From: Monosiga brevicollis MX1
Taxonomy: Eukaryota > Opisthokonta > Choanoflagellata > Craspedida > Salpingoecidae
Length of the DNA: 64,000 nt
Assembly (NCBI RefSeq): GCF_000002865.3
Contig: NW_001865047.1
Span: 630,482 to 694,481, forward strand
Direction of reading: 5' to 3'
Shown: positions 1-64,000 of the stretch, one piece after another
How positions within the stretch are numbered: the first letter of the stretch is position 1
Layout: the number at the start of each line of letters is the position of its first letter
Translations under genes and position numbers: made by a program
Notes under the pieces: generated by a model
Databases searched by the model: none
Told to the model about the DNA's origin: nothing
Seen by the model: only the letters and a program-made list of their open reading frames with translations

Positions 1-865
1 GGTCTCGTCCTGCAGGCGACCTTGGGCCACGGCTGTGAATCGGTAAACAAGCCGCAGCTGAAGTGAGCGGAGGAGGGCGGCAATGGCATCAAAGAGACGG
101 GATGAAGACCCACCCAGCTCAAGTTGACGGGTGTAGTTGACAATGGCACCGGCAACGCAAAAGTCAGGGCGTCCATCGTTTTGGCAATCTCGCGAGTAGT
201 CAAAGCTGCACACTCGATCTGGGGTGTCAATGAAGTGCTGGGCCAGGAACCGAAAGGCGCGTTGAGAAACGTGAGTGAGGGACCGGGATGACGGTGCCCT
301 TGAGGGAAGGAGGAAGCTGGAGGATCATGTGTCGAGATGCTGGCTCACCAAGGGTGCAGACCAGGCCCAGGCTGAGGTGCTGCGCACATCGTCGGCCCAA
401 GTCGAGACGCTGACCATGGAGGCGTTGTCGAGAATCTGGGCTACCTGGCTCAGCGCACATCAAGGACACGTACACGGTTCACCGGAGAGGGAGGAAGGAG
501 TAAGACGGGCGTGAAGGCAAGCATGAACGGGCGGTTCTGCTGGCAGAGATGATTGGATATACCGTCGTTGCAGCCTTTTCCGTCAGCAAGGTTTCAGCGA
601 TAGCGGCCGTGGTTTGATGGCCAATGGGTCCCCAGGCTTGAGCTCCGCCTAGCCCAAGGGAAGAAGGCATCAGTAGGTGCATGCCATGATCAAGGGACAG
701 CAGCCGGTGCGAGCAGCAACCGCGTGGCCTTTCTGATCGTACCGGCCGTGAAGAGCAGAAGCCAGACCCATGTCGGAGCCATCGTTGCGCGCCAAGCCAA
801 CATGGCAGTGGGGCCTGTCCGCAAACTGGCAGTTGTTGTAGCCGATGACACCACAATCAGACCCC
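1..865 (-). CDS. Unrecognised multi-exon protein, 3' part only
   Basis: Coding-like stretches follow each other on the minus strand. One at about 735-860 has several cysteines (motifs NNCQFADRPHCHVG and SDMGLASALHG). One at about 530-640 reads GPIGHQTTAAIAETLL. A short exon at 349-435 (ILDNASMVSVSTWADDV) ends at a GTGAGC donor, and a 50-nt intron joins it in frame to an exon at 298 down to 1 (HFIDTPDRVCSFDYSRDC, VAGAIVNYTRQLELGG). That last exon stays open to the window edge, so the C-terminus is missing. I found no sure start; a (TG)n tract and an acceptor-like CTAAAG lie just upstream near 865. The spaced cysteines suggest a secreted or luminal protein, but I do not recognise the family. 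The internal splice between the first two stretches is unresolved. Confidence 0.45.
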
Positions 866-883
866 GCACCCTTTAGCACCCGA

Positions 884-933
<50 letters not shown>
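884..933. repeat. (CA)n microsatellite
   Basis: About 25 CA units, probably in an intron or 5' region of the minus-strand gene that starts near 865. The flanking 934-1567 also holds a shorter CA run near 987-1000. It has minus-strand open frames rich in Ser/Thr/Pro (1183-1400) that I could not support as exons. Confidence 0.9.
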
Positions 934-936
<3 letters not shown>

Positions 937-1567
937 CCCAAGCCCCGTGCTTGACTGCCCTCCCCCAGCTGCCATACAAGGACACTCACACACACACACT
1001 GAAACGGTGTGCGTCGATGTCGTAATACTAGAAAACCAACTAAAACTGCCTGGTGGATGCTTAACCAAACGAACCTTAAGGCATAAACCACAACGTAATT
1101 GTACGGAAAGCTACCACAAGCTGCATGGGCTGTTGGGGCAGAAGTGGTGGTCGTGCTTGATGCTTGAGCTGGGGAAAAAGGGTTAGGGTGACTGGTCACG
1201 GTGCCACTCGTGCCGGTGGGGCCACTCGGTCGTGCCATCATTGTGTTTTGATGGAGCGGTGTGATTGATGAGGGGGTCAGGGAGATGGTGATGGCATGTC
1301 GGGTTGGTTGAGACCCTCCCATGCATCTGAAGAGAAGAAGATTGAGGTTTGCAATAGCAATTGAAGCAGGGCAGGCATTCACTCGGAACCAGACTCAAAC
1401 TCGCACACAGAATCTACCAAAGGCTTTCACCTGGTTTATTTATCTAGGCTTTTTTTTTCTTTTCTTTTCTTTTGGGGGGGTCAGTCCCCAGCAAGTAGAG
1501 CTAGACAGCATCAGCAAAAAGTGGCGAGCAGTGATGAACGAACAAAGACGTGCCCGAGTCATCCTGA

Positions 1568-2221
1568 TCACTCCGACTCAAAGGCATGGGCACGTTGGCA
1601 GGCAGGGCGGGCTGAACAACGCGCCACATAGTCGGTCAGAACAGTGGAAGGCTCCTTGAGAACGCCAAATTGGATCATAAAGGAGATGCCCGTGCCGACC
1701 AGGACATCGGCAGATGTGAACTGCTCACCCAAGAGCCAAGGACCCTGCTGCAAAGCCTGCTCAAGGGTGGTGATCATTTGATCAAAGCTGCCGTGACCGT
1801 GGCTCGAAGGGTGTGGCTCCATGCCCGCGATCCGCTCCGTCATGGCGGGCTCGAGCACGGAATTGGTGAACAAGGTCCACTGCAAATACTGGCCACGGCG
1901 CGGATCGGAGGGAGCCACGGCCAAGCCGGCCTCGGGAAAGGCGTCTGCCAGATACAAGCACATGGCACCCGAGTCCCACAGCTTGATGGGACCGTGCCGC
2001 AGCGCCGGCACCTTGCCCATGGGTGAGGCCTCCCGAAAGGCTCGGTCGTTGCGGCTCTGACTGGTCTCGTCGCGGATGTCAATCTTAATGCGCTCATACG
2101 GCTGGCCCAGCTCCTCCAGCATCCAGGCCATGCGCACGGCGCGCGTCTTTGGGCACCAGTACAGCTTGATGCCATCTGATTGGCCACTGGAGGCAGTCTC
2201 GACCTCGACCGTCTTTTCCAT
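1568..2221 (-). CDS. Glutathione S-transferase family protein
   Basis: A single-exon frame of 217 residues. The N-terminal thioredoxin-like half runs from LYWCPKTRAVRMAWMLEELG through the GST-typical SPMGKVPALRHG (cis-proline Pro in KVPAL) and the glutathione-site pair D-S in KLWDSGAMCLYLADAF. The C-terminal all-helical half has QYLQWTLFTNSVLEP and the N-capping-box region GPWLLGEQFTSADVLVG. The length is normal for a cytosolic GST. The DIRDETSQSRNDRAFREASPMGKVPAL segment resembles bacterial-type and fungal GSTs more than animal alpha/mu/pi classes. The start was chosen as the first Met before the domain; the frame runs further upstream only through a (TG)n tract. It probably conjugates glutathione to electrophiles in the cytosol. 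Lack of introns among intron-rich neighbours may mean recent acquisition or retroposition. Confidence 0.9.
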   Translation of the reverse strand: MEKTVEVETASSGQSDGIKLYWCPKTRAVRMAWMLEELGQPYERIKIDIRDETSQSRNDRAFREASPMGKVPALRHGPIKLWDSGAMCLYLADAFPEAGLAVAPSDPRRGQYLQWTLFTNSVLEPAMTERIAGMEPHPSSHGHGSFDQMITTLEQALQQGPWLLGEQFTSADVLVGTGISFMIQFGVLKEPSTVLTDYVARCSARPACQRAHAFESE

Positions 2222-2339
2222 TTTTTCCGGTTTGTATGGATCTAATTGACAAAGAATCAGGCAGGCAGCGACTTCAACCAGACGGCAAGGCAGCCTGTGC
2301 TTGGATGACCTCGAGACCAAGAAGAGAAAAATGCCAGAA

Positions 2340-2394
<55 letters not shown>

Positions 2395-3549
2395 GGCGAT
2401 GGACGGTTTCAAACCGTTGTGATTCGGAGGTGGTCTGCCAAACAGCTCTATTGTTGTTACTCTCTACTCTCTCTCGGTGGGTTGGTTGTTGTTTTTCAGT
2501 GTTGTCGTTGGTTGTTGTTTTTCAGTGGTGTTTGTTCCTTTTGTTCCTTTTGTTTCCTGTTGTTACATGTGGTAGTTGTGCTTTTCCTTTGTGTCTTTGC
2601 TCTTTATTTCTCTCTTTCTCTCGACTCGCTCTATCCTACTCTCCAATTCATCTCTCTCTCTACTCTCTCTACTCTCTCTACTCTCTCTACTCTCTCTACT
2701 CTCTCTACTCTCTCTACTCTCTCTACTCTCTCTACTCTCTCTTACTCTCTCTACTCTCTCTACTCTCTCTTACTCTTGCCATTTTCGAGGGAGAGGCTGG
2801 GTTCGGAAAAGGGATTGCCTCGGCTCAAAGACCAAATTCCAAACTAAATGCAAGCATGCCCCGCTCAAGTTCGATCCGGTCCGCGTCCAAGGATGATCAA
2901 GGCACCCCAGATGCGACGTTATCCGATGTGCCAGTTCCATGAAAGCTCTGCCAAAATGAGAGTGAGGCACTGTAATCACAGCACTTCTTCAAGTTGTTGT
3001 TGTTTTGTTAATGTTCTCAACGATAATAGTTGAAGCACCTTTCTGTGTTAATGTTGTTAAAGCATTTGTAGAGGTAGATAAAGTTGTTGCACTTGATGCT
3101 GGTCTAGTGTAATGTTTTAGTTACGCATACGTACCTACTTTATGTTGCACTTGGCTTAGTAATTGCTGCTGCTGATTCGCGTAACTGTTGTTCACAACGC
3201 TTTTCTGATCGTCTGACTGTGTGTGTAAGTAACGGCATCCGGGGTCAGTGAGCCAGTGAGTCAGTGGGTCAGTGACTGAGAGGGCGTCGGTGACCTGGTC
3301 CTCGACTGGGGGCAACGTCCCCTGCTTGAACGTCTTTCGCCCCGTGCCGCCGTTGTGATGGGGTGCTCGTGCATTTTGATCGTACTCCATTGGTGGAGCG
3401 CTTTGTTGTTGTGTTGACTTGTTGTGTCGTGCTGCCGTGTCCCCCTCGCCTCGCCTGCCTGTGAACATGAGCCAGCGCCGAACGGGCTCACCTTTGCTTG
3501 CTCTCTTTCTGCCGCATGTGCAGCGCAGAGAATATATCGCACCGCTGCC
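2222..3549. other. Divergent intergenic region with microsatellites
   Basis: This lies between the GST gene (-) and the lysine-rich gene (+). It holds a (CA)n tract at 2342-2391, a T-rich stretch at 2440-2640 and the 9-bp tandem repeat listed separately. A short plus-strand frame near 2855-2942 ending TLSDVPVP looks faintly protein-like, but has no supported start or partner exon. A GTCAGTGA-type short repeat (GTCAGTGAGCCAGTGAGTCAG) sits at 3244-3275. Confidence 0.6.
2640..2776. repeat. 9-bp minisatellite, unit CTCTCTACT
   Basis: About 13 near-identical units in tandem, with two units extended to CTCTCTTACT near the end. Because the unit is a multiple of three, every frame stays open (repeated Leu-Tyr-Ser or Leu-Ser), giving false open frames across it. 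Confidence 0.9.
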
Positions 3550-5071
3550 ATGGATGTCAATGTGGATCAAAGTCTCGGTACGAGTCTTCTGCTTCTGCCT
3601 AAACCCCGTGATACTGCAAGCCTCACCTCCGCCCCCCTCTTGGCTTTTGCACCCAAACCTCAAGATGCGCTGGCCAAGAGCATGAAAAAAGCCCCGGCAG
3701 CGACGAAAGCCAACAAGGGCAAGGGCAAGGGCAAGGCCGCTGCTACGACCCCGCGCGGCCAGCAACGCAAGCAACAACAAAAGGTGCTGATGATGTACCG
3801 GCTACCCCATGATGGCCGCTCGCGCCGTTACACTCGACCATTCCGGTGCATCTCAACTCCGCCATCCCTGTACAGGGGGCCAAGGCAGCGGAGAGCGCTA
3901 CTGCCAAGCGCAAGGCCGCCACCAAGGACCAACAGCAAGCCTCACGCAAGAACCAACGCCAAGCCGCCGCCAACGCCAAGCGCGGACTCCCGGTCAGTTG
4001 GTTGACACGGTCAACGATGCCAGTGCCGAGATGCATTTGGGCCTTCTTTGCCCCTGCACCCGATGAGACCCTCAACGTTTTGTTTCTTTCCCGTCCTTTT
4101 TGCTTCGTTGTGCCTTACCCGCGTTCCTGCCTTCCCCCTTTTCTCCTCCCAGGCGGCGACCCCATCACAGGCCGGCGGACAAAAGAAAGCCAAGAAGGGG
4201 GGCAACAAGCCCGTGAAAGCACAACAGTCTCAGCAACAGCAAAAGCAGAAGCAGGGCAAGGGCATCAAGGGTAAGACCGTGGTTGCCACCAACGGGCCCA
4301 AGACCAAGAAGCTCAAAGTCAGCATCAAGAACGATGCCGCCAAAAAGGCGCGGGCCAAACAACCCGCCATCAAGAGCAACCCCAACAAGGTCAAGCAGAT
4401 GGTGAGTGTCCCAGCGGTTTGCTTGTGCCCAATGTTTGTCTTGATTGCGTTTTTCTCCTACTTTCTCTTTCTTTGCTTCTTTTTTTCCTTGCTGCAGAGC
4501 TGCACCTGCTCTTCTACGCCCCTTCATTCTGATACACTTTGTGTTGCCGTTGTGCGATTTGGCTCTCAATAGAAGCGCTCCGTAGAGCGCATCGTCCAGG
4601 CCGGAGGCCGCATGCCCGCCGTGGCCGTAAGTTTTTGCTGTTGTTGAAAAGCAAGGACAAAAGTAGCCAGGAGGTCTGGGAGGGTTCAACTGTCTTAATC
4701 AAACCGGTTTCGATTTGACTCGCGTCAATACCCCGCCTAGCCCCCTGTCTGACCTTGCTTTCACTTGCGCTTTCATCTGCCATAGACCAAGCAAACGATG
4801 CACCAACGCTTTGCTCGCATCGTATGTCAAACGTGCCACCTTTGCATCGTTTTGCGGGCCTGCCTTCTCGCCGAGCATCACTTCCTGCGCTGTGTCCTGT
4901 TGCGTGCCCTTATGATCTCTTAGGTGACAGCCAAGTAAAAGCATGTGCGAGACAAGCTTTTTTTCTATTTCCAAGGTGCCCCTCGCAGGTGTCCCGGTTG
5001 GTATTGTGGTGTTGAGTAACATCAAGGGTGACTTCCGCCTGGAGGCGCTTTGCCATCAAGTCCAAGCTTGA
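3550..5071 (+). CDS. Lysine/glutamine-rich basic protein, six exons, unknown family
   Basis: Exons 3550-3783, 3876-3992, 4153-4401, 4573-4626, 4786-4821 and 4976-5071 join with all five introns in phase 0, giving 261 residues. The N-terminus is ordinary (MDVNVDQSLGTSLLLLPKP). The middle is extremely Lys/Gln/Ala-rich (KANKGKGKGKAAATTPRGQQ; QQSQQQQKQKQGKGIKGK), as in disordered nucleic-acid-binding or nucleolar proteins. Its C-terminus is more structured: KRSVERIVQAGGRMPAVA, MHQRFARI, then VPVGIVVLSNIKGDFRLEAL before the stop. The last segment loosely recalls the start of an RRM strand (VVLSNI) but is too short for a domain. I infer a nuclear RNA- or chromatin-associated protein; the function is unknown. 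A possible poly(A) signal AATAAA lies near 5150. The first donor (GTGCTG) is weak, so the exon 1 end may shift. Confidence 0.65.
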
Positions 5072-5561
5072 ACCATATGCAATTGTTCAAGGTGAAGCGC
5101 CGTGACCCTGCCCGCTGTGGTGGCTCTCACTCCAAACGCCCCACGACCAATAAAAGCGAGATTGCTAGGCTGATTTTTGGTTACTTTCAATTCTTGAAGG
5201 CGTGCATGGAGACTCGGGTATATTCAACAATTGATTTTGTGCCGTCAAACATCAAAATCGGGGCCTGCGATATCTCAAGCCAGCGGCCATGTGATGCCGC
5301 CTACTATACCACACTCGGCGACGAGGGAACCCCATCGAGTCAGGCCCGGTATGATCGCATTTGCACAGCGGGAGAAAGCCTTGGGATGCCTTTCCAAGAA
5401 GAATGCGCAGGGGCCGGGTGGCCTCGGGTGGCCGCACCAAAGGAGCAATCAATCTGCCCAGGCGATCCAACTTCCTTGCGAGAGTGTGCTTGTCTGCATG
5501 CGCGTGCAAAGGCAAAAAGGAAAGATGCAAAGTCTTGTCTGTCCGAGACGTGTGTCCGAGT
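5072..5561. other. Convergent intergenic region
   Basis: 3' flanks of the lysine-rich gene (+) and the thioredoxin-fold gene (-). Apart from the AATAAA near 5150 I see no gene or RNA here; the overlapping open frames lack codon signal and splice support. Confidence 0.5.
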
Positions 5562-6119
5562 TTAGATGGAAACATGAAGCAAAAAGTAATAAAGGCCACC
5601 CAGAAGAAGGGCAATGACACACACGAGGAGGAAGAGCTGGTTCAGGTTGACAATGTGATGCTTCCAGGGAAACTTTTCGGGAAAGCGGAGCAACATGCCG
5701 TCGCCTTCCTTGGTGAAGAGTTGACCGTTGGAATCAAAGAGAAGGATGCGCGGTGGCGCAAAAGCATAAAAGTTGCGCGAGATGGCCAAGGGAATGGAGG
5801 GGTTGTAGGGAACGCGGGGGCAAGGGTAAATCTTGACGTGCTCGTTGTAGTCGTCGAGCGTCTCGTCGCCAGAGACAAAGATGAGCTCAAAGCGGGCATT
5901 CTGGCTCTTCAGAAGGTTGTAGTGCTCGATGATTTTGTCCCGAATCTCAAGGCTTCGCATGTCAGTCCACCCCATCCACAGAATGCCGACGACCTCGTTG
6001 GTGTCGAAAATGGTCTGGACATCCAGGCGCTGGTTGTTGGCGTCATAAACACCATCAAAGAAAATGGTTTGCTCTAGGCGCTCCACCTGATTTTCAGGTG
6101 CGCCGCGTGCTTTTGCCAT
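5562..6119 (-). CDS. Thioredoxin-fold protein without CxxC, C-terminal membrane anchor
   Basis: Single exon, 185 residues. The order matches nucleoredoxin/tryparedoxin-type thioredoxin folds: FFDGVYDANNQ, then VVGILWMGWTDM (residues 43-54), a long helix, FELIFVSGDETLDDYNEH, PYNPSIPLAISRNF, and the strand APPRILLFDSNGQLFTKEG with a proline at the cis-Pro site. The catalytic WCxxC is replaced by WTDM (51-54), so redox chemistry at that site is not possible. A hydrophobic stretch at about 160-180 (LFLLVCVIALLLGGLYYFLL) followed by five residues looks like a tail anchor, leaving the fold in the cytosol. The start is the first Met before the fold; an upstream in-frame Met would add ten residues. 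I infer a scaffold or binding role at a membrane. Family call is firm, function is not. Confidence 0.75.
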   Translation of the reverse strand: MAKARGAPENQVERLEQTIFFDGVYDANNQRLDVQTIFDTNEVVGILWMGWTDMRSLEIRDKIIEHYNLLKSQNARFELIFVSGDETLDDYNEHVKIYPCPRVPYNPSIPLAISRNFYAFAPPRILLFDSNGQLFTKEGDGMLLRFPEKFPWKHHIVNLNQLFLLVCVIALLLGGLYYFLLHVSI

Positions 6120-6693
6120 GCTGTGGGTGCTGCGATGTGACGCACGCACGGCGTAACGCGGATCTCAGCGGGTGGAAAAAGTCGAAAGTGGTCCAGGACA
6201 CAAAACCTACGATGTGCAACAAAGACGCAGCCAGCAGCCCTGCCTGTGAGACCCTGTTACAGTCCATACTCCAGCACAAAAAGAAAAAAAAGGGGACCAA
6301 ACGCAAAAGGACCTTGCGGCCCGTTCGGCGCTCAAGTCCCCACGTGTCTCCCGCCCCTCGCTAGTCGTACCACAGATCTCTCACTTACCCCACATGCGCG
6401 ACCAACTAAAATATAACCCCACCCCAACTGCACGGCCCCCAGTGTACCCAAGATCACCGTATGGGCGAACCGACAGGTGGCCAAATGAACCAGTGGACAG
6501 GTGTCGCTTGGGACCTGCTCACTCGGTCCCTCGGTCAGCCGATTCGGTCCAACGCGACGCACCCTCCGCCTCTCTCTCTCTCTCTCTCTCAAATCTCTCT
6601 CTCTCTCTCAAATCTCTCTCTTTAAAGAAAAGTATTTTACATTTCTGTTACAAAATTTCCAAGAGAGGTTTTTGAATTTTTGAGAGAGAGAGA

Positions 6694-6787
<94 letters not shown>

Positions 6788-7007
6788 AGCGGGAAATGGC
6801 AGCGAGAAGCAGTGTGGTGAAGGGGGAGGGGGGGAGGGGGGGGTTATGGGGTGGTGAAGAATATGGCATATGGCAGGGGATTCAGCATTGAAGGCGTCGG
6901 AGGAGAGAGGGAAAAGCTGGCGAGGGTAGTCTCGGAGACCGTGCCGCAGCTCATGCGATATGCTGGTGCTTATATGGCAGGTGAGATCGGCAGGCAAGAG
7001 CAGCTTC
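6120..7007. other. Divergent intergenic region with (TC)n and (TG)n tracts
   Basis: Shared 5' region of the thioredoxin-fold gene (-) and the coiled-coil gene (+). It contains TCTC-rich runs at 6570-6625 and an uninterrupted (TG)n of about 44 units at 6698-6786, then G-rich sequence at 6820-6850. No supported gene. Confidence 0.7.
6698..6786. repeat. (TG)n microsatellite, about 44 units
   Basis: Pure TG dinucleotide run about 220 bp upstream of the coiled-coil gene start. Open frames through it (Cys-Val or Thr-His repeats) are artefacts of the repeat. Confidence 0.95.
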
Positions 7008-8842
7008 ATGGCGACCATGGCGGATGAAGCCGACGAGGTCGCTCGGCTGCAGGCATACGCCAAGCGAATTGAGGAGCTCGAAGCGGAAGTGCGACTCATT
7101 GTCCAGGAGAACGACGAGCTGCTGAATGAGAACGAGGAGCAGGTGTGTGTCAGCTACCTGCATCGTGCCAAGACAACAGCTGGCCCTGATTTCTATGCGT
7201 GCAACGGGTGTTGCCCATTCCTGGCCTTTTAGACGGCCAGCAATCAGGAATTGCAGCGCGATTGTTCCGAGCTCGAACGTCAGCTTGAGTCTGCCAATCA
7301 TGAGCGGGATCGTCTTGACGACGCCGTAGGTGCTCGCACTTGGCCCCAATCCCGTGCTCGCCCCTGGCATCCCCCTGACCCAGAGGAACATTGCCGTGCT
7401 CGGTAGCTGGCTCGGGCACAAAACGACGTGGCAGCGCTCCAACGGTAGATCTCGACCATCTTTCGATGTCTGCTTTGCATCAACAGTCGATCCCTCCGCT
7501 GCGTCTGACATGCGGTCGTGTGCAGGGAAGTGCGCGAGTTGCGAAGCAAGGTTCAAATTACCGATCGCGGCCAGGTGGATGCCCATGAGTTGGAGCACCT
7601 CCGCAGTGAGAACAGCCGATTGCAGCGCCAGCTCCTCGAGCTCCGTGCCCAGCGCGAGGCTGTACGTGTTCGCCCGTGCTCCAGCCAGGCATGCATTGCG
7701 CCTGATTATGGTCACTGTTGGCTCATGGTCACCTGTACATGCTGCGGCCCCTTGGCATTATAGAGCGCGAGCGTCGGTCGCAACACCAGCACACAGGTAC
7801 TCGCAGTGGTGTCTGCGTCACGTTGGTTGCACTTGCTGACCTGCACCGTTTGTATAGGATGATCCTGTTTTGCACCGCACCACGGCACAATATGAGCGCA
7901 TCCTAGCCGACCTCAATCGCCAGCATGAGGTACGAGCGACGCCGCCAGCTTGCATCCTGGGTGAACTCGAACCGCTGGCGTCTTGCGTTCTCATCGCTAC
8001 CCTCGCGTGGGTCTGGCCCGTGCGTAGGAGGAAGTGGAGGTGGTTCATCGTGAACTGGCGCGGGAGCGCCAGAAAATGGCACGCCAGCACGAGCAGCTGG
8101 AAGCCGCCAACTCGGGTGTCAGCGAAGCCAAGGCCCTCCTCCAAGACCTGCGGCGACGCTTGGATGTGGCTTCGCGTGCCAAGCGCGATCTCGAGAGTCG
8201 CAACATGACATTGGAAGAACAGCTCGATGAGGCTCGCGCGCAGAATCAGGCCTACAGTGCTCATCTCAAACAAGTCCTCGAGGTGTGTCCATGTTTGTGA
8301 ACTTGGTACCGGTGCCCTGCTGCCCCCGCTTGTGTGACTTGTGTCTGATTTGTGGACTCACCGCGTTCCTTTGCGAGAAGGTGGCTGACAAGCGGCAGCA
8401 ACAACTCTTGGATCTTGGTCGCGTCGCCGAGCAAAGCCGCCGACAACGCAACGAAGCTCTGCAAGAGGCTAGCCGTCGGGACGAGGAACTTCAAATCCTC
8501 GCCGAGCAAATGCGGCGCCAGCAAGCCGATGTATGACGCTTGGCCCTCAGCCTATGCTTCTTGTCCGTGTCTGCACTGGTTTGCCCATCTCATGTTGCTC
8601 ATGCCCCGCCTTGTATCGGCTAATCACGTGCGCAGACTCGTGAACAGCTTCTGAATGCAGTGGAGCTCGTCAAACTTCAGGGTCTGAATGTAGACAGGTC
8701 AGGCACCACCGCTCAACAATCGCGCGGCTGTGATTCTACTCTGCCATCTTTCTCTCACAGCGCATGGAGCCCTCGTGCTCCACCCATCGTTCACCAGGCA
8801 CCACCATCAACTGGACGAGACCATTTCGCGTATGACAGATAA
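7008..8842 (+). CDS. Coiled-coil protein, ten exons
   Basis: Exons 7008-7142, 7233-7325, 7407-7444, 7526-7661, 7764-7796, 7858-7929, 8028-8282, 8381-8530, 8636-8697 and 8761-8842 join in frame to 351 residues. Nearly the whole protein is charged heptad-like helix: RIEELEAEVRLIVQENDELL, ELERQLESANHERDRLDD, LEHLRSENSRLQRQLLELRA, LLQDLRRRLDVASRAKRDLE, QRNEALQEASRRDEELQILA. The last exon is different, short and Pro-rich (APPIVHQAPPSTG). There are no signal peptide or membrane segments. It resembles cytoskeletal or centrosomal/axonemal coiled-coil proteins but I cannot name the family. Met at 7008 was chosen; Met 7017 would also do. The fifth exon is least certain. An AATAAA lies near 8934. Confidence 0.75.
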
Positions 8843-9147
8843 AATTCACGTCCTCGATGGATAATGTCGTTGACGTTTAATTTGCGTTGATAGCGGTCCC
8901 TTTGGCCACTGCGGTGGCCGGCCGTGTAAATTGAATAAAAGATGTAATAATTCAGTCAAAAGGCTCAAAGGGTTCACCTATGCGGCGGGGCCGACGTTGT
9001 CATTCACACAAACTCGCCGTCTAGGTGTGAGCATTGAGAGTCGGAAGGGATCATCACGACAAATGACCGAAAAATAGCAATAAATTCGGATAAAATATCG
9101 AAAATTATTCGAAAAGTCAGGGGAAGGGGGGGGGGGGGACGTGTGTA
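8843..9147. other. Convergent intergenic region
   Basis: 3' flanks of the coiled-coil gene (+) and WARS2 (-). It holds AATAAA-type signals (plus strand near 8934) and a G run at 9126-9139. Nothing else seen. Confidence 0.5.
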
Positions 9148-11110
9148 CTAAGAGAACACCTGGAGACCAAGTGCCTTTTCGAAACGCTGGACCGTGGCAT
9201 CGGCCGTGGCAGCGGCGCGAACTCGGCCGCGATCCAAGACGGCTTCCAGCTCGGCCGGGTGCGAACGCCAATACTCTAACCGCTCCTGCAATAGTGCGAG
9301 CCCAAACCACACGGCATGAGCTTCCTCCCAAGGCAGGAGGCTGGCCGGAAAGGCTGGCAAGCCAAACACGCACGCCACACGGGGTACGAAACGTACGCGA
9401 ACGGGACGCAGACCCTCTATCACGACATCGGTGACCTCCTGTTTCAGAGCGGCCATGTCCAGATGTGCCAGTTCGCTGGCCACCTCCTCGGGGCTACGGT
9501 CGGACAGCGCGGCATGTATGGCCACCAAGTTGCTCACACCGGGCCGCTCCTGCAACGCACAAGATGCGAGGGACGAGCGAGTCGGATTGAGCTGGGGTAG
9601 CACACCCGAAAGAGTGCAAAGAAGCCACAAGGTCGGAAAGCCAACCCTGCTCACCTGGAAATCGAAGGAGACACCCGGCAAGCTATCCGTTACAGCACGC
9701 CGCAACTTGTCACGAATGGTATCCGGGTCGTCTGCAAGTTGACAAACACAACCACAGAAGGATCAGTGACCTGACGTACAAGCTGGCAAGGCTCGAGCGC
9801 AAGACACACACGCACCATGTAATTCGATACGGCTGTGCACCGAGCGGTCAGACTTGCTCATCTTTGCCGTAGGATTTCGTAGGCTTCGGATGCGTGCGGC
9901 AGGCGCTAGAGGGCGGCGTGGACGAAAAAGCAAAAGAGGGAGAGAAAGAGAGAGAAAATGAGGCACATGTCGAGAATAGGGTTGGAGAACGGCACCCCCC
10001 ACACAGCACCAGGGAACCACCACCAATACGTGCAGGTCATACTCAGCAATGGCTGGGGCAGGACGAAGAGCTGGCTATCGTAGCGGTTGTTCATGCTGCC
10101 GGCGATGGTTCGCGTCAGCTCGAGGTGTTGCAGTTGATCCTCACCCACAGGGACATGCGTAGTGCTATCGTGGGGGCCAAGAGGACCGGATGAGAGCAGC
10201 ACACACGGAAAAGCGGCAAGGGCGCTGGAATACGGGTAGGTAGCTGGCGCACTTGTAAAGAAGCACGTCGGCAGCCATGAGCACGGGATAGGCATAGAGG
10301 CCAAGGCTAGGGGTCTTTTGCTGGGAGGCTTTTGACTAGAACAGCACCATGAAATGGTGAGGGACACGAGAGCAAGCCCGGCATCCTAGCCAGCGCAGGA
10401 GGTTGGGCCGCACCTTCCACTGGGTCATGCGGTTGAGCTCTCCGGAAGGCGTGTGACAGGCCAGCAACCAGGCCATTCGTGTGTGGGCAGCCACCTAAGG
10501 GATGGGATGAAGGTCATGTGCTTTTTATACGGCCACCACGTGCCCCCCCTCCATCCGAGATGCCGCGGCCAGTCCACGTGCGCACCTGGGACTGCTGAAA
10601 AAAGACACAGCGTTCCGGATCAATGCCCACGGCAAGAACGGCGGCCAAGGTATCGCGAATATTGCTGCGCAGCTGCTGCGGCTCTTGAGGGACTGTCAAG
10701 GAGTGGAGGTCTGCTCATGATCGCCCCCGCGTACGCATGTGCGTCATCAGTCAGTGCAAGGACATAATCGGTGTGTAAGGTCGGCACAGGTTGGTCGATG
10801 AGACAGCTGGGCCAGCAGCGCGAGAACACGAACCCATGACGCTAAAATAGAATTGCGCGTCCTTCACCGCGTTTGGACTGGCTGGATCCTGCACCTGAGC
10901 CCAGTTGCGGAGGGCGCCGAGGTAATTGCCCAAGTGGGGAATCCCCGTGGCCTGAATGCCAGACATGACAATGGTCGGCTCGGGCTTGCTCATAGCCTCT
11001 TGCAAACCCCCAGCTTGCACCAGCGTCCATCTCAACCCTCGCCCCTGCTGACAGCGCCCAACCGCCTGCCCTCCCCGAACCGCCATCTGCCGCCATCCCC
11101 CCACAACCAT
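9148..11110 (-). CDS. WARS2: Mitochondrial tryptophanyl-tRNA synthetase
   Basis: Nine exons on the minus strand: 11110-10834, 10710-10586, 10494-10414, 10320-10253, 10164-10043, 9905-9816, 9731-9655, 9549-9397 and 9285-9148. All join in phase to 376 residues, the usual size for bacterial/mitochondrial-type TrpRS. Class I signatures are present: GIPHLGNYLG (HIGH motif) after MSGIQATG, VGIDPERCVFFQQSQ, GLYAYPVLMAADVLLY, VPVGEDQLQHLEL, and KMSKSD. The C-terminal part (RPGVSNLVAIHAALSDRS; VVIEGL) is also typical. The enzyme charges tRNA-Trp with tryptophan. Met at 11110 adds an Arg-rich, acid-free leader (VVGGWRQMAVRGGQAVGRCQ) like a mitochondrial targeting peptide; Met at 10993 would give a short cytosolic-type start. 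Confidence 0.93.
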
Positions 11111-11322
11111 GATGCTGCTTCTCACACACACACACGCATACACACACTCTCTTTCAAGAAGATGAAGAAGAAGATGCGCGAGAGCAGAGAGAGAGAGCAG
11201 AGAGAGAGAGCAGAGAGAGAGAGCAGAGAGAGAGAGAAAAAGAGAGAGAAAGAGAGAGAAAGAGATGGTCGGTTTGAGAAAGAGAGAAATAAAGAGCAGA
11301 AAAGCACAACTACCACATGTAT

Positions 11323-11382
<60 letters not shown>

Positions 11383-11593
11383 AGACAGAGAAACAGAGAG
11401 AGAACACACACACACTTTGAAAGAGAGCGCAATACACACACACACGCATGCATACAAAGATAGAGAGGGAAGTTGATCAAACTGCTCTTTCAAGAAAAAC
11501 AGCAGCGAGAGGTGTGTGTGTGTGGACGATGGCGGCGGGGGCGGAGGCCATGGGGGGTGCAGAAGGAGTGCTTGGTACTTCAACTGATCAATA

Positions 11594-11641
<48 letters not shown>

Positions 11642-11651
11642 GGGGCACAGG
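11111..11651. repeat. (GA)n/(CA)n-rich divergent promoter region
   Basis: Between WARS2 (-) and the SPRYD7 homologue (+). It contains GAGAGCA/GAGA runs at 11175-11265, a (GA)n tract at 11325-11400, scattered CACACA blocks at 11405-11450, and a (TG)n tract at 11599-11640 only 12 bp before the SPRYD7 start. No gene is supported; the Ser-Leu and Arg-Glu frames are repeat artefacts. Confidence 0.85.
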
Positions 11652-13070
11652 ATGGACCTTTTGTGTTGCTGCCGCAAGCGCGGCCCGCCGGCTGGTCATA
11701 CGTTCCGCTTTGTGAACAAGGAGGCGGTGGGTTCATGCGGTCGCTCGTCATGCCTCTCTCCGTCTCTCCGTCTCTCTGTCTGTCTCTCCCTTGCGCACGG
11801 GATTGCAAAGTGGGCGATCGAACGACAGGGTCTTCTGTCGAGAGATGGGCTTGATCTGACCCCGCCCCTCATCTCGAAGCGTCGCGCGTTTGACGGTGCG
11901 CTCACTCTTGTCGCTGGCCGGGTTTGCAGGTGGCACTGGACCATGACTTTATCGGCGAGGTTGGTGGCACGAGTGATGATGGGAAATGGGCACTGACCGA
12001 TCCGCCAATCCGACTAGCCGACAAGCCGGCAGAGACCGATTTGACTCGAGCTCACGACCATCGCAGTCGCTGAGCAAGCACCGCTGACTCTCTTACTCCT
12101 TCTACTGACGCATGCCTGCGTGCGTGTTTGTGTGTGCGTGTGTGCGTGTGTTATTCGCAGGAAGCCGTTGTGGTGAAGAACGGCACGCGGTTATGTGGTC
12201 TGTTGCTGGGATTTCATTTGCGCATGCCCCGTCCCGTCGTTCCAATGGGTAGATGTTTGATGGAAAACCATCTCTTGCTGACTTGCCTTTGCGTCCGCAC
12301 CCTTGCAGGTTGTGGTGCCGCGTTGGCCAACGTGCCACTGATGCAGAACAAAAGCTACTGGGAGGTCAAAATTCAGACAACTGGCCAGTGGGCACTGGGG
12401 GTGGGCACGCGGAGCCTCAATCTCAACATACTCCCGCTTGGCAAGGACGAACACACTTGGGTACGGCTTGAAATTGGATTGTCATTGGCTGCAAGTGCCA
12501 GCGTGCAGTGCCAACGCACAGTGCCAACGCGCAGTGCCAACGCGCAGTGCCAACGCGCAGTGCCGGCACTCCACTGATCAGGCAGTCGGCCAACATGGCG
12601 ACCGGTAGTGTTTCAATCTTCTTACCCGTCGTCTTGGGGGAATGACTGTATGGGGCTGCCATCTAGGTACTGCGACAGGATGGCGGTATTTACCACAAGG
12701 ATCAGGAAATTGGCCGAATGCGTAGTGACGTGCGCGAAGGAGACGTCATTGTAAGTGAATGTCGATGCACCAGGGACGGGCACCTGGGGTTTTGCGCCAT
12801 CACGCCGTTCAGCTCGACATTGGGCCAATGTCTTACGCCGCTGATCTGCTACACTCTCTTGGCCTACAGAGCGTCAGTTACGACCACATTGCTTTGCGCT
12901 TCTACATCAACGGGGCGCCGCAGGACGTGGAAGTCCATGGTATCCGTGGCAGCGTGTACCCGGTCCTGGCGGTGGATGATGGTGCCATCCTTGACATTGA
13001 GTTTCGTAATTTTGTCTCGACACCGCCGGCCGGCTTTGATTACATTATTCTTGAGCAAAGCATCTTCTAG
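11652..13070 (+). CDS. SPRYD7: SPRY domain-containing protein 7 homologue
   Basis: Six exons (11652-11726, 11930-11959, 12161-12197, 12309-12460, 12667-12750, 12870-13070) give 192 residues, close to the family's about 196. The Cys-rich start MDLLCCCRKRG matches the short N-terminus of the family. The SPRY core follows: VVVKNGTRLCGCG, LMQNKSYWEVKIQTTGQWAL, VGTRSLNLNILPLGKDEHTW, EGDVISVSYDHIALRFYING, HGIRGSVYPVLAVDDGAILD, and the C-terminus PPAGFDYIILEQSIF. SPRY domains are protein-binding beta-sandwiches; the cellular role of SPRYD7 is poorly known. The second and third exon donors (GTTGGT, GTCTGT) are weak, but phases and homology agree. Confidence 0.9.
12494..12564. repeat. 13-bp tandem repeat in a SPRYD7 intron
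   Basis: About five copies of a CAGTGCCAACGCG-type unit within the intron between exons 4 and 5 of the SPRYD7 homologue. Copies are nearly identical, implying recent expansion. Confidence 0.85.
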
Positions 13071-13351
13071 TCTCGCGCCAGCGGAGACATGCGGCTCTCC
13101 CGTTCCTGTGGTACCACGACTCGGGATGATCGTGCTGCGCACCACATGTCTGTCGTCTTTATATCCTCCCCGTGCAGCAGGCGCGCGCTCACTAAAAGGG
13201 TTGTGGCCGGCTCGTGCCGGTGCTTGGAACAACCTCGCGACGACTCGTATTCACTAGGATTTGTGTAAATTAGCAATTGATAGAGGTCTCACATGGCACT
13301 CAGAAGCCCAAGGTTAACTGATAGGACCAATCTTGTTGCTACAGTTGCACA
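13071..13351. other. Convergent intergenic region
   Basis: 3' flanks of the SPRYD7 homologue (+) and the FAM185A-like gene (-). No gene, RNA or repeat recognised. Confidence 0.5.
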
Positions 13352-15144
13352 TCACGCCCCACGACGTTTTCCCCACATGGCGCTGATGTACGATTGAATG
13401 CCAAGGGTCACTTCGGGAGCGTGGACCGGCACCTCGACCTCGCCCGCGTTGACTTTCACTGTGGGCGGAAGTTAGACAGGTGTCAGCCAGCCGTCGAGCC
13501 GATGCGAGCCGGAAAAGACGATGCTTACCGTTGAGCTCGGTTGCGTCAGGGTTAGCTGGTTGTGGTTCAGAAGGAGGCAAGGCACCAAACTCGTCGGTCA
13601 GATGCAAGTTGGAGGTGGCTGGTACGCGCAGCGTGGCGCTGAGATCAGGGGAGAGCCGCAGTTGGACTTTGCCTATCGTGCCACCATAAATTGTGTGTGA
13701 TGAAGCATTGCAGAATTCCAGATGCGTCCGAGGCACGGGGCAAGCATAGCGACCCGGGAAATTTTGGGACACACCCTGGTGGTTGACAAAGCGCGCGGCA
13801 TCCACACGGAGTAGGTAGGCATCAACGTCGCCAGCTTCCAATTCCACATCGGCATGGCCATCAACGGTACCGAGAAAGACAGAGGCCGTGGACCCGTGGA
13901 TAAAGCAGTTGCCGTGACAGTCTCCGACGTGGACGGCGTTGTTCCCACCCAGCTCCATACGCACGGTGCCGTAGAGAGCCTCCACTTTGCAGTTGCCGGC
14001 ATGCAAACGCAGCGTGCTCTAACACTCGGTTGTGGTTGACACAAATCAGGGTCTGGCGCAAAAAGGAGGTTACACCCTTTGCATGGGGATATCAATTGGG
14101 ACCTGTTGAGGGTCGGGACTGACCTCGAGCGCCATGAGCCGCTTGAGAGTGAGGTTACCCGACTGGAGGGTGACATCAATGTCTCCCTGCAGGACGGAGC
14201 TAGTCACGTCTCCCGAATCGGAGGTGATGGCATAGGAGGGTGCCTTCACGCCAGCCAAGTGGCACGAGCCTGCGGGGCCAGGCAGTTCCAGTCATGATAC
14301 CGAGAGAGTGAGGAGAAAAACCGCCTCTTCAGCGCTGCCTGGCCGTCAAGACCGGCGGAGCTAGTGGGCACGGGTGAAGGCTCGCCACGGCAAGATGTAT
14401 GTCTCATACCGGCAACGGTGCGCACGGCAATTCTCCCTCCTTCGAGGCCATGAAGCTCGACCCCGGCAGAGCCTTCAGTCTGAACGTCAATGTCTGCGAA
14501 TATGATTGAAGCCAGTTTGTAAAGCAGAAGAGTTGCGAGATTGTCAGTGCCACGGTAGCCCTGCACCTGCCTGCGCTGGACCGGTGGGCGTACTGCAGGA
14601 AAAGGGGAGCCAGACGTGGAGGCCCAGGCTGGCGTCGGCTTGACCAAACTCGGAAGGAATGGTGATGCACACGCGGTCATTCGCAGTTTCAACGGTTGCT
14701 TGCATTTCTGGCGCATCGTCTGTCAGCTCAAAGTTGTCGCGGGGCTGCCTGTGCCGGGATGTGGGTCAGCGAGCCAGACTCGACGTGGTCATCAAAAAGG
14801 AGGGCTCTGGGGACATGGAGGCGCCACGTACTGGCTCAACATGAGGCCCAATTGATCACGTTCATCGAGATGGGCCGTGTCCATGGCCAAGGGGTTGAGG
14901 CCTCGGACCACAACGGGAAGGGCTGAGCGAATCTCCACCTATGAGAGGTGATTGCCATGAGTTGAGGGCCAACTTGGGCGACCGCGGTTACAAAGTCCAT
15001 TGGAGCAGTACTCACAGTGTCAAATTGGGAGAGGGCGACAATTTGTGATGCCCAGCGGCGCGGCAAGCGGGTCCTCACGGCCCGACACCTCTGCAGCCCC
15101 GCCAAAGCAGCCCGACCCATGCCGAGTGTGCCCCACCCAGCCAT
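13352..15144 (-). CDS. FAM185A-like protein (DUF4097-type beta-helix)
   Basis: Seven exons: 15144-15016, 14938-14832, 14748-14594, 14493-14410, 14269-14124, 14018-13529 and 13458-13352. All joins are phase-consistent, giving 405 residues, close to animal FAM185A. The N-terminus (GRAALAGLQRCRAVRTRLPR) is Arg-rich without acids, like a mitochondrial targeting signal. The rest is repeated short beta strands with Gly/Asp turns, as in DUF4097 adhesin-like solenoids: IDVQTEGSAGVELHGLEGG, YAITSDSGDVTSSVLQGDID, LHAGNCKVEALYGTVRMELG, VFLGTVDGHADVELEAGDVD, GTIGKVQLRLSPDLSATLRV. The closing segment is short (TLGIQSYISAMWGKRRGA). Function of the family is unknown; mitochondrial location is an inference from the leader. 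The exon 2/3 boundary is the least certain join. Confidence 0.8.
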
Positions 15145-15311
15145 GTCGTATCTATCCAATATAATCTCCAACGCCCAGCACCAACCCAACTACTGAACCC
15201 CTCTCTCTCAACACGCCACTACGCCACTACGCCACTACGCCACTACGCCAATACCCGCACCACCCACTGCACCCAGGCTCCTCAAGAAAAATTTAACGGG
15301 CTGCAACTTTA

Positions 15312-15355
<44 letters not shown>

Positions 15356-15433
15356 AGAGAGAGAGGGAATGATGTGTGCTGACAATTGTAAGAGATAGTG
15401 TGATAAATGACACACTACGGCTTTTTGAGCCCC

Positions 15434-15464
<31 letters not shown>

Positions 15465-16201
15465 AGAAAAAAAAAAAAAAAAAAGGANNNNNNNNNNNNN
15501 NNNNNNNNNNNNNNNNNNNNNNNNNNNNNNNNNNNNNNNNNNNNNNNNNNNNNNNNNNNNNNNNNNNNNNNNNNNNNNNNNNNNNNNNNNNNNNNNNNNN
15601 NNNNNNNNNNNNNNNNNNNNNNNNNNNNNNNNNNNNNNNNNNNNNNNNNNNNNNNNNNNNNNNNNNNNNNNNNNNNNNNNNNNNNNNNNNNNNNNNNNNN
15701 NNNNNNNNNNNNNNNNNNNNNNNNNNNNNNNNNNNNNNNNNNNNNNNNNNNNNNNNNNNNNNNNNNNNNNNNNNNNNNNNNNNNNNNNNNNNNNNNNNNN
15801 NNNNNNNNNNNNNNNNNNNNNNNNNNNNNNNNNNNNNNNNNNNNNNNNNNNNNNNNNNNNNNNNNNNNNNNNNNNNNNNNNNNNNNNNNNNNNNNNNNNN
15901 NNNNNNNNNNNNNNNNNNNNNNNNNNNNNNNNNNNNNNNNNNNNNNNNNNNNNNNNNNNNNNNNNNNNNNNNNNNNNNNNNNAGAAGGAGTGGTACTGGC
16001 AGTGTCGGTGACGGCCGTCAGGTTAAAAGCTTGTGATGAACACCAGCATCAAACTTGGACTCCAAGCTGGGGCTTAAGATTGAGGCGTGGTCAGAGGGCA
16101 TCGGTGCTTGTGGGGCGTGATTGTATGCTCCGTGTGCATGACAGTTGCGGTTTTCTTGATCTTCAGACCGTGCCTCAGCTGTACCTTGATAAGCGTTCAC
16201 A
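15145..16201. other. Divergent intergenic region with assembly gap
   Basis: Between the FAM185A-like gene (-) and the K+ channel gene (+). It holds an 8-bp tandem repeat (unit CGCCACTA, about five copies, 15213-15250), a (GA)n tract at 15313-15366, (CA)n at 15440-15463, a poly-A run, then the N gap. The gap edges are repeats, which probably caused it. Sequence 15983-16201 may be 5' UTR of the channel gene. Confidence 0.7.
15488..15982. other. Assembly gap (Ns)
   Basis: About 495 undetermined bases. An upstream exon of the K+ channel gene could be hidden here. Confidence 0.99.
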
Positions 16202-17975
16202 ATGCGACACGGGCGTAGCACGGATCGCTTTCCGGTCCGCCCCGGCCTGATCAGCAAGCACGGCCGTTTGCGCGTGCGAGAACGCCGCACCGGCCTCAAA
16301 ACTTGGCGCAACAACCTGCGGGATCTCTTCAACTGGCTTCTCTCCCGGTCTACGCTGTTCCTGCTACTTCTCTTTGTGAGTGCCTACGTCCTTTCGTACC
16401 TTCTTTTTGGCTGCTTTTGGTATGCCATCCACAAGAACAACGCGCGCTGCATCAACGACGTGGAGGGCTTTGCCACCGCCTTTCTCTTCTCCATCGAGAC
16501 CCAGTCAACGATTGGCTACGGTACCAAGCATGTTGCCGGCCACTGCAATGGTGGCATCATCATGCTTCTCATTCAAAACATCTGGGGCAATCTCCTCGAT
16601 GCTTGCCTGGTGGGGCTTATCTTTGCTCGTCTCACCCGCCCCAACAAGCGCCGCTTCACCCTCCGGTGCAGGTGCGTCTGCACCTCTCAAATTGGTTCTT
16701 CCACCCCCTTCCATGTTTCCATGTCTTTCTCAGTCCCTTTTGCAAACGCCTTCACTCGCTTGCTTCCGTCACATGCGCAGCTCAGTAGCTGTAATTCGCT
16801 ACGTTAATGATCAGCGTTGTCTATCGATTCGTGTGGGCGACATGCTACAGCAACACTCCCCTCTTATTGGCTGTTCTTGCCGCCTCTACCTGGTGGAAGA
16901 CGTGACTACCGTCGAGGGCGAGCTACTGCCGTATAACACCGTCGCGCTGACGCTCGATCACGTCCGTACTCTTATTCCAACAATACACCATGTCGTCTTC
17001 GTGGCTGATTCTTGCTCATCACCCCATCCTCGGCGCGTGTGCAGGGGGCAGGCTCTTCGTCCGAGCAACCGTTCTTGGCCATCCCTCAAGAGGTGCGGCA
17101 TATCATCGATGAAAATAGTCCTCTCAACAACGTGGCCTGTCAGAATGACCTCGAGGAGCGGCGAGCCGAGCTGATCTTCGTGCTGGAGGGCACCATCTCG
17201 GTGCGTCCACCGGCCCGCCTTCTGCCTGTGCTGGATGTTTCGCACCGTTTGCTTGCATAAAGACCCCAACACGAGTACACCAGGTCTCGCAGTAAAGTCA
17301 ACTCATGCATGGGTGACCGGCTTGAATGGCAGGATCTGGGCCTCACGCTTGAGCTTCGTACAAGCTATCTACCGGGCGAAATCTTCTTTAATCATCGGTA
17401 TCCAATTGGTCCAGCGCTCCTTACAGGGGTGACTCTCAACAACACATGCGATGGCTGACCTTGCCCTTGTGCCAACCCATCAGGTTCGAGCGCATGCTCA
17501 CGCGCACCTCTGGCGGGCATTGCGCTGTGGATTGGAGCCGCTTTGATATTATTGATGAGATTATGCCCGACGGCTCTGTCCAGGAGCGCCGTGACATTAC
17601 GTCGCCGGTGCTCTTGACTCGTATCAATGCACAAAACTACAATACGGTCAACTCTCAGTCGGGCCTTGTCCATCAAATCGTTCGGCAACTTCGCCCAGAT
17701 CCGAACTCTGAGGTCAGAAATGCCAGGCTGTTTGCGTGTCTGTTCGTTTCTCGGTCGCCATGGCTTGAAAATTTGTACCCGAGGAAAGCCGCGACCACTT
17801 TCTTCTGTGCGTTTCATCTTACTTGTCTGGTGCCTCTTATGGTCTCCACCAGTCGAACGTCACATCGCCGTGGCATTCTCTAGACGCGGATCATTCGCGA
17901 ACTACCAACCGGACGCGCATGTCCATTGTTCCTGGAAGTGAGAATGATATTTTCGCCCAAACTTCCAACGTATAG
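16202..17975 (+). CDS. Inward-rectifier potassium channel (Kir family)
   Basis: Exons 16202-16671, 16781-16961, 17045-17200, 17333-17397, 17484-17712 and 17853-17975 give 407 residues, normal for Kir. Order: basic N-terminus (KTWRNNLRDLFNWL slide helix), first membrane helix (STLFLLLLFVSAYVLSYLLF), pore with IETQSTIGYGTKHV (TIGYG filter at about 103-107), second helix, then the cytosolic immunoglobulin-like domain (SIRVGDML, DENSPLNNV, ELIFVLEGTIS, TSYLPGEIFFNHRFE). Two cysteines flank the pore (ARCIND, GHCNGG), as in Kir2. LLDACLVG in the second helix puts an Asp (about 133) where strong rectifiers have the Mg/polyamine-binding Asp; RPNKRR after it fits PIP2 binding. It should set resting K+ conductance at the plasma membrane. 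If the last intron is not spliced, the frame instead stops at 17883. Confidence 0.92.
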
Positions 17976-18979
17976 CCTTGCGTTGTGTGCTACATCCCTG
18001 CCAAGCAGCCCATGGCCTATGCTGCTGTCCTCTCCTTGCACTCGTCCATGGGGCTTGCCGACCTGACAACACCCCTATAGATCTTGTCTCGTTGTGCACA
18101 CTCTCTGAATTTCGACGAATACCGTTTATCATCCGCCACTGATCCACATCCTTCTGAACGGTTCCAGCCTGCGTATCTTATGGTTGCGCGCAGACGCTCA
18201 CAAGCCCATCCATCAAGTGGTTTTGTAAGGTTCTTACAGATAAACCCAACTCAATATCAAAGTGGTCATAAACTTCAAATCAGTTTTGACGTTTGCACTG
18301 AGAAGAAGAGTTCATAATGCAGTTTGACAGATCATGTTGGCCAGCTCGTCGTCATGAGGGGCGTTGAGTCGGTTGGCCAACAGCCTCGGAATGCTGCCCA
18401 GCTGCCACGGCTGGCGGAGCGGCATAACACGAATACGTACAGTTTTACATTTTTGGGCTTTTGGAACAAAAGCTTTTGCTCATGTGACCGTTATGGTTTT
18501 TTTTTTTTCAAAAACAACAAAAAGTTCTTTGCATTTTCCTTCTTTTCCTTCTTCTTCCTCTTCTGCTTCTGCCTCTTCTCCCCTCTTCGGCATTGGCATC
18601 GGTGATCTGATCGACGCGTCTTGCCTGTGTGGTTGTGCTTGCTACGCGTCACTCCCGCTCGGGGCCTTGCGGCAAAGCCGGAACGTTTGCTTGAGAGCAT
18701 CGCTGCCACTTTTTTTTGTATGTTGTGAGTGCCGCTGACCTCGCCTCACAGTCGACAGCGTGCGCTGGGGCAGACTCGCAATGGTCTCCCAGAACTGCTA
18801 GCCAGAGATGAGTCGTTTGGCGCAGAGGGGTTAGGGGGTTAGGGGGGTAGAGCAATGGGTGCTGACTGGTTGCCGTTTTGAAACGCGCGACATCACATCG
18901 ACGTTGTTAGATGATTTTGTATTTGGAGGGGGCTCATGAGATTGTGGTGGACACTGTCTGATAGAGAGACACCGTTACC
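17976..18979. other. Intergenic region with telomere-like motif
   Basis: Between the K+ channel and the ankyrin-kinase-PARP gene, both plus strand. It has T-rich pyrimidine stretches at 18490-18600 and two TTAGGG units in G-rich context at 18829-18850. No gene supported. Confidence 0.5.
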
Positions 18980-21900
18980 ATGAGTGATGGAAAGCGGCTG
19001 TACCAGGCGTGTGGTTCATCAGATTCCCGAGAGGCGCTGCAGCTGTTGGCCAGTTGGGACCACCAACGTATTCGAGCTGCTGCCAAATACATAGATAAGG
19101 TACGTATGCTGGTTCGGTATGACATTGTATGACTCTGGTTACACTTTGAATATATCACTGATATGGTGACATATGGTATAAAATAGGACGTCAAGTCATA
19201 CTACCACAGCGCATCATGTTATACACCACTGCACAGGGCCTGCTCTGAAGGTCGTGTCAAGTTGGTGGAGATGCTGTTGAAGCACGGTGCTGATGCTGAA
19301 GCCAAGAGCAACGTCAGTACAGGACCTCCTTCTTCCCTCCCTCCCTTCTGGCTGCTGCTCCTGCTCCCGCTGCTCGTCGCCTTTGCCCTGTCCCTCTCTT
19401 CCTCTACATACCCTGGGCCCCCGTGCGCGTCCGCTGCCTCTTGCTCTTTTTCTTCTTTCCCACTATCCCTCTCCTTTTCCCGTTTTGCGCCTGCCCTTTG
19501 TGGGTGATCCGTTGGCCCCGCTCTGTTCCCCGCTGTATCTTCCGCCTGCCGTCCTCGCCCTTCCTTTTCTGATGCTGTGACTTCAATCCAGACACCATCC
19601 CATCCCTGGTGGCTTCTGCCTCGCCTTTGTTGTGAGGAAGAAATGCATATCGCCCAACTCAACCCTGGCGTCGCTGCTCACCTCGCGCGCTCCGATCTCT
19701 TGACTGTGGCCATGTTCCCAGAATGGCAAAACGCCCCTCGATCTAGGAACTGAACACGGACATGGCGACAAGCTGGAGCCCGTGTTTGCTGCCCGTGAGG
19801 CTTGCATCTGGCTGCCGCCGCTGCCCAACGCCACGCCCACCCATGAGGTGAGCCCCTCTTTCCCCTTGTTTTCCCCAAACAGGCATCCCACTCGCAACCT
19901 CATCCCTCATCCAACTGAATCACCAATGACTAATCTTCCACACAAATCACCATTAGACCACGGCCTCTGTTGTGGTGGCGGTCGACACCTGGCTCAAGCC
20001 GCTCCTGCCCAAGCGCACCACCACCCATCGTCTCCCCCATCTCGATGCTTTTGTCACGGGGGCTGTCTCGCACCTCCCCAACCGCGACGCGCTTGCCAAC
20101 ATGAAGAATATCATTGATGGAGCACCATTGGTCTTTTTATCCGTGGACTGGGCTGCCTTCAAGGTGACCACCACCCAGGCACTTGGTGCGCTCGACCAAG
20201 CACTGCAGGCACCCGAAGCGTTAAACAGCCGCTTGAGCCAGCTAGACCCAAACTCCGACAATCTAGAATCGGTGCTTAAAGAGCTGCATCAGCTCATAGA
20301 GCAGTTTGACCTGCAGCCGGCTCTTCTCGAGCTACAAACTGCACTGGCAGCATGCCCCGCACCGCCGACTGCACCAGCGTCCTCACCAGAAACACCGCCG
20401 ACCGACTTGGCAGCCGCCCTGGACAAGGTTATCGCCCTGAGCGACGGCGGACCCGAGCTGCAAGAATTGCTCACCACCTCCAACAACAACCTCAAGGGGT
20501 TGATTCTGGCATTTATCGATGCTCTGGGCGCCGTGGCAAAAGCAGGAACAAGCGACACGATTCATCGTGTAGACACGCTGCGACAAATTGCGCACTGTCA
20601 ACACGTTGACGCAGCGCCTCCAGCCGAAGCATTGCCCGAGGCCTGGGAGCAGCTGTGCCAGGCCCACCAAAACCTGAGCGCGCGTAAGCAAAATGGTCTG
20701 GAACAAATTGCTCAGTGGCAAGCCCCTCCAGAATACGAGCATCAGGGCTGGTATTTGACGTTTGTTCTTCATGAGTCACAGGCCTTGGCGCGGCAATTGC
20801 AAGACATGATCAAATGGCAGGACATAACACGATCTGCGCTGACCTCGTGCATAAAATATGCCAATGAAATCATGCAGAGCAACCCGGATCAATTTGTATC
20901 TGCACATGAGGAAATGGCCAAGCTGCATGAGCAAATCCAGGCCACCACAGCATGCTTGAGCTTTGCTTCAGACAAGCTGCGCCCTGTCCTCGAAGATGAA
21001 TTGCAGGAGAAAAGAAGACATCTAGCCACGTTACAGCAAAAGCTTTCAGCTGAACCACACGTGGATCACGTCGCAGAGCTCACCCAGCTGCTGCATCAAC
21101 ATTTCCCAGCTCTGTTGGTCTTTTTGCACCCTGAGCAGAGCACGCTGGGAAAGCGACTTCGCACTGTGCTCGGGGCCGACCTTCCGGCCAGCCTCATCTT
21201 GGAGGCCATGACCGAAGTAGACCAGCGGTTGTCGCTGACTGACTTGGGTCAACTTGAGCTCCACTACTACCAAAACCACAAGGTATACAAAACCCGAGCA
21301 GCGCTACCAGATTGCCCCGAGCAAGATCTGGCTGTGAAGGAATTTGCACTTGCCCGGCAGCACAAGCAGGATCAATGCCGCACGTTTCTTCGAGAACTTC
21401 GCGCGATGCGCCAGCTTGAGCACCCACACATCATCCCGGTCCTCAGTGCGCTTGTGGACGTGCGAGACGGCCATCCGAGCGCCTACCTGGTGCAGCCATG
21501 GTGTACACAGGGTGATTTGCAGCAGTGGCTCGGCAAGGCGCGCCACCTGGCCACCTCGACCGTGATTGCAGGTCTGATGGCTCAGCTGCGCACGGCTCTG
21601 GCCTTTATGCACAGCAAGGGCCTGGTACATCGGGATGTCAAGCTGAGCAATGTCATGTTGGACGGCGAAGAGGACCAGCCGGTTGTGCGGCTCGGCGATT
21701 TCGACATTGCCAAGGCCGCCGCTGAAGCCACGATGTTGCCGTGCACGGCCACTGCATCGTCGGGCACGGCAGGCTACGTGGCGCCCGAGGTGCTTTTTGG
21801 CCTAGGTCGTGTGGGCGCGCGTCCGGCACAGGATGCCTTTTCCTTTGGCTGTGTGCTGTACAACACCTACATGTTCCCGCAAACGGTGCCACCTGCTCGT

Positions 21901-23092
21901 TTACCCACGGACCAGCTTGCTGAGAAATGCCAATGGGAGGCAGGAGCAAGAGGTGCAGAATGCAGTTTTTCGCACTTAGCGGCTGAGGTGAGCAACATCG
22001 CAATGTCTCTTGACCGACAACTGAGCACCGCTTTGATTGCGCTTTGCTTTGCCGACCTTTGCTGCAGATGTGCGATTCGACGAGCGATTTGTACAAGGAA
22101 ACGCGAGCTTTGCTCGCAACGGATCCGAAGCAACGGCCAAGCCTCTTCAACGCTGGGCAGCATGCGCAGCAGCCTGCCATCGCTCAAGTGGGACCAGCCA
22201 TTGACGTTTTGCGTGACGCGCCCGAGCTCACTTCAGAGGTGCGTGGCTTGTTGATTTAATGCTCTTTCACAAGTCGTCTGATTTGAAACAACTGTGTGGC
22301 TAGGTGGCTGAGCTATTGAAGCAGCTGAACACCGACGCGCGGGGGCCAGCGAATATTGCAGTACAGCGGGTTGAGCGCGTGCAAAACCCCGTGCTGTGGG
22401 AGCGCTACAGTGCCAAGCGACGTGAGATGTTACATCGCATCAAAAAACAGGAGCACTATAATAAACTCCAAACGGCCACCTTGGATGCGCTCCCAGGCCT
22501 TCCAGCTCTGCTTCGTGACTCATCCTGTCAAGAGCGCCTGTTGCTCCACGGCATTGCCCCCGACGCGAAGTTGCGCGACAAGATCGTGCGCCTAGGCTTT
22601 GACTATCGCTTTGCCGGTAGCAGCGCCGGCCACCAGTTTGGGTATGGTGTTTACTTGGCCGACCACCCCGGCAAGGTGCGTAAAGCGAGGGCTTGAAATG
22701 ACAACTCGAGGGATGCTGTTCTCATAAAGTGTATGTTCACATGATGTTAGAGTCATCAGTACGCCGGTGCTGGACCCAATGGTGAGCGGATGCTCGTCAT
22801 CGCCCGAGCGCTGCTGGGTCGTGCCCATGTGAATGCAGCACCGCCTTCTAGGGCGTTGGCTCCTCCGCTCCTCCCCAAAGCGCCCAACAATGAGCGGTAC
22901 GTTGGACAGAATCATGTCGTAGTCTCAGCAGTTGTGCGCCTTTGGTCGACTTAAACCGACTGTTGGGCTCGGTATCTCCTTAGGTATGACTCGGTTATCG
23001 CGGCGCCGCAACGGCAATTTGCCGAAGTCGTCATTTTTGAGAATACACAACTCTATCCTGAGCTGGTGGTGTACTACACGGCAGCAGATTAG
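18980..23092 (+). CDS. Ankyrin-repeat / protein kinase / PARP fusion protein
   Basis: Exons 18980-19099, 19187-19312, 19722-19847, 19957-21987, 22068-22238, 22304-22675, 22751-22896 and 22984-23092 give 1066 residues. Residues about 1-110 hold two to three ankyrin repeats (CYTPLHRACSEGRVKLVEML; GKTPLDLGTEHGH). A long helical region follows (about 130-545). A protein kinase domain spans about 550-800: AVKEF (Lys 585), HRDVKLSN (Asp 684), GDFDIAK (DFD instead of DFG at 705-707), GTAGYVAPEV. The C-terminus (about 870-1066) is a PARP catalytic domain: LLLHGIAP (His 940), FGYGVYLADHPGKSHQYAG (Tyr 975), YDSVIA, and YPELVVYY, whose Glu 1057 sits at the tankyrase-type catalytic Glu. The H-Y-E triad suggests an active ADP-ribosyltransferase that could make polymer. 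Exon 4 is 2 kb. A signalling or innate-defence role is inference. Confidence 0.88.
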
Positions 23093-23677
23093 AAACAATT
23101 GCGCCGCCTGCTGGAGCTTGTCGTTCTTCTGTGTCGTTTGTTGAGAGCGATGCGTGACGATGAATTGACCTAAGCTTGTATTTTGGTTGGCTCATGGGAT
23201 TGAATTGCGACTCTAGGCGGTGCCGAGGGGGTCTAGGCGGTGCCACTACTCTTGGAACGTGACCACATTTGCAGGGCCCTGGGCTGACAGTGTATGAAGG
23301 CACTTCCACTTTTGCACGAGTGCCGTCAAGCGCCGAAAAGTCACCAGCGCAGGTATAAAAATTAAATTAACATCCAAATTGTCCTAGGGCAACAATTTCC
23401 CATAATAAGAGACACTGTAGCAGCGTACATGCAGCGCAAATGTTTTTCTGACCAAACAAATCCAAGGGGTTAAAGAAAGAGAGAGAGAGAGAGTTTGAGA
23501 GAGTTTGAGAGAGTTTGAGAGAGTTTGAGAGAGTTTGAGAGAGAGTTTGAGAGAGAGTTTTTTTTTGAGAGAGAGAGAGAGAGAAGAGAGAGAGTTTGAG
23601 AGAGAGAGAGTTTGAGAGAATGAAATTTCAATTTTTAAAGAGAAAGAGAGTTTTCAAGGTCAGAGACGAGAGGCAGG
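23093..23677. repeat. Intergenic region with GAGAGTTT repeats
   Basis: It holds (GA)n mixed with about ten GAGAGAGTTT-type units at 23476-23640, ending about 40 bp before the next start codon. An inexact repeat GTCTAGGCGGTGCC occurs near 23215-23245. No gene. Confidence 0.8.
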
Positions 23678-26600
23678 ATGCCGTATACGGAGGAGCTGCA
23701 GGCGAGCGCGGACCTGGCATGGGCTGCGGTGAATCGTGATGCCAACCCGCAGCTGACCTCGGGGCAATTGGAGACGGCATTGCACTTTATGGGTTTGAAT
23801 CCGACGCATGCGGCGGTCAAGGAGTTTTGTGGTCAGGTCGCTCGCAGCGATGCCGTGTTCACCAAGACGGACCTCCTTCAGCTGGCCGTCTCGATCCCTC
23901 CGATGTCAGCTGGTCTGTCAACGCCCCGGGTCTGGTGAGGCTGCTATGCGGCAAAGGTACAAATCTCATTTTTGTTGGTGGCACATGTCGCCGCGCTTCA
24001 CGATGTGCAGAGGACATGATCCAGGCGTTTCAGGTCATTGATGTTAATCAAGATGGCCACCTGAGCAAGCCTGAGCTGATTCAAGCCCTCATGCAGGTGG
24101 GCGCAGCACATTGCGCACTCTAGTCATGCTTCGCCTGGCCTTGATCGATTCCACACGCTCACCCTGCCATGTACCGGGCGGCCCACAATAGCACGGGGAT
24201 CGTATGACGAAGCAGGAGGTGGATGAGATCATCCATCTTTTTGATGCCAACAAGGATGGTCAGATTGACTACCGTGAATTCGCTCAGGCCTGTCTCGACA
24301 TGGCTTCGACCATTGCCCATTTACAACCCCCAGCCAATGACGCACCCGCCAAATCCCACGACACGGCCCAGAACACGACCATGGCCAAGAACGCGACCAA
24401 AACATCGACATCAGCACAGCCAGGAGCGCGCGCGCTGGCCGCAGCACGCGGCAGACCTACCCAGCCCTCCAAGCCTAGTTCTCGCCCCACATCTGGACGA
24501 ACTGGTGGTGCGGTCCGCTCTCGACGCCAGCAGCCTGCCGGCTCAGCTCGTGGAAGCTTGGATGTCACCAACAACCCCCAGGACTCGGATCTGCCGGCGG
24601 ATGCGATGCTGCTACGCCCCGAGGCGGCCCTGGATCCAATTCCTCCGGTTAGGCTTGCCACCCAGTAATTTAGCTCAGCTTACGCCTGTCCGTTTTTGTG
24701 CTAGTCTGTTGTAGCACGGTCCTCACGTCAGGCCGATCTTGCTACAGAAGTGGCACCGCACCCCGCTACAGGGGCGCTTCCTACGAACCAAAGATGCAGT
24801 CAATGCCGAAATTTTCGCTTTTCAGTGTCAGAAACCCTCACAGGCTCTGTTCAAGCTTCATCTCAAGCCTGCCAACGAAAACGTGGCTTGTGATGCCAGT
24901 CTTCTCTTGTGCCGGGTGCGTGCAGAGTCGTGCGCAGCCCTGCTTCTTGTGCTTCTTGGGGCCTTGGCAAATGTTTGCGCTTCTCACTAGTATCTTGCTC
25001 TGGTCGCACCCTGTCAATGGCTGGGACTCTAGGTGGAGCCGGGCAACGTGTGGAAGCCTCTGGGCCTTTCTCATATCAGCTGTCAGCATGCCCAGCTAGC
25101 TGTTCGCTTGACCCCTGGTTCGAATGCTTTCGATCTCTGGCTGGATTCGTTTGCGCCTGGAAGGCAGCGCCTTCGCCGTCCCCCGCGCCTGCATTGAGGA
25201 CTCACGTCTGTCATTTTGGCGACCACACGGCAGGCAAATACAGGCTCATTCCTTGGAGTCCGGGCTGCAAGCTCGTTCATGTCGATGAAAAACCTGATTA
25301 TGCCGAGGTAACAGCCCTCTGGCCTGCGGCTCACTTGGTTTCTTTCGCGCTCTGACGATTCGTAATGGCTGTTGATTGTGCTCAGCTGGTGCACGAGGTT
25401 GACGGTGTCCCAGTGTTTACCGAAGCAGTAGGTCTCGCTGGCTTGCCTGGGTGCTCGCCTGGGAGTTCGCCTACATTTGACGTGGCATCTGTGCTCATCT
25501 CCACGCGTGTGCTACTTTAGGCCCGCGCAGCATTCAAATCACTCTTTGACAGCTACGATACCACCTCGCGTGGTCTTCTTGCTCGAGATGAGTTTGATCT
25601 ATTGCAGGTGCGCTCAAGGGCTGGCGCCTGATATCTTCCTGTTCCGAGTGAGGCTGTATATTTTTAGACGGAGCCCTGCTAATACTCACGGGCGTGCTAC
25701 GGGCATCACCGATTGCGTGTAGCATCGTGCCGAGGGTGAAGGCGTGGATCCAGAAACCTGGGAGTTTATGATCGAAAACTTTGACTCGGATGAGAACTGC
25801 ATCACTTTTCGCGGTTTGGTACAAATGTATGATCAGGTACGCGGGGCACAACTTGACACAGCTGCAAGCACCCTATAGCTAAACATGTGGTCACAGTGAT
25901 CGTGCAGGTCGCGTCTCATCGACTGCCTTGGCTTCTACTAGCTGTGGGGAGCAATGGAGGGCAACGTTGACCAGTTTTTTGCCTCTAGCCTGGGGGCGTT
26001 TGGTTTCGGGCGCGATCTTGTGCTCAACGAAGCCTGTCGCTACGAGCTGGAGGCGGCCGTCGAGCACCCCGAGGTGCGATTGTGACGAGCGTACATGTCC
26101 AAAGGTGAACTGCTCACGAGACTGGGCGGAAATGGTGGCTGACTCTTGCGCTACTACCAACCTGTTGCAGGCGTTTGCACACCTCGGCGTGCTTGTCCCA
26201 CACACGGACAAGGTCGAAGAGGCCATGCAGCAATATATCATGGACCACGGTGCGAAAGAAGCCCTGGCTCAGAGCTTGGTTCGCTATAGCCTCCGTCAGC
26301 CGCGCTTCGTCGCTACCCTCATCCACAACGAGGTATGCCTTGCTCGCGCCAGATTAACGTGTGCCGAGCGTGCCACCGCTCTGACTTCATTTGGCGCTCA
26401 CATCAATTTGGCAGGACTCCGCGCTGGTATCTGCAACTGTACGGCAGCGCCTGGAAAACGCCGTTGCCAACGCATGGCTTCCATCTGGTGGCGTGCAAGT
26501 GAAGGGGGGCATGTCAAAGGTGCGCATTGCAATGACATCACGCTCGCTCAGTGCACATCAAGATGCCTGCCTTTGCCCTGGTTGTCAGATTGACTTGAAC

Positions 26601-26693
26601 ACTGTTTGGTGGTTGGTGCAGCTTGTGCTTTTAGCCGTGCCGGCCGATGCAACGCGGCGCAACTGGACGGCAGGCGTTGATGTGCACGTCTAA
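23678..26693 (+). CDS. EFCAB7: EF-hand protein, EFCAB7 homologue
   Basis: Thirteen exons (23678-23912, 24011-24096, 24192-24647, 24748-24915, 25033-25117, 25234-25307, 25386-25427, 25521-25607, 25723-25836, 25942-26073, 26171-26332, 26415-26519, 26622-26693) give 605 residues; human EFCAB7 is about 629. The same layout is seen: an N-terminal helical unit (GQLETALHFMGLNPTH), two good EF-hand loops (DVNQDGHLSKPE; DANKDGQIDYRE), a disordered Ser/Thr/Pro stretch, a calpain-III/C2-like beta domain ending LTPGKYRLIPWSPGCKLV, a second, partly degenerate EF pair (LFDSYDTTSRGLLARDEFDLL; FDSDENCITFRGLVQMY), and a second helical/beta unit. In vertebrates EFCAB7 anchors the EVC-EVC2 complex at the base of cilia in Hedgehog signalling. 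Here a ciliary role is likely; a Hedgehog role is not implied. Confidence 0.88.
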
Positions 26694-27557
26694 CGGTCGC
26701 GTCATACGAGAGTGGGCAATAGGTAACATCATGACTGGGGACTGAGTCCCACCCTTGGGCTGTCGCAGACACTCTTCTTGGATCGTGCGCACAATACACT
26801 CTTCTGAAATGCTTGCTCAGTTGGAGTCGGTGAGCAGCACCTTTCTTTCCGATCAATCTCCCAAACGGTCTCAAGTTTAGATCAGATGCCAGGCTGCAAC
26901 TTGGCAAGAAACGTGACTAAATCAGGGGCCAGTTTCCTCAACCCTGCTTTATTCACTCTCACATTCCCTGCTGAATCATCACAGAACGAGAAAGAGAGAG
27001 GGAAAGGGAAAGGGAGAGGGGAGAGGGAAAACTGAGACAGACCTGGTGCGCAGTCACAGAGCCACAGAGCCATATAGTCTTAGAGCCTTAAGAGCCTGAT
27101 AGTCTTGGTGCCGTAGACTCTTAGAGCCTCACCGCCACGGAGGAGGTCAACGACATTCAGGTCAACGCCTTTTTCTGACATTTCGTGTTCGACTTGACCG
27201 TTACTTTTTTTTTTTTTTTTTGAACCCTTTGTGATAGTTTTTTTTTTTTTCTCATGTTGTTCTGGGCATTGACGAGCGGGCTACGTCTGGATGGACGGCT
27301 CGTCTGGTTGTTGTGTTTGCCATTGTTGATTGGGAGGTGAAGTTGTGGCTGCCTGCTGTGGCGGCCAATCCCGAGGCTGTATACAACACGCCTTGACGCG
27401 TGCGTATTAGAACACACTGGGCGCAAACTTTCGTGCTCCTGGACCTTAACCATGGCAGCGGGTGCGTGGCAACGCTGAGACTTACTTTGCACACATGCGC
27501 GCTCGCGCTCCTGCTTGTATAGCCAGCAGGCCTTGGCCATTGTTTCCCTCTCTAACA
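26694..27557. other. Intergenic region
   Basis: Between the EFCAB7 homologue and MCM10 (both +). It holds short imperfect repeats of AGAGCC/TAGTCTTAGAGCC (27057-27130), poly-T runs at 27207-27250 and AG-rich sequence at 26988-27030. No gene or structured RNA recognised. Confidence 0.5.
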
Positions 27558-30500
27558 ATGTTGGCTGCCTCCTTTGTAGACGATGACTTTTTTGACTTGC
27601 TGTGCGACATGATGGACGAGGATGAGTCGCCAGCCGAGCCCGCCCCGCCTCCTGTCTCAACCAGCTCGTCCTCCCACCGTTCTTCAGCAGCAACTGGCAC
27701 GCCCGAGTCTGCAGTGCCAGTCGAACCCAAAAATCCTGTGTCACAGGCCTCCTCCAGACAGGCTACTGCGTCAAAAGCGCCGACAGCGCAAGCGGCATCT
27801 GCCGCATCGACCAACAGCCCTGCCGCACCCCTGCGCTCCTCCTCCATAGCTCGCCACAAAGGGGGCAATCCTTCCCCCGAACCAGCCACCAAGCGGGCTC
27901 ATCGGACAACAGTACGCCCCCTCCCCTCCTTTTTTTTTTTTGGTTGTTGTTGGAGAATTCTTCTTCAGCGCTTCACTTGCAACGTACAAAACTCCTTTTT
28001 ATTATTATTGTTGTTGTTGACTCGCGCAGGAGAAAGAGTTGCGGCGCGACAAGCATAGCGGATTTCGTCTACAAAACCGTCAAGTATCAGCAGCGGACCT
28101 CGACACCAGCATGGCTGGCAAAAAAAATGTGCTTTTGGCCAACGTGCCTAGCTGGGTACGCCGTGATTGCCCCGCCGCACTCTTCTTCTCGCACCTGCGT
28201 TGGCACATACCGCGCCAGTGCCTTCTGATTGTCATTCCACTCTGCCAGGCCAACAACCCGCGTGCCAAGGAGCAGGACTGGGTCTCCTTTGGCGTATTGG
28301 TAGAGAAGCGCTCCACTCAAAAGTCCAAAGCTCAAAAGAACTACGTGACTTGGATCATCTCCGATTTGGCCGACACAAGCGTCCGTTTGCCCCGTCGCAT
28401 ATCATTGTCCGCCCAAACGCCTTTGGCACCACTTGACTGCACAGGCACCTCTCACCATGATTCTCAACGTATTCTCCCCTTTAGACCCGGCTCGTTCTTC
28501 TCGGAGACGCCCATGCCAAGCACTGGAAGCTGCCAGAGGGCAGTGTCTTGGGTTTGCTCAACCCAACTCAGCTTGGCGAACCCAAGGTATGTGGTCTTTC
28601 TCCCATGATTGAGCAAGCGCCGTAAGCTCGGCGTTGCCTCACGTGATACATGGGGGCTCAATAGACGCCCAGCGACGTGACCATAACAGTCGATTCAGCA
28701 GGCCAGATCTTATACCTGGGCCATGCCGTCGATTATGGTATCTGCAAGGGCACACGTCGTGACGGTCATGGCTGTACCATGCCCATCAATACGAGTCAAG
28801 GGTATGTCAAGTATATTTAGCTTGTCACCACGGACCAGTTTGAGTGATCGCTGGCCGTCTCATGGGCTGTGGTCCGACTGTTGTCATGGATAGCGAATAC
28901 TGCCATTTTCACGTCAACAATGCCATCCGCAAGAAAAAGGCCGCAGCCAAGAGCGAAGACAAGCGAAAACCCGTGTCATCTCGAATGGCTGTTCAGGGCG
29001 GGTACGTGCTTTGGACTCGCCACTTGACACGAACACTGGCCAGTGACGCTGCCTTTTCATTTTGCTGCCTCCTACTTTGCCTCGGGCTCGATCGCTGGAG
29101 ACAGAAGCTACCAGCCACCCCCGCGCGTGCCTGGGGCCAAGCGTCCTGGTGTGGAGGGCCGCTTTCGTACCGTCGCACCACCAGTGCACGCGCCAAAACA
29201 AGAGCTACAAGCCATCAAGAACGAAATCAAGTGCGGCCTAGCTGCGAGTGCTGTGTGGCGGGCAAGGCGACTCGGCGTGGCCGTTGCTCACACCCTTTCT
29301 CTCGGTTCTGTCCCTAGACCCGGGTTTGTTGATGCCATGAGTCAGCGCAGTCAGTTTCGCAACGCCATGGCCGGGAAAACACACGGTATGCCGTTGCTTT
29401 CATAGCCCAGCCTCGACAGGCACGCTCGTGCTTGCTTCGTTTTTTGACTCATGTCGTCCCTGTGGTGGGTGCACAGTGGTGTTGTCCCGAGAGACAAGCC
29501 AGCCCGGCAAAGTGGGTGGTAGCACGACAGCCAACGGAGTGCCAACGTTGCCTCGTACGGAGTCGGCCCAGCAACTGCTTTCTCTGAAGCGAAACACTCC
29601 GCTTCTGGGCAAGGGTTTGCCAACGGTGCGTTGGACTGTCCCCAGTGTTGAAGTCCTCCATCTATTTGCTTCTGCAGCATGCTTTTGCACATCTTGGCCA
29701 GTCTTGGCGCACCTGGCCCTAATCCTCATCTGTCGGATGCGTGTTTTTTTTTTTTTTCTTCTTCTTCTACTCGGGGGCGCTTGATGCTGTGCAGGGTGGT
29801 GCCGTGGACTTGGTACTTGGATCGAGCAAGAGTGCGCCTGTGCGCTCGCGTGACATTCTGCTCGCACAGGCGGCAGCAGTAGCTCAACAACGTCTGCAGG
29901 GCACTGGCACGGCTGCAACCAAGGGGTCAAAGTCATCAACTGGGGCCGAAGCTGCCGATGTTTCTCCTCTGGATCGGGAGCCAAGCGCCAAGGGCAAGAC
30001 TGGTCAGCTCGGTGCGGCCAAGACTCAGCGCTTGGTTACGCTGACCGGTGCTGTACTCAGGTGAGAGTGTGGGTTCCACGCTTGCTGGCACTTCAGATTT
30101 GCACCTCGGCTCACAAAACTTCCTCACATCTTGCAGTGAAGCGGATAAGGAGAAACTGCGTGCTTCGCGTAGCAAGCACATGGATGCCTACGAAGACGTA
30201 CGTAGCTGATTCCCTGATGACCATAGCCTGCGGTTGAAGAAAGGCTGCATGATCAGCCTGCCTTGCTATTGTGCTACTTTGCAATGTGTCGTTTTGCTTC
30301 ACACTGCCTTTTCCTGCCGGGTCAACAGGATCGATCAGAGAAACTGAGCAAGTCGATGCAGCAGGGCATGGAAATTGACAAGCTCATGGATAAACTTGAC
30401 AGCATTATGGACCGTGAGCTGAATGCTTATAAATGCCGTCAGGTGGGTGTAGCGTTGGCATCTGGCATTTGGCATGAGTCCCAATATGGTTTACGCGGCA

Positions 30501-31055
30501 AGCAGCAAATCGAAGAAGCTCACGTCACATCTTGCTGGCAGTGCCGGAAAATACACCGCAAAAAACAGGAACTTTGCTTGCGCGATCACCATGTTTACGA
30601 CAAGGTGCGTCACCCGTCTTGAGCCAGTGCTGTTCTGACCAATGCCCCTCTTGGCATATCACGCGACTCGTTCGATTTCATGCTGATTTGGCTGGTGAAT
30701 GGCTGCAGGTCAAAGTGGTGGAGCGATTTTTCGTTTGCATGGACTGTCATGAGCATTTGAGCGTGCTTGGCGAGCGTATCCCACGCGAGTCTTGCCGCAA
30801 ATGTGGCGCCACGGCATGGCGGGCCGCTAGTATGCTGCGGGTCAGTCGAGTTTTTTTTTTTTTTTTTTTTTTTTGTGAGCGTCAACTGTTGACGTTGAAT
30901 CGTGTTTTGTTTTGTTGAGGATCTTATCGCAATGCACCGTGTCTTCTTTGACTTGCTAGGAGCGGCGTGACGCTGGTCGTAAGGAGGTTTTGGCACGTGG
31001 CATTGAGCACGGACGCTTCTTGCAATCTGCCACGGGTCAGTTCAATCGCGCCTGA
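27558..31055 (+). CDS. MCM10: Replication initiation factor MCM10
   Basis: Fifteen exons: 27558-27911, 28030-28155, 28249-28380, 28485-28586, 28665-28801, 28894-29001, 29105-29230, 29318-29385, 29477-29625, 29795-30060, 30137-30197, 30329-30442, 30542-30604, 30709-30840, 30960-31055. They give about 677 residues. Acidic, Ser-rich N-terminus; then the conserved OB-fold/zinc-finger core: QDWVSFGVLVEK, VTWIISDLAD, RLVLLGDAHAKHWKLPEGSV, LGLLNPTQ, ILYLGHAVDYGICKGTRRDG, and the CCCH zinc finger completed by EYCHFHV. C-terminal zinc ribbon: FFVCMDCHEHL and CRKCGATAW, then LARGIEHGRFLQ. This extra C-terminal domain is typical of metazoan-type MCM10 and absent from yeast. The protein binds ssDNA and helps activate the CMG helicase at origins. 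An extra small exon between 29626 and 29794 cannot be excluded. Confidence 0.9.
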
Positions 31056-31214
31056 TGGTCCGTTGACGAGCACGCCGAGCGTGCCGGCCTTGTGCAAGTG
31101 ACCTCCTGGTGGGAATAAATTGAGACAGCCAGACGTGTGGTAGCTTTGATAGTTGGATTGGATAAGGAGTTGAGGGTTGTAGCGTAGCGCCTAGACGGCA
31201 AAAGAGTATAAGCT
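31056..31214. other. Short convergent intergenic region
   Basis: Only about 160 bp separate the stop codons of MCM10 (+) and Derlin (-). An AATAAA is present near 31117 on the plus strand, fitting the MCM10 3' end. Confidence 0.6.
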
Positions 31215-32604
31215 CTAGTCTTGGTTGCCAAGGCGATGTCCGGCACCAGTAAAGGTTCGGCGATCTGCAGCCGCAGCTGCTGCACGTGATGCTGGGGCTT
31301 GACCAAACGTGGTACCACCCATGGTGCCGAAGCCACCTTGCTCGTCAGGGAAAATATTGCGGCTGTCAACATGCAGAGTTGATGAGCGCGTCAGAAATCT
31401 GTCATCTGTGCATGCATCTTACAACATGATAGGCGGCTCTGTGTGTGTGTGTGTGTGTACGCGCACGAGCCAGCACGAGGAGAGACGTACACAAAGGCAG
31501 GGGTCTGCAGGTAATCGGGGGAGCCATTCTCCGGCATTTTGTACTTGAGAAAGTAGTAGACGTGACCGGCGAAGATACCCAAAAGCTCCGAGAAACCACT
31601 GTTGCAACAGAGATGGACATGTGCGTTAAGCATATCAGGGACGGTGAGACACGATGTGGGTAGTGCCCGAGGCTTCTCTCGTGAAAAGGCTTCAAAATGG
31701 AATGGCCTGGCCTTATCTTCATTCGGTGGCAAAGCAACGTACTTGCCACCCATGAGGATGTTGAAACCAACAAGGACCCAGGGCAGATACATGGCTTTGA
31801 ACTTGGTTCCAAACCAGAACGAGACAATCTGCTCCGCATTCACGTTGCACCAGACGTAAAGAATGGCGATGACCAGGGGCAAGCCGATCATCTAAGCGGT
31901 GGCAAAGGGCAGAAACAAGCAGCGACGGTGAGAGAGCGGCCCGAGCGGGCAAAGAGGCAATGACTGACTGAAGCCCGTGGTGCTGGACACTGCGGTGCAT
32001 ACCACAAGAGACATGAAGTATGCCACGACGAGAAGGGTCAGCCAGATGGAAACAATCATCCAGACATAGTCCGCTGTACGGCGCTCGAAAAGGCCTGAGC
32101 CGTGGCAGGCAAGCGGCATGGAAAAAATAAATAAATAAATAAAGATGAGCAAACAGGACTCTGAGCATGGGGCCAATTGGGGAGAGTGTTTGTTTTAGTG
32201 GGCAACACGCACCTCGTTCCAGATTGAGCGAGTAGTTGTACAAGAAGTAGAGGTTCATGAGAAAGGGAAAGCCGAGCTTGCCAAAGAAAAAGACGCAGGT
32301 GACGAGGCGCCAGATCTGCAGGGAAGGGCGTGGATGGTAATGTGAGTGCAAGAAACGATTTGCTTTGCAAATAGCAATGGCCGGCCAAACAATGCATGTT
32401 GGATGCGGTGGGCACAATGCACGCTGGATGCGGTGGGCTTGTCGACGATCAAACCTCAAAGCCGCCCCAGATGAGAGGGTAATTGAGGATGAGCGTGTAC
32501 GGGCTGAGGAGGCCGAAATTGCCAGCCAGGGTCGTGACCAGGACTGAGGTGAAGAGCGTCTTGGTCACGATTGGCAAGCCATTATACCATTCTTGCGGGT
32601 CCAT
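31215..32604 (-). CDS. DERL1: Derlin (ER-associated degradation channel subunit)
   Basis: Exons 32604-32455, 32315-32213, 32094-32003, 31891-31743, 31598-31491 and 31362-31215 give 249 residues, the usual Derlin size. Signatures: MDPQEWYNGLPIVTKTLFTS start, the IWRLVTCVFFF segment with the family's WR pair, FLMNLYFLYNYSLNLE, ADYVWMIVSIWLTLLVV, IVSFWFGTKFKAMYLPWVL, and GHVYYFLKYKMP. Six hydrophobic segments fit the rhomboid-like fold; rhomboid catalytic residues are absent, as expected. The C-terminal tail ends TFTGAGHRLGNQD, which matches the SHP box (F-x-G-x-G-x-x-L) that binds the p97/VCP ATPase. Derlins pass misfolded proteins from the ER to the cytosol. A short (TG)n lies in the last intron (31439-31459). 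Confidence 0.94.
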
Positions 32605-33832
32605 TGTACCGAGTGTGGGAGGTCAGGCTTGTTGAACTGCCTGAAGCCCAACACACTCCGCTCCGGGCGTTTCAGTCGCGGGCCAGCAGCAATCAAAGCA
32701 GCGCTCAACAGGAGCTATGAGGCGTACGGCAAGCCATGAGTCCACCACCCTCGACCCCTCCAAGCATACTCGCACCCTCAATGCAACACAGAATACAATG
32801 ACCCCCAAGCCATGCAAATGCACACGCCATCTGGCTGCCGCTGCCGTCGACCAAAAGCCACTGACCGTCAAGTTGTCGTGGTCGTCGAATCCAGAAAATT
32901 GTCGACAAAATGAACGCGCTTTCACTTGGCTCACCACACCTGACGTTCTGCATTCAAGGCCTTATAAGCTTGAACAGCCACACCGCCATGGCAGCTGACG
33001 TGGCGACAAAAGGGTCAGAACAGCAAACTAAACCCAAACTCTCTATCATTAACAAATCTGACATGATCACATCGTTCGCCTCTTCCAAGCTGGCACTGAC
33101 AAATGGTAGAAGCACCACTCTAAACTGTAACACCCATTGCACTTTTATACACGTAAAGAGTAACATATGTTATACTGTAGTTGGAAGTGTCAGCGAAAGG
33201 GTTGTGCATTTCTTTTGGTGTCCTCTCTCTCCCCTTTTCGGTGTCGAGTTGGATGTGACATGAAACACAAAGTGAGTGAGAGAGAGAGAGAGAGAGAGAG
33301 ATGAAAGTGAGAGAGAGAGAGAAAGAGAGAGAGTGTGTGAGTGCATGTGCGTGTGGGTGGGTGTTGGGCAAACGGCAGCCGCAAGAGAGGGTTAGTGGTT
33401 GGTGTGACTGGCCAGAGGGTAGGATGAGGGCATCGGGGCGCCTGATGGCAAGTGGGATTCAAATGCAATCTGCTTGACTTGACCGAGTGCATCACCTTTT
33501 TTTGTTGTAGGCGTTGTGCTGTACAAGTCAGCACACCTCACAGCTCGCTCGGCAGAACACTTCCCCAGGAGGGCATCGCCGGACTCCGTGCTGAGGGCAA
33601 CACCCCACGGACATCTGAACGCCGTACATCTGTCCATCGTGCACACATACTTGCATGCACGATCGCTTTCATTGTCGTGCACGGCGACGGGTGATCAGAT
33701 CAGCTCGTAGCTTGGCTCAGACGCCGTTGCCAGCTGCGTGACGTTTGGGCCCGCCCCCTTCTGCGCTTGGCGCTCTTCTTGCTAGCAGGCATCAGGTTCT
33801 TCCCACGACCATCAACTCCGCCAAGCGGCAAC
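32605..33832. other. Divergent intergenic region
   Basis: Between Derlin (-) and PIP5K (+). It has a (GA)n tract at 33273-33335 and a GTGTGCATGTGC-like stretch to 33365. No gene is supported in either half despite several open frames. Confidence 0.6.
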
Positions 33833-36800
33833 ATGGCGGCTGCGGTCCCCGCCGACTTGGACGCCGTTCCAAGGACGGACGTTCTTGACAACGTGACCAA
33901 GCTTCGCCCCAAGCCCGCCAACAAGAGGCCGCCCACCCGCCAGCGAGCTCCAGCTGCTGCTGCCGTCGCCGCCTCCCCCGCTTCTCCCGTCTCCTCCTCG
34001 GCTACAAAACATACTGACCCCAAACCCAAGCGCCGCCGCGTAAGTCGCATTCTCAATCCTTGCTCTTTTGTGCAATGCTTGATTCAAACTGCAAGCACCA
34101 CTGCCTGGCCGTTCAGGCAAGGCTAGTCGTTGTCCCGGTTTAGTCCTTTTTCTTTAGTCCCTTTTCCTGGCTCACCGGCCCTTTGCTTGGTGTCCAATGC
34201 CACCTGTCAGTTCCAGTTTGGTGGCCGTTCCAAGACATATGCCGCAGATCACATTGAGCCTTCCTCAGGCGAAGAAACAGACGGCGATGTCTTTGAATCA
34301 CACACCCCTCGCTCCAACTCAAAGGTACAGGCCCGTGCCCCGAAACTGCCCCAAAACTGCCCCTCTCTCTTCTTCAATCAAGACTGGGACTCAAGTCTTA
34401 GCCGACACCATCTCATTCTTCCACACTGATGCCTGGCTCACCGTGCTTCTTGGGCGCTCTGCCCCTGCTTTAATTCTTTCAGCGCCACAAGATGAGCAAA
34501 AAGGGTCATCGTCGCGTTGACAAGGAGACGGGCGAAGTCTTTTTCAAAAACGTCAAATCCCAAGAGCTCATGTCTGCCATTCAGATGGGCATTCGCCAAT
34601 CTATTGGTATGTCTTTCCCGCCCGTGTGTGCTCCTGAGATTTCCAAAGGACAATTCTTCACACTGACTTGTTGAAATCCCTGACCATAGGTTATGTAATG
34701 CAACGGCGCAAGCGCGACATCTTGGTCCAGGACTTTGACGAAGTCGAGTCTCAAAACTACCCCCGCGAAGGCACCTCGACAACCCCAGCCCATCACTTTG
34801 AGTCTTTCAAGTTTTCCACCTACGCCCCCGTGGCTTATCGCTTTTTCCGTGAAAAGTTTAGCATTGACACTGGCGTACGTAGCTCTGCATCGTTCCCGCC
34901 TTCTTGCCTGCTCTTCAATGGATGATGCATCAACAAAGGAGCAAGCGCCTTTTCCTGTGTGGGACTTTCTTATTTTCTCCTTGAAAACTGGTTTGCGTGC
35001 AAGAGAGGCACCTCACGGTTGATGATCAACAATGCCATTCATGCGCTGTGATTAGGATTTCTTGATGTCGATGTGTGACTCGCCGCTCCGTGAGCTATCC
35101 AATGCCGGTGCCAGTGGCTCGCTGTTCTGGCTCTCCCATGACGATTTGTTCATCGTAAAGACCGTGCAAAAGGGCGAGTCCAAGTTTTTGCGCAAACTCC
35201 TCCCAGCGTACTATCTCAACATTACACAGAACCAACGGACGCTCCTTCCCAAATTCTTTGGTCACTTCTGCTACAAGAGCGCTTCGGGCCGGCACATCCG
35301 CTTCATCATCATGCAAAACATCCTACCCTCGAACCTCTCCTACGCTGAGCGTTATGATCTGAAGGGGTGCGTTCCCAACCCTCGCTTCGCTAAATTTCGT
35401 GCTGTCATCGGCCATCGTCTCACATGGTGCGGACACTCTTGCGCTCTCCTTGGCCTTTGATTGATCCATCCATGGCGGTAGCTCGACCAAGGGACGTTTT
35501 GCCTCTGAAAAAGAGCTGACGAAGAAAAACCCGACGCTCAAAGATATCGACTTTATCAAGAAGCACGCCAACGGCCTCATCATGTCCGACCGCACATATG
35601 AACAGTTGGTCGGCACCATTGAGCGTGACGTCCGTGTTCTTGAATCCTTTCGCATCATGGACTATTCCCTCTTGGTCGGCCTTTTTGTACCATCCCGAGG
35701 CGCGCCGAGCGCCTATTCAAGCTCCTCTGCCCATCAGTTCACTGTGCGAGCCAATGGTATGCTCCATCTCCCACCCACCCCCTGTGTTGCCGAAAGTGTG
35801 CTATTGTCTGGTCAACACATCCATGCGCCCCTTATTCCCACCATGCCTCTTTCTCCTGCCGCCCTGATCTTCTTCCGGTCCTCTGTGTCTTGCCCTTGCT
35901 GCTTTCCTTCTTCGTGATTTTTCTCCTACTATATTATCTGTTCTCCTGCTTCTCATCACGGCGTTTACCCTTTGTTTCCCATCCCTCAGCGAGCGCGAGC
36001 ACAAGTACCGTGCACCTGTGCACCGTTTCCGGTGCCCCTCCCGTCGAGGGGCTCAATCTGAATGGCGTGTACGAGTCCCGCCAGGGTCGCAGCAAGGACG
36101 GGCGCTTCAAGTTTGTGATGGTGCAGACCACTCACAACAACCGTTCACTGGACGAGAGCGACGATCAAACAGATGGCACCTCCGGCCCCAGCTCCGTGAC
36201 CAAACTTTACATGAGCTTTGACGACACCAATTCACAATGGCTCATTGCGCGGGACCCGGAAAACTTTGTGGTACTGGCCAATCTGCAAACATCAGCCATG
36301 TTTCCAAACTCGGCCGATGCGGCTTGGCAAGTCAAGGACGGCGATCACTTTCGGGCCGTTCCCGCCATGGAATCACGGTGTCGCGAGCGTGAAGTTGCCG
36401 TGAACCCCATTGCCAGCAGCAATGCTGCGGCATCGTCACGCATGCGCCGGCGCAACAGCATCGTCTTTCAGACAGTAGATACGGTGCGTGAATGTGCCTT
36501 TCGCTTACTTGCCGTCAGCAAAGGGCTGAAGAGGGCATATTGCTTTTTTTTTTCGGCTCTCGTGCATGATAGTTTCATGCACGTGTGCGTTTTCACATGC
36601 TTCCAGCATGACACACATCAACTCATGCATCCGACTGCTACACTCACGCACATATAGAGTGATGGCGAAGATGATGAGCAGCTCATGAACGGAATCCCCG
36701 CCTACAACAGTGATGGTCAAAAAGTATACCTCTATGTGGGCATTATTGATATTTTGCAAAATTACGGCACGCGCAAAGCGCTCGAGCATACTTACAAGTC

Positions 36801-38193
36801 CATGATCTATGACGGTGACACCGTTTCCGTGCATCGCCCTGACTTTTACCGCGAGCGCTTCCTGCGATTCATGACGGACCAGGTGTTCCGTCCAAGCGGT
36901 GCAGCTTCCGGGCCGGGCTCCCTGCACCTGACCCACCGGCCTGTCAACGGTGCCGGGGCGAACGCGAACCCGGTCGCAGCCACAGGTACGACTGTTGGTA
37001 CGGCGGGCCGTCGGCGCCGCCCGGGCAGCATGTCGGACACGGAGGGGCATAGTGGGACAGAGTCGGCCGCCTCCAGCCGACCGCCATCACAGCGAGACGA
37101 TGACCCGCGCAAACGCACCCTGCGTCCGCAACTTATGACCGACGAGGACCTTGAGCACATGCGTCGCGCAGCCGTTCCGTCGACTCGCCGCCACTCATCC
37201 TCGGCAGCGCCGCCCAAGCACTCTCCGACTACACGCCGTCGCCTTCCGCACAGCGACTCCATTGAGGAGCAAACTCCATCGGATAGTGGGGTGTCGCGAC
37301 CCCCACCTTTGGAGCAGCTGGGTGACGCGCTGGCCCACGCTTCACACGAGGCTGCTTCAGCCCCCGCCACACCCACCAAGATTACAGTTCAGTCGTGGCG
37401 TCTGAGCAAGGATGACGATGAGGATCAAGGTGACGAGCTTGAGAACACGACGGCAGCGGGTGCAGATGTTAGCGCGAGTGAGAGCGAGACGGAAGCCACG
37501 GCTACTGGACCAGAGCTTGGCGAAAATATGGCTGCGCACGTGGGCCGCCTACCCAATGTGTCTCCGCGCGGCCCTGCCTCGAGCTCACCCGTTGGCCGTG
37601 GGGCCTCGATTCCCGGCTCACCACTGGCTAATGTCACGGCAGCACCTCGCGCCAAGGGCGAAGGTGAGGGAACAACAGCCCCCCAAATAGCGGCCAGTTC
37701 TGCCTCCATGGCTACCACACTGCCACCAGCCGCTCGTTTGTTGCTGCATGACTTTGAAGAGGACTCGGAGCCGGATGGCCCGGCCAGCCCAACCAGCCCA
37801 ACCGAAGTTCGGAAAAACGAAGCGCGTACCGTGTCCTCATCCGATGACGGCGAATCGCCTGACGCAGCCGCGTCTGGGCAAGAAACCCTTGTTGCTGATG
37901 TACCTTTGCCAGGCGCGCCTGTGCGTGGCGCTGCGAAACAGCGTTTAGAATCGCCGATCGAACCGCGCCTGGATACTTTGGAACACGTGGATGTTGATGC
38001 CGTGGATGCGACCGAGTTGCATCACCAAGACCAGGACTCCGTGAACAGCGCTGGCGCTTCCTCGCAGCCAAAAACGAAGGGCGAGGTGGCAGAAACAACA
38101 CAGGGCCACGACAAGACTGGTGCTCCAACCTTCGAGCTCGACCAGTCCGGCACTCACAGTGATGAGGACGATATTTCTGAAATTTTGGTTTGA
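33833..38193 (+). CDS. Phosphatidylinositol 4-phosphate 5-kinase (type I) with long tail
   Basis: Exons 33833-34039, 34211-34324, 34483-34606, 34690-34874, 35056-35366, 35482-35756, 35990-36483 and 36658-38193 give 1081 residues. A disordered Pro/Ala/Lys-rich N-terminus is followed by the PIPK catalytic domain: ELMSAIQMGIRQSIG, FKFSTYAPVAYRFFRE, LSNAGASGSLFWLSHDDLFI, IVKTVQKGE (ATP-site Lys), LLPAYYLNITQNQRTLLPKF, RYDLKGSTKGRFA (DLKGS), FRIMDYSLLVG (catalytic MDYSLL), VYLYVGIIDILQNYG, and DTVSVHRPDFYRERFLRFM. It makes PI(4,5)P2 at the plasma membrane, the lipid that also gates the Kir channel in this window. Oddity: after the domain (about residue 645) comes a tail of over 430 Ser/Pro/Glu-rich residues with no recognised domain. 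An insert of about 130 residues interrupts the domain between exons 6 and 8. Confidence 0.93.
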
Positions 38194-39346
38194 GCCAAGC
38201 TCATGACGCACGCTCGAGACTCTGCTAGCCTCTTTTCTTGTTTCTTTCTGGCTCGCGTTGATGACAGGGGCGGGGACATTCTCGTGCTGGTCTTCGCTGG
38301 TCTTGCAAACCTTGACCAGGGCGAGAACGGACGGCTTTGGTCTTGCGCGTGCCTGAAAGTGTGTGCATCCTTGAATTGGGCGATACATGTTTCGCGCTTC
38401 ATTCCCACTTACCCTGACTGTGAATGGTTTTGAAAGATTGACAATTTTCTTTATCTCGTCTTCGTTGCGCATGACATGTTTGCGGCATCCCAATTTTATT
38501 TGCGGCTTGCGTTTTGTGCAGCAATTCTTTTTGTTTGTTTGTTTGTGCAGCTAGGTTCTTTTACTTTGGGGCGCGCATTGCCCTTCTCCTTGGTCTCGCA
38601 TCTTGAGTTTGATCTTCTGTGGGTGGCCAGAACCACCAATTTATGACAAAGCGTTTGGCCCATCTTTTTTTTTTGGTATTGGGAGCAAAACAACCTCATG
38701 TATGCAGCAAACATGTGCACAATCGCTCAACCACAAACAACAAAAACAATCCATCAAAAGCAAAGTCAAAGTTTGGACCTTGTGCTTAGGGCTCATTTTC
38801 TTCTGACGGTTCATATGGAAGGTTATCCAGCCGGTGTGTATAGCTGATCCGAAGCAAGTGGATTATCGTAAAGAAACAGCTGTGAGGCGAGCCCAGGTCT
38901 GAGCATTCCAGATGCCTTGAATCCTTCAGTCTGAAGCTTTCCTCGCGCTCTGGGCGGGCAGCGTAGTGTCTGTTCGTTGGACAAGTCAACCTGTGCTCAA
39001 AAGGCGTTTGGTTGTGCTCTGTCAAGCCAGCAGCGGTGCCTACAAGCGCCGAGCCTGGCAACGGAAGGGGAGGCAAGGTACACGCGCCTATTCAGGGCGT
39101 CAGCACCCGGCCGTCTCCTATCCGTCACCCACCTTCCTTCCACTTGCATCACTTTGATCGCTTTTTTTTTTCTGTTTTCCGTTTCTGCTTCTTGTGTTGA
39201 TTAGTGTCAAGCACGGGTCCACTAAAAGTACACAACAGCAGAGGGAAGCGCGCAGTCAATCGAGCAAGTAGAAAAAAAACAATCGCTGCCAGAAACCAAC
39301 AATACTTTGCGCTGCTGGAGATGCAAAAAAGGGCAAAAAGAAAGCT
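38194..39346. other. Intergenic region 3' of PIP5K
   Basis: No protein gene supported. T-rich stretches (38665-38675, 39160-39175) and a short GTTT repeat (38530-38545) are present. Its right end is the 3' flank of the tRNA gene, with T runs on the minus strand. Confidence 0.5.
39325..39339 (-). terminator. RNA polymerase III terminator of the permuted tRNA
   Basis: On the minus strand a T5 run (39339-39335) starts 7 nt after the end of the 5' half, followed by GCCC and a T6 run (39330-39325). A terminator directly after the 5' half means the transcript ends without a second 3' half, as a permuted gene requires. Confidence 0.75.
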
Positions 39347-39453
39347 TACTAGACCAACGCTCTACCACTGAGCTAAGGCGCCGAGAACCGGTTGAAGGGT
39401 TCCAAGCAGTGGTTATGAGGCACCTACGAGAATTGAACTCGTGACCTTTGGTT
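39347..39453 (-). tRNA. Circularly permuted tRNA-Thr(AGU) gene
   Basis: Read on the minus strand, 39453-39418 is the 3' half of a tRNA (positions 38-73). Then come a 35-nt spacer (39417-39383) and the 5' half (39382-39347, positions 1-37). Rejoined in normal order they make a complete 72-nt tRNA. Acceptor stem GGCGCCT/AGGTGCC pairs fully (one G-U); D stem GCTC/GAGC; anticodon stem TTGGT/ACCAA; anticodon loop CTAGTAA with anticodon AGT (Thr); variable loop AGGTC; T stem ACGAG/CTCGT with loop TTCAATT; discriminator T; no encoded CCA. The break is between 37 and 38, the canonical tRNA intron site. The B box (in the 3' half) therefore precedes the A box (TAGCTCAGTGG). No matching half lies on the outer side of either piece. 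Known processing of such genes goes through a circular RNA intermediate cut at the anticodon loop by tRNA endonuclease. Confidence 0.88.
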
Positions 39454-40364
39454 AACTGTGCTGACAGTGCCGAGCATAAATTTGTATATAAAGCCAAGTA
39501 TTTATATTTGTCATACTATTTTGATGTGGGAAATTCTTATGGGAAAACGCGCGAGATACTTGCGACGTCACTGCTGAGCGCTTCCGTGTTACTGGTCGGT
39601 CAGGCTGGGGGACGCTTGCCGGGTGATGTGGTGCCGGTCACGCTTCTTGTTCATTCCTTCGTCGACGGTGAGCTACATGCTGTGAGCTGCGTTGAGGCTC
39701 TACCTGCCCTTCCATCACCCAGGGCAGACGTCCATTGCTTCAGTGGTGGTAAACGTGCTCCGTTGGCACGAGTTTTGATGCAAGCCCGGGGCGGTCCCCA
39801 ACACGCTGACGATGACTATTCGTGGGCGTGATTCCGCCTACGTGCCCCACAGAGCCCAGCGATCACACACGGTTGTCAGCATGCAGATTCTTCAAGATGG
39901 GGGCCACGCACACGAGTCAAGAAGAAGGCCAGTCACTGCGGTATCGCCGTGGGGAATGAGTTGACGGCATTGTTCATGCTCTACGTTTGCTCTGCGATGA
40001 CTGCTTTTTTCACCACGTCCCGACCGCCATATGGGTTGAAATTCATTAAAAATATCATCAAGCAAATTTGCCTAAAACTTGATTTGAGGCAAAGCAAGTT
40101 TCGAACCCCTCTCAAGCTTGCGCCCATCGTGTTCACCCCTACGGACTGCTATTTAACGTTGAGTTTCCGAATAGCACACCGTGCCGGGGCTGCACTTCTC
40201 ACCGACACTCTATGAACAGCGTGATTTTTCAGCACGCTTGTCTTTTCAACTCTGCTGTTGTCGCGACCGTGGAACGAATTGAGGAAGGTATGGTATACAA
40301 TTGATTGGCAGACGACGGCCGGGAAGTTGTCTACAATTAAAAGGACACGTTAGATATAGGAAAA
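39454..40364. other. Intergenic region 5' of the permuted tRNA
   Basis: It lies between the tRNA and the 3' end of the poly-Asp gene. A plus-strand open frame of 127 codons (39448-39831) overlaps the tRNA's leader and lacks splice or family support. No other feature recognised. Confidence 0.5.
39484..39492 (-). promoter_or_regulatory. TATA-like element upstream of the permuted tRNA
   Basis: The minus strand reads TTTATATAC about 31-40 nt upstream of the first tRNA base (39453). Upstream TATA-like elements are common at Pol III genes whose internal boxes are displaced. The position fits, but the area is A/T-rich, so chance is possible. Confidence 0.4.
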
Positions 40365-42640
40365 TCATTCGTCGGCCGGGGAGGCGTCATCATCATCATC
40401 ATCGTCGTCGTCGTCATCATCATCGTCATCATCGTCGTCATCGCCAACTTCAGATGCGGTAAGGGCAGAGGACGTGCCCTGTGTGACGACAAGCCCTTCG
40501 AGTTTGACAACGGGCGCGTCCAAAAGGATGTCAAGGGTGGCTAATTCTCGCACGGCATCACACAACATGCCCAGCGAGTCCTCCATGGAGGCCGCATATC
40601 TAGAAAAAACCAAGGTACGGGGCGTGGCGAGGTTGAATCAGGCTGTTCCACATGTTTGCTAATGCGAGGCCAAGGCAGACGGACGTGGAAAGGCGCTGGC
40701 GAAAAACGGATGATGTTGGTTGTTTGAGCACGTCCTTGATGGTCTTGACACACAGAATAGTGCTGCTCATTACTGCGATGCGGGACAGACCGACAAGTCG
40801 GTCGAGCACAATGAGAAAGCACGCGTCGAACGGATGCAGCAAAGCAGGACGCCAGAGCCTACCAGTGACAGCTGGTGCCCGCAATTTTTTGGCGGCTTGG
40901 CGCGCGGCATTGTTGATGTAGGCGGCTCGACCTAGGACAAAGTGCATTCATCGCAAAAGCGCAGATTCGGTCAGCCACTCGACAGTCGAAGCCAAGCATG
41001 GCGCAAGGTTGCGGTTTGAACAAACCTTCAAAGCTGGACTCGGCAGTTGCAAACTGCTCCACGCCCGAGAAGGCAGCAGCAACACCCGGAGCAAAGGCTT
41101 GTAGGCATCGAAGCTTGGCATCTGTGGGTTCGCGGGCGTATTCTTTGGTGCAAGCTACAAAGGCCGCTACGGACCCACTGATGGCTCTAATCATAGGAAA
41201 AAGCACATTTATGGGTCAGTCTGTTCAACGGCAACAGAAGGGCAGCGGTGGGTGATGGGAAGATGCACGGGTTCTGGCTTTGATGCGCTCTGGGAGTATA
41301 AACAGACCGTGTGCAGGCCACAAGCTGGTCCTTGGGCCAGCCCGGGCGCGCTCGGCCTTGTGCTTCGATGCACTGCAAGGCACAGATGCAAAAACAAACG
41401 AGAACAAATTCAGGGCGTGCAACTGGAGGGGGCAAAGCTCCATGCCCCAAGCATCCCTTCGTTTAGATTGCGCAGGCACTAGCAGCGAGCAAAGGCATAC
41501 CGCATCTTGGACGGCTTCAAGTTGGGTGGCCATGACAGAGGCAATGTTGAGCATTTCATCGAGAGCCACAGTGCTTTGCTCGGCCAGCAGGGGCATTTCA
41601 AAAACGCGCAGGGCCAGTTCAATGGCAAGTCGGCCGCTGTGTTTGGGTGCGTATGGGCAGGGCTCGTGACGTGAGAAAGGTGCTAAAAGCCATGGCACGG
41701 AGCGGGGCAAGTGCCTCACCGAATCAAAGGGTAGGTGTCGATGATGGCAGGGACGGGGGGACGGCAGTCATTGGTTTGAATGCCCATCTATCTCAGAATG
41801 GTGAGGTAAGGTCAGATGTGAGAGTCAGGGGGACACATTCGTGCTATGGTCATGTGCCCGTGCATGTTGATGGCGGGAGGCACGGACCATAAAGAGAAGC
41901 TGAGCCACGGACTCGGCAATCAAAACACCAGCTTCAGCAATGCCAGCTAATCGGCCCACCAGTGCAGCGGTATCAATGTCGGGTGACTGCAATTGACCTT
42001 CAATCTGTCCGACGCTAACAGTGATGAGCTAAGGCAAAGGGCGAGGTACAGTGGGGCCGATTCCCACGCCGAGTTGGCACGGAATAGAGAAGGACCGGGC
42101 AGGTGGGATGAGCCATGGTCAACATGCGCGTTTGCTTGAAAGCTTAGAGGAAGAGGGCGGGGAAGACAGGCTTAAGCGGCACGCTTGATGCATGGTTACC
42201 TTGGTCTTGCCGATGATGGCGTCGATGCTGCCCAAAAGTGACAGGCGGCTGATGGGCAGAGTACGGTCCGTTAGCAGCAGAGCATCTGATGTCTGTGGCA
42301 TGTCGGCATGGATATCATCAAACAGCAGCAAGGGGACCGAGGGTCAAAACCTGGAGACGTCCTTCCAATCATACAAGCGGAGCAGGAGAACGAAGAAAAG
42401 CGGGAACCGACCGTTTGCAGTGTTTTGATGACGTTATTGGCCACACGCACAGGGTTCTGCAAAGGGTTTGAGCGAACGAGGAAGAGAAACCATTCTCTGA
42501 GTGAGGGTAGCTGCAAAGGGCATTACACGGTTGGCCTCATAGGGGCCGACCTGGTGTGGGCTGATGCCGGGATCAGTTCCACGCGCAGCGCAGAGCTGGC
42601 GCACAAAGTCGCTGCGCCCACGTCCTTGAACTGCCGCCAT
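40365..42640 (-). CDS. All-helical protein with poly-Asp C-terminus, unknown family
   Basis: Eleven exons (42640-42551, 42510-42412, 42292-42200, 42028-41888, 41787-41720, 41636-41501, 41372-41308, 41186-41026, 40931-40863, 40772-40685, 40599-40365) join in phase to 414 residues. Every join was checked; two donors are GTCCGT. The product is mostly predicted helix: REWFLFLVRSNPLQNPVRVA, SRLSLLGSIDAIIGKTK, TAALVGRLAGIAEAGVLIAE, GRLAIELALRVFEMPLLAEQ, AISGSVAAFVACTKEYA, ASMEDSLGMLCDAVRELATL. The C-terminus is a run of about 19 Asp followed by ASPADE, encoded by mixed GAT/GAC codons. There is no clear signal peptide. Some helices are quite hydrophobic, so peripheral membrane association (as in PEX11-like proteins) is possible but not shown. 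I do not recognise the family. Confidence 0.65.
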
Positions 42641-44737
<2,097 letters not shown>

Positions 44738-47700
44738 ATGGAGTCATCTACAAAGGGCTCCAATCAAGCCGAGCCTCCTTTGCCAAGCCCAGACAACGTG
44801 ACTAGTGAGGCGTCCTTTCCTCCAACCTCCCTCAACGACATTGACGAGGCCGAGGGTGTGTCAGTTCAGACAACACAGCCCAGTGCGCCGCCGCCACAAC
44901 CTGCGCCGCTGCAAGCACGCAGGGACCTACATCGTCCGCCCTCGCTCGCAGCCTTTGAGGCTGGGCCTGAAGCTGAAGCTGAGGCTGAGGCTGGGGCTCA
45001 GGCTGTCTCAGACTCCGAGCCCGACTCTCCGCTTCACCTTCGCTCCTCCTCCGTTCACTCTGCTGAGCGCCAGCTCCACCGGCGCCACCACTCCCACAAC
45101 TCTCTCAAAAACGCCGAGAGCAGCGCTCGTCACCGACGAGAAAGCGGCCGTCACTCCTCCCGTGCCAGCTCACGTGGACCCTCGCGCAATGCCAGCCTTA
45201 CTGACTTTAGCACCGTTCATCATGGGCCGCCTCATGCGTCTCATTCACACCACTACCATTCCCACCCGCACCCGCACCACGTTCATAATCCCGGCCACCG
45301 CCACCACGTCACACCCTCCTCTCACACGGTCAAGGGTCGTTTCCAAATCAAACGCACCGACGAGCGCACCGATCCAACACCACCCGAGGATCACGAGTCA
45401 CATTCCCAGGAGGTGCAAGGCGATAAAGTTGACAACCCCACTGCCGCTCCCCATCCGACCTCGCCATCACTTCAAACTAGCCCTGCGTCGGCGTCGGCGT
45501 CGGCGTCGGCCTCCGCCTTGCCGGAGGTTGATCCTGCTTTGATGGCGTCTGCCGAGTCATTGGCCGTCCCTGTCACGCCACCATGCTCGCCCATTGTCGT
45601 ACAAGAGAGTGAAGACGCCAGCGCCAATGAGGAAGCCCCACGCCGAAGCCGCTTCCGCATCTTGAACACCCACGTGTCAGAATCGAATGAGCGCCTGAAT
45701 CGCGGCTCCAACTTAGAATCGGACCCCGACTCCGATGCCGGTATGCTCTTACTCCTTGACTTGCCATCGTTCCATTCTCACCCTCGCAAAGGGCCTCGTG
45801 TCTGAAATCAAACCTAACTCTAGTTTCTGTCCGATTTCATACATCATCACGGTAGCCTCTGATGCCCCGACGTCGGATGCCAATGACGATGACAACGGCC
45901 TTACCCTTCGTTATCTGCAGCAAAGGCGGCCCACGGTTCATAATTCTGCCCCTGAAGAGGAATCCGAGGCCCTCTCCGAGCACGCGCAAAACCTCATCAA
46001 TCTATTTGCACCGCCCAGCAGTGGCGATGACATGTCCGTTGCTCACGACAATGAGGAACTCACTTCACACACCGACCAGGCCAGCGATGCCCGTGTTGTA
46101 GCAGATGCCAGCCAGTCCGTTAACCACAGTCGCAAAACTGTGCGCTTTGATGCCGAGCGCAACCAAACAGAAGGGAATCATGAGGGTCACATCTCAGTTC
46201 CGAGGCCCTCCTCCAAGAGTACGACTGCAACCCGCTCCCCAAGTCAACGGCGCCGCATCAACCAGGGTCTGGATGAGGTTTGCCTCTCCTCATTGCCCGA
46301 TGCCACTCGACGAGCGGATCTGCACAGCGATGCCTCTGCTCGTGCCAGCATCACCCAAGATTTGCATCGCGTGACCAAACGGAACGCAACCTCCCACCCC
46401 GGTTTGTCACTGCCTCAAGCCGTGTGGTCATTCACGCGACTCGCTCAATGGGCTCAGCTCATCTGATCGACTGACTTGTTGTTCCCTCTTCGTTCACGCA
46501 GATCGGCTCAGTAGCAGTCGTCGTCGAAATTTGGAGACAATTCTGCATAACCGCGTGCATCGCCGCCATGTGAAATCAGACCAACACCACACCGCCGGCT
46601 ATCAGAGCGAAGCACATTTGCCCTTCAACCCCGACCTGGGCCTCGGCCGCTCTCCGCCCGGCATGAGCGACCTCGAACAAGAGCTCACGCGCAGCAAGTT
46701 TCGGTTGGGTACCATTAGTTTTCTGCTCATTTTGGGTGCGCTAGCTGCCATTATTGATTACGTCATCGAGCTGGTCGGCTCGCACCTCGTCAACCTGCGT
46801 GGGCGAATCGCCACCAGTACACAACTCAGCTATTCGGCTCAATTTGGCTACTGGATGCTCTCAACTGTCGGATTGGCCGTTGCTGCAACCATGGTAACAT
46901 TTTACGTGTCTCCAGCCGCGCGAGGCAGTGGTATCCCGGTACGTCTTTCCGAACATGGATGGCTAATCAATACGCGTGCTCCCATCCGTCTTCCTCACCG
47001 GCCCCCTCCGTTGGAAATCAGCAACTGCGTGTGTTCCTGTCGGGGGCCAAGATGCAGGGCGAATTCACGGTGCGAACCTTGATTGCCAAGAGCATTGGCT
47101 TGACTCTGGGCTTGGGTTCAGGGCTTTTTGTCGGTGCGTCTTGCCGTGGCCCATCTCAATTTGGCGCGTTCCAACAAAAAACTTCTTTCGTCTGGTTATT
47201 AAGACAAGTCTCAAAGCAAGGCGAGCGGTGACGCCCAAGTTGTGCCTCCGAACCAAAGAAGACTCATTCACTTCCTATCCTCTCACCAATTCACTCACAT
47301 TTAGGCAAAGAAGGGCCTTTTGTTCATATTGCCGCCATTATTGCCTTGCTGATGGTGACCTACATCCCGGCTTTTGATGATTTACGAGATAACCTACCCA
47401 TTGTGCACCAGCTCTGCTCTTCAGCGGCTGCCGTGGGCGTTTCGTCATCCGTGCGTGCTCCAGTGGGTGGGTTGCTCTTCAGCGTCGAGAGTACTTCCGT
47501 ATCCTACCAAGTCGAGAATTTCTGGAAGGGCTTCTTTGCCTCAGCGGCGGGCGCAGTATTTGTTTACCTCGTGACGGGTGATCACTTCCACTACATCGGC
47601 ACTGAGCTCAAGCTCAACGGGTTTGATCGCGCTGAGCTGGTCGCTTTCACGATTATCGGCATTGGGGGCGCTCTCCTCGGCGCGCTCTTTGTCCACATCC

Positions 47701-48313
47701 AGTCCGTTTTCTTGCGCATGCGCAAAAGCCCGCGCTTCCAGTTTCTCACCATCAAAAAGCCCATCTTCATCGACACCATTGCCCTTCTCGTGGCCGTGCT
47801 AACGGGCGTGCTGACCTTTGTGACGGGTGACTACTTGCAAAATCCGCTGCGTGATACCTTGGAGGATTTGGTGACCAACCAGACACTTGGTTCATCACCC
47901 AATGGGCAGGACTACGGCAATATCTACTCCACCGAAGTGACCCTGCTTGTCATCGGCCTAGTCATCTATTGCCTTAGCGTCATGTCCACCACCCTCTTTC
48001 TTCCAGTCGGACTGTTTCTTCCCTGTCTTGTGGCAGGAGCTGCGTGGGGCCGCTGCGTGGGCGAGCTCATGGCTGTCTGGTTTCCGGGACTTCACGTGAC
48101 ACCAGCGGGCTATGCTATTGTTGGTGCAGCAGCAATGGGGGCCGGTGTTACTCGAACCGTCTCTACTGCCGTAAGTCGCACGGTCTGAGCATGTGTGGTT
48201 TTTATTTGGCCCAGCCTTTCTTCTTTCATCCACCAGGTTCAGGCGTGAAAGTTGCTGGTTTTTGGCAAGGAGAGCGATGCTTGGGGCCTCGGCGCACCAC
48301 GTTTCTTTTTGAG

Positions 48314-48344
<31 letters not shown>

Positions 48345-50061
48345 GCGAATTCCTCATCTTCTTTTCCCCTTGTCTGTTTGTTTGCAGATTATTGTGAGCG
48401 AGAGCGTGGGATCGGTGGCTTATATAGTGCCAGTTGTCTTGGTGGTTTTGTTGGCCATTGCCATTGGTGATCGGCTCAGTCCTTCCAGTTATGACTCGAT
48501 GTTGATCCACGGCAAGTGGGATTACCTACCCACGATCAAGACGGATGCTGCCTATCACTTGACTGCGGACGAAGTCATGATTCCCTTCAATCAGCTGCGC
48601 TTTGATCACCCAGAGACTGGCAAGCCGGTCATCTTGCCCGTGCTTCCCCGCATATGCACGTTAGGCCAGATCAACGAAATCTTACAAACCCCTTATGAAG
48701 ACTTTGAGGAACTGGTTATCATTGTCGATACCCTCGACAACATGCTTCTACTGGGCACCATCGCGCGGCACCAGCTGAGTCGAGGCACGATTCGCTACCA
48801 AGAGCGTCAGCGCATCGACTTCCAGAACCAGATTGAGGCCGATTCAGCACCTCGGCCGGGCGACCCCTCTACCACGTCCACCATGGACTCGGCCATTGAG
48901 GTGCAGCTGAAGGCACACGCTCGGCGAAACAAAACAGTTACTGGCTCCGATTTAAGCAATCACTCCACCATTGGTCGCTCTCGCGAGAACACTCTGAGTC
49001 GGAGCATGGGCACGTTAACCAAGACTGCTCTACGCCGCCGCCTGAACGAGAGCCCCGCAGCCACGTTAACCAGAAATCTGGGTACCAAGCGGGGCTTGGC
49101 CTCGGCCAAGACTGTTCGCAATTATCGCGAACTGCAAATGGCCTACTTTGCCAACCCAGACCATGGCCGGCAATTTTTACGGCAGCTGGAGCTATGTCGC
49201 TTGGACCTTTTATCGCTCGACATCTTTGAGATCAATCCCGCCCCCTTTCAATGTATTGGCCACCATCCCGTGTCCGAAGTGTTGAACACGCTTTATGGTC
49301 TACATGCTCAATATGCGTGCGTGACAGAGTTTGGCAAGCTCATCGGTATCATTACCAAGTCGTGCATCGTGCGGGCTGTGCGCGATCTCTCACGGCGCAA
49401 GCCGGCCCAAGATAACCCTCCTCCCGTCGAGCCCGAGCAATCGGAAACAGCCGATGCGGCAGTTGGGACCGAGCAGCACGGCCAACAAGTTTTTGTTGAT
49501 GGGGATGGGCTTTCCGTCGGTCCAGATATTTTGCCAGATGCCGACCCTCGTGCGAGCGTGGCAGCGCCGTCAGGGAAACGGCCAAGCGCCCTGTCAACGA
49601 AAACTATCGGAAGCGTGAACAACAACAGCACGGTGTCACCCCTCATGTCTCTCTTTGACCCCCCAACACCAGCGGCGGTGGATGATTCGTCCAAGCAGCC
49701 GCACGCGGAATCCTTTTCCACATCCCAATCAGCAGATTCTTCTGCTGTAGCCCGGCCTTCAGCAGTCGTTGCATCGGCACGCAAAGCAAAAGATGAGCCA
49801 GAGCTGGAGGCCATTTCCGAGGCTGTGACGGACTCATCAAACTCGGCGCGTCATTCTACCCAAGTGGAGCAGGTGCAGAAGCGTGCGTCAGAGGGCCAAA
49901 CAAGCGACGCGTCAGTTTTTGTCTTTAACCTCGATGATGGTGACATGCTCAACGAGGAGACTAGCGATGGTGCCAATCCTAGTGCACGGGACAGGGGCAC
50001 AGGGGCAGAGGATGATGCTCATAGTCGATCGCCCCTCTCTGCTGTTGTGAGCATGGTCTAG
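44738..50061 (+). CDS. CLC-family chloride channel with long cytosolic ends
   Basis: Exons 44738-45740, 45856-46401, 46502-46938, 47022-47133, 47305-48170 and 48388-50061 give 1545 residues, far longer than usual (about 700-1000). About 560 disordered N-terminal residues include a His-rich stretch and an Ala-Ser repeat from GCGTCG triplets. The CLC core has GSGIP, GKEGPFVH (gating Glu about 702), RAPVGGLLFSVESTSVSYQ, FLPVGLFLPCLVAGAAWGR, and GAAAMGAGVTRTVSTAIIVS. Two CBS domains follow (LTADEVMIPFNQLRF; FQCIGHHPVSEVLNTLYG with LIGIITKSCIVRAV), split by about 130 residues, then a Ser/Glu-rich tail. At the site of the proton-glutamate of CLC exchangers there is Ser (about 762), so a passive channel like ClC-1/2 is predicted rather than a H+/Cl- exchanger. 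A T30 run lies in the last intron. Confidence 0.93.
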
Positions 50062-50514
50062 TGGTGCATCAGAAAAGAGTTTGGCTTTACCTGGGGCTTG
50101 CGTGTGACTTTTACGTGCTCGAAATTCTTAGGCTGTTACGCGTCCTGGTAACGGGGACATGTTTATATTTCCTTCCTTTTTAGACGTTTGAAGCTAGGTA
50201 TGCGACTTTTAGCGGTTGTTCTCTCTCTTTCTCTCTTAGTTGAATGCTTTTTTAGTAGTAGCAATTGTCACATGGCTTCAATGCTACAGATTTAAAATCG
50301 AGTTAAAAATGTTGAACAAAACTTGGACAAATTAGCATCCTCATGTTGAGGCCGCTTGTATGGACTGCTTGTTGGGCCTTTGCCTCAAATTCGGATGCAT
50401 GCTCCGACAGTGTTTGCAAACGTTCATTTTCAGTTGATATGCACGTGTCAACTTTTTGTGAGCGTTCAATTTTTTTTGTGAGAGTAGTACTTTTCTTTGG
50501 AGCGCACCGAGCCT
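50062..50514. other. Convergent intergenic region
   Basis: 3' flanks of the CLC gene (+) and the vezatin-like gene (-). A/T-rich, no gene or RNA recognised. Confidence 0.5.
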
Positions 50515-52736
50515 TTACCGCCGGATAGTCGAGATGGCGGTCTGCAATTCATGCAACATAACCTTAGCCTTGGCTGCCTGGGCACGCGCTGTTTCTTCAG
50601 CACGCTTGGATCGGGCCAGCTCAGCTTTGCGCTGCTGCAGCTGAATTTTCCATCGGCGCTTGCGTTCCTCGTCTGGTAAATCCTCTTCATCTGCACTGTC
50701 CACTTCTGGCGCCAAGGTAGCGGTAAAGGTTGCAGCAGGCTGTGCTCGCTGTTGCAGGACATCTTCTGGTTCAGCATCCATCTCCCCGTATACAGGCACA
50801 TCCTCCAATGCAGTCATGGCGGCGGTGTCGACCGTGTCAGATGCGTTTGCTTGATCAGTGGCAGGTGCACTAAGGTTTGTGCGAACCCAGACCCCGCACG
50901 CGCGCAGCACATCACTGGCCGTGCTAAGCTGCGATGCGAGTAATTCGAGTCGCTCTTGTTGAGCACGAGCGAATGCCAAGCGCACACAGGCAGAAGACTC
51001 TGACGACCATGCCAACAGCTCATCATACAAAGCCTGGGCCTCATGGCGCAGGGAAACATCTACATGTCGGCGTGTGGCATCAACATCAAAGAGGCTGGCT
51101 GCTCCGGTGGCAAAGGCACCTTGTGCCGGTGGAGGCAATGCTTCAATCGTCCGTTGCGAAGACGTGCGCATAATTTCGAGACATTGTAATGCTGAGGCGC
51201 TGGCGGCGCTATCCAACATGTGGGTCACACTTAATTGATGCGTCTGTGCTGCTGTTAACAAGGAATGCGTGCGCTCCATCCTTTCAGCCACTCGTGGGAG
51301 TGATTCTAGCGCCGTCTTTAGCGTGACTGCCGTACAGCGGCCGCCCAACAATAACATGGCCACAGTGCTACATCCACACGTGATTAGAGAGATGATGAGG
51401 CACAGCTCTGATGAGCCCTGTCGGGACAATATTTGTGGCCTATTTGGGCAACACGCGAGCGGAATCCAGAAAGCTTTTTAAGAGACATACCGGAGGAACC
51501 CTGATGTGCTAATCAAGCCTTGTTGATGAATGTGCTGGTATGGTGGCCCATTGTTCAAAGTGAGCGAGCTCTTCATTGCCAACATGGCAGGGCAGGGAAA
51601 GGTTGGCGTACGTACTTGCAGGTGGTCCAGTGACCATTGATTCGTTTCGCGCGCTCGTGCAGCGAGCGCGGCGGCGGCCGGGCTCCAAAACTCTTGTGTC
51701 CAGGTGCCTGTATATGCATGCGTGGAGGCTTGGCGTGAACAAGTCAAGAATTGGCAGCCCTGTTGGTTTTGATTTTTTTCTGCCAAGCTAAAAGCAAACC
51801 TGGATGCGAGCTGGGCCAGGCTAGTAAGGGGTCCGACAAAGTTGGATCGTCTGCCTCAGCTATCACCTGCACGAGATTCTCCTGCACAGCCAACAATCCT
51901 TCGCTACCCGCAAAATCGATGGCAATGCGCAAGGGCCGGGCAATCTCGTGCCTGGACTCAACGTTGGTGGGCAAGCCTGTTCCCCACCGCTGTGCCATGA
52001 CTTCCAAACGTCGTATCAGGCTGAGACTCTCGGACAAGCGCGCTTCCTGTGCTTCGATGCTGGTGAGGCTCTTTGTGACCTGGTGATAGTGCTTTCGCCA
52101 AAAGTTCCAATGCGCAGCTGAGGCTGTCAAGTATGCGGTCGAGGCCATGGAGATCAAGCCCATACAAGCGTCCTTCCAAGAAATGGACAGCATGGGGCTG
52201 GCATCAGTTTCATCCTCAAAAAACTCTGCGACAAAGCCAAGGAGATCACTCTCTTGAACAGTTTCTTGGACGGTCATCTGCATGCTCTGGGTGGTGCTCT
52301 GAAACTGCCAAAACGCCTCGCGCATCCAAGAGGGGCATAGCGCTGCAATCACCACCGTAGTGGCGCGATCTACCAGACCCGATAGGTCAAACATTTTGGC
52401 TAGATGCCAGGCGAGCCAGCAGGAGGTAGCCGTCCCGAAGATTAATTGCCAGCGCAAGGCTTGCCATGTAGCCTGGCGTTCCAGAGCTTGCACATCATAC
52501 TGATCGAGGATGAAGAGGGCATCGTGCTCTAGGAGCAATGGACACGCCAGAATCTCGCGCGCCAACTCAATGCGCCGCAACTGCTCCAGCTCTTGCTGGC
52601 CTGCAGGTCGAAATCGCTTGATCCAGCCTTGTAACCAGTGTATTGTTTGCTGCCAGCGTGGCCATGTTTGTGGCACAGGTGCCTTGACATGCTGCTGGAC
52701 AAAAGCAGTTTCGGATGCAAAATTTTGTGCATCCAC
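50515..52736 (-). CDS. Vezatin-like membrane protein
   Basis: Exons 52736-51800, 51707-51616, 51534-51491 and 51367-50515 join in phase to 641 residues. An N-terminal helical part (LEQLRRIELAREILACPLLL) is followed by two hydrophobic segments (LRWQLIFGTATSCWLAWHLA and about CMGLISMASTAYLTASAA). A helix resembles the conserved vezatin region: YHQVTKSLTSIEAQEARLSE, SLIRRLEVMAQRWGTGLPT. The C-terminal half is helical and ends in an acidic-then-basic coiled coil (DEEDLPDEERKRRWKIQLQQ; KVMLHELQTAI), as in vezatins. Vezatin links myosin VIIa to the cadherin-catenin complex at animal junctions and acts at endosomes and dynein cargo in fungi. The family assignment rests on order and local similarity, without an alignment. 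A CTAG acceptor just before the chosen Met means an upstream exon is possible. Confidence 0.55.
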
Positions 52737-54186
52737 GTCTAGGTCACACAGAACATGGTGTCAGGTTGGGAATCGCACATTTTAGGAGACAAGATTGAGT
52801 ACAAGACGGGGTGCAAAACAACCTTGTAGATAGGCGGCCAGCGGGCTATTCTACAATAGCGTCATGTAGTGTATGCAAAGGCGGCGTGCATGGTATTAGA
52901 GGGCGGTTGCTTGTTGCAATGTCAAGAGGCATGCGCGGTGCAAGTTCAAAACACACGATTCCCACCTGCATCACCAGTCCAGCCATGTTGTGGGGCGAGC
53001 GCTGTGTGCGTTGAGCTCAGCTGCTATCGCTAGGCCTGACCGTGGTGGCGGCGTTTTGACCACTGGCTATCTTAGCATTCCAAAGTCAAGCACATCTCAC
53101 AAATGCACAATGCCCAGACAGGGCAAAGCGCAGGGCCCAAAACCCTGTCGTCCTCTCCGCCGCGCGTCTCACAGGGACAGGCACTTGCAATGTCTCACTC
53201 CTCGACGTTTGCGGCACAAGCAAATTTGAGCCCAAGTTGGTCAGAGAAAGGGGCTTGGACTGTCAAGCTCGTTATACCCAGTTAATTTGGCATGTAACCC
53301 CCGTCTGTCAGACCTGCCACCGGTTCTTTGAGTCTTTCAGTCGTCGTACACACTCAGACGCACACTCGCGCGCGCGCGCACATACAAAAATGGCTCCACC
53401 TGCTCCGCCGTCGCCGCCGCCCGTTGCTCTTGATGCGATAGTGTGAAGAACATGACACTATGGACCTTCATTTGTCAGACCATTTTTTGTGGCGCGGTAA
53501 GTATAATGTGATTCTTCATTTTTAACATTGTTCGTATGGAGTCTCGAGCCCTCATGTCGAGTCCGAGTCGAGTCACAGGTTCGCGGGTGGTGGAAGGCAC
53601 TGCAGTCGTAGCTCAGCTAGCTATTGGCACTGATGGAGTGGTAAATGCAGTGGGTTGAGCGATTTGCGGTTTTCGATGAAAAGCAGGTGTGACGCGGCGT
53701 GGAAGATGGGGGGGCTCTCCGTCAAAGTGTCAAAGTGGGCAAGAGTGATTGTACAAAACCAGCGGACTCCGATATCGACAAGGCAACAAACAGTCATGAC
53801 AAGCGATGGGTGCAGACACCAGCGGCGTCCACTTCAAAGACGCGTCAATGCCAAGCTAAGGAGGGGGTTGATTGGAAGGACAAAAAACATGCTTTAACAA
53901 TACACATTTCATGCACAAGCAAGCATTAAGATGAAAATGCTTGCGATGAAATGGCGTCATTCGATGCAAGCAGACGCCCAATATCATGACACCGTATAGC
54001 GCTGACGCCACCCGGATCATGAGACTTCTTGGAGAAGAATTATCGATCGAGTTGCATTTTCTACCTAGTTGTCTGGACTGGACAACTAGTAGGAAGCTCT
54101 GCCACTACACACTGAAACTTGTTGACTTGGCAAAACATACGACCACGCGGCCCTGCTGACGCCTTTTGTTGCAAAGCATCATCGGC
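52737..54186. other. Divergent intergenic region
   Basis: Between the vezatin-like gene (-) and the giant GTPase-SecA gene (+). No gene supported. There is a short CGCGCGCGCACA run at 53365-53380, an imperfect CACTGCA/TGCAGTG inverted pair at 53597-53652, and the hairpin listed separately. Confidence 0.5.
54061..54092. other. Inverted repeat (hairpin) upstream of the giant gene
   Basis: CTAGTTGTC (54065-54073) and GACAACTAG (54081-54089) are perfect inverted 9-mers around a 7-nt loop. CTA/TAG outside them extend the pairing across one bulged base. It lies about 95 bp upstream of the start codon, so it may be a 5' UTR stem-loop or a dyad protein-binding site. Confidence 0.6.
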
Positions 54187-57100
54187 ATGGCCGCCTGCAA
54201 CAACATTGAGCAAGGCGCAGACATGACTATCTTTGATGAACTGCTGGAAGAGCGCATTCAGTATGTTTTGGGAGACTAACCCCGCGTGCTTTTGTGTCCG
54301 CGTGCACGGTTGCTCATCCTGTTTCACTGACACGTCTTGCTAGAGATGCTGCCTCGGCCATGTCGTCTGGCTGGTCTATTGTCGATCCCAGCGATGGTAT
54401 GTTCATGTGTCTCTGTAAATTAAAAAAAAAAAAAAATTATGGTGAAGTTTTTCCATTAACTTCTGCGAGATTGATCAAACTGCACTTCTCACTCAGTATG
54501 CTGCTCCATCGTTGTGTGCTCGGTCGTGCATGCTCGTTTTTAGCCTCCAGCGCAGGCATCGAACATGGCTCTTTGGCACAAAGTGACGCAAGTCCAGGAG
54601 TCACGCCAATGACGGCCGCTATGCCATCTGATGCGCCCCGTACTGCCTTAGCGTCGCCCATCACTCGTGGAGGCGCAGGAATCCAGATCAATGCTGATGG
54701 CACGTACACGATCAAACACAGTGCCACTCTCAATGTGATGGTGATGGCCAATTTGTGCTTTACCTGGGCCTCTGCTCAATTTGAGAAGATCAGGGACTTT
54801 GGCCTAGCTGCAGGCAAACGCCCCGGCTGTCTATTGCTGGGTGACAGCGGCGTGGGCAAGTCAATCTTGATGATGACGTTGGAGGGTGTTCGCTTTGAGG
54901 AGGGTCGAACTGCTGGTGGACGCAAGCAGCTCAACCTTGAATACGGCACCCCACCGAGATACCGCGGCCTAGTGGGCAACGGGACCGAAGCGCACACGGT
55001 GATACCTCGACTTGCCATGCTTGAGGATGCAGTCTTCATTGACCCTCCTGGCTGGACAGAGACGCGCAACGAGACGCTCGGCCTCATCAACTGTATTCTA
55101 CTACGACAACTCCTCGAGGCTATACAGCGCAGACGCATTGTACTTGTGCTTAATTATAAAAGCATGAGCGGCGCTGGCTATCTAGCCAACCAGCTGCAAA
55201 GCCTGAACCGACTCTCGCCCGACTTTGCAGCCTTGCAGCCTGGTTTCGTTTGTCTCTTTAGCCATTTGGAGGCTGAAACGGATGCAGAGGCCATTATTGA
55301 GCACCTCGATCAACATGCAACCCGCCTGGATGTTTCCGAGTCTGTTTTTCAGCAAAATGTGCTTGCTCACATCATTTCTCAGCTGCGTCGCTGGGGCAAC
55401 GCGCTATTGCTTCGCCCACACTTGAAGCAGCCCTCCCCAGAACATCTTCGCGATTTGCTCATCAACGGTCTCAGTGATTGTCAGGCCCCATCCATACCGC
55501 TGGGTTCACCCCTACAAGATGGCAAGTTGGCTGCTGTGCAAAATGCCGCCAACAACGTGCTTGAACGCCTACACGACTGCTTGAACGATTCTGATCGACC
55601 CAGTTGGGCCTCAGGTGTCAAGATGTTGTCCACGTTACGCCGACTCAGTGCCCTGCTGGCCAATGCCTACATCACCTCACTGTATGACAAAGCCTTGGGT
55701 TCTTTGTATGGCATGTTTTCCTGCCACACGCAAGGCTTTTTGAGCACGCTGCGTCAGAACAGCTTTGAAGCTTCGCGCGACCACTTTGCGGCACTCCAGC
55801 ACCTTGATGCTTACAACAAAGAACTGCGGCAGCATCAAGCAGTCGACCACGGCTTGTTTGCCCGTCTCTACTCATACTGCGGTCTTTCGATGCCAGAGAC
55901 TACCACTTGGGACCAGGAAATGCTCAAAAGTGACCTTTTAAAGCAAGCCCAAGACTGGGGCACGACCCTGGCAACGCAGACGATGGAGGCCAACCAAGAG
56001 CAGTCGTTTGCACCACGACCAGAGGCGATTGAAGTAGCCACAACTTTGACTCGCTTTGATCAGCATCTGGGCTCTCTTTGTTGCGAGTCTCCCCTCTGGA
56101 ACCCAATTGCACAGGATCTGCAACGACAAGCACGCGAGAGCCGAGCTATTGGCAACAGCATCATCGAGTGCCTGTCCCATGCGGACACATCCAACAAGAC
56201 TCCAACAAATGCATCGTGGCAAGCTTTGCGCAATTCTTTCAATCTACTTTCACGGGCCCAGGCCTACAGTGCTCTCGTTGAGCTCGAGGAAACCAGAACC
56301 CTGTTTAATGAGCAGCAAGTGCAGATAAGCCACGCCTACGAAAAGGTGTGTGATCATGTCGCTGAGATTGTGAGTTGCTTGGCCCACGAGCACGTTGACG
56401 CCGAAGCCAGCCGGGATCTTTGCATCCTGATGCAACTACTCCGGATCTTGGACGACTCCTTTGACAAAGAATGTCACGCTGCTAGCGCCAACCGTCCACA
56501 GTATCGGGAGCAGCTGGCGCGTTTTGAAGCAGCCATCCGTGAGCGCATCTGTAATGCCATCTCCACAGCCCAAGACGGGGCCCGCCTCGAGAAAACCCGA
56601 CAAGCACTCGACCAGCTTCTGATTCTGCTTATGTGCTTTCAGTCCAATGAGGTGGTGCGTGATGCGCATCGCCATGCCTACAGTTTGCTCTGTCAGCTCG
56701 CCACCAAGCAAAGCATGTGCCAGGCCAAGCTCAATACCATTCTTCAATACGAAGCAAACGGAGAAACGTTTCGCGATATGGCTGTTGCCATTCGGGAGCT
56801 TGAGCTTTGGAGTTGGCTCGACCCGATGCTTGCAGACGGTCGCTTACTGTGCGAGCCCACCCGTGCCAATGGCGATCCAACAAACGAGCCCAGCCGCAGT
56901 TTGTCCATCGCAAACATACAGAGCGTTGTCGAACAGACGGTGGAGGGTCTTCGTGAGTGTCTGCGTGCAGCAGTGGTCAATGTGTCGTCGTCTCTCATGA
57001 ACGTCAACGCTGTGCAGCCCGAACGTGAGCTCGAGTGCTTGAAGCACATGCACCCAGTGAAACAAGTGATAGGTGAAGAATTTGTCGATGAGCAAGTGGC

Positions 57101-60100
57101 TCTGCTTATCAATAACCTTGGTGGTGTGCAAACACGCTTGAGTGCCTTTGACATAAGCCAAACCACTGAGGGCGTGCGCGAAGAAACGCTGCAGTGGCTC
57201 TCGTCTTTGACTCTGCAGGTGGAGCAGCTGAGCTCTTGCTACCCCATGCTGCGCAGCACAGCATGGGCAGCGTTGTTGCAAAGCCTGGCAAGCAGCCGTG
57301 CTCAGATCGTCGACAACGTTCGCGCGTTGGTGAGGCAGCTACATGAAGCTGTGCGTGAAAAATTGGCAAGCCCGCAGCCAGCAACTGCTGGCGCCGAACT
57401 TGATCTTTTGGCCAGCTTGGTGCGGAGTCAAGATCACGAAATTCAATCCATTGTGGACCCCGTCTACAATAAGGCTCAACAGGATCTGCGACGCCGCTTC
57501 GAAGAGCTGCGGACCCAATACACGGAGCACATGAGTGCCGGTGGTGTGGAAATGGCACAGACAGTCAAGAACGTGCTTATCAGCACAGTGGTCCTTGAGT
57601 TGCATTTGCCCGAGGTAGCCGATATCCTGTCCACCCTCGAAGTGATGGATGCAGAAGCTATGACCAAGGTTAAAGATGAATTGTCACGCAGTCTGGCGGA
57701 CGTGGACTACGACCAAGTTCAGGGAATTTTGACCGAAGTCCGGCAGGCGGCCCAGCAAACGCCTGAGTGGCGAGCACCATTCAGTACTCTTTGTGGGCTT
57801 GCTAAACGTGAGCTGCAGCGGCAGACATCTGAAGCTTTGAACGCAGCCAAGCGCCACGCTCGCACTTGCACACGCGCGCGTGCACCCACCGAGGCACGTG
57901 CGGACGCTTTGAGCCAACTGGACGAGCTGGATCGCTTCTTCTTCAGCCTGGAGGTGCTTCACGGGGAGGTTACCGAGCCCGACCTGCAAAAGATTGACGA
58001 AGGCTTTGCCGCAATCGTGCTGAAGGTCGCTGAGGACTTGTCACGACGCCTGGGCATAGCTCTTGCTGCGTATCGCTTTACCGCATTTCACGATCTGTAT
58101 CTTGACCTCGAGGCGTGGGAGTGTTTGAGCCGCAATGAGGCTGCCAATGCGTGTTTCTTGACCATTCAAAACAAAGTCAACACATTGAGTACTGACGTGG
58201 AACAACATGTCAGACAGCTGATCGCTGCAGCCGATGGTGTTACGCTGGCTAGTGTCGTACAAGCCTTTGTCAATGCGCGGGATGAAAGCGCCGAGCTGTT
58301 GCAGCATGTGCTTGATCTACCGGCTCTCGCCAACAGAGTCTGCGACTGGGTGTCTAGTGCCGCTGAGCAAGAGCTTGTGGCTATTCAAGCATCGCTGTAT
58401 CACGAGAGGCAAAACTTGAAAGTGGTCGAGGACCGTCTGGACCGCTACAACCGATGCTTCTACTTTCCTCTGCAGAGCAAATCTTTGCCACCCTTTCAGA
58501 CTGAGCAATCTCGGTTGAGTCAAGATCGTCAGCGCCTCCAAAAGGCAATGCAAAATATACTGCACAAGAGCCGGTATCCAGCCTTGACACCACAGGTGGC
58601 GCATGGCCTGCTCCAACGGCTTAATACCAGCAAGCCGGAGCACATGCACGCCTTTATTGACGTCGCTAAAACCACCTGCCAAAAAGCTATTGAGGACATT
58701 CTGCAAGGACGATCCCATAATGAGTTAGGGGTCAAGGTCACTCCTGACGCCCTGGATCGCTTGGCAGGCCTGACTGCATTTCACGCCGGGCTCACGCAGT
58801 CGACGCTCAATGAGACGTTTGTGCAAGATATCTTGGGGGAAGTCCTGACCACAGCAGAGCGCGCCATTGCCTCGCAGCTTCATGCAGATTTGAAGCAGTG
58901 CTTCGACTCCTTCGTCAATTGGCGCATTTTGGAAGCTGAAGCAGCATGCGAGACTATTCAGACCAGCTTTGACCGCTTCAAAGCACTGAGTCCAGCGGCA
59001 TCTGTCCCCCTTGAGCCTCTGCTCGCTCAGGTTCTATCAGAAAAATCAGTCAAATCAACCACCTTTCAATATGGCAGTGACCGGGTGGATCAACTCAGTC
59101 TTACAGACTTGACTCAGCCAAGCTTTCAGGCCAAAACCCTGTGGGAAAGACTGCAGGTGCTGCAGCGGGCGGCGAAAATGTACGAAGAACAAGCTCCTGC
59201 CATCGTGGTTCAGAACAGTCGCATGTGCAACCCTCACGACACTTTGCAAAAGATTCAGCGACACTGGAGCGACCTGTGCCAGCAAGTGGTAGCGGCCGTT
59301 CAGAGTCATCTCCATGCGCCTGGGCCAACAAAAACAATTGGCGCGTTGCATCGTGTTCTTACCAAACTTGCTTTGGACCCGCAGCCCTGGCTTGAGGCAG
59401 ATCTCAAGCAAGCACAAGAAAATGTCGAGACTAGCTTGATGCAGTTTGCCGCAGCTGCCGCCGATCGAGTACCCAGTCACGTGGCCGAGAAGAAATGGGG
59501 ACCTTTGAACAAGGAAATGCGCTTCTCGTTTGATCTGGCCGCAGACCTGACATCGTTTTCAGATGCATCGCGCATCGGCACCATGCAGGAAGAGGCATTG
59601 AAGGCTGAGCTCGACAAGCGAACCGAACCATTTGTCGACGATTTAGAGCAGCTGGCAACGTGTCTCGTCAGCATGCAAGAGCTGGCCTCGAATAGCATCT
59701 CTGGTCACATCAAGCATCAAGTCAAGCTCCTCACAACCAAGCGACTGCACGAGCTTCGTCAGTCGGCCGGTGGCAATCGCCGAAAGGAGCGTGACAATGA
59801 TCTTTGCCTTGGACAGCTTCTGTCTAGGAGAGAACATGGCAGGTATGGAGAAGAGGTCAAAGCAGGCCACCCACAATTCGAAGCCGCACGCATCAAACAG
59901 CGTCAGGAGGCAACGCTTGGCATGGGCATTGACCAGGCTCTGAAGGAGATGACCAAGCCAGAAAATTCCGCAAAAGTTTCGCCTGCTCATGCAAATCGTC
60001 TACGCGATGCTTATGGCGCGTATCGCTCCGAGTTTGAAAGTCACATGAAGAACCCCAATCAAGTACCACGTCTGGTGGCCCAAGTGCAAGCCAATTGCCG

Positions 60101-61934
60101 CAAACTGGCTCAGACACCTTCCAAAATGTCACAACAACTGCCCGGTCTGTTAGCACTGTTGTCGGCTATCTGGAGCCTGACCAGCCTAGCAGAACTGGCC
60201 GAAACCACACGAACACACCACGGCATTTACAAGGAGCTTCATGTCGTGCAAGTTTTGGCTCTGCTCGAGCTTTTGGGGTTTGGTGCCGGCGATGATTCCC
60301 TAACTCGTTTCGGCACGTGGATCAAGGCCTTTGTGGGCGGCCAGGAAAACAAGCTTGGTGGAGCTTTTGTGCAGGTGCAAACTGGCGGTGGCAAGAGCAT
60401 CATTTTGGGCTTTGCTTGCGTGCTCTATGCGTTGTTGGGCTTCGATGTATCATGTGCGTGCTACAGTGACATCCTGAGTTCGCGCGACTACAAGGATTTT
60501 GAGGCATTTTTCAAGACCATGGGGGTACATGGCAACATTCGATACAGCACCATGCAGGCCTTGGCTGAAAGGGAGCTGAATGCGCGGGGATGCATGCGTA
60601 CAGCCGTTCAGCGTTTGATTGCCGACAACACCCTGTCTAAGCGCAAGAAGCCCAAAGCCTCACGGCCCAAGATCTTGCTGGTCGATGAGGTTGATGTCCT
60701 TTTCGCCCCCATCTTCTTAGCTGAGACTTATAATCCCTTGGCATCACAGAAGGACGCAGACTTTGAGAGTATCTTGCGGACACTATGGCAAGATGCAACA
60801 CTGTCCCTGGAGCAAGTGATCAACCTTGAGGCGTCCCAACGTCTCTTGCAACGCTACGCTCATGTTCATGACTACATCATGACGACTTTGAAGAAGCTCG
60901 TGAAAGACCGGGCGGCACATGCGGCCGAAGAGCACCCGTACACAGTTCAAAATGGTCGGATCGCATATGATCTCGCTGGGCTCGATCAACCTTCAACAAG
61001 CACTTTTTATGGATATGAGACTCAATACGCCTATCTGACCGAAGAACACCGTGCCGACGAGCCGAACACGATTCAGTCGAAATTTGCCTTACATGCGAAT
61101 GCAGGCAACTTCAGCTTTTTCAAGATGATTCAGAACTTTGATGTGGTCGGTGGCCTTTCGGGAACACTGCCCGACGACATGACAGTGCTGAAGAGAGAAC
61201 TCAATGTTCAGCGATCGACGGCCTTACCCAGCATGTACGGTGAACACAAATTGCGGCGTGATCGTGTGCAGATTGTTGCAGACTCTGATCGCTTGCATCA
61301 GCAGGTCGCGGAGGAGTGCTTGAAGCAATCCGAAGGTCGCGCTGTGATTGCTTTTTTTAAGGATACAAAGGACTTGCAAGCGTTCATGGCATCCACCCCG
61401 TTTAAAAGCCAGCTGGCAGGCCTGACAATCAACATCATCGACAAGGACCAAGCCGACATACCGCAGCGCATCCACCAGGCTACCAATGCGGACACCGTGA
61501 CACTGGCAACAGCCCCTTTTGGCCGTGGCTCGGATTTCGTCGTATTGGACCGCAACATTATCGACAATGGCGGCGTGCACGTGATTCAGACGTTCTTGTC
61601 ACAAGATATTGCGGAGGAAATCCAAATCCAGGGGCGTACGGCGCGTCACTCCAACCCAGGAAGTTACCGTTTGATCCTATCATTGCCGGATCTGAAGCGT
61701 CTACTCGGCTCTGACTTGCTCAATTCATTGACGGAGGGTGCATATGAGGGTGTGCCTGACGTGCTTGATCAAGCGCGGCGCAATTTGCACAAGGAAACTT
61801 TGAATAAGTTGTTTGACAAGTTGAAGGCTTGTGAGGGTAGCCATGCCCGTTCGATGCAATTCATGGACGCACTCTTCGCCGGACCCGAAGGCAATGTACA
61901 GGAAGCCATCCAACTCTTCTTGAGTCACAACTAA
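54187..61934 (+). CDS. Giant GTPase-like / SecA-like helicase fusion protein
   Basis: Exons 54187-54260, 54344-54396 and 54544-61934 give 2505 residues; the last exon is a single 7.4-kb frame. N-terminal P-loop domain: GDSGVGKS (Walker A, about 142-149), VFIDPPGWTETRNE (DxxG switch), and VLNYKSMSGAGYL / CLFSHLEAETD where a G4 motif would be; no clear NKxD. About 1600 residues of helical, coiled-coil-like sequence follow. The C-terminal 520 residues match the SecA motor: QVQTGGGKSI (about 1989), ILLVDEVDVLF (DEVD about 2090), GGLSGTLPDD, ATAPFGRGSDFV (about 2369), and EIQIQGRTARHSNPGSY (arginine-finger motif, about 2405). The SecA fold, preprotein crosslinking and zinc-binding tail are not evident. 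An ATP-driven translocase or remodelling motor is likely; substrate unknown. Start and first two introns are inferred from phase. Confidence 0.85.
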
Positions 61935-62593
61935 AGTCAAAGTCCGAAAAAGCGAAAACGAGCAAGCGCTCACATGTTTGTCAAATGTTCTTTCGATGGA
62001 CACGTTAAAATTTTCGATGTGGACGTACATGTATGTGTTGTGTGTGCGTGATTCGAACAGAAGAGAATCAATTGAAGAGGACGAACTTCGAGATCAAGTC
62101 GTGCCCACACCAAAAAGCAAAAAAAAAAAGCAAAAAAAAAAAATTAAAAGGAACAGAAAAAAAAAAGAAAAAGTAGAAGCGCATAAGGGAAATAAAAGAC
62201 TTTCAGCACGCATAGGGGTGCGAAAACAGCCACTGAACGGCAGCCAGCTAGTTCAACGCTATACCCCGCCACGAAGAACCCCTTCGTGGTTTACACAAGT
62301 CAAATCAAAACAAAAAAGAAGAAGATGCAACGAAAACCAAAAAGGAAAAAACACAAAACAGGTGCGAAACTTCTCTCAACCCAAACAGTTGGGTTGAGAG
62401 AAATCATGATCGCACTCCGCTTCACACCACACGATAAAATACACAAAATCTTAGCCGAGCCGATGAAAATGGATAAGGTTGTTCGCATACATGAAGCCAA
62501 TGTGACGAAATACACCGCACTACAAGGGCAGCCACGTGCGACTTAAAATGGTCAAAATTGTTCTGGCGAAAGCGATGCAGATGTAGGTGACAG
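61935..62593. other. Convergent intergenic region, A-rich
   Basis: 3' flanks of the giant gene (+) and the receptor-like gene (-). A runs are at 62118-62175. There is a short inverted repeat CTCTCAACCCAA / TTGGGTTGAGAG at 62372-62400, able to form a 12-bp hairpin. No gene. Confidence 0.6.
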
Positions 62594-64000
62594 TTACTCG
62601 TCAACCTCGTCATCCTCTTCTTCCTCGCCAAAGCCATCAAAATCATCAGCAAGATCAGCTCCAGCGACATCAGTGTAGCCAACATCATCAGCAGGATCAA
62701 AGTTGAGGTCTTCTTCCTCAGCGTTAACATCCATGTATGCCTCGGGGCCATCATCCAGGTCGTCATCCAGGCCATCGTCACCAAAAGGGTCGTCAAGCGC
62801 ACCCTGGAAAGTAACATCATCATACGTTGCATCGCCTGGTACATCCAGATAACCGGCTTCCTCCTCCACACCATCAACTGCATCGAGACCCTGCATGCCG
62901 CCGAGCTCCTCATCGGCGCCAACGGCCAAGTAGCCATCACCATTGCCGTCCATATTGTCATCTTCATCAAAGTCCGTAGGCGCCACATCTTGGTAGAAGC
63001 CATCCTGATCGATGTCTGAACCAGCATCATCCGCAGGCAAACCAACCTCGCCATAAACACCCTCTTGATCTGATGTATCAACGTTGCCATCTGTAGAGCA
63101 AATCGCAAAATATGAGAGCCCGCCATGGTACACATGTCTCTCGTCAAGAAGCCGCATAAAGAGAAGACCGGCGGTGTGGAGAGTGCCAAAACTTACACAG
63201 CGGGTTAATGACACCCGTACGGTAGCTTGAATCCCCCTTGAAATTCTGCAAGCACATAAAACGCTGTGAGACAATGCATCGAACAAGCCCAAACTAAGAA
63301 CGACAAAGGCATCATAACTTACAGCATCGGGGGCCTGGGCAGCCTTGGGGTTACGTCGACGACGAACAACAAAGATGATCACAATGGCCACCAAGACCAC
63401 GGCGGCCACAGCGCCGCCAATCATGGGCCCAGCAGAGCTCGAGCTCGAGCTGCGCGATCCTTCCGCACCCGAGTTGCCGGGTGCTGTCGTTGAGCCACCA
63501 TTGGGCCCGGTGGGACGGGGCGGTGCCGCGGTGGTCGTGGTGGGAGCAACCCAGGGGGTGCGTCGCACTTCAGGATCCGAGGCGGCCACAAACGTGTAAC
63601 CGTTGACGTTGATCTCCATGATACTACGCGCCAACTCAGCCTCGAGGATCGTCACGACATCACCCGCCGTCATCGTCGCACTCACAACAGCTAGATGAAT
63701 AGACAGACGGACAGATAGACAGACAGATACAAGCAAGAAGTCAAAATGAGTCACAGGGTTTGCGATGAGAAGGAAAAATCACGAAACAAACCAGCGATCG
63801 ACGCCAGGCAAGAAAAAGCACACAGGCCACAGCCAACAACAACGCCATCGTCATTGCCAGTCATCAGCAGCCAGCAAAGCAGCACTTACCAGGGTCACCA
63901 AGCGATGTGATGGCAGTCTGGTTCTGCAGGCGTCGCGCCAGCTCATCCGAAGGCAGCACCAGCGTGGCAAAAGTCAACTGCACCTCATGGGCAAATCCGG
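62594..64000 (-). CDS. Single-pass membrane protein with repeated tyrosine motifs, 5' end missing
   Basis: Exons seen: beyond 64000 down to 63890, 63690-63323, 63245-63197 and 63090-62594, joined in phase. The extracellular part (LTFATLVLPSDELARRLQNQ; GDVVTILEAELARSIMEINV) loosely recalls a SEA-like fold. It is followed by a Thr/Pro/Ser/Gly stalk and a membrane helix (GGAVAAVVLVAIVIIFVV) stopped by RRRR, so type I. The acidic cytosolic tail has NPLY (in RTGVINPLYGNV), like PTB-binding NPxY sites, then seven Tyr-x-x-Val motifs: YGEV, YQDV, YLAV, YLDV, YDDV, YMDV and YTDV, most in DG/EG-x-Y context. Such sites are typical SH2 ligands after phosphorylation. Choanoflagellates have many tyrosine kinases and SH2 proteins, so a phosphotyrosine adaptor-receptor is likely. 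The ligand-binding part lies outside the window. Confidence 0.75.

Follow-up and report, generated by a model that had tools for sequence, protein, structure and literature searches.

Can a tRNA gene whose two halves stand in reversed order give rise to a working tRNA in a choanoflagellate? This question is raised by a locus on the minus strand of a 64,000-base stretch (hereafter the window) of the genome of Monosiga brevicollis, one of the Salpingoecidae within the Craspedida. Read along the minus strand, the locus opens with a TATA-like box (TTTATATA, 39485..39492), recognized by direct reading, whose start lies 39 nt ahead of the 3' half, and continues with a conserved leader (TGTCAGCACAGTT, 39454..39466). 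The 3' half of tRNA-Thr(AGU) (positions 38-73; 39418..39453) comes first and contains the T-arm with the B box, the 3' acceptor strand and T73. It is separated by a spacer of 35 nt (39383..39417), leading from nucleotide 73 to nucleotide 1, from the 5' half (positions 1-37; 39347..39382), which carries the 5' acceptor strand, the D-arm with the A box and the anticodon AGU. A conserved trailer, AGC, lies directly 3' of the 5' half (39344..39346) and is followed by a Pol III-type terminator (39325..39339) composed of TTTTT (39339-39335) and TTTTTT (39330-39325). No T-run is present in the spacer as read directly; a GGAACC/GGTTCT hairpin is possible there, with a predicted fold of -6.5 kcal/mol. 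Both coordinates and sequence agree with the original prediction, in which a 3' half precedes a 5' half on the minus strand with 35 nt between them. An open reading frame with a match to the PIP5K C-terminal region (window 36685-38193, plus strand) is separated from this locus by about 1.1 kb.

No tRNA was detected in the window as it stands, either by ARAGORN or by Rfam at the gathering score, as is to be anticipated with halves in permuted order. The 72-mer obtained by rejoining the halves was identified by ARAGORN as an intact tRNA-Thr(agt). Its stems (7+4+5+5) contain 21 of 21 standard pairs with a single G-U in the acceptor stem, which bears out the claim that all four stems pair after rejoining and that the anticodon is AGU. 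U8-A14, G15-C48, G18G19, U33, the UUC of the T-loop at 54-56 and U73 are all in place as read from the sequence. Agreement with the genome's ordinary Thr tRNAs extends to the anticodon loop and the acceptor stem, to T73 and to the tertiary positions, and CCA is encoded in neither. Taken at the level of sequence, these features support the prediction that an opisthokont carries a tRNA-Thr(AGU) gene in circularly permuted form.

A search for permuted tRNAs, which had been proposed for the whole genome as a check on the prediction, was performed on the window with a covariance model (R2). Its training set consisted of 13 ordinary tRNAs of the genome permuted in silico; the permuted genes were left out of this set, which does include two Thr paralogues. 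R2 recovered the Thr locus as the single match at E<=10 in the 64,000 bases (39453-39347, minus strand; 73.7 bits, E 4.5e-23 on a short calibration). A chance pairing of the two halves is ruled out by this match. Over 13 loci, R2 gave 73.7 bits for each of five permuted copies and at most 29 bits for anything else, and over 8 further loci of ordinary tRNAs, tandem clusters included, the best score was 31.1 bits. An earlier model (R1), in whose training the permuted gene itself took part, scored the permuted copies at 79.2 bits and, by linking adjacent genes, gave ordinary tRNAs in tandem as much as 63.1 bits. Half matches of ordinary tRNAs are therefore a real background, from which R2 separates the permuted copies clearly.

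Searching 39,470,161 bases in 57 contigs with the rejoined 72-mer gave 13 matches, of which 3 are full-length ordinary tRNAs (on contigs C54 and C56 with anticodon CGT, and on C46 with anticodon TGT) and 10 are half matches that form five loci in permuted order. These are located on C48 at 669827-669938 (the window locus), 596566-596677, 595604-595715 and 594730-594841, and on C45 at 417666-417780. No solitary tRNA-Thr half is found among the 13 matches. The 3' half lies upstream on the same strand, with a 35-nt spacer, in five of five loci, and this spacer falls in the known range of 1-74 nt. An assembly error had been named beforehand as one way in which the prediction could fail, and the recurrence of the same permuted order at five loci on two contigs argues against it.

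The five loci were aligned gap-free, anchored at the 3' half. Any two copies are identical over the 3' half (36/36), the spacer (35/35), the 5' half (36/36) and the trailer AGC (3/3), and all pairs agree at 12-13 of the 13 leader positions. Beyond the unit, similarity drops to the level of unrelated DNA: 39-66 of 200 positions agree between copies in the upstream flank (101-300 bases) and 49-74 of 240 in the downstream flank (about 60-300 bases), so that the outer flanks show 20-33% identity. A similar arrangement, with conserved leader and trailer in unrelated flanks, is seen in the ordinary multicopy families Arg-ACG and Asn-GTT. Selection, gene conversion or copying through RNA could each account for the identity of the five permuted units.

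It could be argued that such a locus is what remains of a tandem tRNA-Thr pair after loss of its outer halves, a functionless relic in which a 3' half happens to stand before a 5' half. Ordinary tRNA genes in the M. brevicollis genome do often lie in clusters of the same type (see also PMC2888827), and tandem duplication is one of the origin models published for permuted genes, as given in a review of them (PMC3978253). However, all 21 pairs hold in the rejoined tRNA, and the halves, spacer and trailer are the same in five copies despite the unrelated outer flanks, with leader, TATA-like box and T-run kept; moreover, the T-run of an upstream gene is missing from the 35-nt spacer. Neither decay nor divergence is seen, the stems, TATA-like box and T-run being intact in five copies that are identical over halves and spacer, and we reject a remnant or pseudogene as very unlikely. 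The original prediction had used complete pairing as an argument against a decayed tandem duplication, and the argument is strengthened by the five conserved copies.

Putative signals for transcription accompany every permuted unit. The element TTTATAT is present at a constant distance upstream in all five copies, as TTTATATA in 4 and as TTTATATG in the one on C45, and downstream each of the five has a T-run. Together they enclose the entire permuted unit, with no terminator between the halves, and the two signals predicted for the window locus are thus found throughout the family. For comparison, the regions upstream of ordinary tRNA genes were taken as 48 distinct stretches, with shuffled sequences as control. 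A TATA-like motif occurs within 70 bases in 36 of the 48 (shuffled mean 19.9), and at -46 to -28 from G1 in 29 of them (shuffled mean 6.8, maximum 12). The box of the permuted genes therefore stands at a distance common among ordinary tRNA genes (29/48), and since 12 of the 48 stretches have no such motif in 70 bases, a TATA box is common in this genome and not universal. Upstream-directed transcription has been proposed in the review as the way in which genes with swapped A and B boxes are read (PMC3978253). A search for the TFIIIC family PF04182 gave one sub-threshold match in the genome, which carries no information, as the control for the family also matched 8 of 14 prokaryotes.

The original prediction placed the break exactly at 37/38. 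That position is possible, and so is 38/39, since an A flanks the break on both sides (CTAGTA|AGC and GTT|AACC). As read from the sequence, C32 has a potential partner in the leader G at -3, in the manner of an anticodon-intron pair, and a 3-nt bulge, UUA, is then left at the 3' cut. A pair of the C32 type together with a three-base bulge at the 3' cut is the arrangement in eukaryotic tRNA introns, and the leader G-3:C32 pair may play a role at the junction. Leader and trailer can also pair there over a short stretch, as AGC/GCU or AGCU/AGUU. With these pairings, a bulge-helix-bulge or hBH motif may exist around the junction. The AGCT/AGTT helix, put forward in the prediction as a possible endonuclease recognition element, is whole in 4 of the 5 copies; it is weak, the C45 copy (AGCC) is without the fourth pair, and neither covariation nor a compensatory change is seen among the copies. 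The unconstrained fold of the linear precursor (-32.4 kcal/mol) is not a full cloverleaf, and a cloverleaf imposed on it reaches -31.5 kcal/mol.

On these grounds, we consider it very probable that the window locus is one of five nuclear permuted tRNA-Thr(AGU) genes of M. brevicollis whose product is matured through a circular RNA and read as IGU. We infer its transcription, cutting, circularization, ligation and use in translation from the arrangement of the gene and by analogy with the circle pathway known from algae (PMC3978253). RNA polymerase III would initiate downstream of the TATA-like box and produce one linear RNA consisting of a short leader, the 3' half, the spacer, the 5' half and a short trailer. 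This precursor would fold into a cloverleaf with its open ends within the anticodon loop, where the tRNA splicing endonuclease would cut at 37/38 (or 38/39) and so release leader and trailer. The anticodon loop would then be sealed by a ligase, for which RtcB is the simplest candidate, giving a circular RNA in which the spacer links nucleotide 73 to nucleotide 1. The spacer would be excised from the circle by RNase P and tRNase Z, and CCA addition followed by deamination of A34 to inosine would complete the tRNA. The tRNA endonuclease family PF01974 is represented in the genome by two loci, on C41 (in two pieces) and C42 (in one piece), and RtcB is present on C50 in 8 pieces.

The halves might instead be joined in trans, by pairing of two transcripts, and not within one circular molecule. 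Five copies that yield identical halves make pairing between transcripts chemically possible, and for the permuted Thr genes of M. brevicollis the circle is carried over from algae. Against this, the halves lie 35 nt apart within one unit from TATA to T-run, which is the setting that gives circles in algae according to the review (PMC3978253), and no half stands alone among the 13 genomic matches. Joining in trans is thus hardly to be expected, and maturation through a circle is the reading we follow.

Would the cell need such a tRNA? In five mechanically defined open reading frames of the window, ACC and ACT make up 142 of the 273 Thr codons. A Thr(GGU) tRNA is not normally known from eukaryotes. 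An intact ordinary Thr(AGU) gene was not found, by a DNA search that reaches close relatives and a tRNA family search in which 63 of 760 candidates were scored; several such genes would have spoken against the original prediction. An ordinary Thr(AGU) gene too diverged for these searches may be present elsewhere in the genome. Queries resembling the human tRNAs (Val(AAC), Thr(AGU) and Ala(AGC)) gave zero matches in a DNA search that needs close relatives, and the ordinary Ala(CGC) gene as query returned four ordinary matches and no permuted ones. An exact 25-mer and a 23-mer of the 3' half were absent from viral and prokaryote contigs, where choanoflagellates are not expected.

Thr(AGT) is listed among the eight eukaryotic I34 tRNAs (PMC8266599). 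For the larger codon families, a tRNAscan-SE study of M. brevicollis, S. rosetta and C. owczarzaki describes A34 in 22 of 24 major tRNA genes, with threonine as an exception in the two choanoflagellates and a Thr(AGT) gene that is apparently missing from S. rosetta (PMC6188563). A permuted gene would explain this reported gap. Alternatively, the loci might chiefly yield a small stable RNA, circular or tRNA-like, that acts in some other way, while an ordinary Thr(AGU) gene not seen here supplies translation. This would fit a spacer as conserved as the halves (35/35 in all pairs) and the possibility of such a gene, but it is the least credible account of all, given that the tRNA resembles ordinary Thr tRNAs in its anticodon loop and acceptor stem as well as at T73 and the tertiary positions, and that transcribed flanks are conserved in ordinary multicopy tRNA families too.

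Permuted tRNA genes have been reported in red algae, in green algae, in a nucleomorph of green origin and in a single archaeon (PMC3978253, PMC12633428), the green algae with reported genes including Auxenochlorella (PMC12633428). The closest counterpart is the permuted Thr(AGT) gene of C. merolae, which according to the review shares with the M. brevicollis gene the amino acid, the anticodon, the order of the halves and a junction in the anticodon loop, as well as the upstream TATA-like box, the downstream T-run and a terminator-free spacer (PMC3978253). The two differ in the spacer, which is 24 bp in C. merolae (PMC3978253) and 35 nt in M. brevicollis, and in copy number: M. brevicollis has five, whereas in the table of 34 genes only Gly(CCC) of C. 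merolae occurs as two genes with an identical product (PMC3978253). The host is an opisthokont, unlike C. merolae, and its permuted tRNA-Thr is a predicted product. In prasinophyte green algae and the Bigelowiella nucleomorph the 37/38 junction predominates (PMC3978253), which is one of the two junctions possible in the M. brevicollis genes. However, the permuted genes tabulated for these hosts are for Ser, Leu, Cys, Arg, Asn and iMet and not for Thr, and the hosts are algae or derived from algae, a lineage other than that of M. brevicollis. The permuted tRNAs of Thermofilum pendens likewise have the 3' half ahead of the 5' half, but their junction is at 59/60, CCA is encoded, the spacers are 7 and 1 nt long and the endonuclease is archaeal (PMC3978253). 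By order of halves, spacer length, junction, TATA-like box and T-run, the M. brevicollis gene can be assigned as a putative type II (37/38) permuted gene.

A permuted tRNA gene as such is of a known kind; what is new is the opisthokont host and the five-copy family. The original prediction knew of no permuted tRNA gene in choanoflagellates, and our search of the literature, conducted mostly outside subscription journals, found no report of one either. A permuted family of five copies, in a member of the animals' sister group that is used in laboratories, would extend permuted tRNA genes to Opisthokonta and would be consistent with independent origins wherever an upstream TATA box accompanies tRNA genes. 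It would make testable whether opisthokont splicing turns a back-to-front transcript into a tRNA needed by ACC/ACU codons.

Other tRNA genes of the same genome appear disrupted as well. Two Ser(GCU) genes (C48:212570-212636 and 212997-213063) carry an insert of ~60 nt in the T-loop, beyond which lies the 3' acceptor strand; its sequence, CGGCATC, is complementary to GATGCCG at every position. The Rfam match at these loci covers positions 8-63 only, and when the insert is taken out ARAGORN finds a tRNA-Ser(gct) in which the T-loop has 7 nt and the acceptor stem is paired throughout. In five Lys(CUU) loci (four copies at C32:250951-252778 and one at C53:857446-857528) the T-arm is interrupted twice, by an insert of about 15 nt in the loop and by a variable one before the 3' acceptor strand RTGAGGC. 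An AT-rich TATA-like stretch lies upstream of these loci and a T-run downstream, and one copy yields tRNA-Lys(ctt) once both inserts are taken out. Inserts removed by hand tend to fit a tRNA, and the Ser(GCU) and Lys(CUU) interruptions are therefore predictions. The five loci are probably the five putative tRNA-Lys pseudogenes of the tRNAscan-SE study, which gives one tRNA gene per lysine codon besides the pseudogenes (PMC6188563); an ordinary Lys(CUU) gene, absent from our search matches, may thus exist.

The Ser(GCU) and Lys(CUU) cases raise the likelihood that disrupted tRNA genes are tolerated in this genome. We lean towards the view that choanoflagellates have a Cyanidioschyzon-type set, in which the permuted Thr(AGU) genes provide the sole reader of ACC/ACU, Ser(GCU) has a T-loop intron and Lys(CUU) has two T-arm introns. 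If this is true, an opisthokont splicing endonuclease would cut outside 37/38, and both the missing Thr(AGT) of S. rosetta and the Lys(CUU) 'pseudogenes' of M. brevicollis in earlier scans would be explained.

Four tRNA-Phe(GAA) genes on C35 present a further arrangement, in which an ordinary tRNA lies within a longer conserved unit, its leader of ~44 nt and its trailer of ~40 nt being nearly identical in the four copies. Leader and trailer can pair around the tRNA in one predicted fold, and TGCTTGGAAC is common to the tRNA-Phe(GAA) trailer and the Thr spacer, perhaps by chance.

The composition of the window and its proteins are consistent with a eukaryote of 49-57% G+C. Among its open reading frames on the plus strand, one contains a protein kinase domain (19972-22254) and another, of 2546 aa (54294-61934), shows a SecA DEAD-like domain (E 2.2e-8) in a eukaryotic genome, with a weak, sub-threshold match to the SecA P-loop near the C-terminus. 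The mitochondrial genome of M. brevicollis has been described as 76.6 kb in size with tatC present (PMC7027106); in the assembly, the mitochondrial contig is 76,568 bases long, 32,000 of them given as N, and its products include TatC as well as Nad and Cox proteins, so that it matches the description in length and in tatC.
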